DNA from: Bacteroidales bacterium
Lineage (GTDB): Bacteria > Bacteroidota > Bacteroidia > Bacteroidales > DTU049
Assembly: GCA_016937255.1 (NCBI GenBank)
Contig: JAFGWG010000025.1
Span: 1-37,948 of the forward strand
Direction of reading: 5' to 3'
DNA length: 37,948 nt
In this document: piece by piece, positions 1-37,948 of the stretch
How positions within the stretch are numbered: the stretch's first letter is position 1
Layout: each line of letters opens with the position of its first letter
Notes under the pieces: generated by a model
The model's input: the letters and a program-made list of their open reading frames with translations, nothing else
Database searches by the model: none
Told to the model about the DNA's origin: nothing
Program-made: the position numbers and the translations under genes

Positions 1-2346
1 AATATATCTAATGTCTTTATAATCAATGTTTTTTATTTTCTGAAGCTCAAGAAATATTTCTTTATTGTGTATGGCAATATCTGAAAGCTCCGGTACACTG
101 AAAGCGGGACGTCCACCAGCAATATTTCTCCAAGAAGCACCACGATCAAAATTAATCATAAAGGGCTCGAATCCGTTTTCAGCAAGATAACGAAAAAGAG
201 CACTTCCTCCAATTCCTCCTCCCGCAACCAAAGATTTGACTTTTATTTTTTCAATTTCACCCTTGGCAAGTATAGGAACGATTTTTTCTTTCTTGCTTTT
301 TGGATACAGCTCTCCCATGGCCAGCTGATTGGATAAAGGACCCCTGGGGGTAGCTTCTCCAACAATAGAGATGCCCGAGGTGGAAATGGTATTTTTTAAT
401 CTTTTAATACAACGTTTGCCACGGCATGCACCCATGCCAAGACGTGTAGTGTGTTTTATTTCATCAACAGAAATGAATTTCCGGTCCCCAATGCGATCCA
501 GAATCTCATCGTAGGTTACATCGTCGCAGTGACAAACATAAATTGGATTTTCAACTTTGTGTTCTGTGTCTTTAAGTTCAGGTTTTTCAGGATAGCGGTC
601 TTTAATAATAAAACCACGGGCATTTATTAAATCATCACCGTGTAATGTAAGTGATTTCACCCTGGCAACATGAGTTTTATTGGGCTTGCGAAGGATTTTT
701 TCAATGATGCCTTCTCCTAGTTTTTTTCCGTTATTATCAACCAAAAACACCTCTTCACCTGCTTCTGCGTCATATTCAATAGGCAAAAACAATTGGTCTT
801 TTGGAATATTATATCCAAAAATGGCCAAACCTGGACACTGATATACACACTGCATACATCCAATACATTTATCGAAATCGATTTGCGGAATAGTACTGGT
901 AGATGATTTTGAAATGGCATCGTGTGGGCAGGCAAATGCACATGGATTACATGCAAACCCATATAGGCAGTCTATAAGTACAAAGGGTTTTTCTTTTCTC
1001 CTTTCATCTGGGAGAAAGGGTTTTTCTTGTACTTTCGTTGGATGCTGTTGAGAATCAAAATATTCTTTTGAAACAGAAAGGTAAAGATCGTAATTATAGC
1101 GTACACCTAATAAGTCAAGAACTTCATAGGCAGCTTGTTTTCCTCGAAGTACAGCAGATGTTCCTTCTCCAATGCGAATGGCATCTCCAACACCATGACA
1201 ATTGCGTCCAAAAATTTCATTCCCCTTTATAAGCAGTTGGTCATCAGGGACTAATCCTGTGCAAATATTAATGGCGTCAATGCCTTCAATTAGTTTTTCA
1301 GTTCCCGGTACGGGCTTAAAATTATGACATTCGGCCACTATGGCTCCTTTTACCCCTGTAAAATCATCATTGGGAATAGCTTTAACCAAAATCTGATTCA
1401 GCATAACAGGGATGCCAAGACGCCTTACTCTGTTTGCTTGAACAGGAAAACCACCTTCGTGGTTTTGGGCTTCCAGAATTCCAACAACCTGAGCACCGGC
1501 CTGCATTAGCTGGTAGGATGTTAGATATCCAATATTTCCTGCACCAACAGTGAGAATTCGTTTTCCCAAAAGAGTAAACTCGGTATTCATCATTTTCTGA
1601 ATAACAGCAGCGGTATAAACTCCGGGAACATCGTCGTTTTCAAAAGTTGGCATAAACGGAACAGCTCCGGTAGCCACAATTAGATGTTCGGCAACGACGT
1701 AATATATTTCTTCGGTTCTGATGTTTTTAATGGCAAGTTTTTTCCCTTCTAGAATATCCCAAACAGTCGAATCGAGCATAATGCCATCGTGGTTTTCTCC
1801 AGCAAGGGTTTCGGCAATTTCAAAACCACGCATTCCACCATATTTTTTTTCTTTTTCAAAAAAGAAAAATTGATGGGTTTGCATATTAAATTGACCTCCA
1901 ATCATTTCATTATTGTCAATAACCAGATTGGAAACATTGTGGTCATTCAGAATTTCTCGAGCAGCAAGTCCTGCGGGACCTGCCCCAATAATAGCTACAT
2001 CGGTATAATAAACTTTTGTTTCCGTTTCTGTATTAAAAATTCTTTCTTTTGGACGAAAATCTTTAGGAATTTCCAGTACCTCTTTTACGCCGTCTATTTT
2101 GGTGATACAGATACGTTTAATTACGCCATCAACAAGCATCTCACATGCACCGCATTTTCCAATGCCGCACTCCAAAGACCTGTTTCTATCTTTCAGACTG
2201 TGGCTGTGAACAGGAAAGCCAGAGTTATGTAAGGCTGCAGCAATGGTGAAGCCTTCATCTCCTTCTATTTTTTGACCCTTGTATGTGAAGCTGTGTTTTT
2301 TGCTTTCGGGCACGTCCAGTATCGGGTGTTTTTCTATTTTCGACAT
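1..2346 (-). CDS. Multidomain FAD/iron-sulfur oxidoreductase (sarcosine oxidase / dye-linked proline dehydrogenase type), C-terminus beyond the left edge
   Basis: The frame is open from the ATG at 2346 to the window edge, giving 782 residues with no stop. Domains in order: a plant-type [2Fe-2S] domain with Cys60, Cys65, Cys68 and Cys80; an FAD/NAD-linked reductase with GAGPAG at 121-126 and a second dinucleotide fold GAGNIG at 268-273; a ferredoxin-like 2[4Fe-4S] segment with Cys460/466/469/473 and Cys494/497/500/504; a BFD-like [2Fe-2S] domain with Cys605, Cys607, Cys641 and Cys646; then the start of a second flavin fold (GGGIGG, 709-714) that looks like a DAO-family domain. Family knowledge: in sarcosine oxidase, cyanide synthase and archaeal dye-linked proline dehydrogenases these parts sit on separate alpha, beta and small subunits. 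Here they appear fused. The likely role is oxidation of an amino acid or other amine with electrons passed along the clusters; the substrate cannot be read from the sequence. Confidence 0.88.
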   Translation of the reverse strand, partial: MSKIEKHPILDVPESKKHSFTYKGQKIEGDEGFTIAAALHNSGFPVHSHSLKDRNRSLECGIGKCGACEMLVDGVIKRICITKIDGVKEVLEIPKDFRPKERIFNTETETKVYYTDVAIIGAGPAGLAAREILNDHNVSNLVIDNNEMIGGQFNMQTHQFFFFEKEKKYGGMRGFEIAETLAGENHDGIMLDSTVWDILEGKKLAIKNIRTEEIYYVVAEHLIVATGAVPFMPTFENDDVPGVYTAAVIQKMMNTEFTLLGKRILTVGAGNIGYLTSYQLMQAGAQVVGILEAQNHEGGFPVQANRVRRLGIPVMLNQILVKAIPNDDFTGVKGAIVAECHNFKPVPGTEKLIEGIDAINICTGLVPDDQLLIKGNEIFGRNCHGVGDAIRIGEGTSAVLRGKQAAYEVLDLLGVRYNYDLYLSVSKEYFDSQQHPTKVQEKPFLPDERRKEKPFVLIDCLYGFACNPCAFACPHDAISKSSTSTIPQIDFDKCIGCMQCVYQCPGLAIFGYNIPKDQLFLPIEYDAEAGEEVFLVDNNGKKLGEGIIEKILRKPNKTHVARVKSLTLHGDDLINARGFIIKDRYPEKPELKDTEHKVENPIYVCHCDDVTYDEILDRIGDRKFISVDEIKHTTRLGMGACRGKRCIKRLKNTISTSGISIVGEATPRGPLSNQLAMGELYPKSKKEKIVPILAKGEIEKIKVKSLVAGGGIGGSALFRYLAENGFEPFMINFDRGASWRNIAGGRPAFSVPELSDIAIHNKEIFLELQKIKNIDYKDIRYI

Positions 2347-2367
2347 GTCAATTGGGTTTTGCGTGCA

Positions 2368-2375
2368 CAAAAATA
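2368..2375 (-). promoter_or_regulatory. Candidate -7 element for the oxidoreductase gene
   Basis: On the minus strand the sequence reads TATTTTTG, a full match to the Bacteroidota -7 consensus TAnnTTTG, about 20 bases before the ATG at 2346. No clear -33 TTG sits at the usual distance, so this is a moderate call. Confidence 0.4.
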
Positions 2376-2503
2376 GAAGTTAATTTGAAACATTCTGTAT
2401 CTTTGTAGGTTTTTATTTACTGAAATTTGCAAAAATTCAGGGGGGAATGAGTACTTGTTTGAATGTCTATGCTAAAAACCTGAATATTGGGTTTACTTAA
2501 GAG

Positions 2504-2511
2504 TATATTTG
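2504..2511 (+). promoter_or_regulatory. Candidate -7 element for the PstS-like/FKBP operon
   Basis: TATATTTG matches TAnnTTTG exactly, with a TTGG at 2487-2490 upstream at rather short spacing. It would give a leader of about 85 bases before the ATG at 2602. Another TAnnTTTG match (TATCTTTG, 2398-2405) lies further upstream on the same strand, so the true start of transcription is uncertain. Confidence 0.4.
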
Positions 2512-2601
2512 GTGCGACTTTCAGAGAAAAGCTTTTTGGTCTCGCATTTTTTTCCCAACTTTGTATTGATTTTACATCATAGATTTGAAAATTGCAAACA
2601 C

Positions 2602-3567
2602 ATGAAACGTTTTTCGATTACAGTATTTCCGGCCTTAATGATATCTCTGATGATATTAAGTGGTTGTGGTTCCGATAAAAATAACGACGGAAGAGATATT
2701 CAAAATACGGAGAATGAAGACAATAGCTTGCGCGGTAAAATTACTGTTGGTGCAGTGCAAGAAGATTTTGCATTGGCTAATCAGCTGGCAAGTGGTTATG
2801 TCTCGTACAATAAAAATGTTATTATTGATGTAGAAGTTCTTGAGTTGAATCAAATAGAATCTGCAATAGAAGAAGGACGCTATAATATTTACCTTTTGAA
2901 TGGAGCAGGAAATCCTAAGCCATCTATGGAAAGCCAAATAATTGCTTGCGATTTGATGGTGCTTTGCGTAAACTTTAATAACCCTGCATTACAAAAACTT
3001 GTTATTCGCGGATTAAAGCCATCAAAAATAAAGGAAATATTTGCCACGCCTTCAATTTTGAAATGGTCAGACATTGTGAAAACAGATGAAGTGAGCCCAG
3101 TTAAAGCATATCTAGGAGCTGAAAAGAGCAGTGCGTATAATATGGTGCGAAGCTTTCTGGGTATTAATCAAGCCCCAACTGTTACCGCTTCATTGAGTGA
3201 TCAGGATTTGTATAATAATATTTCAAGCAATGCAGGCGCTATTGGCTTTTTGAGTTCTGTATTTGCCTTTGATCAAAATACGTTATTTCGTAGCAATGGC
3301 TTATATGTTCTTCCAATTGATTTTAACGAAAATAATGTAGCCGACGACAATGAATTAATCTATGATGATTTTAATATCTTGAAAAAGGCATACAGCAGCA
3401 ATTCATATCCAGATGGGTTGGTGAGAAAACACTATTTCCTCTGGAATAAAGATGTGCAGCAAAAAGAAATTGTCGACGATTTTATCTTATGGATAAATGA
3501 AAATTCTTCTGCATATATTGAACGCAATGGTTTTTTCCAGCCATTAACCATAAGAAACTCTGAATAA
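2602..3567 (+). CDS. PstS-like substrate-binding lipoprotein
   Basis: The product has 321 residues. The frame extends upstream to 2509, but the ATG at 2602 gives a proper lipoprotein signal peptide (positive start, hydrophobic core, LILSGC lipobox), so that start was chosen. The rest has the two-lobed layout of type 2 periplasmic binding proteins. Stretches such as LKPSKIKEIFATPSILKWSD and the SNAGAIGFLSS region resemble the PstS/PBP-like family that binds phosphate or a similar oxyanion. It would be anchored in the periplasm. No permease or ATPase gene lies nearby, so it may serve a transporter encoded elsewhere or act as a sensor. It is 24 bases ahead of the FKBP gene and probably cotranscribed with it. 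Ligand identity is inference. Confidence 0.8.
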   Translation: MKRFSITVFPALMISLMILSGCGSDKNNDGRDIQNTENEDNSLRGKITVGAVQEDFALANQLASGYVSYNKNVIIDVEVLELNQIESAIEEGRYNIYLLNGAGNPKPSMESQIIACDLMVLCVNFNNPALQKLVIRGLKPSKIKEIFATPSILKWSDIVKTDEVSPVKAYLGAEKSSAYNMVRSFLGINQAPTVTASLSDQDLYNNISSNAGAIGFLSSVFAFDQNTLFRSNGLYVLPIDFNENNVADDNELIYDDFNILKKAYSSNSYPDGLVRKHYFLWNKDVQQKEIVDDFILWINENSSAYIERNGFFQPLTIRNSE

Positions 3568-3591
3568 AAATTAACAACAAAACAAACACAC

Positions 3592-4290
3592 ATGAAAAAA
3601 CTCTTTTTACTGCTTGTACCAGCATTACTTATAATGTCTTGTAAAACGCAGAAGGAAACTACCAAATCAGAACCTCAATTCAATACTTTTCGCGATAGTG
3701 TAAGTTATGTGATAGGTGCAGATATTGGCAAAAACTTCAAAACCAATAATATCGATATCGACCTGGATAATATGATGATGGGTTTGAAAGATGCCATGGC
3801 CGGCACTGATACACTTTTTAGTGCGCAGGAAGTTCAAACTATTATCGGAAAATTTCAGCAGGAAATGCAAAAAGCGCAGACTGAAAAAGCGTCTGCGGAA
3901 TCTGTAGAAAATAAAGCAAAAGGAGAAAAATTTCTTATGGAAAACAAAGACAAAGAAGGTGTAATCACCACAGCCAGCGGTTTGCAATACAAAGTTATGC
4001 GCGAAGGTAGCGGAGCAAAGCCTACCGCAGCGAATACCGTTGAAGTTAATTACGAAGGACGACTGCTCGATGGAACTATTTTCGACAGCAGTTATGACAG
4101 GGGAGAATCTATTTCTTTCCGCCTCGATCAGGTAATCAAAGGCTGGACAGAAGGTCTTCAGCTAATGAATGTAGGTTCAATGTATGAATTGTATATTCCT
4201 TCAGAGCTTGGTTATGGCGATCGTTCTATCCCTGGAATCCCTGCCGGATCTACATTGATTTTTAAAGTGGAATTGCTCGGTATTAAGTAA
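3592..4290 (+). CDS. FKBP-type peptidyl-prolyl cis-trans isomerase lipoprotein
   Basis: The product has 232 residues. A lipoprotein signal ends in LLIMSC. Residues about 35-115 form the helical FKBP_N-type dimerisation region (DSVSYVIGADIGKNFK onward), followed by a charged helix. Residues about 125-232 are a complete FKBP catalytic domain with the familiar blocks VEVNYEGRLLDGTIFDSS, VIKGWTEGLQLMNVGS, PSELGYGDR and IPAGSTLIFKVELL. It resembles Mip/FkpA/FklB proteins, which speed folding of exported proteins by isomerising X-Pro bonds. The lipobox places it on a membrane facing the periplasm. It follows the binding-protein gene by 24 bases and is followed by a strong terminator, so the two genes form a short operon. 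Confidence 0.95.
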   Translation: MKKLFLLLVPALLIMSCKTQKETTKSEPQFNTFRDSVSYVIGADIGKNFKTNNIDIDLDNMMMGLKDAMAGTDTLFSAQEVQTIIGKFQQEMQKAQTEKASAESVENKAKGEKFLMENKDKEGVITTASGLQYKVMREGSGAKPTAANTVEVNYEGRLLDGTIFDSSYDRGESISFRLDQVIKGWTEGLQLMNVGSMYELYIPSELGYGDRSIPGIPAGSTLIFKVELLGIK

Positions 4291-4310
4291 TTCACATGGT
4301 CATATTATTG

Positions 4311-4341
4311 AAAAGAGGAGGGCAACTTCCTCTTTTTTTTT
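4311..4341 (+). terminator. Rho-independent terminator after the FKBP gene
   Basis: AAGAGGAGG (4313-4321) pairs with CTTCCTCTT (4326-4334) around a GCAA tetraloop, with one G-U pair. Flanking A and T residues extend the stem, and an uninterrupted T run follows to 4341. It lies 20 bases past the stop codon. The opposite strand has only a short T run, so it may act weakly on transcription arriving from polA. Confidence 0.85.
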
Positions 4342-4437
4342 AATACGTAAAATTGAAAAAGGAGAAAAGTAATAAGTTAAAAGTACGTTCTGCCTTCTAT
4401 GTTTTACGTTCCACTTTATCCTTCCATTTTCCGCTGA

Positions 4438-7224
4438 TTAGTGAGCTTGAAGCCAATTTACACCTTCTTTCATGTCGATTTCAATCGGAACATTCAGTTT
4501 CAGTGCTGATTTCATTTCCTGCTCAATAATTGGTTTTACAATATCAAGCTCTTCTTTTGGAACTTCAAACACCAATTCATCATGAACTTGTAGAACCATC
4601 TTTGTTTTCAATCTGGCATCGGTCAACTTCTTAAAGATTTTGATCATTGCTATCTTAATCATATCGGCAGAGGATCCCTGAATAGGTGCATTGATGGCAT
4701 TTCTCTCGGCGAAACCGCGTACAAAACTATTCGATGAGTGAATATCCCTCAAATATCGGCGGCGTTTCATAAGAGTTTCTACATACCCTTGTTCATGTGC
4801 CAGTGATATGGTGTCGTCCATATATTTTTTAACCCCCGGAAACTGTTTGAAGTACTCGTCAATGATATCAGCAGCCTCTTTTCTGGGAATACCCAATCTT
4901 TCTGATAATCCATAAGCAGAAATGCCATAAATGATTCCGAAATTCACTGTTTTTGCATGTCTTCTTTGCTCAGCATCTACATCTTTTATGTCTATGCCAT
5001 ATACTCTAGATGCAGTGGCTGTATGGATGTCAATACCATCGTTAAAGGCTTGTATCATGGCTGGATCTTCACTTATAGAGGCAATAATTCTGAGCTCTAT
5101 TTGACTGTAGTCAGCTGCAAGTAATACATGATTTTCGTCTTTTGGAACAAATGTTTTTCTGATTTCGCGTCCTCTTTCTGTACGAATAGGAATATTCTGC
5201 AAATTTGGATTGCTTGAGCTTAATCGTCCGGTTGCCGTTACTGCCTGATTATAGCTTGTGTGTACCCGACCCGTTTTGTCATGAATTAATTTTGGAAGTG
5301 CTGCAACATAAGTGTTAAGCAATTTGCTCAATTCACGAAAATCAAGCACTTTTCCAACAATTGGATGCTTATGCAAGTATTTCTGTAAAACTTCCTCACT
5401 GGTAGAATATTGTTTGGTTTTTGTTTTAGTTGGTTTTTCAGCAATGTTCAATTCCTCGAAAAGAATCACGCCCAATTGTTTTGGACTGGCAACATTGAAA
5501 GAATGCCCCGCAAGTACATGAATTTCGTGCTCAAGAGATTTAATCTCTTCTTGCAATTGAGTGCTAAACTCGTCCAATGTTTCATTATCAATGCTTATTC
5601 CTGTTCTCTCCATGTCTTCTAAGACCGGAATTAAAGGAGTTTCTAAACTGTAAAACAAGTTTTCCATGTCTTGTTCTTTCAACTCTTTGCTGAATATTTG
5701 CCACAATTGAAGCGTAATATCCACATCTTCACAGGCATAGTTGCTAAGTTTTTCAGAGTCTACATCCCATAAAGCTGAAGCATCTTTTTTGCCAACAAGT
5801 TGCTCAAAATGTACCGTTTGATAGTTTAAGTATGTTTCGCTCAGATAATCTAGGCCATGTTTCATTTCAGGATGAAGCAAATAGTGGGCAAGCATAGTAT
5901 CTATTAGCGTTCCAGCGACCTCAATGCCGTTTGTTCTTAAAACTGCAATATCGAATTTAAGATTATGACCACATTTTGTAATGTTTTCTGTGAATAATAT
6001 TTTGGAGAGCTTTTCGAGTGCAATTTTGGCAAAACTTTCATCTTTGAGATACACAAATGAGGCGGTTGCTATTTCTGTTGCAAAAGCAATTCCAACCAAT
6101 TTTGCACTAAGTACATCCAAAGAGGTACATTCTGTATCAAAGCAAAACATTTCAGCTTTTTCAAGCTTTAGAATAAGCTTGTCTAGCTCAGATTCAGTGC
6201 TAATAAGTGTGTACTTATGCGTTTTATTTTGCATAGAGTCCATATACGAAGAACTGAGGTCTTCTCCTTCTGTAAAATCCTGGTCAAAAAGGGAGACTTG
6301 TCCTTTGTTTAACTCGGGTTTTTGTTCTGCTTTTTTATAAAATGCATCTTGAATTCTGTTCGCAAGGGTGCGGAATTCGAGTTCATCAAACAATTCTTTT
6401 AATGGCTTGAATGGGGGAATTTTCCACTCCAACTCTGAGGGCATAAATGATACGGGAGCATCAACAATAATGGTTGCAAGCTGTTTCGACATAAGTGCAG
6501 AATCGATATTTTCCTGCACTTTTTTACGCATGGCGGGTTTTTCAATTTCTTCCGCTTTCTCTATGGCATTTTCAAGGCTGCCGAATTGCCCGATAAGTTG
6601 TTTTGCGCCCACTTCTCCAATGCCGGGAATGCCGGGAATATTATCGCTGGCATCGCCCCAAATGGCAAGAATGTCTATAACTTGTTCAGGTCTTTCGACA
6701 CCAAACTTTTCGCATACTTCAGAAATGCCCCATACAACCGCTTTATTTCCTCCTTTGGCAGGTTTGTACATAAAAATATTTTCACTCACCAATTGACCAA
6801 AATCCTTATCAGGAGTCATCATATAGACCGTGAAATCTTTCTTTTCGGCTTCCTTGGCCAGCGTTCCTATGATATCATCGGCTTCATATCCGTCTTTTTC
6901 TAACACTGGTATTCCCATGGCTTTAATAAGCTCTTTTATATAGGGAATAGAGATAGAAAGCTCTTCGGGCATAGATTCTCGGTTGGCTTTATAAAACGCA
7001 AATTCATCATGGCGTGTTGTTGGGGCACGTGTGTCGAAAGCAACTCCGATATGCGAAGGTTTTTCATTGACGAGAATGTCCATCAGCGTATTGGCAAATC
7101 CCATTACGGCACTGGTATTCATTCCTTTTGAATTGCGAATGGGGGTTTTTATAAATGCATAATACGCTCTGTAGGCCAATGCCATAGCATCAAGTAGAAA
7201 TAGTACGGGTTTCTTTTCGTTCAT
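4438..7224 (-). CDS. polA: DNA polymerase I
   Basis: The product has 928 residues and three domains. Residues 1 to about 290 are the 5'-3' exonuclease (FLLDAMALAYRAYYAF start, DGYEADDIIGTLA, GDASDNIPGIPGIGEVGAKQ). About 335-515 is the 3'-5' proofreading domain with intact Exo I (FDTECTSLD), Exo II (GHNLKFDIAVL) and Exo III (YACEDVDITL) motifs. The rest is the polymerase: motif A DYSQIELRI with Asp705, motif B RRHAKTVNFGIIYG with Phe762, and motif C VHDE with Asp882. These positions equal the E. coli numbering. Unlike polymerases that have lost proofreading, all catalytic acids are present here. It repairs gaps and removes Okazaki primers. It seems to be transcribed alone; a -7-like TACCTTTA lies about 18 bases before the start. 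Confidence 0.99.
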   Translation of the reverse strand: MNEKKPVLFLLDAMALAYRAYYAFIKTPIRNSKGMNTSAVMGFANTLMDILVNEKPSHIGVAFDTRAPTTRHDEFAFYKANRESMPEELSISIPYIKELIKAMGIPVLEKDGYEADDIIGTLAKEAEKKDFTVYMMTPDKDFGQLVSENIFMYKPAKGGNKAVVWGISEVCEKFGVERPEQVIDILAIWGDASDNIPGIPGIGEVGAKQLIGQFGSLENAIEKAEEIEKPAMRKKVQENIDSALMSKQLATIIVDAPVSFMPSELEWKIPPFKPLKELFDELEFRTLANRIQDAFYKKAEQKPELNKGQVSLFDQDFTEGEDLSSSYMDSMQNKTHKYTLISTESELDKLILKLEKAEMFCFDTECTSLDVLSAKLVGIAFATEIATASFVYLKDESFAKIALEKLSKILFTENITKCGHNLKFDIAVLRTNGIEVAGTLIDTMLAHYLLHPEMKHGLDYLSETYLNYQTVHFEQLVGKKDASALWDVDSEKLSNYACEDVDITLQLWQIFSKELKEQDMENLFYSLETPLIPVLEDMERTGISIDNETLDEFSTQLQEEIKSLEHEIHVLAGHSFNVASPKQLGVILFEELNIAEKPTKTKTKQYSTSEEVLQKYLHKHPIVGKVLDFRELSKLLNTYVAALPKLIHDKTGRVHTSYNQAVTATGRLSSSNPNLQNIPIRTERGREIRKTFVPKDENHVLLAADYSQIELRIIASISEDPAMIQAFNDGIDIHTATASRVYGIDIKDVDAEQRRHAKTVNFGIIYGISAYGLSERLGIPRKEAADIIDEYFKQFPGVKKYMDDTISLAHEQGYVETLMKRRRYLRDIHSSNSFVRGFAERNAINAPIQGSSADMIKIAMIKIFKKLTDARLKTKMVLQVHDELVFEVPKEELDIVKPIIEQEMKSALKLNVPIEIDMKEGVNWLQAH

Positions 7225-7241
7225 ATTGGAGAATTATTGAA

Positions 7242-7249
7242 TAAAGGTA
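7242..7249 (-). promoter_or_regulatory. Candidate -7 element for polA
   Basis: On the minus strand this reads TACCTTTA, one base off TAnnTTTG, with a TTG about 18 bases upstream inside the left hairpin arm of the neighbouring repeat. The same TACCTTTA stands at a similar distance from the start codon of the gene at 35281-36435. Confidence 0.35.
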
Positions 7250-7258
7250 GAAAAAACC

Positions 7259-7342
7259 TACAACATTCAATCGTCGTTTGACGAAGCGAAGCGAAGACAA
7301 ATGCTCACGCAAAGCGTGACATAAATGCATTGAATCGTTGTA
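7259..7342. repeat. Long-loop hairpin upstream of polA (first of a pair)
   Basis: Left arm TACAACATTCAAT (7259-7271) pairs with right arm ATTGAATCGTTGTA (7329-7342) with a single bulged base. The 57-base loop contains a GAAGCGAAGCGAAG direct repeat and an inner perfect hairpin TCACGC-AAA-GCGTGA (7305-7319). No protein-coding potential was recognised. Confidence 0.7.
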
Positions 7343-7356
7343 CAGACAAATTGCCA

Positions 7357-7407
7357 CTTACAACGATTGAATGTCGCTCATACTTCGCAACGATTCAATG
7401 TTGTAAG
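7357..7407. repeat. Second hairpin upstream of polA
   Basis: Left arm CTTACAACGATTGAAT (7357-7372) pairs with ATTCAATGTTGTAAG (7393-7407), again with one bulged G. The loop is 20 bases. The arms are near copies of those of the hairpin at 7259-7342, so the region carries four versions of one 12-13 base word in alternating orientation. Confidence 0.7.
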
Positions 7408-7469
7408 GATTATTCTTTTACAAACTTCCCCCGCAAAACCTTTTAATCTAATGTGGATGGTAAAACAAC

Positions 7470-7916
7470 TTAGTGTACAGTATCTATATGATTCACAACC
7501 ACTCGCTTCCCATCTTCAAAGGTAATTGTTTTATCTACCCTTGCTTTAGCAGGCCAACGGGACCATCCAATAAAAATCTCTTTTTTTGTGAGATTACCTT
7601 CATTATCATATGTCTTTACTTTCCATTTTGCTTTAATATTATTAGGTCTATGACCGGGTTCTATTTGTGGGAAATTTCGAAATCTTTCTAAGCTTTCTAA
7701 TTCACCATTCTCATAATAGCATTTTATTATGCCGCCAGCACCTGTTGGAGCACGAAAAACACCCACTTTATAATAGCTATATGTCTTATAAATAGTATCA
7801 CCCTGATACTCTCGATAAGCTTCTCTTTTCCAGGAAATCAATGGTCTGCCGTATCTGCAGGAAGAGAGAAGGGCGAAAATCACAAATATGAATAATATAT
7901 AACTAATCTTAATCAT
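7470..7916 (-). CDS. Small lipoprotein of unknown function
   Basis: The product has 148 residues and is not recognised. A hydrophobic N-terminal segment ends in LLSSC, a lipobox, so it is probably a lipoprotein. The mature part is rich in Tyr, Lys and aromatic residues. It contains a YYENGELESLERF segment and a later TYDNEGNLTKKEIF segment, both like MORN-type or YwqK-like 'text' repeats, in which a short beta hairpin recurs. This similarity is weak and suggests only a small beta-sheet protein. The gene overlaps the upstream small membrane-protein gene by 8 bases, so the two are translationally coupled. Confidence 0.7.
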   Translation of the reverse strand: MIKISYILFIFVIFALLSSCRYGRPLISWKREAYREYQGDTIYKTYSYYKVGVFRAPTGAGGIIKCYYENGELESLERFRNFPQIEPGHRPNNIKAKWKVKTYDNEGNLTKKEIFIGWSRWPAKARVDKTITFEDGKRVVVNHIDTVH

Positions 7917-8148
7917 TGGATTTTCTTCTATTCAAAATCATTTTAATATCAGACCACAAATAGACAGAAACTATTCCAATCCCAGCAAAACCAAGATAAA
8001 ACTGTCTAGGATGATCTGGGTCTGTGTTGAATATCATTTGAAAACAAATCCATAACACCAGAATACAAAACGGGTACGCAATCAACCTTATTAATATACG
8101 TTTCAACGACCATTCATTATGCTTATTATCTGTTTCTTTTCTCATCAT
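7909..8148 (-). CDS. Small membrane protein with two hydrophobic segments
   Basis: The product has 79 residues and is not recognised. Polar residues 1-17 are followed by two hydrophobic stretches, about 20-42 (IRLIAYPFCILVLWICFQMIF) and 51-66 (FYLGFAGIGIVSVYLW), then a basic tail. This predicts a two-helix inner-membrane protein. It is the first gene of a two-gene unit; its end overlaps the start of the lipoprotein gene by 8 bases. Initiation could be at either of the first two Met codons. Confidence 0.6.
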   Translation of the reverse strand: MMRKETDNKHNEWSLKRILIRLIAYPFCILVLWICFQMIFNTDPDHPRQFYLGFAGIGIVSVYLWSDIKMILNRRKSND

Positions 8149-8245
8149 TTTCTACAAACCAAAGATACAGATTTTCAGACAGAAAGACAAGCCCAAAACC
8201 AAAAAACTGATTCTACATGAGGCCCTCGAATGGGGAAGATTTCAT

Positions 8246-8300
8246 TAAAATAAATTTATGCCGCCCTTCGACGCGCTCAGGATGACATAAATTTATTTTA
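8246..8300. repeat. Perfect 15-bp hairpin with a CCCTTCG...CTCAGGATGA loop
   Basis: Part of the 306-base gene-free stretch 8149-8454. TAAAATAAATTTATG (8246-8260) is the exact reverse complement of CATAAATTTATTTTA (8286-8300). The 25-base loop starts CCGCCCTTCGACGCG and ends CTCAGGATGA. Words like this loop are common dispersed repeats in Bacteroidota genomes (recalled, not checked). It lies downstream of the PorP/SprF gene and could also end or protect its mRNA. Confidence 0.75.
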
Positions 8301-8319
8301 CGATTGCACTTTAATGGAA

Positions 8320-8389
8320 AAACAAAACAATGTCATGCTGAGCAGCTTGCTCTGAGCCCGACGAAGGGAAGTACGGCATTGTTTTGTTT
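8320..8389. repeat. Perfect 13-bp hairpin carrying the inverted version of the same loop core
   Basis: AAACAAAACAATG (8320-8332) is the exact reverse complement of CATTGTTTTGTTT (8377-8389). The 44-base loop, read on the minus strand, starts CCG, contains CCTTCGTCGGGCTCAG and ends CATGA, so it matches the loop of the hairpin at 8246-8300 in opposite orientation. It has an extra inner hairpin (GAGCA-GCT-TGCTC). The arms share no sequence with the first hairpin. The rest of 8149-8454 shows nothing else recognisable. Confidence 0.75.
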
Positions 8390-8454
8390 CAGCTATTCCT
8401 TCACAAAGGTCCCATACAATATAACTACGCTTTGAATACGCGGAGTTCCATTCT

Positions 8455-9360
8455 CTAAAATACAGGCACCGATGTCTTTGGATTAATTTTGAAATTATAG
8501 CCCAACATCAATTCATGGGTTCCACTATTATGAGTTTGCAAAGCACTAACCGAATAATCATAAGCATATCCGAGCAGGAAATTCTGATATTCTATTCCTG
8601 CTGAAATCATAGCCGCATCACTGGTTCTGAAAGAAAGTCCAACCCAGTACATCTTGCTCATAATCATGCGCAAATTGATATCAACCTGAAATGGGGTTGG
8701 ATTCATTTTTTTAACCAAAACAGATGGTTCCATCTCTAGCTTTTCATTAAGCTCGAACTTATGTCCTGCCAGTACATAGAAATGTGGTATCTGCTTATCT
8801 ACGGCTTCAATATCCAGAGATAGTGGGTACTGTAGCAATTGCATGGCAGAGAATCCGATAAAACTTTGCTTGCTATAGAACCATGCGCCAAATCCCGCAT
8901 CGGGAATTAAATAGGATTCGTTGGCTCCATTTATTACCGCATCATTTTGGTTGATAATGACAAGATTGCTTTCATCAAGCACCAATTGACTTACAGAGAC
9001 ACTTAAGCCAAAGGATAAATTATAATCTTCGTTTATCTTAAGCTTATATGCGAATGTGCCTTGTATTCCGGTTTTCGACATGGGACCATAACTGTCGTTA
9101 AAAATAACTGCCCCTGTCCCGATTTTGCCATCGCGTCCTATAGGCGTATTGAAGCTTATACTTTGTGTTGACGGAGCTCCATCTATACCCAACCATTGTT
9201 GTCGGGCATTAATCCTTAATGGCATATAGTTTTGTGTTCCACCATATGCGGGGTTAATTAAATACGGGTTCAGATGATACTGACTAAAAAGGGGTTCCTG
9301 CTGGGCACGAACGCCGCTAAATGCAAGAACTAAAACGAATATTATGCTGATTTTTTTCAT
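8455..9360 (-). CDS. PorP/SprF family type IX secretion system outer-membrane protein
   Basis: The product has 301 residues. A cleavable signal peptide ends at about residue 19 (SGVRAQ). The mature start QQEPLFSQYHLNPYLINPAYGG is the hallmark of the PorP/SprF family, followed by INARQQWLGIDGAPSTQSIS and repeated beta-strands ending in YNFKINPK. Family members are outer-membrane barrels that work with the type IX system, especially for cargo carrying the type B (gliding-type) C-terminal domain. It lies 4 bases after the stop of such a cargo gene (9365-12499), so the two form an operon and this protein probably serves its export or anchoring. Confidence 0.95.
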   Translation of the reverse strand: MKKISIIFVLVLAFSGVRAQQEPLFSQYHLNPYLINPAYGGTQNYMPLRINARQQWLGIDGAPSTQSISFNTPIGRDGKIGTGAVIFNDSYGPMSKTGIQGTFAYKLKINEDYNLSFGLSVSVSQLVLDESNLVIINQNDAVINGANESYLIPDAGFGAWFYSKQSFIGFSAMQLLQYPLSLDIEAVDKQIPHFYVLAGHKFELNEKLEMEPSVLVKKMNPTPFQVDINLRMIMSKMYWVGLSFRTSDAAMISAGIEYQNFLLGYAYDYSVSALQTHNSGTHELMLGYNFKINPKTSVPVF

Positions 9361-9364
9361 TTTT

Positions 9365-12300
9365 TTACTCTTTTATAATGCTTACAATTCCTTTATATGT
9401 GGCTGTGCCGCCATTTACTTCAACAATGTACACAAATGAATTTGCGGTGAGCTCTTTGCCCTCAAAGGTGCCATCCCATTGTGCAGATTGATCGCTATAC
9501 TCAAGTCCGCTTCCGTTAAATTCAAAAATGATTTGTCCCCAGCGATTGAAGATTTGAATTTTTACATTGTCGAAGATTTCAATGTGTAGAATTTCCCATG
9601 TGTCATTTACACCATCTGAATTTGGCGAGAATGCGGTTGGAATAAGTAAGCACTCTTCAAAATCAAAAGAAATGATAAAAGAGAGTGTTTTCAGACATAA
9701 ATTGTCATCAGTGATTTGGACATTATATGTTCCAGGACTCAGACCATTGATGCTTTGACCGCTGCTGCCGTCATTCCAAAGATAAGAGTAAGGACTATTA
9801 CCTCCGCTGACAGTAAGATCGATTTCTCCATCAGCAGATGCATCACATGTGGCATTTTCTTGGGTAGAATTTATTGCAATGGAATCGGGCTCTGTGATTG
9901 CAATGGTGCCAGTGGTGTCGCATCCATTTGCATCAGAAATCGTGTATGTGTATATACCGGCTGCAATATTGCTTAATGAAGCGCCTGTTTGTGAATTGCT
10001 CCACAAGTACGAATATGGGCTTGTGCCTCCGGTTGGACTAAGGCTTGCAGAGCCACTCATGTCGTTATAACAATTTAAATCTGTGGATGTTATACTATAG
10101 GTGAGCAGTGTGGGTTCAGTTATTACAATGCTTTCAAGATCTGTACAACCTAAAGAATCTGTTACCGTAACAGAATATGTTCCTGCAGTTAATCCACTTA
10201 GGTCTTCATTGGTTTCACCGGCATCATGACTCCAAGTAAATGCATTGGAACCATTTCCTCCAGTAATATTGAGATCTATTGTGCCTGAAGCATCTCCAAA
10301 ACAGTTTAGGTTTGTTGAAGTATATGAAATTTCAGGAGTCTCAACAAATGGTCCCGCATTTATAGTAATGCTGCATCCGTTATCATCGGTGATTACTATG
10401 TCATACATGTCACCACCGCTAAGCCCTTGAACAAAAACAGTGTCTCCGCTATTGGAAATAATGCTATCACTAAGTGTTCCGTTGCCACTGACGCTGATGT
10501 GATATTCTGCTCCGGCAATTATTTCAGGAGAACCACCACTTACAATAACTTGAGCAGTTCCATTACTACAATCTTCCTGAATATCTGTGGCAATTTCATT
10601 TACATAGGTAAACTTCATTGGCGTTCCGAGTGTATAGCACAAATCTGTATTTACATCCCATCCGCGTGAATCATTTGCGCCTCCTGAGGCAATATTCAGT
10701 TTATCATCAAGTGTAATGGCTGTAATCCAAAAATATGGATTTGAAGTGCCAAGAGCTGTAAAGACAGGAGAAGAAGGCCCGGCAGTATTAATGTCGCCGG
10801 TCACTGCACTGTAATCGAGTAGGCCTGAAAACCCCGGGTCAAGAGCTGGGTCTGTACCGATAGGTGCGGCAGTATAAAAGGCATATCCAAGTCCTGCAGG
10901 ATCTACACCCGATGGAGGAGGAAGAACATAATTGCTATCTGAAACGAGTTCAAGTACGTCATTATAACAAAGAACATATTCATTGGATGCATTGGTAACA
11001 TTCGCACCATTAATTCGCACTTCTACAGTTCCTGAATTTGCTGCGCAAACAGATGGATTGGTGTAGCAAGTAACCGACTCAGTGCTAAAACAACTTCCCC
11101 CAGTTGGAGTGACGAAAATGGTAACAGAATCTCCACTAACGAGGCCATTTACTGTATAGGTAGTGGTGGTAGTATTGTCGTTTACATTGCCGCCACCATT
11201 TACACTATAGGTGATATCGTAACCTGTGGCTCCTGTTACAGAATTCCATGTAAACTGTATACTGTCAGTTCCGGTATTTCCACAACTAAGGTTTATGGGT
11301 AAGGAGGCAGCTACATTAATGACTACAGTATCTGTTGATGCTCCACAAAAAGTGCTTGATCCCGCCCAAACAAAAGTATTGTCGCCGCTACTTAATCCGC
11401 TCACATATGAGTTGGGGTCGGTAGTGCTAGTGAAGTTTCCGCTTCCGCCAACTACCGACCATGCGCCTACACCCATGGGTGAATTGGCAGCCATGGTGGC
11501 AAAAGTATCGCAAACTGCCTGATCTGGACCTGCATATACGATGGTTACACCTGTGTTCACTCCAATATTATAGTCGCAATTGTCTCCGGCATATCCATCG
11601 ATCATCAGATAGTAAATTTCTCCAATATTCAATGAGCTTGCTGTGAGTGTAAATGTTCCAGTTTGACCTGCATCGGTTAAAGCACAGGGTGATTTTAAGT
11701 CGAAGAGGCTGGTAACTGGATCGAATGAAAAGACGCCAACCTGAATACCTGACATGCAAGATCCACCTGAAACAGTAAAGTCGAAAACTGCACTTGTTGC
11801 TAAGGCTTCAAATTTTAACCATGAATTATTTTCGATGGTAGCTCCAAAAATTCCATCATCTGGAGTTGGACAAACTCCACCACCAATAAGGTTGAACGGA
11901 GTGTCTTCTCTGAAATATGAAGAGGTGGTTCCACAATAATTCAAGGTATTGCAAATAGGAGTTGCCTGCCCGAAAATATCAGCTGCAGGTGGATTATTTG
12001 CGCAAGTGGGTGGGTCGCCACAAGATATTACGGCCGCCCAGCCTCCGTCGGTTCCAGTAGAATTTGATTTCCAGCGACAAGTAACACAGGTGCTTAGGGT
12101 GTTTATTGCCAATTGTGATGAATAACCAGTTTGGCTGTTTTCATCAAGCCAGGTTAATATTGCTATGGGTGTTCCTGTTGCCGTTACCCCGTCGTAAAAG
12201 AACAGCGTGTCGTTTGGAACATCCATGTTGAAAGATCCTGCTGCGGAGAAATCGAATTTCAGGGGCAATCCTGAAGAGGAGCAAAAAGTTACGGTATAAT

Positions 12301-12499
12301 CTTCATCGTTGCTGTAATTCCCCCCCGTTCCTCCTGCATCGACAAAAGTGCCGCTACAAGTGTTAATGGTATTACCGTTTTCTGTGGCAATATTATAAGT
12401 TTGCCCCATTGCCGATACCCCAACTATCAGCAAAACTGAAAACAGTAAAAAGCGAAAGTTTTCGTACATGTATTTCATAAATTTCCAATTTATTTTCAT
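9365..12499 (-). CDS. Large surface protein with CUB-like, Fn3-like and SprB repeats and a type B T9SS C-terminal domain
   Basis: The product has 1044 residues. A signal peptide (FLLFSVLLIVGVSAMG) is followed by a CUB-like region (CSGTFVDAGGTGGNYSND to about 160), a beta-rich region with paired Cys, an Fn3-like domain (about 390-480, ATGYDITYSVNGG), a long unassigned region, then three SprB-type repeats in about 720-950, each with an NCFGDASGTI-like start and a GLTAGTYSVTVTD-like end. The last 90 residues are the gliding-motility C-terminal domain (IPTAFSPNSDGVNDTWEI, VKIQIFNRWGQIIFEF, WDGTFEGKEL, TYKGIVSIIK). This tail directs export by the type IX system. A role as adhesin is inferred from the repeats. 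Initiation may instead be at Met8 or Met11, which would shorten the pre-signal stretch. Confidence 0.93.
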   Translation of the reverse strand: MKINWKFMKYMYENFRFLLFSVLLIVGVSAMGQTYNIATENGNTINTCSGTFVDAGGTGGNYSNDEDYTVTFCSSSGLPLKFDFSAAGSFNMDVPNDTLFFYDGVTATGTPIAILTWLDENSQTGYSSQLAINTLSTCVTCRWKSNSTGTDGGWAAVISCGDPPTCANNPPAADIFGQATPICNTLNYCGTTSSYFREDTPFNLIGGGVCPTPDDGIFGATIENNSWLKFEALATSAVFDFTVSGGSCMSGIQVGVFSFDPVTSLFDLKSPCALTDAGQTGTFTLTASSLNIGEIYYLMIDGYAGDNCDYNIGVNTGVTIVYAGPDQAVCDTFATMAANSPMGVGAWSVVGGSGNFTSTTDPNSYVSGLSSGDNTFVWAGSSTFCGASTDTVVINVAASLPINLSCGNTGTDSIQFTWNSVTGATGYDITYSVNGGGNVNDNTTTTTYTVNGLVSGDSVTIFVTPTGGSCFSTESVTCYTNPSVCAANSGTVEVRINGANVTNASNEYVLCYNDVLELVSDSNYVLPPPSGVDPAGLGYAFYTAAPIGTDPALDPGFSGLLDYSAVTGDINTAGPSSPVFTALGTSNPYFWITAITLDDKLNIASGGANDSRGWDVNTDLCYTLGTPMKFTYVNEIATDIQEDCSNGTAQVIVSGGSPEIIAGAEYHISVSGNGTLSDSIISNSGDTVFVQGLSGGDMYDIVITDDNGCSITINAGPFVETPEISYTSTNLNCFGDASGTIDLNITGGNGSNAFTWSHDAGETNEDLSGLTAGTYSVTVTDSLGCTDLESIVITEPTLLTYSITSTDLNCYNDMSGSASLSPTGGTSPYSYLWSNSQTGASLSNIAAGIYTYTISDANGCDTTGTIAITEPDSIAINSTQENATCDASADGEIDLTVSGGNSPYSYLWNDGSSGQSINGLSPGTYNVQITDDNLCLKTLSFIISFDFEECLLIPTAFSPNSDGVNDTWEILHIEIFDNVKIQIFNRWGQIIFEFNGSGLEYSDQSAQWDGTFEGKELTANSFVYIVEVNGGTATYKGIVSIIKE

Positions 12500-12894
12500 T
12501 TGAAACTCTGGTAAATTTACGATGAAGAGAATATTATTTTACTATTAAAGGTGCTTCTTGTCTCTTTTTCGGGATGAAAATATTGTTTTTGGGGCAAATG
12601 GTTAATTTTTGGGGTGAACGGCAAGGGGAAAAAGACTATAGATGCAGTTTTTCAAGTGTTGTAGACTAAAATAAAACCACTAAATGCATAAATAATTCGT
12701 GGTTTATACTTCTTAAACTGCATTAAAAAGGCAAGTGTTTCTCCTAAACAAACCTGACAATAATACTCCTGTTTTATTTAACTCGTAGTCATGCTTCAAC
12801 AAGTTAAACATGAGATAATTTTATTTCAACCACGGATGTACTTATATTAAGGAGAAGTTAAAGAAACAGGATTCTTTGTATATTTACCTAAAAA
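12500..12894. other. 395-base intergenic region with one stem-loop
   Basis: It separates the divergent surface-protein gene and pepP. AAACCAC (12674-12680) pairs with GTGGTTT (12699-12705) around an 18-base loop. A TATATTTA, one base off the -7 consensus, ends 8 bases before the pepP ATG. Two short GGGG tracts lie near 12590-12620. No further gene, tRNA or repeat was recognised. Confidence 0.5.
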
Positions 12895-14187
12895 ATGAGA
12901 TACGAGCCTCTGCCAAAAGAGTTTTACGAACGGAATAGAAAAGCACTTCGCCAAAAACTGGTTCCCGATAGCTTAGTTGTAGTTTCTGGTAATGATGAAA
13001 TTCCATGGAGTGGAGACCAGTATTATCCGTTTCGTCAGTACAGCGATTTCTTTTACCTGACCGGTATCGATCAGGAGGATAGTATGCTTTGTTTGTGTTC
13101 GCATCATCCAAATCCAAGTTTGAGGGAAGTGCTATTTATAAAGGAAACCAGCCCTGAAATGGTAATCTGGAATGGAGAAAAACTGACCAAAGAGCAGGCA
13201 ACTCAATTATCAGGAATTCAAACCGTAAAGTGGAATACCGAATTCCGGTCTGTGGTTCAGGAAATGGCTTTTCAATCCCGCTGTATTTATTTGAGTCTGA
13301 ATGAAGCTCCTAAGTTTCACTCACCGTTAATGACTACAGAAAAGCGATTGGCCAAAAATATGCGCAAGCGATTTCCTGCTCATTCTTTCGAACGTTTGGC
13401 GCCAGTGCTTACCACACTTCGTCTTGTGAAATCTGCTGAAGAGATTGATGCGATTAAGAAAAGTGTTGATATAACGGGTAAGGCATTGCAACGTGTTTTG
13501 CGTAGTGTGAGTCCCGGAATGCTGGAATATCAGGTGGAAGCCGAAATGACTTACGAATTCATCAGAAACGGTGCGTCTTCGCATGCGTATGCGCCTATTG
13601 TGGCTTCTGGATCCAATGCTTGTGTGCTTCACTATACGGCCAACGATAAAATGCTTAAAGACGGCGATCTTTTACTGATGGATTTTGGCGCTTCTTACGG
13701 CAATTATGCTTCCGACTGTTCGCGCACAATACCGGTAAATGGAAAATTTAGCCCACGGCAGAAGGATTGTTATAATGCTGTTTTGAAAGTTTTTCGTGAA
13801 GCCATAAAATTATATGTTCCCGGTGGCAGTATTGAGAAAATCAATAAAGAAGTAAACCGCATGATGGAAGAGGCAATGATAGAATTAGGTCTTTTCTCCA
13901 AAGCTGAGCGCGATACGCAGGCCCCTAAGAAACCATTGTATCAGAAATATTTTATGCACGGCACTTCACATTTTATGGGCCTCGATGTGCATGATGTAGG
14001 CATGAAAAATGAAACGTTGCAAAAAGGCATGGTGCTTACCTGCGAGCCTGGAATTTATATTAAAGAAGAAGGTCTCGGAATACGTATAGAGAATGATATT
14101 ATAGTTGATGATATTCCGCAGGACCTGATGAAAGATTTTCCAATAGAAGTGGAGGAGATTGAGGCGTTGATGAGGGGGGAGAAATAA
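12895..14187 (+). CDS. pepP: Xaa-Pro aminopeptidase (aminopeptidase P, M24B)
   Basis: The product has 430 residues, the usual length of bacterial aminopeptidase P, and no signal peptide. The N-terminal AMP_N domain (about 1-150) contains FRQYSDFFYLTGI. The C-terminal creatinase-fold domain carries all five expected metal ligands: Asp263 and Asp274 (LMDFGASYGNYASDCSRTIP), His359 (HGTSHFMGLDVHDVG), Glu384 (LTCEPGIYI) and Glu399 (RIENDII). The enzyme uses two divalent metals, usually Mn, to remove an N-terminal residue preceding proline. It acts in the cytoplasm in peptide turnover. The gene is monocistronic and converges on the secreted-protein gene at 14236, with 48 bases between them. Confidence 0.97.
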   Translation: MRYEPLPKEFYERNRKALRQKLVPDSLVVVSGNDEIPWSGDQYYPFRQYSDFFYLTGIDQEDSMLCLCSHHPNPSLREVLFIKETSPEMVIWNGEKLTKEQATQLSGIQTVKWNTEFRSVVQEMAFQSRCIYLSLNEAPKFHSPLMTTEKRLAKNMRKRFPAHSFERLAPVLTTLRLVKSAEEIDAIKKSVDITGKALQRVLRSVSPGMLEYQVEAEMTYEFIRNGASSHAYAPIVASGSNACVLHYTANDKMLKDGDLLLMDFGASYGNYASDCSRTIPVNGKFSPRQKDCYNAVLKVFREAIKLYVPGGSIEKINKEVNRMMEEAMIELGLFSKAERDTQAPKKPLYQKYFMHGTSHFMGLDVHDVGMKNETLQKGMVLTCEPGIYIKEEGLGIRIENDIIVDDIPQDLMKDFPIEVEEIEALMRGEK

Positions 14188-14213
14188 AAAAGCCCTCACA
14201 AATTGCAAGGGCT
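14186..14213 (-). terminator. Terminator for the 14236-15045 gene, against the end of pepP
   Basis: Read on the minus strand, AGCCCT (14213-14208) pairs with AGGGCT (14196-14191) around an 11-base loop and runs into six T residues. The T run overlaps the pepP stop codon, so the same hairpin may slow transcription arriving from pepP, although no T run follows it in that direction. Confidence 0.7.
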
Positions 14214-14235
14214 GAAACAAAACATACCAAACATA

Positions 14236-15045
14236 TTATTTACGAATAGTAATCATGGATGAATTTGTTTTACCATCTATCAAAATATGAACGATATAAT
14301 TGCCTTCTGATAAATCAGAGAGATCGATTTGTGATGTATTGGCATTATTATCTTGTTTGTAAACACAAGTTCCTAACATAGTATAGACTTCAATTTTTGC
14401 GTGGTCTGCATTCTCAACATTAATTAATCCATTTGAAGGATTTGGATAAACAGCATAATTGTTTGATAAATTCTCTTCTACTCCTGTGGCAATTTCAATC
14501 GAGAAATTGTCGACTATAAGCATGGAATATCCTTGTGGACTGGTGTATGAAAAGAATCCAAAATAATAGGTTCCGTTGGAAGGAACAGAAAATGTTGTGA
14601 ACTTATTGGTAAATGTTGTACCTGTTATTGCGGAAAAGTCTTCAAGCAAAGTAGTCATGGTGGCAGCAATTGTGTCAGTTCCAATATAGATTTTCAATGC
14701 TTCTGATCCTGCACTATATCCATTTGCTGCTAAAAAACTCAGGGTATAGTTTGTTCCGGCCTGAAGAGTAAATCCAGGGGAGAAAACCCAATCGTCGCCA
14801 GCTTCAAGTGAAGAAGTTCCATACAAAATGCAATTGGACATATTATATCCAAAATAGGCTGTATAGTCGAATGTCCATACGCCTATGGAACTTGCTATCT
14901 GCGTGTTGTCATAGGTCCAGTCTATTTGAAAAGCACCATCAGATGCATATTCTTCGAAGTCGGTTGAGTAGGGAACTGTGTATGGACCCTGTGCGTTCAC
15001 TGCGCAAAAGCTCAAAATTGAGAGTAAAAATAAGAGGTTTTTCAT
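14236..15045 (-). CDS. Secreted protein with type A T9SS sorting domain
   Basis: The product has 269 residues. A signal peptide ends near residue 18 (FCAVNAQ). Residues 19 to about 185 form one beta-sandwich-like domain (YSTDFEEYASDGAFQIDW, WVFSPGFTLQAGTNYTLSF, YYFGFFSYTSPQGYSMLIVDNFSIE), close in pattern to the 'choice-of-anchor' or cleaved-adhesin jelly-roll group. The last 75 or so residues are the type A type IX sorting domain: AVYPNPSNGLINVE, IEVYTMLG, IDLSDLSEGNYIVHI and a final TIRK. The protein is therefore exported through the outer membrane by the type IX system and either released or attached to the surface. Its binding target is unknown. It is transcribed alone and has its own terminator. 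Confidence 0.9.
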   Translation of the reverse strand: MKNLLFLLSILSFCAVNAQGPYTVPYSTDFEEYASDGAFQIDWTYDNTQIASSIGVWTFDYTAYFGYNMSNCILYGTSSLEAGDDWVFSPGFTLQAGTNYTLSFLAANGYSAGSEALKIYIGTDTIAATMTTLLEDFSAITGTTFTNKFTTFSVPSNGTYYFGFFSYTSPQGYSMLIVDNFSIEIATGVEENLSNNYAVYPNPSNGLINVENADHAKIEVYTMLGTCVYKQDNNANTSQIDLSDLSEGNYIVHILIDGKTNSSMITIRK

Positions 15046-15205
15046 GAGATTAAGAATTGATTTGCCGGCAAAAGTATGCGCCTTAAATCAAATTCGCAGT
15101 AAAGAATGTTGACCCGCCAGATTTTTGTATAAGTATCCAATTTGAATTAGAGCACTTCTCAGTTCTCAACTCTCAATTCAAACTTCTCAACTCAATGTTT
15201 TGGGT

Positions 15206-16204
15206 TTACGCCAGCTTTTCTCCCAATTGCAGCATTGCTTGCCTTGGAGAGCTGTTATTGTACAGAATATTGTACATGGTATCGAGGATTGGCATATCTA
15301 CTTTGTAGTTTGTCAATACTTCTTTCATGGCTTTTGCTGCAAAATAGCCTTCGGCCACTTGTTTCATTTCAATTTTAGAATAATTGATGGAATAACCTTT
15401 GCCAATCATTACACCAAAAGCACGGTTACGACTATGTTGACTATAAGCGGTTACTATAATATCGCCCATATATGCCGATTTGTTTACATCTCTTTTGTGA
15501 TGGTTTATAGCATCAAGAAAATTTCGAAGTTCCAAAATGGCATTGGTGGTGAGCACGCTCAGAAAATTATCTCCTAAATTTAGCCCCGCACTGATGCCAG
15601 CAGCCACAGCATAAACGTTTTTAAGTATAGAAGAATATTCAATGCCCTGAATATCGCAAGAAAGAGAAATTTTAGTGGCTCTGGATGTCAGTAATTCCGA
15701 CACCAGATTATTAAGGTCGGGATTTTTGGAAGCGATGGTCAAATAACTCTTTTTATCCATAATCACTTCTTCTGCATGGCAGGGGCCGGCAATCATTCCA
15801 AAATTTTCTAACGGAACATTAAATTTGTTTTCAAAAAACTGGCTAATGGTTTCATTGGTTTCAGGAATAATTCCTTTGATGGCAGAAATTACAAATTTTT
15901 CTTCCAGTATTTTTGGATTTAGATCGTCTAGACTTTGGTGAATATAAGCCGCAGGAATGGCAAAAATAAGAATGTCGGATTTTCGAATAATTTCTTCTAA
16001 ATCTGTGCTGAGATGAAGTAGATCAGTATTAAACTCAACAGAACTTAAATAATTGGGGTTGTGCTTGTAATCAAGAAAGGCATCAATATTTTCCTGCCGT
16101 CTAATCCACCAGTTGATTTTCTTCGATCTAAACTGAAGTATTTTGACAATAGCTGTTGCCCAGCTACCACCTCCGATAATTCCAATTCTGTTTGCTATTT
16201 TCAT
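15206..16204 (-). CDS. gpsA: Glycerol-3-phosphate dehydrogenase [NAD(P)+]
   Basis: The product has 332 residues, typical for GpsA. The N-terminal dinucleotide-binding site is IGIIGGGSWATAI. The middle carries AIPAAYIHQSL and the ISAIKGI block, then AGPCHAEEV. The catalytic lysine stands in SSILKNVYAVAAGISAGLNLGDN, and the C-terminal domain has AYMGDIIVTAYSQHSRNRAFG. The enzyme reduces dihydroxyacetone phosphate to sn-glycerol-3-phosphate, the backbone of phospholipids, in the cytoplasm. It is the third gene of an operon after two peptidase genes, with 8 bases between it and the M28 gene. Confidence 0.97.
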   Translation of the reverse strand: MKIANRIGIIGGGSWATAIVKILQFRSKKINWWIRRQENIDAFLDYKHNPNYLSSVEFNTDLLHLSTDLEEIIRKSDILIFAIPAAYIHQSLDDLNPKILEEKFVISAIKGIIPETNETISQFFENKFNVPLENFGMIAGPCHAEEVIMDKKSYLTIASKNPDLNNLVSELLTSRATKISLSCDIQGIEYSSILKNVYAVAAGISAGLNLGDNFLSVLTTNAILELRNFLDAINHHKRDVNKSAYMGDIIVTAYSQHSRNRAFGVMIGKGYSINYSKIEMKQVAEGYFAAKAMKEVLTNYKVDMPILDTMYNILYNNSSPRQAMLQLGEKLA

Positions 16205-16212
16205 ATTACAGT

Positions 16213-17898
16213 TTAGAAGGTGATATCAGTACTTAGCTCTTCGTCTTCACGGAGAAATTTAAGCTCAATGGTTTCACCTTGTTTAAACATGGAAAGTGCT
16301 TTCATGTAAGACATAATATCAGTGACTTCAAAATCACCCATTTTTGTGATGATGTCTCCGGCTTCAAGCCCGCCTTTTGAGGCAGGTCTGCCTTCTGTTA
16401 CACCATCAACACGAAGTCCTTTTCCTCCCCATGCGTGGTCGGGAATAATACCAAGGGTTGGACCTTTGCGTCCTGGGCGATCACCATCGTCGGTTTTTTG
16501 CGTTTCTTGAAAATGCAAACCTTTGGTGTTGTCAACACTTGCAAATATATTTTCGGCGAGGAATAAAACGTCGACCATGCCGGCAAAATTTATCTTTTCA
16601 ATATCGTCGGTAGGTTTATGATAATCACTATGTAAACCAGTGATGAAAAACAGCACAGGAATATCTTTCAGGTAAAACGACATTTGATCGGAACCACCTA
16701 GACCACCTTTGGAAAGCCTTAATTTCATTATATCAGGGTCGGAAACTTTAATTAATGAATCCCATTCTGTTGCTGTTCCTGTGCCAATAACATTTATGGC
16801 AGGTTTTATTGAATCTACTCGTCCTACCATGTCAAAATTTAACATCGCTATCACTTTGTCGTTGGGAAAAAGGTTCTGTTCCAAAATGGCTTTTGAACCT
16901 AAAAGTCCCTTTTCTTCCGCTGAAAAAGCAATGAATATGTAATTGTGATTGGTATAGCCTTCTTCTTTAATTCTCTTGGCTAATTCTATTACAAGTGCGG
17001 TTCCACTGGCATTATCATCTGCGCCATTATGGATGGTTATGGGACCGTTGTAGCGAGAACTATTGGAGCCATATCCCAGATGATCATAATGTCCGCCAAT
17101 TACAATGTAGGAATCTTTCCCATTGTCAATCATTCCGGCTACATTATATCCGGTGTGTTTATTGGCATCGAATTCTGCAGTACAAGTTATCTCTTTGCTT
17201 TCTGCTTTCAGCAAAGTGGTAGATAGTTTTTCTCCTGCAGAAATTACAGGTATCATTAGTGGGTTAACCTTAAAAAACCAATTATTTACAACCGGAAAGT
17301 TTTCAAAATCGCTACTTACCAAAATTATTGCTGCCGGGCCTTTTGATGCTGCGAGGTTGATAGCGTCTTGAAGAAGCTTATAATAATTGGGCTTTATCAA
17401 TAAGTCTTTGCAAGTGTCGGCAAGATTTACATCAATTAAAAGAACTTTGTCTTTAAAAGTAACAGGACACATTTCAGCATAGATTTCTTCTTTCAAACCG
17501 CAACCAACATTCACAGGAATACCACTAAAATTATAATCAGTGAATGTGTTCAGAACAGAAAAATCGTGTTTATGTTTAAAGTTGTGTTCGCCAAGAAGAA
17601 GATGAACCGATGAATAGGCATAACCTTCAGAAAACTCAAAAGGAATGCTGAAGGCCTCTCCGTTAAGAGGGGAAAGACCTGCAGCATCAAATTCTGAAGC
17701 AATATAATCGCGGGCTTTGATTTCGCCATCAGTACCGGCTTCTCTTCCTTCAAGGCTATCGGAGGCCAATATGGATAAAGAGCGATACATGTTCTTTTCT
17801 CTCATTGTCTTTTCTTCGTCGCTATATGGTTTAACGCTTTGAGAAAACAGTATTAATCCTGCAAGAAGCAGGGAAAGTGAAATCAATACCCTTAACAT
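16213..17898 (-). CDS. Exported M28 family zinc aminopeptidase with PA and PDZ domains
   Basis: The product has 561 residues. A signal peptide (LISLSLLLAGLILFSQS) is followed by a region with a protease-associated insertion (about 90-240). The M28 catalytic core has zinc ligands in GGHYDHLGYG, HNGADDNASGTAL, FSAEEKGLLGSK, NFDMVGR and LHSDYHKPTDD; the acidic pair in SAEEKG supplies the catalytic base and a ligand. Residues about 470-561 are a PDZ domain (GLRVDGVTEGRPASKGGLEAGDII). The protein should remove N-terminal residues from peptides in the periplasm or at the cell surface. The PDZ domain may hold C-termini of substrates or partners. It lies between the M49-like peptidase gene (23 bases upstream) and gpsA, so a shared role in peptide use is likely for the two peptidases. 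Confidence 0.94.
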   Translation of the reverse strand: MLRVLISLSLLLAGLILFSQSVKPYSDEEKTMREKNMYRSLSILASDSLEGREAGTDGEIKARDYIASEFDAAGLSPLNGEAFSIPFEFSEGYAYSSVHLLLGEHNFKHKHDFSVLNTFTDYNFSGIPVNVGCGLKEEIYAEMCPVTFKDKVLLIDVNLADTCKDLLIKPNYYKLLQDAINLAASKGPAAIILVSSDFENFPVVNNWFFKVNPLMIPVISAGEKLSTTLLKAESKEITCTAEFDANKHTGYNVAGMIDNGKDSYIVIGGHYDHLGYGSNSSRYNGPITIHNGADDNASGTALVIELAKRIKEEGYTNHNYIFIAFSAEEKGLLGSKAILEQNLFPNDKVIAMLNFDMVGRVDSIKPAINVIGTGTATEWDSLIKVSDPDIMKLRLSKGGLGGSDQMSFYLKDIPVLFFITGLHSDYHKPTDDIEKINFAGMVDVLFLAENIFASVDNTKGLHFQETQKTDDGDRPGRKGPTLGIIPDHAWGGKGLRVDGVTEGRPASKGGLEAGDIITKMGDFEVTDIMSYMKALSMFKQGETIELKFLREDEELSTDITF

Positions 17899-17921
17899 TT
17901 TATAATAGTATTATTGGGTTA

Positions 17922-19571
17922 TTAAAGATTCAGATGGCTTTTGCCTTGAGAATAAACGATGTCAACAGGAATTTTATTTTCTGTCAAACGATCGAGATCT
18001 TTCTGCAATTCATCGCTAACTTTTCCATCTGTTTCAATCCATTTTTTAGCAGCTTCGATATCGCCATCACCTTGAATCACAAGAATCTTATTGGCTAATG
18101 ATTCAACAGCAGCAGGCATTTTCTCGAAATTAACAGTATAGAAACCTTTGTCTGAACGACTGATAGCGCCTTCGTTCATCATGTGGCGGAAGCACATCAT
18201 ATTGGCTTTTCCATGTGCGCTGGCAACACCAAAGCGAACTGAACGGAAAATGCCGGCAATGAAAGAAACATAGTTTTCTTTGAGGTCACCGTCTGTTATT
18301 TCACCACTTTCGCGAAGCAGGGTTACGAGGTAAAGTCCAAGAATATCAGCTTTTCCTTCTTCAATGGGGGAGTAAAATTCCTGTAGTGCTTCACGTACTG
18401 TTCCTTTTCCGTTGATGGTGTTTTTGATACCCATTCCGTGTGCCGTTTCATGAAACATTACATTCTGGAAGAAAGCATCAAATTTTACATACTGAAGCTG
18501 ATCAGGATCCATAAGAATTTCGGCAATAGGATAGAGAATCTTATCAAATTTAGCTTTCATTGCATTTTTAAGCTGAAGCTTGCGGGTTCCTTTTTGAAGT
18601 TGTACTTCTTCGTCGTTAGGAAGGTTGATGGCAATGGTTTTTGATCCGGCATTGCAATCGCCACCATAATAAACGACCTCATAAACATTCATGTCGCTAT
18701 CGGCTCCTGGTTTTTCTGCTTTATACTTATCTTCAACAGGAAGTTTGGTTTGTAGTTCAGGAAGAAGCGCTGCAAAATGTGCCAGCTGATTACTCCATTC
18801 AACATCTTTAATAAGAATGAATGATTCAAAAGCAGCTTTATAACCATAAAGAGCATCTTCGTAATTTTCGATAGGTCCAACTACGAAATCAATATTGCTT
18901 TCTTTCATGTCCATCCACGCTAGGTCGCTAGGTTGATAGTTTGATGTTAGAAGCGCTTCGGCGCGTAAAGTCAGGTATAATTTAAGACCAGCATCTTCGG
19001 CAAGTTCAGCTGCCTGAAGCAGTAACTCTGAAGCTTTTTTCAATTCTGCGGCATACTCATCATGATACCAAATCGTTTTCAGATTTCCATCTTCGTCACG
19101 ACGAATAACAGTGTAGAGGCTGGCTTTGTTTTCATCTTCATAAGCCTCAAACTCTTCTTTGGTCATGTCTGTTGGATAGAAGTTTGCACCGGCTGGTTTG
19201 GTGTCGAATCCGGGGACAAATGGTTTGTTGCCGTCAAGACGATCCCAAGGACCATAATTGATTTCGGCAAAACGTTTCATGTCTGGATCTGAAATAGTAT
19301 CCAGAAAACCATTTTTATCACCTAAGGTTTGTTTCCAATACAAGTCGTCCATGATTTGGGCAACGTCTAACATGATTGAAATGATTTTCTTGTCATTGTT
19401 ACTCAGGTGAGACAGATCGGCAGATAATTCAACAACAGCATACTGATCTACTTTTTCTTTCATAGTAACAGTTGAGTCGTTGTTTTCATCATTGTTTTCC
19501 TTGTTTCCACCACAGGAACTAAGGAATGATATGCTGCTAACAGCAATAATAACTATAAGAAGCTTTTTCAT
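17922..19571 (-). CDS. M49-like (dipeptidyl peptidase III type) zinc peptidase lipoprotein with HEXXH motif
   Basis: The product has 549 residues. The frame extends further upstream, but the ATG at 19571 gives a clean lipoprotein signal (MKKLLIVIIAVSSISFLSSC). The zinc site is FHETAHGMG followed 30 or so residues later by IEEGKADILG, the arrangement of the M49 family. Most M49 enzymes have HEXXXH; this one has the five-residue HEXXH form, known in a few bacterial members. M49 enzymes cut dipeptides from peptide N-termini and are usually cytoplasmic, whereas the lipobox here predicts a membrane-anchored periplasmic protein. It heads an operon with the M28 peptidase and gpsA. A TATCTTCG, one base off the -7 consensus, lies about 18 bases before the start. 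It also resembles proteins loosely annotated as zinc hydrolases. Confidence 0.85.
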   Translation of the reverse strand: MKKLLIVIIAVSSISFLSSCGGNKENNDENNDSTVTMKEKVDQYAVVELSADLSHLSNNDKKIISIMLDVAQIMDDLYWKQTLGDKNGFLDTISDPDMKRFAEINYGPWDRLDGNKPFVPGFDTKPAGANFYPTDMTKEEFEAYEDENKASLYTVIRRDEDGNLKTIWYHDEYAAELKKASELLLQAAELAEDAGLKLYLTLRAEALLTSNYQPSDLAWMDMKESNIDFVVGPIENYEDALYGYKAAFESFILIKDVEWSNQLAHFAALLPELQTKLPVEDKYKAEKPGADSDMNVYEVVYYGGDCNAGSKTIAINLPNDEEVQLQKGTRKLQLKNAMKAKFDKILYPIAEILMDPDQLQYVKFDAFFQNVMFHETAHGMGIKNTINGKGTVREALQEFYSPIEEGKADILGLYLVTLLRESGEITDGDLKENYVSFIAGIFRSVRFGVASAHGKANMMCFRHMMNEGAISRSDKGFYTVNFEKMPAAVESLANKILVIQGDGDIEAAKKWIETDGKVSDELQKDLDRLTENKIPVDIVYSQGKSHLNL

Positions 19572-19714
19572 AGTGTGTATGTTTTTTGCGAAGATACTAA
19601 TTATCTGAGAAATTATATGTTGTGAATCGGATAACTTCTCTTGTTTTAAGATAATATAAATAAATGGTTGAAAAGAAAAATACAATTAAATAAAAATATT
19701 ATGTATATTTGTAT

Positions 19715-20395
19715 ATGGATAATTTCTCAACACTTCCTCATAAGGAAAGGGTTCAGATGCTGAAACGGTTGAAGCTTCAGCACAAGGAGCTTAATCAGGC
19801 TGAAAAAAGCGACTATATTTCTCATTGCCCATATTGTAAGGGTGAAAAAGTGTATAAAAACGGAAAACGGAATAACGGCACGCAGATGTTTCTCTGCACG
19901 TCGTGTAAAAAGTCTTTCAGTAGTCATAGTGGAACTTGTTTTGATAATGTAAAGCAGAAAGAGAAAATGGAGCAGTGCATTCAGCTTATGGGCCGTGGAT
20001 ATATGTCGGTTTCAGAAATGGCAGAGGCATTGGATATGAGTGTGATGACGGCATTCAATTGGCGTCACAAAATCTTAACTGTGCTGATTCCTGAGGAAGG
20101 AGATAAAAATGTATTGACAATAGAAGTGCCTCTTTATCGAAAAGGAAATCATGATTTGGCTAAAAGCCACAAAAAACGCCAGATGAAAAAAGTCAGGCTT
20201 GTAAAAGGCAGCAATAATGAGAAGAGTGCAAGTATTCAAAATGAGTTCCGTGAGTGGATGCAAATTCAGATGAAAGGCGTTTCAGGTAAATATCTCGATC
20301 ATTATGCAGCCTGGTTTAGGTTGATCAGTGAGAATGTAAACCCGGTGCAAGTAGATGAAATTCTAGAGAAAGTGATGAATTTGCGAGTGGTGTAG
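19715..20395 (+). CDS. IS1595-like transposase derivative lacking the catalytic core
   Basis: The product has 226 residues from the ATG at 19715; a TTG two codons earlier is possible. An N-terminal helical part is followed by a zinc ribbon (HCPYCKGEKVYKNGK ... LCTSCKKSF; Cys38, 41, 61, 64), the FSSHSGT linker, and a helix-turn-helix (MSVSEMAEALDMSVMTAFNWRHKIL), all as in IS1595-type transposases. Where the first catalytic Asp is expected (EVDETYF in active members, from memory), it reads IEVPLYRKGN. After a short basic stretch the sequence jumps to the family's C-terminal end (EFREWMQIQMKGVSGKYLDHYAAWFRLI). About 130 residues of the DDE core are absent, so it cannot transpose. The frame is clean and no terminal inverted repeats were seen. 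It may be a domesticated DNA-binding protein, possibly a regulator. Confidence 0.8.
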   Translation: MDNFSTLPHKERVQMLKRLKLQHKELNQAEKSDYISHCPYCKGEKVYKNGKRNNGTQMFLCTSCKKSFSSHSGTCFDNVKQKEKMEQCIQLMGRGYMSVSEMAEALDMSVMTAFNWRHKILTVLIPEEGDKNVLTIEVPLYRKGNHDLAKSHKKRQMKKVRLVKGSNNEKSASIQNEFREWMQIQMKGVSGKYLDHYAAWFRLISENVNPVQVDEILEKVMNLRVV

Positions 20396-20427
20396 AGACA
20401 AAAAGCAAATATACTAAAACAGGGGCT

Positions 20428-21078
20428 CTATTCCTCAAACGCCCGTTCCAACAATTTATAAAATTCCTGAAACTCAATATTTACTCCACCCAAAGATCTT
20501 AGGTGAGGCGTGTCTTGCTGGGCATCGACAAAAAGCCAGTTCTCACTTTTGGCATATTCCATTAAAAAATGAAAAGCATATTTGCTGGCATCATCCATGA
20601 GATGAAACATGCTTTCGCCGGTAAATCCTTTACCTACCTGTATTCCGTAAAGTCCTCCGGCAAGTTTTCCATCATACCATGATTCGAATGAATGTGCTAT
20701 GCCAAGTTCATGTAGTTTTATTAATGAATTCCTGTAATCATCATTAATCCAACTTCCTTCTTCTTTTCGTGGAACTTTGGCGCATAGGTCAATTACCGCT
20801 TCAAAATCCTTGTTCATGGTAACCGAGTATAGCCGTTTCTTCAGCGAGCGCTTTAGTCCATGAGGCGGTTTATACTGCTCCGGATAAACCACCATTCTCG
20901 GATTGGTGGCAAACCAGTAAATATCTTCTTCGTACTTAAACCAAGGGAAAATTCCATGCTGATACGCACAAATGAGCCTTTCAATAGAATAATCGCCACC
21001 TACGGCAAGCAGGCCGTCTTCTTCTGCCAGACGCGGATCCGGAAAAACCGGTTCTTCGTTGAGGCGAAATACAGGCAT
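20428..21078 (-). CDS. aat: Leucyl/phenylalanyl-tRNA--protein transferase
   Basis: The product has 216 residues, the full length of the family. It begins MPVFRLNEEPVFPDPRLAEEDGLLAVGGD, followed by AYQHGIFPWF, WFATNPRMVV, WINDDYRNSLIKLHELGIAHSFE, LAGGLYGIQVGKGFTGESMFH and DAQQDTPHLRSLGG, the usual order of conserved blocks. The enzyme moves Leu or Phe from tRNA to proteins with N-terminal Arg or Lys, creating an N-degron read by ClpS and ClpAP in the cytoplasm. It follows udk by 2 bases and is probably cotranscribed. It converges on the transposase-derived gene. Confidence 0.98.
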   Translation of the reverse strand: MPVFRLNEEPVFPDPRLAEEDGLLAVGGDYSIERLICAYQHGIFPWFKYEEDIYWFATNPRMVVYPEQYKPPHGLKRSLKKRLYSVTMNKDFEAVIDLCAKVPRKEEGSWINDDYRNSLIKLHELGIAHSFESWYDGKLAGGLYGIQVGKGFTGESMFHLMDDASKYAFHFLMEYAKSENWLFVDAQQDTPHLRSLGGVNIEFQEFYKLLERAFEE

Positions 21079-21080
21079 TT

Positions 21081-21692
21081 CTAAATAACAATGTTTTCTC
21101 TGACTCGACTGGTGAGAATATCAATGGCAACTTTATTGGCACCTCCTTGCGGAACAATAATATCGGCATAGCGTTTCGAGGGCTCAATAAAGGTAAGGTG
21201 CATGGGTTTTACGTATTTGTCGTAATGGTCGAGCACCTGCATAAATGAACGTCCGCGTTCTTCGATATCTCTTTTTATAATGCGCATAAGGCGGTCGTCG
21301 GAATCTGCATCTACAAAGACTTTAATGTCAAGTCGCTTGCGTAAACTTGGGTTTGATAGTACGAGAATGCCTTCTACAATAACTACTTTTGTGGGTTCAA
21401 TCGGAATGGTTTCTTTTGAACGAGCACAGGTAACATAGCTGTAAATCGGCATATCGATATTTTCTCCTTCTTTCAAACGATCAAGATGTTCGCTTAGAAG
21501 CTTAAATTCAATGGAAGAAGGGTGGTCGAAGTTTATTTTTGCTCTTTCTTCTGCCGATAAATGTCCATTATCGCGATAATACGCATCCTGGCTGAGCAGG
21601 CTCACTTCACTTTTTTTGAAGCGCTTCATAATGGTTTTAACAACAGTGGTCTTTCCTGATCCACTTCCTCCGGCAATTCCGATTACTAGCAT
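21081..21692 (-). CDS. udk: Uridine/cytidine kinase
   Basis: The product has 203 residues. A Walker A motif stands at the start (GIAGGSGSGKTTVVKTI), followed by SLLSQDAYYRD, NFDHPSSIEFKLL, the Walker B-like VVIVEGILVL and DADSDDRLMRIIKRDIEERGR, all typical of uridine kinase. It phosphorylates uridine and cytidine with ATP or GTP for pyrimidine salvage in the cytoplasm. It is translated just ahead of aat with a 2-base gap, and a 39-base gap separates it from the porin gene upstream. Confidence 0.96.
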   Translation of the reverse strand: MLVIGIAGGSGSGKTTVVKTIMKRFKKSEVSLLSQDAYYRDNGHLSAEERAKINFDHPSSIEFKLLSEHLDRLKEGENIDMPIYSYVTCARSKETIPIEPTKVVIVEGILVLSNPSLRKRLDIKVFVDADSDDRLMRIIKRDIEERGRSFMQVLDHYDKYVKPMHLTFIEPSKRYADIIVPQGGANKVAIDILTSRVRENIVI

Positions 21693-21731
21693 TTTGAAGA
21701 TTTTGAGGGGCTAAAATAGGGTTTTTTCCGA

Positions 21732-22814
21732 TTAAAACTTAATTTCCAACGCAATTTCGTAAATATGGTCGATGGTGCTTGGTAATTCTTCGTATTCGTA
21801 GTTGAGCATAAGCTTGTTTTTCTGGAAGTGATAAGCAATGCCACTGAAAATATTTGTTTGTTTTAGATCGGGACTTAATTCGGAAGTAAAATAATCGTAA
21901 CGACCCACTACAGAGAAGCTGCTTTTTGGGATTTTAAGTTCGCCAAAAACGCTGTATCCTTCGTTGGTCTGCGATTGGAGTCTGCTGTTTACATATTTGC
22001 CTTCCGAATCACCAATGCCGTAGTAATATTGTGCTGCCAATACATGATATTTGCTTTCCGAACTCAAATATAGTAAGTGCATTTTGAAATCAGACATGTT
22101 TTCGGGAAGATTGGCTTTTCCGATTGCAAAGGCGTAACTAGCCTGGAAACCGGGCATAAAACCGGGAAATGGACGAAGTGATAAACGACCTTCAACGGTT
22201 TTATTATTGTTTTGCTCGGTGGCATGATATCCGCCGCCATTATAAACCCCAAAACTAAAGCTGCCATATTTTCCGGGGTAGGCGCTGCTTACGTTTTTCT
22301 GATATTCTTCATCCACTTTGCCGCCGATAAGGCCTTCGTACATGATTCCAAAATCTGCGGAACTCATAATTTTCACATTTTCAGTAAACATTTTGGCCTG
22401 CACCCTGTACTGATTTACTTTTTGTTCAAAATCTATCCATGGACGGGGAGTAAGACCCATTATAAAATGGCCGGTTTGATATTTTTTAAAAAAATTTACT
22501 TTTGCTTTCAAGTAAAGATATTTCATTCGCATTTCCACATTGCCGGCATCTCCCCCTTCTTGGTCAAGCGTAATGTCTTGGGTGTATCTTGCAGACAGAA
22601 CTTTATTGATATTTGTTTTAATGGAGAAATACCCTCTTTTCAGTTCCATCTTATTGATGTCGTCATTCTCAGAGTAATTTGCTGAGATGAAATACTGACC
22701 CGAGATTTCGGAAAGATTGAAAATTTTATTCTGAACCTTAATGGTGTCCTGAGCATATCCGGTTGTTGCGGTTATTAGCAAGACAAATATTGTAATTGTA
22801 AAAAAAGTACGCAT
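21732..22814 (-). CDS. Outer-membrane beta-barrel, porin O/P-like
   Basis: The product has 360 residues. A signal peptide ends near residue 21 (ATTGYAQ). The mature protein is a series of amphipathic strands (YFISANYSENDD, GYFSIKTNINKVLSARYTQDI, SYAFAIGKANLP, SVVGRYDYFTSELSP) and ends in aromatic-terminated ALEIKF, as expected for an outer-membrane barrel recognised by the Bam complex. The spacing and the RPWIDFEQKVNQYRVQAKMF region recall phosphate-selective porins O/P, though this is not certain. It stands 49 bases after a PhoBR-like two-component pair, and has its own candidate -7 element, which fits a porin controlled by that pair. Other outer-membrane channels are possible. Confidence 0.8.
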   Translation of the reverse strand: MRTFFTITIFVLLITATTGYAQDTIKVQNKIFNLSEISGQYFISANYSENDDINKMELKRGYFSIKTNINKVLSARYTQDITLDQEGGDAGNVEMRMKYLYLKAKVNFFKKYQTGHFIMGLTPRPWIDFEQKVNQYRVQAKMFTENVKIMSSADFGIMYEGLIGGKVDEEYQKNVSSAYPGKYGSFSFGVYNGGGYHATEQNNNKTVEGRLSLRPFPGFMPGFQASYAFAIGKANLPENMSDFKMHLLYLSSESKYHVLAAQYYYGIGDSEGKYVNSRLQSQTNEGYSVFGELKIPKSSFSVVGRYDYFTSELSPDLKQTNIFSGIAYHFQKNKLMLNYEYEELPSTIDHIYEIALEIKF

Positions 22815-22823
22815 TTTTTATGA

Positions 22824-22831
22824 CAAACATA
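22824..22831 (-). promoter_or_regulatory. Candidate -7 element for the porin-like gene
   Basis: The minus strand reads TATGTTTG, a full match to TAnnTTTG, about 9 bases before the start codon at 22814. This suggests that the porin gene can be transcribed separately from the kinase gene. The leader would be very short. Confidence 0.4.
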
Positions 22832-22863
22832 TTGTAAAATAGTGGGGTGACGAAAAGAGGTTT

Positions 22864-23922
22864 TCAGTTTTTATCCACAGCTTTTTTCAAAGTAAAAGCA
22901 AATGTTGTTCCCACATCTGTGTTGGAGCGAACATTAATACTTTGGTTATGGGCTTCGATGGTATGTTTCACAATAGCCAATCCAAGTCCGGTTCCGCCCA
23001 TTTCACGACTGCGGCTTTTATCTGTGCGATAAAATCGTTCAAAAATGCGGGGAAGATCTTTTTGGTCTATTCCAACTCCGTTATCTGTAATTTCGATGAG
23101 CACATTTTCATCCATATCGAAAACACTAACAGTGGTTTGACCTTCTTTTTTTCCATATTTCAATGAATTGTCAATGAGGTTAATCATGACCTGTCGAATT
23201 TTCCCTTGATCTGCAAAAACACGAATAGCTTTATCGAACCCTGGCTCATAGACCATCTCGATTTTATGTTTCATGGCTTTAATTTCCATAAAGTCGAAAA
23301 CATCTTTTACCAGAGCCGAGAAATTCATATTAATCGTATTCATTTCAAGCATTCCGGTTTCAATTCTTGAAATTTCCTCCAAGTCATTAATGATGGCAAT
23401 AAGCCTATTGATGTTTTTAGCGGTTCTTTTCAGGTATTTTTTATTGATTTTTTCGTCTTTCAAACCGCCATCAAGCAGTGTGAGAACATATCCCTGAATG
23501 GTGGTAATTGGCGTTTTCAATTCGTGAGACACATTGCCAAGAAATTCGCGCCGATAGGCTTCCATTTTCTTTAAATTTTCGATTTCGCTGTTTCTGGCGG
23601 CAGCCCATTCTTTCACATCTTTGTTTACTGCCCCAATTATGTCTTTGCTGTTGTGAATTGGAAACTTGTTTTGTGCGCCGCGCTTAGTAGAACTAATGCT
23701 TTTATAGATTACTCGAATTCGCTCATAAATAAAGCGATCCAAAATAAGTCGCAGAAGTATCCAGCTGATGAAAAAGATGATAATTGCACTTATTGCAGAA
23801 TGTATGATATGAATCTCATTTTCAAATATCCATGAAACGCAAAGGTCGAATACAATTGAGGCAACTGCAATTAAAAATGCAACTGAGGGGGAGAGTTTTT
23901 TAGTATTGCCAAAATGAAACAT
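22864..23922 (-). CDS. PhoR-like sensor histidine kinase
   Basis: The product has 352 residues. Two transmembrane helices (about 12-33 and 37-61) are separated by only a few residues, so there is almost no periplasmic sensor domain. A linker leads to the HisKA domain with the phosphorylated His133 (FLGNVSHELKTPITTIQGY) and a HATPase domain with N box (NLIDNSLKYG), G1 (DNGVGID) and G2 (GGTGLGLAIVKH). This short form resembles PhoR-type kinases of Bacteroidota, which lack a large input domain and may sense through a transporter. It follows the response-regulator gene by one base, so the two are coupled. Phosphate as the signal is inferred from the layout and the neighbouring porin, not proved. 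Confidence 0.93.
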   Translation of the reverse strand: MFHFGNTKKLSPSVAFLIAVASIVFDLCVSWIFENEIHIIHSAISAIIIFFISWILLRLILDRFIYERIRVIYKSISSTKRGAQNKFPIHNSKDIIGAVNKDVKEWAAARNSEIENLKKMEAYRREFLGNVSHELKTPITTIQGYVLTLLDGGLKDEKINKKYLKRTAKNINRLIAIINDLEEISRIETGMLEMNTINMNFSALVKDVFDFMEIKAMKHKIEMVYEPGFDKAIRVFADQGKIRQVMINLIDNSLKYGKKEGQTTVSVFDMDENVLIEITDNGVGIDQKDLPRIFERFYRTDKSRSREMGGTGLGLAIVKHTIEAHNQSINVRSNTDVGTTFAFTLKKAVDKN

Positions 23923-23923
23923 C

Positions 23924-24610
23924 CTAGTCTATTTCAAATGTATATCCAACGCCCTTTACGGTTCTGATGACATTGATTCCTATTTTTTCACGAATTTTAC
24001 GAATATGAACATCTATGGTGCGATCACCTACAACAACATCGTTTCCCCATACTTTGGAAAAAATTTCCTCACGGGTAAAAACTTTGCTTGGCTTTCCGGC
24101 AAGTAATTGCAAGAGCTTAAATTCTTTTCGGGGTAGAATAATTTCTGTGCCATCGATGATGACAAGATATCTTTCAGGGTCAATAGTTATAGAACCGTGA
24201 ACCAATAATTGGCTGTCTTGCAGTTCACTTTTTGATTTTCTCTGATAAGATTTTACTTTGCTTAAAAATACTTTTGGCTTAATAGGTTTGCTTATATAAT
24301 CGTCGCCACCGGCTTCAAGGCCTGCAATTTGTGAATAGTCTTCTGAACGTGCTGTGAGGAAAACAATAGTGCTGTTTTTTAATTCTTCAATAGTTCTTAT
24401 CTCAGCACAAGCGGTAATGCCATCCATTTCGGGCATCATTACATCCATAATAATAAGGTCGGGAGTCACTTTTTTCGCCTTTTCAATGGCTTCTAGTCCG
24501 TTTTTCGCAGTATAAACATCGTAGTCTTCTTTTTCCAGATTATATCTGAGAATTTCCAAGATGTCTTTCTCGTCGTCAACCAGAAGTATTTTATAGTTTT
24601 TGTTTTTCAT
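23924..24610 (-). CDS. OmpR/PhoB family response regulator
   Basis: The product has 228 residues from the ATG at 24610. That start places the conserved KILLVDDEKDILE at the N-terminus; the in-frame start 24 bases upstream adds an atypical leader. The receiver domain has Asp12/Asp13, the phosphorylated Asp56 (LIIMDVMMPEMDG), Thr86 (FLTARS) and Lys108 (YISKPI). The C-terminal winged helix follows (FKLLQLLAGKPSKVFTREEI ... DRTIDVHIRKIREKIG ... VRTVKGVGYTF, approximate). It is a DNA-binding transcription regulator paired with the downstream kinase. A TATTTTTG -7 match and a TTAA-type repeat with 11-base spacing lie upstream, which would fit autoregulation. Confidence 0.95.
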   Translation of the reverse strand: MKNKNYKILLVDDEKDILEILRYNLEKEDYDVYTAKNGLEAIEKAKKVTPDLIIMDVMMPEMDGITACAEIRTIEELKNSTIVFLTARSEDYSQIAGLEAGGDDYISKPIKPKVFLSKVKSYQRKSKSELQDSQLLVHGSITIDPERYLVIIDGTEIILPRKEFKLLQLLAGKPSKVFTREEIFSKVWGNDVVVGDRTIDVHIRKIREKIGINVIRTVKGVGYTFEID

Positions 24611-24631
24611 TGACAAAAATGATTTCACTAG

Positions 24632-24639
24632 CAAAAATA
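24632..24639 (-). promoter_or_regulatory. Candidate -7 element for the two-component operon
   Basis: The minus strand reads TATTTTTG, matching TAnnTTTG, about 21 bases before the start codon of the response-regulator gene. No -33 TTG is evident, which would be consistent with a promoter that needs an activator. Confidence 0.4.
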
Positions 24640-24689
24640 CTATAAATACCTGCTTTTATGGCAGATATATATTGTTATTTAATAATATC

Positions 24690-24706
24690 TTAACCTTAAG
24701 TTAATC
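24690..24706 (-). promoter_or_regulatory. Possible PhoB/PhoP-type operator, TTAA repeats 11 bases apart
   Basis: On the plus strand TTAAC at 24690 and TTAAT at 24701 start 11 bases apart, with another TTAAG between them, about 50 bases upstream of the response regulator's -7 element. Tandem half-sites with 11-base period are typical of PhoB and PhoP operators. The sequence is simple and AT-rich, so chance is a real alternative. Confidence 0.25.
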
Positions 24707-24708
24707 TA

Positions 24709-26205
24709 CTAGAACTGTATATAAATGAAAGGCATAGCCTCCAAAATATAAAGCTGATACAAAACAATAACCAAAATGGCAAATGCAAGTGCTTTAAGTG
24801 TCCAATGCCATTTTTTGAAGAAATTGAATATAGATGTGTACATTTTATTCGGCAAGAATTGAAGAATGAGTGCGATTACCATTACGAGGAACGGAGTTGT
24901 GTATATTCCAAACCATTTTGAGAAAAGGCTTAAATCGATTTCAGTGAACATTTTTTTCCAGAAATCAATGGCATCGCTAAAAGTTTTGGCTTTGAGTAAA
25001 ACAGCTGTAAAAACCAGAAAATGGAAAGTGATGAGGATGCTGAGCACTTTGTAAATTACTTTTGGCATCCATTTCTGTACTTTTTTTCGACCGGAGGAGC
25101 TAAATACATCCCATGCAATAGCTAAGCCATGCAACAAACCCCAAACAACGAAAGTTATTGCTGCTCCATGCCAGAGTCCGGAAATTAAGAATGTGAGAAA
25201 TACCGCAAGCATGGCTCCGGCAAGTTTCCATCTCCTCCAGGCAAATGCCATTGGTTGATACAGATATTCGTTTAGCCAATTGTATAAAGTAATATGCCAT
25301 CTGCGCCAAAATTCGGAAATGTTTCCGGCAAGAAAAGGCTTATTAAAGTTATGTTCAATGGTAAAGCCCATTAGGAATGCAAAGCCGACCATCATGTCGG
25401 TATAGCCCGCAAAATCGAAAAAGAGTTGAATCATTGCACCATACGAAGCCATATAGGCATCGAAACCGGTAAAAAACTCAGGACTTTCAAAAATCCTATC
25501 CACGAAATTGGAAGCAATATAGTCGGCTACAGCAATTTTCTTAATCAATCCCAGCATAATCAAAAACAGACCCTTACTTAGTGCTTCTTTGCTTATTTCG
25601 GGTTTGGTAATAAACTGTGGAAGGAGGTCGCGGGCTTTTGATATGGGACCGGCAAGAATATTTGGGAAAAACGAGACATATAAAATATATCTAAACCACG
25701 ATTTTTCGGGTTTTTCTATTACCTCCCGCTGAATATCGAAAATATAAGTCAGCGTTTTAAATACAAAATACGAGATTCCAATGGGTTGTATAATTTTCAA
25801 AACCAGTGGCTCTGCTCCCGGATGTACGATTCCTGTCCAACTTTCTAATAGGAAATTGGTGTACTTAAAATACATCAGCGCACCCACGTTAATGAGTACA
25901 GATAAGGTCAGTAGCAGGTTTTTAATATGTGCTTTTCGGGATTTGAATATCCCCATCCCAATGAAATAATCACTTGTTCCCATGGCAATGAGCACGAAAA
26001 CAAAGAGTCCGCTGAGTTTATAGTAGAAATAGAGACTAAAAACGAGCAGAAGAGCATTTCTTATAGGTCTTGAATTGAAGAAAATGCTGTAAAAAATATA
26101 AAAAACGGCAAAAAGAAGAAAAAATGTAACCGACTGATACATCAATGGGTTAGCCGGATTGTATGTTAGTGATTGTAGAAAAACCTGCAGATTAAAGCTT
26201 CCCAT
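24709..26205 (-). CDS. MBOAT membrane O-acyltransferase (AlgI/DltB type)
   Basis: The product has 498 residues with about eleven hydrophobic segments. Conserved blocks include PIGISYFVFKTLTYIFDI, FFPNILAGPISKARDLLPQF, DFAGYTDMMVGFAFLMGF, FWRRWHITLYNW and the active-site histidine block GLWHGAAITFVVWGLLHG. MBOAT proteins of this type take an acyl group from a thioester donor on the cytoplasmic side and pass it across the inner membrane to a periplasmic SGNH-type transferase. The C-terminus is PFIYIQF, with a tyrosine near the end, like the tails that carry the acyl group in related systems. It is the last gene of the six-gene operon, one base after the SGNH-LysM gene. With a DltA-like ligase and a carrier protein in the operon, DltB is the closest functional analogue. 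Confidence 0.95.
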   Translation of the reverse strand: MGSFNLQVFLQSLTYNPANPLMYQSVTFFLLFAVFYIFYSIFFNSRPIRNALLLVFSLYFYYKLSGLFVFVLIAMGTSDYFIGMGIFKSRKAHIKNLLLTLSVLINVGALMYFKYTNFLLESWTGIVHPGAEPLVLKIIQPIGISYFVFKTLTYIFDIQREVIEKPEKSWFRYILYVSFFPNILAGPISKARDLLPQFITKPEISKEALSKGLFLIMLGLIKKIAVADYIASNFVDRIFESPEFFTGFDAYMASYGAMIQLFFDFAGYTDMMVGFAFLMGFTIEHNFNKPFLAGNISEFWRRWHITLYNWLNEYLYQPMAFAWRRWKLAGAMLAVFLTFLISGLWHGAAITFVVWGLLHGLAIAWDVFSSSGRKKVQKWMPKVIYKVLSILITFHFLVFTAVLLKAKTFSDAIDFWKKMFTEIDLSLFSKWFGIYTTPFLVMVIALILQFLPNKMYTSIFNFFKKWHWTLKALAFAILVIVLYQLYILEAMPFIYIQF

Positions 26206-26206
26206 G

Positions 26207-28213
26207 CTACATTATAATTAGTTTATCCCCAACGTTAATTCGGTCAGATTTTAAATTATTTGCTTTCTTAATCTTGTCTACCGAAGTATTATATTTTTTA
26301 GCAATCGACCACAGCGATTCTCCACTTTGAACAATATGTGTTCTGCGAAGACCAGAATTATTAGTGTTCGAATTATTATCGCTTACATATCCCGTTTTGT
26401 TGGTGTAAATTACGAGCTTTTTACCGGCGACAATATTGTCAGAGCTAAGGCCGTTCCAACTTTTAATGTCTTTTACACTAACCCCAAATTTTATGGCAAT
26501 AGCACCAAGGTTGTCACCACGCTGAATGGTGTAATATACTTTATTGCCACTGGTGGAGGTATTTTGATTGCTATTATTATTTGTGTTATTATTGTTCGTG
26601 TTATTCGTGCTTCCAGTATACCCTCTTGGGTAAATGAGCAGAGTTTTACCTGCATAAATATTCGTGCTGTGCATATTATTCCATCGCTGAATATCGGAAA
26701 CACTTACACCGTAGCTGGCAGCAATTTTACCAAGATTATCACCCGTTCTTATTTTATAATAAACAGGATTGGTGCCGGTGTAACTAGCACTATAAGTACT
26801 TGTTGTTTGATCGTTTTTATAATTATCAATTTTATCGCCAGACGCAATGCCTTGTTTATTGTAATAGGTAGATTTATCAACCACCCATTTAGCAAAATCT
26901 GTGGTGTCAATTTTATTATCAAATGCAATTAGGCTGTCAGGAGCATAGGTTAGAAAATTGCAATATGAATTTAGTATTGCATTGCAATATAACTCGCCTT
27001 TAAGTTTATATCCCTTAAAGCTGAGATGTGTTTTATCTCTTTGTGATAGTCCAAGTTTTGACCAATTACTCATGGAATAGCGACCGCCAGAAATATTATA
27101 ATAATCGTAAAGAATAACATCTTGTTCTTTGGCCACAAGTCGGGTTAAAACACTATAATCTTGGCAATTCTTAATATTGCTTCCTCTGAAATAAATATCT
27201 TGTGCATTGGGTATCATAATTGCCGCATCAGGTACACTTTCTCTAAAAAACTCAATGGCTTTATTAAGACTGCTCATGATATACTGATAATTAAAGCTGC
27301 CTCTAAAAAAATCGTTGATACCAAGGTCAAGAATAATCATGTCGGGAGAAATACTCTTCAGTTGCTCTGCCATTAAGTTTTGATTGAACATGCTGCGATA
27401 ACCTGCGCCGTTTATGCCAACACTATGATAGAGAACACCTTTGTCTTCTGCACTTTCAATACTAAGACCATAACATTCAAAGTATTTTTGAGCTGTATCG
27501 GTTTTATTCAACATTACGGTAATGGTATCACTTGCTTTGGGCAAATTTATTTCGATATACGGCAGGCCGTCTTCAATATTACAGTCTACTTTAATTGGCT
27601 TTTCTTTAGACGAATAAGTAAGTAAGGCATCGTAGCTTTCTATACCTTTGTGGCAATAAAGCTTAATCTTCGTAAAATCGGGTTGTATAGAGTAATAATG
27701 ACGGCGAAAAATAATTTTGAATCCGGCTGTAGAATCTGTGGTGAAAATTGTAATTCCGCTAACTCCAAGATTATGTTTGGGTTTAATGGCAACATTTTTA
27801 GTGTTGTCCCAGTTGCCATAACTATTTGCATAATAATCGTAAGCCGAGTGGGTGCCGGCAGCTTGGTATGGAAAGACCATTCCCCGACCACCATAGCCAA
27901 ATATCGATTGCAACATATATCGCGACATTCCCGATCCCATATCGCTTTGAATGTGTGAGTCTCCAATGTGAAGAATAACGACCTTCTCTTTATCGGCATT
28001 GCCGAGTTTTGTAAAGAATGGAGCAACAGCATCCTGCTGATACCATTCAAGCATATTTTGATCGAATTTTATAAAATCGTAATACTCATTGTATTTAATA
28101 GACTCCCTTATAAAAGCAGTGTCTTTGAAATTATGCTCCTGTGCAAAGGAAGCCGATAATCCCACACAAATAGATACAATTATGGAAAACGATTTTATTA
28201 AAATGCTTCTCAT
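26207..28213 (-). CDS. SGNH (GDSL-like) esterase/transferase with three C-terminal LysM domains
   Basis: The product has 668 residues. A signal peptide ends near residue 24 (LSASFAQ). The SGNH domain has block I VVILHIGDSHIQSD with nucleophile Ser86, block III DLGINDFF and block V DKTHLSFKGY with the Asp-His pair. Residues about 455-668 hold three LysM domains: YYKIRTGDNLGKIAASYGVS, YYTIQRGDNLGAIAIKFGVS and THIVQSGESLWSIAKKYNTS. A very Asn/Thr/Ser-rich linker separates the first two. LysM domains bind GlcNAc-containing glycans, chiefly peptidoglycan. The protein is therefore likely to add or remove an ester on the cell wall or a related glycan in the periplasm. It overlaps the upstream SGNH gene by 4 bases. 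Confidence 0.94.
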   Translation of the reverse strand: MRSILIKSFSIIVSICVGLSASFAQEHNFKDTAFIRESIKYNEYYDFIKFDQNMLEWYQQDAVAPFFTKLGNADKEKVVILHIGDSHIQSDMGSGMSRYMLQSIFGYGGRGMVFPYQAAGTHSAYDYYANSYGNWDNTKNVAIKPKHNLGVSGITIFTTDSTAGFKIIFRRHYYSIQPDFTKIKLYCHKGIESYDALLTYSSKEKPIKVDCNIEDGLPYIEINLPKASDTITVMLNKTDTAQKYFECYGLSIESAEDKGVLYHSVGINGAGYRSMFNQNLMAEQLKSISPDMIILDLGINDFFRGSFNYQYIMSSLNKAIEFFRESVPDAAIMIPNAQDIYFRGSNIKNCQDYSVLTRLVAKEQDVILYDYYNISGGRYSMSNWSKLGLSQRDKTHLSFKGYKLKGELYCNAILNSYCNFLTYAPDSLIAFDNKIDTTDFAKWVVDKSTYYNKQGIASGDKIDNYKNDQTTSTYSASYTGTNPVYYKIRTGDNLGKIAASYGVSVSDIQRWNNMHSTNIYAGKTLLIYPRGYTGSTNNTNNNNTNNNSNQNTSTSGNKVYYTIQRGDNLGAIAIKFGVSVKDIKSWNGLSSDNIVAGKKLVIYTNKTGYVSDNNSNTNNSGLRRTHIVQSGESLWSIAKKYNTSVDKIKKANNLKSDRINVGDKLIIM

Positions 28214-29688
28214 TGACCCCCCGATCTTGTGTGTAACAAATACTTGTTGTATTCAGCCATTATTGCCAGATATATCTCGTTGACTACAATTTCTCTTCCC
28301 CGATCGCTATAATGTCCGTCGCGGGATGCAAGCCCTTTTCTATACCAAGCCATAACAGAGTTTTCACCGCCCATTAGTTCGAGTAAATCGAAAAATGCGC
28401 AGCCGTTTTTAATGGCTACTTCTTTCTGCACATCTCTGATTCTGCCAACCATTGGGTAAGACATATACGTGCCACCTACGCTACGTGCAACATCGTTTAC
28501 TCCGATAACCAAAACAGAAGCTTCGGGATAGGCGAGTTTAAAATGAGCATATAAGCGATCGTAAATATTTTTGATGTTTTCAAGCGATTTTTCATTCTTT
28601 ACATAAGGGGTAACATTTCCACCAAATTGAAGAATGGCCAGCTTATTATTGATCATTCTGAACTCGTTGCCCAAAAATTCTTTACTAATGAGCATTAGCC
28701 CATCTCCGCTATGGCCGCGTAGCCCGTAATTATCGAATTGAATACCAATTCCCGGATCAAATGTAAGACCATATATTTCGGGGCTAGGTCCTGTGAAAAC
28801 AAAGCGAAGTTTTAATGAGTTTCTGCTTAATGGAATATTCACCACATTAAATGGATCGGGATTGTCGAGCGTCATTTCTGCAAGCAAATCGCCATTTGAT
28901 GAATCATAAACTTTAAGCTCAGCAGGTTCCTCGGCTTTTCCGTACCAGATTTTAGCCTGCCCGTATGAGCGGAATACTTTCAAAAACATAGTTGCATTGC
29001 TGTATGATACCGCTGGCGTTGTGATTTTAATGGTGTCCCCTTCTTCAGAAATGGAATCTCTACTGCTTTCAGGCACAAAGAAGCGGTAACGGAAAACAGT
29101 TCCTCCCGGCGAGTATAGGTTGTGGCTGGATTTATTGGTAAAAACAGTATATCGCACCCAGTTTCCACTCGAAATTCTTGAGTAGCTAATTGGAGAAGTA
29201 ACATCTTCCATCGGAACATAACCCACGCCATTGCCTCCAAATTTTGACTGGAACATGATGCGGAGCAAACTGGTTATACGGTCGCCTTCAATTTGTGAAT
29301 CGCCATAATGCCCAACCCTGATTAAGGTTGAATCAGTGGTTTGCAGGGCGCGGAAGAAGTTGTCGAGGGCTGTCTTTTTTCCACTTATTATAGGATTTTC
29401 AAAGAAAGCACTTTGATCGAAAATACTTTCATCGAGAATGCTCATGCGGCTGATTATATCTTCGTTAATACCATAAACTCTCGATTCGAGAATGGCAATA
29501 ACACTGTCGATATTGGCGGTATTGTCCACAAAACGGAAATCCATCATCTCTTCAGCATTCATAAACTGAATATTGCGCTCTTTACCTAATAAAGTAATTT
29601 GCACATCATCATCAGGCCAAAGGCACGACGCAATAAATAAAAGCCCTCCGCTGAGTAAGATGATGGCAAGTACCTGAAATCTTTTCAT
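28210..29688 (-). CDS. SGNH/GDSL-like lipoprotein, probable periplasmic acyltransferase or esterase
   Basis: The product has 492 residues. The signal peptide ends in LLFIASC (Cys22), a lipobox. The N-terminal third is helical and unassigned. The SGNH fold follows with IRVGHYGDSQIEGD (Ser131), an oxyanion-type LQFGGN block, VIGVNDVA, and SRDGHYSDRG near the end supplying Asp457 and His459. A beta-sandwich-like insert (about 185-310) lies between the first and later blocks, as in carbohydrate-binding inserts of AlgX/AlgJ-type proteins. It stands between the carrier-protein gene (7 bases) and the SGNH-LysM gene (4-base overlap). It is the best match in position to DltD, the extracytoplasmic partner of DltB, but the exact reaction is not shown. 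Confidence 0.88.
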   Translation of the reverse strand: MKRFQVLAIILLSGGLLFIASCLWPDDDVQITLLGKERNIQFMNAEEMMDFRFVDNTANIDSVIAILESRVYGINEDIISRMSILDESIFDQSAFFENPIISGKKTALDNFFRALQTTDSTLIRVGHYGDSQIEGDRITSLLRIMFQSKFGGNGVGYVPMEDVTSPISYSRISSGNWVRYTVFTNKSSHNLYSPGGTVFRYRFFVPESSRDSISEEGDTIKITTPAVSYSNATMFLKVFRSYGQAKIWYGKAEEPAELKVYDSSNGDLLAEMTLDNPDPFNVVNIPLSRNSLKLRFVFTGPSPEIYGLTFDPGIGIQFDNYGLRGHSGDGLMLISKEFLGNEFRMINNKLAILQFGGNVTPYVKNEKSLENIKNIYDRLYAHFKLAYPEASVLVIGVNDVARSVGGTYMSYPMVGRIRDVQKEVAIKNGCAFFDLLELMGGENSVMAWYRKGLASRDGHYSDRGREIVVNEIYLAIMAEYNKYLLHTRSGGQ

Positions 29689-29695
29689 ATTTCAA

Positions 29696-29929
29696 TTACA
29701 GTTTTTCCTGAATTTTATCGAGCATATCGCCCACGTTTTTCATTTTTACCAACTCTTTGAGCTTAAACTTGATTCCAAAAACCGCTTCTGTTTTTGCAAT
29801 CATGGTAAGATGCGTGAGGCTGTCCCATTTGTCCACATCATTGGCCGTCATTTCACGGGTGATTTCAAGTGAGGAATCATTAAAAATTTCTCTAAAAATA
29901 TCGCGGGTTTTGATAATAATATCTTCCAT
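29696..29929 (-). CDS. Acyl carrier / DltC-like carrier protein
   Basis: The product has 77 residues, mostly acidic helices. The phosphopantetheine attachment site is KWDSLTHLTMI with Ser37, in the usual place at the start of helix II. A 4'-phosphopantetheinyl transferase would convert it to the holo form. It is encoded downstream of the adenylating ligase and GNAT genes and just before an SGNH lipoprotein gene, so it should carry the activated acyl or aminoacyl group as a thioester to the MBOAT protein. DltC is the direct analogue. It is not the housekeeping fatty-acid carrier, which has a different context and a DSLD-type motif. Confidence 0.95.
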   Translation of the reverse strand: MEDIIIKTRDIFREIFNDSSLEITREMTANDVDKWDSLTHLTMIAKTEAVFGIKFKLKELVKMKNVGDMLDKIQEKL

Positions 29930-29973
29930 TGTTTCCTTTGCTTTTTAATTGAGTGCAAAAATACGTTTTCTCT

Positions 29974-30651
29974 TTATGTAGTTAGTAGTTTTTCCAATTT
30001 AATCTGCATAAGTACCATTCCGCTGCCGGGATAGTATTTCAATACATCCGGATTATTACTCTTGCTCTGTTTGACAACGCTGAAGCCCATGTTTTGGTAT
30101 AGTTTTATGGCTTTTTCATTTTCTACATAGGTCATCAGTTCGGCCATTTCAGCTTTTGGATGCTCTTTTTGGCATCTTTCCACATGAGCCGAGAAAAGTC
30201 GGGTTGCCAGTCGGTTTCCTCTAAATGCAGGATCTACATAAACAGATTCCAGTTGTAATGCGCCCATGGTGCGGTGTACCACAACTTCATCAATCAGTTC
30301 TTTCATTTTCTGAGCATGATCAAGGGCTTCACGCGGGTAATATTCCTGAAACAAGGCAGCTCGTACCATCCAAGAGGCAACACCGTCAAATCCTTCTACC
30401 CATCCGGCAACCGCAGCAGCCATTTGCCCGTCTTTTTCTGCAACTAAAAAATGCTCTGGACTGAGTTCACATGAATCTAGCTCTTCGTCGAGCATGAGCT
30501 TAATTTTCTCTTCTGCAATTTCTTCGCTGAGATTGAAAACTCCACAATAGCTGCTTACAGGCGAAGGCCCCTTGTCGGCCATAAGAATGGCTGTGGCAAG
30601 AAAATCTTTGTCATTTAAGTTTGCAGCTCGTATGGTGAAATTATTTTTCAT
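29974..30651 (-). CDS. GNAT family N-acyltransferase
   Basis: The product has 225 residues from the ATG at 30651, which starts the domain at FTIRAAN; a longer frame reaches 30696 but overlaps the ligase gene deeply. The GNAT core has LESVYVDPAFRGNRLATRLFSAHVERC, which holds the acetyl-CoA pyrophosphate loop (R-G-N-R-L-A), and the C-terminal NEKAIKLYQNMGF block. GNAT enzymes transfer acetyl or another acyl group from CoA to an amine. It overlaps the ligase gene by 11 bases and so belongs to the six-gene operon. It may N-acylate the amino acid before or after carrier loading, or another component. This step is absent from classical dlt operons. Confidence 0.9.
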   Translation of the reverse strand: MKNNFTIRAANLNDKDFLATAILMADKGPSPVSSYCGVFNLSEEIAEEKIKLMLDEELDSCELSPEHFLVAEKDGQMAAAVAGWVEGFDGVASWMVRAALFQEYYPREALDHAQKMKELIDEVVVHRTMGALQLESVYVDPAFRGNRLATRLFSAHVERCQKEHPKAEMAELMTYVENEKAIKLYQNMGFSVVKQSKSNNPDVLKYYPGSGMVLMQIKLEKLLTT

Positions 30652-32125
30652 TGTCAATTTGACTTTTCTGAATGCTTTTTCGGTCGATTTTGCCATTATT
30701 GTTTAGTGGAAAGGAAGGAATCTCTCTAAATTCTGAGGGAATCATATAATATGGCATCTTCTTTTTTAAGTCTGCGATGAGTTTGTCCTTGTCTTTAATT
30801 TTTCCTTCAACAATGGCAATGATTTTGGCATTTCCGGTTTTATCAAGGTCGGCCAAGGCAACTACTCTTTGTTTATTTAGGCTGACGCTTAAATGGTACT
30901 CAATTTCGCTCAGTTCAATTCGAAATCCCTGAATTTTTACTTGATAATCTTTTCGTCCAAGGTAGAAATACAGCCCGTTTTCGTCCTGATAGCAGATGTC
31001 GCCCGAGCGATAATATCTTTTGCTTTCAAATTCTAAAAATGCTTCTTTGTCTTTCTCTTGATTATTGAGATAGCTTTGTATAACCTGCTTTCCGTGAAGA
31101 ATGAGTTCGCCTTTTTCGCCCTGATCTACTTCCTTATTGTTTTCATCAATAATAATACAATCGATCTCTTTTGTGGCTTTGCCGATACAAACAATTCCGT
31201 TTGCTGCAGGAATCTTTTCTTCGGGCATGGTATACGTTACGCAATAAATAGTGGCTTCGCTCGGACCGTAGAGGTTTTGAAAAACTGCATTCGGACAGCA
31301 TTTTTTCCATTCTACAGTTAGGTCGTAAGGTACAGCTTCGCCGCTGAGGCACATATAGCGCATGTGTGGCAAGTCGATATCTTCGAAATAAGGTTTGAGA
31401 TAAGCAATTACGCTGGGTACTACAATGGCAAAACTGATTTCATATTCTTCCAGCAGTCTATAAATCTCAGTATATTTGATATTATTGTTTGGAACGGTAA
31501 ATAGGCAGCCTTTAAATAGAAATGGTGCCAAAATGGAAACAATCGACAAGTCGAAGCTTAGGTCGAACATTTGTAAAAAGCGGTCGCGGCTGCTGAGTTC
31601 GTAACCCATTTCGGGCAGGTTGCGAAGGAATGAACGCACATTTCCGTAAGAAACCGGAACGCCTTTTGGGGTGCCTGTGCTGCCTGAAGTGAAAAGGATA
31701 TATGCAATATCGTTGTCTTCTGGGTTTTTAGCTATAATATCTTCGCACATGGTATTCATCTTCCCGAGCTGAAGAGTTTCTTTTGGTTCTTTTCCCAGAC
31801 TTACTTCGTCGATGCTGTAGAAAAGCAGTTCAATTCCTGCTTGGCTAATAATGCTGTCGATACGGTCTGACGGTAAATATGGATTTATGGGAACATAGGT
31901 GTTTCCAGTTGCCCATATTGCCAGAATAGCAGCATAAGTGTCGTAGCTGTCTGAAGCAACGAGGCCAATACTTTTTCCTTGCATTTCTCTGCTTCTGATT
32001 TCATGCATAATGCAGGAAAAACGATTGAATAAAAAGTCGTAGCGATAGAATTTATCTTCTATGCACAGAGCATCGGCTTCGCGATCATTGGAAGGAATAA
32101 AGGGAAAATCAAACATAGACGGCAT
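30641..32125 (-). CDS. DltA-like adenylate-forming ligase
   Basis: The product has 494 residues and no signal peptide. All adenylation-domain motifs are present: A3 YILFTSGSTGTPKGVPVSYG, A4 SFDLSIVSI, A5 NLYGPSEATIYCVTY, A7 YRSGDI, A8 GRKDYQVKIQGFRIELSEIE and A10 NNNGKIDRK with the catalytic lysine. The Asp in SFDLS is where DltA and NRPS adenylation domains bind the alpha-amino group, so an amino acid is the likely substrate. Size and motif forms match DltA, which activates D-alanine with ATP and loads it on DltC. A start at Met4 is possible. It is the first gene of the operon and has a full -7 match 18 bases upstream. It could instead activate another small acid. Confidence 0.92.
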   Translation of the reverse strand: MPSMFDFPFIPSNDREADALCIEDKFYRYDFLFNRFSCIMHEIRSREMQGKSIGLVASDSYDTYAAILAIWATGNTYVPINPYLPSDRIDSIISQAGIELLFYSIDEVSLGKEPKETLQLGKMNTMCEDIIAKNPEDNDIAYILFTSGSTGTPKGVPVSYGNVRSFLRNLPEMGYELSSRDRFLQMFDLSFDLSIVSILAPFLFKGCLFTVPNNNIKYTEIYRLLEEYEISFAIVVPSVIAYLKPYFEDIDLPHMRYMCLSGEAVPYDLTVEWKKCCPNAVFQNLYGPSEATIYCVTYTMPEEKIPAANGIVCIGKATKEIDCIIIDENNKEVDQGEKGELILHGKQVIQSYLNNQEKDKEAFLEFESKRYYRSGDICYQDENGLYFYLGRKDYQVKIQGFRIELSEIEYHLSVSLNKQRVVALADLDKTGNAKIIAIVEGKIKDKDKLIADLKKKMPYYMIPSEFREIPSFPLNNNGKIDRKSIQKSQIDNEK

Positions 32126-32142
32126 TTCTGTCGATTAATATA

Positions 32143-32150
32143 CAAAAGTA
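32143..32150 (-). promoter_or_regulatory. Candidate -7 element for the six-gene acyl-transfer operon
   Basis: The minus strand reads TACTTTTG, matching TAnnTTTG, 18 bases before the ATG at 32125. The next gene upstream points the other way, so the operon must start in this interval. Confidence 0.5.
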
Positions 32151-32212
32151 CAAACTTGGAATAATATTTGAGTTTCAAGCATCGTTAATGTATTGACAAA
32201 GCATTGTGAATA

Positions 32213-32764
32213 ATGAACAGGACTATTTTTCTTTTAGTTTTTGCCTTTGGGTCCGTAAATATTGCTGCCCAGCAGGTGGATGCCACTCGGCGTGACATGA
32301 GTTCGGAAGAGCAGGTTTTATATGATTTGATCATGGATTATCGTAATGATAAGCATCTTGCAAGTATTCCGATTTCAGAAAATCTATCTTATGTGGCATT
32401 AATGCATGCCCGAGATTTGAATGAAAATCCCCCTAGTGGGCGTTGCAATATGCATAGTTGGTCGGGTAATGGCCCTTGGGGTAAATGTTGTTATACCGAC
32501 GATCACAAAAAATCGCAATGCATGTGGGATAAGCCGGCAGAGTTAACCAATTATCCCGGATACGGCTACGAAATTGCTTTCTGGTCGAGCGATACATCTA
32601 ATATGGCAGCGCAAGCAATAATAGGCTGGAAAGAAAGCAAGAGTCATAATAATGTGATGCTAAATCTAGGCGTTTGGCGTGAGCACCCATTTAAAGCCAT
32701 TGGTGTGGCCATAGTTGGTAATTATGCTGTGGCTTGGTTTGGGGAAGAGGAGGACGTGGATTAA
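32213..32764 (+). CDS. Secreted CAP (SCP/PR-1) domain protein
   Basis: The product has 183 residues. A signal peptide ends near residue 19 (VNIAAQ). The CAP fold follows with VLYDLIMDYRNDKHL, LSYVALMHARDLNEN, the HSWS histidine region, YGYEIAFWSSD, AIIGWKESKSHNNVML and KAIGVAIVGNYAVAWFGE. Both His residues and the Glu that form the CAP cleft appear to be present. Three Cys in the CCYTDDHKKSQC stretch may form disulfides. CAP proteins are found outside the cytoplasm and bind lipids, glycans or peptides; the bacterial ones have little known function. It is divergent from the acyl-transfer operon with 87 bases between start codons. Confidence 0.92.
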   Translation: MNRTIFLLVFAFGSVNIAAQQVDATRRDMSSEEQVLYDLIMDYRNDKHLASIPISENLSYVALMHARDLNENPPSGRCNMHSWSGNGPWGKCCYTDDHKKSQCMWDKPAELTNYPGYGYEIAFWSSDTSNMAAQAIIGWKESKSHNNVMLNLGVWREHPFKAIGVAIVGNYAVAWFGEEEDVD

Positions 32765-32784
32765 GTCTCCCGCAGATTTCTCAA

Positions 32785-32864
32785 TTCAACGCTTGAATGT
32801 TGAAAGGTTTACAATAGCAAAGTGATCGGGCGGGAAACAAATTTGTCTGCCAAAACTGGCTTTT
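32785..32864 (+). terminator. Two small hairpins between convergent genes, possible weak terminators
   Basis: TTCAAC (32785-32790) pairs with GTTGAA (32799-32804). Further on, GCCA-AAAC-TGGC (32849-32860) is followed by TTTT. Both lie between the end of the CAP gene and the end of the gene at 32928-35318. They are short, so the call is weak. Confidence 0.3.
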
Positions 32865-32927
32865 CTGCCCTCCTGAGACACTCTCGGAATAAGGCTTTGT
32901 TTGGAATCAGGATTATCGGTGTTTGAA

Positions 32928-35318
32928 TTACATATCCACATAAGCCTCAAAACGAGGGCAAGTAATGTACATCATGTGGTAAAAGTCTGTTTCTTCGTAC
33001 TCTTTCCAGAAATTGCCAGTGTATTTTGGCGCATAAGGATGTTCATTGTCCCAGTCGTAACGATATTTGGTATAATGGATTAAATAGTCGGTGTATTGTA
33101 GCATCACTAAAGCTTCTACTTTAAGTTCTTTGTCGTTGCTTTCTGCTACAACTTTTTCGTAAAGTTCTCTGGCTTTATTTAAATAGATGTAATTGGCACT
33201 ATCACATTGCACCACACTGTTTAAACTGCTGAAACCAACGCCCGAAATCTCATTGTCGGGAGAACAAGATTTATAATAATGTGCCAGCATCCACGAATTG
33301 CCGTAATAGGAAACATTAAACCATACATGGGCAAGCTTTAAAGTGTATAAGTCTTGGCGTCTGCCGGGGCTGTTTGCTTTTTCTTCTAAATCAAGAATCA
33401 AGTCCATTATATAAGCCTTGTTAATTCTCTTCATGTTGAGATTGGACTCGGATTCAGAGTAGAGATCCATGGGTCTAAAAATATTATGTTTTAGATAATA
33501 CTGAAATTCACCATTGTCTAGCCAGTATGAATCATCCAAACTTTCCCAAACAGCCAGTGCTTCCTTATAGCGTCCTTCTCTGAATAGTTTGCTTCCTTTC
33601 AGTTCAGTACATTGCTCAATGGATGCAAATTCTTGTCGAGCCAGGAAAGAGTCAAATTGGTTGCGACCATCGTTTTGAATAAAAGTAATAAGGTCGTCCA
33701 TGTCATCGGCACTTGCAATTTGGTCAAAATAATTTAGCGTGTAATAATTGAAATCCTCATTAATGCTGAATTTCATGTCTTTTTTATCGTAGTTCCATTC
33801 GCTATATTGATATAGATTACCCATTTCCAGGAAAAGAGCTGCGCGTACATTGTCGTTGTTGTAAGTCATGGCTTTGGCATATCTCTGGCAAAGCGAATAC
33901 ATGGTCATGCCATCCACTTGGTCTTTTTGATAGAGACTGTCGAGTAAGAAAAACAACTTTCCGGCGTCCTCACGATTATTGAAAAAGGTAATTTTTTCTT
34001 TCGATGATAATAGAATCAATTGTTCAATAATGTTTTGTTTGTACAAAACTGTTGGTAAGCTTGCTTCAGCATTGGGTAATATAGAAAGGGCCGTTGAGTT
34101 TTGCTCATCTAAAATATATAAATGTGCAAGGGCAAGTTTCATATAATCACTATTGCCGCTTTGACTGAGCATTTTATGACCAAATAAAATAACTTGTTTT
34201 AGGTATGCACGGTCTTTCTCGTAGTTTTTGCGAAGATAATCTTCAGGACCATCACGCCATTCTTCATCCATCAGAACGGTTGGTTTACTTAGGGTTAATG
34301 AAGGAGTTAAAATCCAGTCTTCCAGTTTGTTGATTTCGCGAAGAAGTAGAAAATCGAGGGCGTAATAACCTGGATCTATACTTGCTATTTCCTGAACAGT
34401 GCTTAGTGTTCTCCCCGGATTATTTACAATGGTCATGGTTAAAATCGCTGCTTTTTCTTGTGGTGTTTTTGCCAGAGCCAAAGTTTGGTTTATCATGCTC
34501 TGACTTCGATTAAACTGCATATACATGCGTAGTTTTTTATCGTCACAACGATCGAAAACCAGTGCCATGTGGTAATTGGCTTCAATAGAATCCCCGCTTT
34601 CTTTTTCTGCTATAGCGCAATAATGCAATGCCCAAGGGTTAAGAATTGTTTCGTTTTTATTGGGGTTAAAATGTGTGTAATACACTTCTTTGCATCCATA
34701 ATAATCATTGTTCTGAAACAGCATTCGGAGGTATTGAAAAGCATAACGCTGTTGCAAAAACGGGTTCATGTCTGTGCCTACTATTTCTTCCAGATGTTCT
34801 AGTATACTTCGGTTAAGCTGTGAATTAAAGTCATAGTTTTTCCCAACATATTCAACCCAGGGATCGCTGTGGAATTCTTCAAGATACTCAATACCTTTTG
34901 ATATGAGAAGGTATTGCAAGATATCTTTATTTTTTTCTTTGGTCAATTCTTCAATAAAGGTGTTCCCTTTGAAAAAGCTTTGCAGTTTATTGTTATTGTA
35001 TAAATTGTAAAACAATGTTGGGTCACATTTATAAAGAATCAATTCCACATCGTTGCTACGGATAGACGGGTTTAATTCCTGAATCCATTCCTGAATATTT
35101 CTTTGCTTGTCTTTAGAGCTAATGGTAAAGCATGCGTTATATTGATGAGCATTGTACTTAAACGGGTAGAAACCCGACATATTTTCGTTGAAAATACGAA
35201 ACATGCTAATGCGAATATCTTCTCCGTATTCTGTGTAACTGCATGCAAAGCTTGATTTGCTCTGCGAGAACAGTATCAGGCTAATTAAAAATATGGAATA
35301 CTTTGCGAATGTTTTCAT
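32928..35318 (-). CDS. Exported protein of unknown function, helical-repeat type
   Basis: The product has 796 residues from the ATG at 35318, which gives a signal peptide (FLISLILFSQSKSSFA). It is not a family I can name. The mature N-terminus has CSYTEYGEDIRISMFRIFNE and a FYPFKYNAHQYNACF stretch, a pattern I recall from uncharacterised Bacteroidota proteins. Most of the rest is paired helices with TPR-like features (LEMGNLYQYSEW, LFREGRYKEALAVWESLDD, KARELYEKVVAE). This suggests a scaffold or binding protein in the periplasm or on the surface. Its start overlaps the preceding gene by 38 bases, so the two are translationally coupled and probably work together. Confidence 0.85.
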   Translation of the reverse strand: MKTFAKYSIFLISLILFSQSKSSFACSYTEYGEDIRISMFRIFNENMSGFYPFKYNAHQYNACFTISSKDKQRNIQEWIQELNPSIRSNDVELILYKCDPTLFYNLYNNNKLQSFFKGNTFIEELTKEKNKDILQYLLISKGIEYLEEFHSDPWVEYVGKNYDFNSQLNRSILEHLEEIVGTDMNPFLQQRYAFQYLRMLFQNNDYYGCKEVYYTHFNPNKNETILNPWALHYCAIAEKESGDSIEANYHMALVFDRCDDKKLRMYMQFNRSQSMINQTLALAKTPQEKAAILTMTIVNNPGRTLSTVQEIASIDPGYYALDFLLLREINKLEDWILTPSLTLSKPTVLMDEEWRDGPEDYLRKNYEKDRAYLKQVILFGHKMLSQSGNSDYMKLALAHLYILDEQNSTALSILPNAEASLPTVLYKQNIIEQLILLSSKEKITFFNNREDAGKLFFLLDSLYQKDQVDGMTMYSLCQRYAKAMTYNNDNVRAALFLEMGNLYQYSEWNYDKKDMKFSINEDFNYYTLNYFDQIASADDMDDLITFIQNDGRNQFDSFLARQEFASIEQCTELKGSKLFREGRYKEALAVWESLDDSYWLDNGEFQYYLKHNIFRPMDLYSESESNLNMKRINKAYIMDLILDLEEKANSPGRRQDLYTLKLAHVWFNVSYYGNSWMLAHYYKSCSPDNEISGVGFSSLNSVVQCDSANYIYLNKARELYEKVVAESNDKELKVEALVMLQYTDYLIHYTKYRYDWDNEHPYAPKYTGNFWKEYEETDFYHMMYITCPRFEAYVDM

Positions 35319-36435
35319 GTCCGATTTGATTAAAGTACAACGGGTCATAAGAAAAGAGAGAAATTATTGCTGCTTTGTCAGGCTTTACCATTTTCTTTAC
35401 CCATTTGGCAATATTGATAAGCTCTTCTGCATTTACTCCTTGGTAATGCAATACATCTCCAAAGCGATAATACGTGTTTCCTAAAACAGTATCGGTCTGG
35501 ATGATAAAATTAATAGAGTCTTTTTTCTCAAATAAGGCAGGATTTTCCTCCAAATAATTTATGCTAAGTGGGCTAATGATGCCTGCAAATTCCCTGTTTC
35601 TGAAAAGAGTTCCCCAAGAATATACCGGCAGGGCTATGTCGAGTTTCATCGGGTAACGAGAATGTGTAATATATTCTTGAATGCTGGCATAGTCAACAAT
35701 AGCATTTTCTGTATTGATGTCTTTTGGATCGCCAGTGCTGTAACACATGAGCAGACCGCGTTTTACCGGTGGAATGCCGGCCAGTTTATAGTCGCGATAT
35801 TGCCAGAGGCGAATGGTGCTCTGAATTTCTGTTTTTCGAAGAATAATTTTCAATTCCTTTAAAAGTGAAAAATACTTGTCTTTTGTAGATTCTGACCAAT
35901 CGCAGTCAATTAAGAGACGGTTATTGCGAAGACTCCAATCGTCTTTTAGGCTGTCTGATTTGAGTTTAACAGCGTCCCAGTCTACGTCGCGATAATTTTC
36001 GTATTCAAGTTTTTCGTAGCCGTATATTCTGCCGTATCGTGATGCAAATTCGTCTTGCCTATCGTTATAAAATGCTGCTACTTTGTTGGCCATGTCTTTC
36101 ATGTCGGGGAACTCAAGATTTTGCAGTACTTCGTTGGTGATGAAAATAACAGCAGTGCTATAATAGCTCATTGCGTCAAAATCCCAGCTGTCTGCGCCTT
36201 CTATGGGTTCTGAGCGTTGAAAAACAGGATTCCACTCAATGTCTCCAAAGCGGATATAAGTATGGGTAATTTCAAGTGATTCTAACGTTTTCTGATCCGA
36301 CTCTTTTAGCCCCTCATTTGTTTTCCACAGAAAAACCGATCGTTTAGACCTTTCTGTCTGTTTACAAGATTTTAGGGTAAATGCGGAAAACAAAACAAAA
36401 AGTAGTGAGAATTTTATAATGGTTAAGGTGCGCAT
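35281..36435 (-). CDS. Lipoprotein of unknown function, possible TIM-barrel fold
   Basis: The product has 384 residues. The signal peptide ends in TLKSC (Cys24), a lipobox. The mature part has alternating strands and helices with features seen in glycoside-hydrolase-like TIM barrels: TNEGLKESDQKTLESL, THTYIRFGDIEWNP, LLIDCDWSESTKDKYFSLLKEL, PVKRGLLMCYSTGD, and MKLDIALPVYSWGTLFR. These resemble the DUF3142 group only loosely. It has no recognised catalytic motif. It is the first of two genes, with the large helical protein following by 38 bases of overlap. A TACCTTTA element lies about 17 bases before its start. Confidence 0.83.
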   Translation of the reverse strand: MRTLTIIKFSLLFVLFSAFTLKSCKQTERSKRSVFLWKTNEGLKESDQKTLESLEITHTYIRFGDIEWNPVFQRSEPIEGADSWDFDAMSYYSTAVIFITNEVLQNLEFPDMKDMANKVAAFYNDRQDEFASRYGRIYGYEKLEYENYRDVDWDAVKLKSDSLKDDWSLRNNRLLIDCDWSESTKDKYFSLLKELKIILRKTEIQSTIRLWQYRDYKLAGIPPVKRGLLMCYSTGDPKDINTENAIVDYASIQEYITHSRYPMKLDIALPVYSWGTLFRNREFAGIISPLSINYLEENPALFEKKDSINFIIQTDTVLGNTYYRFGDVLHYQGVNAEELINIAKWVKKMVKPDKAAIISLFSYDPLYFNQIGHENIRKVFHIFN

Positions 36436-36451
36436 GACTGTGATTATTGCG

Positions 36452-36459
36452 TAAAGGTA
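36452..36459 (-). promoter_or_regulatory. Candidate -7 element for the 35281-36435 gene pair
   Basis: The minus strand reads TACCTTTA, identical to the element before polA and one base off TAnnTTTG. It sits 16 bases before the start codon. Confidence 0.35.
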
Positions 36460-36612
36460 GGGATTTTCAAGGAATTTTAATGATGAAAATTATAGAAACA
36501 GGACTAAAAAATTAATAATAATAAAAAAGAATAACGGACTTAATTTAGATGTATTATCAAAAAACAGGAGGAGGATGTTTCAAATGAAAGAGAATCGAAA
36601 AGAGAAGAGAAC

Positions 36613-37488
36613 TTATAGGTTAATTCTAAAACCACAAACAATGCCAATACTGCTGCAGGATTTTTTATAAGAGAGTATTTTTGTAGGTTCATTGTCGCTG
36701 GCATTATCTGTGTCACTGTAGGATTCAACATATTCCCCATCTCTTTCGCTGATTGTCATGGACGCAGTTTGATCCTCGTCATTCCATGTTTTTGATGTGC
36801 ATGTGCGGGTTTTAGGAGTAATATTCATGAATATTGCATTTGCTTCAATAAATGCGGAAACAAATTTATCATGCCATAATTCCACGCCAGCAGAACTTGA
36901 TACTCCGTAGTGAAGAGAAGGGGTGATCTTATATTCATATTCATATTTCTCTGTAGGGTAATATCCCGGCATGTTGTTTCGGATGAAAACTTCACGATGT
37001 AGACCTAAATTTGAAATACTGAATAGTAGACCTGTGTTGAGGTAGAATGCAGTACTCCCTTCTGACAAATAGATGTGAGTATATAAGTTTAAGTCGAGTG
37101 ATTTCTTGCGAAAAATATCCGTTTGAATTATTTGTAAATTATAAATTACATATGGGTCATATTCCATTTTTGACGATGATATTATCTCATGATCATTGCT
37201 TTTGAACCAAGAAGCGGAAAATCCGTAGGCGAGTTTATTGTTTGGCTGATATTCAAAAGCAAGGCCGAATCTTTTTCCTGCACCAAGAGAAATATTGGAT
37301 TGTTCGTATGTGTACTCCGTTATAGATGTATCTATCGTTATTGTTGTTGCGTCGCTTGCTGTGCTATATGTTGTGGGTAGGAGGCCAGATGAAAATGAAA
37401 ACAATGGTTTAATATATAATTCTTGCGCATTACTTGCTGTTAGGATGGCGATAAAGAGTGTTGTTAATAATAGATTTTTCATCTTCAT
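36613..37488 (-). CDS. Probable outer-membrane beta-barrel protein of unknown function
   Basis: The product has 291 residues from the ATG at 37488. An upstream in-frame TTG at 37500 lies inside the -7 element and is unlikely as a start. A signal peptide ends near residue 21 (ILTASNAQ). Alternating strands such as RFGLAFEYQPNNKLAYGFSA, DLNLYTHIYLSEGSTAFYLN and LHYGVSSSAGVELW, and a final CGFRINL, suggest a small barrel. A Cys-containing, acidic insert near 235-280 (TRTCTSKTWNDEDQTAS) may be an extracellular loop. The ending in a hydrophobic residue fits outer-membrane insertion. No family could be named, and no neighbour gives a clue to its role. Confidence 0.8.
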   Translation of the reverse strand: MKMKNLLLTTLFIAILTASNAQELYIKPLFSFSSGLLPTTYSTASDATTITIDTSITEYTYEQSNISLGAGKRFGLAFEYQPNNKLAYGFSASWFKSNDHEIISSSKMEYDPYVIYNLQIIQTDIFRKKSLDLNLYTHIYLSEGSTAFYLNTGLLFSISNLGLHREVFIRNNMPGYYPTEKYEYEYKITPSLHYGVSSSAGVELWHDKFVSAFIEANAIFMNITPKTRTCTSKTWNDEDQTASMTISERDGEYVESYSDTDNASDNEPTKILSYKKSCSSIGIVCGFRINL

Positions 37489-37497
37489 AATTTTTCG

Positions 37498-37528
37498 CAA
37501 ATATATTGTAAATTATGATAATTGCCAA
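37498..37528 (-). promoter_or_regulatory. Bacteroidota-type promoter of the barrel gene
   Basis: The minus strand has TTGG (37528-37525), 19 bases, then TATATTTG (37505-37498). Both the -33 and -7 elements and their spacing fit the consensus. Transcription would begin a few bases downstream, leaving a very short leader before the ATG at 37488. This is the best promoter in the window. Confidence 0.65.
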
Positions 37529-37726
37529 GAACATGCATTTTTTCCGATATGTTTTTGTAAGTAATAGTTTTTTTGCTTCTTGAATATTTATTAATAGGTT
37601 TAAAAGAATTGTTTTCACGCAGTTTATGTAATTAAACGATATCTAATTTTTTTCTGTTATAATTTTGGGACTAATCTAAAATAAATTTAGCAGCATTATT
37701 GCTCTTCCCACAAAAAATATTTGAAT

Positions 37727-37734
37727 TACTTTTG
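37727..37734 (+). promoter_or_regulatory. Candidate -7 element for the glycosyltransferase-like frame
   Basis: TACTTTTG matches TAnnTTTG and ends 7 bases before the ATG at 37742, so the transcript would be almost leaderless. Confidence 0.4.
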
Positions 37735-37741
37735 CCCCATT

Positions 37742-37948
37742 ATGCTATTTGATCCGAATTTCACCGAACATCCGCTGTATTTGCTGATTCTGTTTGGGTC
37801 GTTGGCATATTCTGTTTTTATTTTCCTTATTTATTATTGATTTATTTTCAGCCGGTTGGCATTTTTAAAGAAAAACCTCCGGGAAAACAACGACTGCCCT
37901 CTGTTAGCATTGTAATTGCTGCAAAAAACGAGTACTTAAACTTAAAAG
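37742..37948 (+). pseudogene. Start of a family 2 glycosyltransferase, broken by a stop codon and a frameshift; continues past the right edge
   Basis: The frame from the ATG at 37742 reads MLFDPNFTEHPLYLLILFGS and on to FLIYY, then TGA at 37838, then FIFSRLAF. After the T run at 37862-37866 the homology moves to another frame, which reads KEKPPGKQRLPSVSIVIAAK and continues to the edge. Together these match the usual start of a membrane-anchored glycosyltransferase of family 2: an N-terminal transmembrane helix, FSRLAFFK, then the VSIVIAAKNE strand of the GT-A fold. Changing TGA to TGG and adding one T would restore a single frame. It may be a decayed gene, or an artefact of sequencing or assembly. 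Confidence 0.7.

Follow-up and report, generated by a model that had tools for sequence, protein, structure and literature searches.

The window examined here is a stretch of 37,948 nucleotides from an uncultured Bacteroidales bacterium (assembly GCA_016937255.1, contig JAFGWG010000025.1). It contains six tightly packed genes on the - strand. In order, these are predicted to encode an amino-acid adenylating ligase (30641-32125, 494 aa), a GNAT acyltransferase (29974-30651, 225 aa), a carrier protein (29696-29929, 77 aa), an SGNH protein that we call SGNH1 (28210-29688, 492 aa), a second SGNH protein with three LysM domains that we call SGNH2 (26207-28213, 668 aa), and an MBOAT protein (24709-26205, 498 aa). 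The longest ORF for the GNAT starts at 30696, but relatives align from the Met at 30651. Successive genes are separated by an overlap of 11 bp, gaps of 44 and 7 bp, an overlap of 4 bp and a gap of 1 bp. Counts of promoter-like and terminator-like sequences were near the level of shuffled sequence (33 against 25.8, sd 5.6, and 8 against 6.4, sd 2.6, respectively), and co-transcription is inferred from the spacing alone. Rfam and tRNA scans of the window found nothing.

Profile searches assigned each protein to a family. The ligase matched the AMP-binding family (5.7e-53), and its best overall NCBIfam match was the amino-acid adenylation model TIGR01733 (298 bits). The GNAT matched its family at 3.9e-12, and R144, G145 and Y185 were invariant in an alignment of 9 sequences. 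The carrier scored below the Pfam cut-off (0.018; 15.8 bits, cut-off 20.8) but matched the carrier protein 2lml at 1e-19, and it contains a putative phosphopantetheine site, by motif, at Ser37 in WDSL (codon 29819-29821). SGNH1 matched Lipase_GDSL_2 at 2.7e-7, below the cut-off (31.7 bits, cut-off 32.9), and SGNH2 matched the same family at 1.1e-9. The MBOAT matched its family at 1.5e-25 and the DltB structure 6bug at 1.4e-22, and contains the conserved MBOAT histidine, His346 in GLWHG (codon 25168-25170), invariant in 14 of 14 aligned sequences. These results confirm the initial annotation of six adjacent genes of these families at this place.

Alignment of the ligase with its homologs showed that Asp192 in FDLS (codon 31550-31552), which aligns with the amino-group-binding Asp of DltA and A-domains, is invariant in 10 of 10 ligases. 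To compare the binding pocket we used residues named in PMC8972799 and a dlt-like set from a relative's genome, because a search for a curated DltA around the genome of one related locus (L021) gave none above the cut-off (0 of 1 and 0 of 26). The pocket of the window family (DLVICSLIYK) retains the Asp and the Leu but differs from DltA at two of the three residues lining the D-Ala methyl pocket, where Met and Cys are replaced by Val and Ser in the window.

The MBOAT ends in the hexapeptide FIYIQF (24712-24729, containing Tyr495), which fits the acyl-shuttle motif FxYxxF (PMC12148441) and was missed in the initial annotation. Of 74 MBOATs collected here, 71 end in this motif, including all 26 that have a carrier within 5 kb on the same strand; in one of these 26 (locus L028) opposite-strand ORFs lie in between. 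The 74 are not a random sample: they are ORFs scoring over 300 bits in stretches fetched for carrier, ligase, GNAT, SGNH1 or MBOAT matches, and exclude a 109-aa fragment (L222) and the MBOAT of L180 (160 bits).

SGNH1 has an N-terminal hydrophobic segment with a lipobox Cys and a proposed nucleophile, Ser131, in a GDS motif (codon 29296-29298) that is conserved in 66 of 66 SGNH1 sequences. Its motif VII is shortened to D457-G458-H459 (28312-28320), whereas SGNH2 retains a standard DxxH motif, D393-K-T-H396 (27026-27037), with D and H conserved in 53 of 53. Among solved structures, both SGNH profiles were nearest to the Neisseria peptidoglycan O-acetylesterase NmApe (9.8e-18 and 7.7e-34; 4K7J is named NmApe in PMC6174289). 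The second-best PDB matches of both were 8gkd and 8gld; neither these nor 2lml were identified by the papers examined, and PMC4176424, PMC7083599 and PMC9487903 did not contain the residue or PDB terms sought. Structure prediction of SGNH1 from three sequences gave no usable model (mean pLDDT 39.7).

We next examined whether the genes are conserved together, a condition that the initial annotation had set for its own reading, and the outcome was mixed. All six stand in the same order in seven genomes including this one. In three others (G050, G100 and G162) a carrier-bearing operon has no ligase, and in each of the three a ligase lies elsewhere in the genome, as does the GNAT in G162. Of 22 GNAT ORFs, 18 share strand and locus with a ligase and the genomes of the other 4 have one. 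For the association of the GNAT with a ligase scoring over 450 bits the counts were 10/11 against 15/284 (Fisher, 2.9e-11), although 7 of the 11 GNAT genomes contributed rows to the GNAT profile and 8 of the 25 ligase genomes to the ligase profile. By contrast, 49 of the 66 SGNH1 loci read have only SGNH1, with or without its usual partners, and no carrier. This three-gene back end (SGNH1-SGNH2-MBOAT) is widespread in Bacteroidota, mostly without a carrier. An SLT lytic transglycosylase lies within 300 bp of SGNH1 in 24 of the 49 carrier-free loci, as expected of a peptidoglycan O-acetylation (pat/ape) cluster, and 9 of the 49 show no MBOAT on the stretch read, some at contig ends. For these counts we fetched 60 SGNH1 stretches (20 from each of three picks) rather than all hits, and L019 and L020, which are the same contigs as L022 and L023, were counted once.

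The remaining 17 SGNH1 sequences, including that of the window, form one clade (SH-aLRT 100) in a tree that was built with the motif columns included. This clade combines a D/N/E-G-H motif (17 of 17, against D-x-x-H in 49 of 49 others), a carrier in the operon (12 of 17 against 0 of 49; Fisher, 1.3e-9) and Ile/Leu at hexapeptide position 4 (15 of 15 against 2 of 40; 1.1e-11). All of the Fisher values treat loci as independent, which they are not, and because the clade is one origin its linked traits are not independent either. None of the 17 has the transglycosylase neighbor. The description of SGNH1 as a lipoprotein in the initial annotation holds for the window but not as a general feature, since the lipobox Cys occurs in only 5 of 17 members (window, L022, L023, L025 and L105) and the rest have a hydrophobic N-terminus without it. 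Other members depart further from the pattern. Five have no carrier in the stretch read (L097, L101, L105, L137 and L138); a ligase search that covered the genomes of the first three but not those of L137 and L138 found none in G001 or in G072, which is 70% complete, and only a weak one in G023. L103 has a carrier but a ligase without an Asp at the aligned place, and its genome gave no GNAT match. L102 lacks SGNH2 and MBOAT on its contig. Ligase L224 was left out of the ligase tree.

The initial annotation had interpreted the locus as a complete Dlt-like operon esterifying a periplasmic glycan, perhaps peptidoglycan, and this interpretation was partly supported. The Dlt pathway (DltA, DltC, DltB, DltX, DltD), which D-alanylates teichoic acids, likewise has an amino-acid ligase, carrier, MBOAT and SGNH as well as an FxYxxF tyrosine shuttle, and a front end that works like Dlt is thus supported as a prediction. 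However, we reject strict membership. The ligase scored 282.7 bits against a cut-off of 559.85 for DltA (TIGR01734) and 294.8 against 476 for PRK04813, and the MBOAT scored 191 against 375 for DltB (TIGR04091). No DltD match was found for SGNH1, which matched no NCBIfam family, or among the 17 families listed for SGNH2. No DltX-like gene occurs among the six, where gaps are at most 44 bp and the shuttle motif is fused to the MBOAT. The GNAT and LysM domains are additional to Dlt. For contrast, the genome G162, of the same order, holds a system of the present type and also a dlt-like A-B-X-D-C set (L180:6889-11157). That set has a separate 49-aa DltX-like protein ending FVYQQF, a DltD-like SGNH (138.5 of 150 bits) and an MBOAT without the fused hexapeptide, with all scores below curated cut-offs.

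The suggestion that the target is peptidoglycan gained support from the SGNH structural matches, the LysM domains and the transglycosylase beside the homologous core. The locus shares with peptidoglycan O-acetylation (OAP) clusters, comprising PatA, PatB and Ape1 or, in Bacteroides, Pat, Ape1b and Ape1c (PMC12148441, PMC1199599), an MBOAT with a fused hexapeptide and two SGNH genes of PatB/Ape1 type. It differs in having the ligase, GNAT and carrier in front, the D-G-H motif in SGNH1, the LysM tail on SGNH2 and Ile/Leu at hexapeptide position 4. Orthology with the Bacteroides proteins is inferred only from gene order and accessions in PMC1199599.

Based on these results, we suggest with moderate confidence that the operon is a carrier-fed version of the Gram-negative peptidoglycan O-acylation machine that would install a small, possibly N-acylated, amino acid. 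In this model the ligase adenylates a small amino acid and loads it on the phosphopantetheine of the carrier, where the GNAT probably acylates its amino group. The MBOAT would move the acyl group through the membrane onto Tyr495 of its own hexapeptide. SGNH1, held at the membrane beside the MBOAT, would take it on Ser131 as the proposed acyltransferase and pass it to a periplasmic glycan, most likely peptidoglycan. SGNH2 would bind peptidoglycan by its LysM tail and remove or edit the ester. Our analysis establishes the gene content, motifs, conservation and co-occurrence, whereas every chemical step, the cargo, the N-acylation, the target and the division of labor between the two SGNH proteins are inferred.

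This model predicts a peptidoglycan modification, aminoacyl or N-acyl-aminoacyl esters, that we did not find in literature searches restricted to openly licensed papers. Such esters could change wall charge and resistance to wall-cutting enzymes. The operon is also a direct counter-example to the statement, in a 2025 paper, that MBOAT/SGNH pathways other than Dlt, including those with a fused shuttle motif, lack a carrier protein (PMC12148441). The shared signature of ligase, carrier, fused FxYxxF and altered SGNH1 motif makes cargo choice in envelope acylation testable by swapping front ends. A broader possibility, which we regard as tentative and somewhat less likely than not, is that a lineage of Bacteroidota esterifies its peptidoglycan with an amino acid or N-acyl amino acid, by a Dlt-type activation module joined to the peptidoglycan O-acetylation machine. 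In this view, fused-shuttle MBOATs of this phylum often draw on carriers, the split between a carrier with DltX and CoA with a fused shuttle does not hold, and cargo can be changed by exchanging the front end.

Other explanations remain possible, although we consider each unlikely. The same chemistry could serve another target, with the amino acid, perhaps D-alanine, going on a capsule, O-antigen or other periplasmic glycan and the Ape1-like SGNHs having been re-targeted. A related ligase, 37.7% identical, on a Segatella copri plasmid (NZ_CP085933.1) stands with a carrier, an AAC(3) and an alanine racemase among glycosyltransferases, with no MBOAT or SGNH annotated in the 19.5 kb read, and ligase-carrier-MBOAT sets with other downstream proteins exist. 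However, both SGNHs are nearest to NmApe, SGNH2 has three LysM domains, and no glycosyltransferase cluster was seen next to this operon among the ORFs listed, as judged by Pfam for 10 proteins only. Slightly less likely is ordinary peptidoglycan O-acetylation, in which the GNAT or another enzyme loads acetyl on the carrier or the MBOAT uses acetyl-CoA. The core is of the pat/ape type, carrier-free loci with it are common, and two Bacteroides species O-acetylate peptidoglycan (PMC1199599). Against this are the conserved ligase with its amino-binding Asp, also found in trans, and the altered SGNH1 motif and hexapeptide of this clade.

We consider two further possibilities very unlikely. The cargo could be a carboxylic acid without an amino group, such as a fatty or hydroxy acid. 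L103 combines the same back end and a carrier with an AMP ligase lacking the aligned Asp, and FkbH stands by a carrier in L030, L031 and L033, but the invariance of D192 and the best NCBIfam match of the ligase argue against this. Alternatively, the front and back ends could be separate, with the ligase, GNAT and carrier making a soluble N-acyl amino acid or metabolite while the MBOAT-SGNH set acetylates peptidoglycan. Consistent with this, the ligase and GNAT can lie elsewhere in the genome, and ligase, GNAT and carrier also occur together without an MBOAT on the stretch read (L260 and L261). By contrast, the carrier stays in the back-end operon when the ligase is elsewhere (L027, L100 and L104), and a distant lineage has SGNH1-carrier-MBOAT twice (L259).

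We found six ORFs on the minus strand, running from 32125 down to 24709 with gaps of 44 bp or less, that are predicted to encode an amino-acid ligase, a GNAT, a carrier, SGNH1, SGNH2 with three LysM domains, and an MBOAT. The genome that contains them is 3.85 Mb. Ligases with 62% and 61% identity are encoded on contigs from Bacteroidetes bacterium HGW-Bacteroidetes-6 and an Acetofilamentum sp. MAG. A family search identified three MBOATs in the genome, and no carrier was detected by profile in the stretches read around the other two (loci L036 and L037). The initial annotation described these genes as a complete Dlt-like operon in which six overlapping or tightly spaced genes cover activation, carriage, membrane passage, and transfer, and this gene set was confirmed. 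Its proposal that the operon esterifies a periplasmic glycan, perhaps peptidoglycan, with an amino acid or N-acyl amino acid was supported only in part.

To determine whether the arrangement is conserved, we searched 59 genomes and found a carrier like this one in 14 of them, including the genome of the window. All six genes stand in the same order in four family members (loci L022-L025) and in two genomes of another family (L098 and L099), making seven with the window. Loci L027 and L104 have GNAT-carrier-SGNH1-SGNH2-MBOAT without a ligase, and L100 has carrier-SGNH1-SGNH2-MBOAT. In all three of these genomes a ligase lies elsewhere that scores nearly like the in-operon ligases of other families (565-631 bits against 631-642 bits), and in the genome of L100 a GNAT lies elsewhere as well. 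Locus L102 has ligase, GNAT, carrier, and SGNH1 only. Locus L103 has the core plus, at its 3' end, a carrier and an AMP ligase with no Asp at the aligned place.

The back end of the operon is of a known kind. A profile of SGNH1 matched 160 of 295 genomes of the order and 77 of 395 genomes of the phylum sample (E <= 1e-10). We read 66 loci with an SGNH1 over 120 bits, of which 49 have no carrier over 60 bits on the stretch. Of these 49, 33 show SGNH1-SGNH2-MBOAT in a row on one strand, 2 have SGNH2 on the other strand, 5 have an MBOAT but no SGNH2 found, and 9 show no MBOAT. The nearest solved structures of both SGNH profiles are the 4k3u/4k7j set (9.8e-18 and 7.7e-34), and 4K7J is the Neisseria peptidoglycan O-acetylesterase (PMC6174289). 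In 24 of the 49 loci an SLT transglycosylase homologue lies within 300 bp upstream, two of them weak matches (L140 and L143), whereas this was seen in 0 of the other 17. Pat, Ape1c, and Ape1b of B. thetaiotaomicron have been listed under consecutive accessions, and 27% and 69% O-acetylation has been reported in B. thetaiotaomicron and B. fragilis (PMC1199599). We conclude that the core is the Bacteroidota peptidoglycan O-acylation cluster, with orthology to those genes inferred. SGNH1 is the steadier partner of the MBOAT because five loci have both without SGNH2 (L133, L134, L135, L147, and L148) and one locus in a genome of another family of the phylum (L259:5452-12730, genome G563) has two tandem SGNH1-carrier-MBOAT units. 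This locus also has a GNAT on the other strand, and ligase-GNAT pairs lie on another contig of the genome (L261). We therefore infer that SGNH1 is a transferase and SGNH2 an esterase or editor.

The SGNH1 of the window falls in one clade of 17 (SH-aLRT 100). In all 17 the motif near the C-terminus is one residue shorter (D, N or E, then G-H) than the D-x-x-H of the other 49. Of the 17, 12 have a carrier in the operon compared with 0 of the 49, and position 4 of the hexapeptide is Ile or Leu in 15 of 15 against 2 of 40. LysM tails are on SGNH2 of the window and of 9 of 9 clade members tested, and not on the one carrier-free member tested. Genome G100 has an SGNH1 of each type (loci L104 and L125). 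Since they belong to one clade, these traits count as one origin. Against this reading, 5 of the 17 have no carrier on the stretch, and among their genomes no ligase was found in G001 and G072, the latter 70% complete, and only a weak one in G023.

Acyl transfer to a Tyr in a C-terminal FXYXXF motif has been described, with the motif on the separate DltX where a carrier is the donor and fused to the MBOAT where acyl-CoA is the donor, and other MBOAT/SGNH pathways were said to lack a carrier (PMC12148441). Here, 71 of 74 MBOATs collected end in FxYxxF, including all 26 that have a carrier within 5 kb on the same strand, although one of the 26 (L028) has opposite-strand ORFs between and the sample gives no measure of prevalence. 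On the MBOAT tree the carrier label needs 5 changes, at least 3 of which are forced by well-supported branches. For comparison, a genome of the same order (G162, contig C133) contains a dlt-like set at L180:6889-11157. Its DltA-, DltB-, DltC-, and DltD-like genes score 429 of 560, 233 of 375, 23 of 52, and 138.5 of 150 bits, all below curated cut-offs, and a separate 49-aa DltX-like protein ending FVYQQF is encoded between the DltD-like and DltB-like genes.

We next examined what the cargo might be. The amino-binding Asp is kept in 10 of 10 ligases. Five of six ligases of other families with this operon type share one pocket, DLMLLCVIFK, and the sixth (L177) has DLIMFCIVVK. The five have the Leu, Met, and Cys that line the D-Ala methyl pocket of DltA (PMC8972799); Leu and Asp were matched by motif because their printed numbers clash. 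The window has DLVICSLIYK. A small amino acid is likely, and D-Ala is plausible for the other families without being assigned for the window. A related ligase on a Segatella copri plasmid stands with a carrier, an AAC(3), and an alanine racemase. The GNAT family was found in 11 of 295 genomes of the order and 3 of 395 of the phylum sample, with the genome of the window in both. Of 22 GNAT ORFs read, 18 share strand and locus with a ligase, and the genomes of the other 4 have a ligase elsewhere. Of the four GNAT genomes of the order sample that gave no row to the GNAT profile, three have a ligase over 450 bits and the fourth has one of 317 bits beside the GNAT. N-acylation on the carrier is the simplest reading of this link, but it is inferred from co-occurrence alone and carrier-MBOAT sets without a GNAT exist.

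Other loci also join ligase, carrier, and fused-shuttle MBOAT (L222, L223, L226, L227, L231, and L236), and L226, L231, and L236 show no GNAT of this family. The five downstream proteins examined (all but that of L223) are 311-355 aa long with a GDS-, GSS-, or GNS-like motif and no Pfam family above cut-off. At L226:6971-10006 (genome G078) two ligases stand in tandem before a carrier and an MBOAT, one with the pocket code DLMLLCVIFK and the other with DFVYIGILFK. Locus L260:6518-12848 (genome G648) has ligase-GNAT-GNAT-FkbH-carrier-GNAT-GNAT in a row. An FkbH-like gene lies beside a carrier with an MBOAT on the locus in L030, L031, and L033, on the same strand only in L031, perhaps suggesting that glyceryl units are offered to envelope acylation.

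Taken together, gene order, motifs, and co-occurrence were observed directly, whereas the SGNH roles, cargo, N-acylation, and target are inferred. Our reading is that Dlt-type loading is combined with a peptidoglycan-acylation back end with a fused shuttle. We consider this whole model somewhat more likely than not. That a carrier feeds this fused-shuttle MBOAT is likely, that peptidoglycan is the target is moderately supported, and N-acylation is possible but remains tentative.

Two neighbors of the operon in the window were also observed. A divergent gene next to the ligase (32213-32764) is predicted to encode a secreted CAP-domain protein, with homologues near the operon in L022, L023, and L025 but not found in L024. 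Directly downstream on the same strand (22864-24634) are a response regulator and a histidine kinase, for which any regulatory link would rest on position alone, and a similar pair lies about 2.5 kb downstream of the operon in L025.
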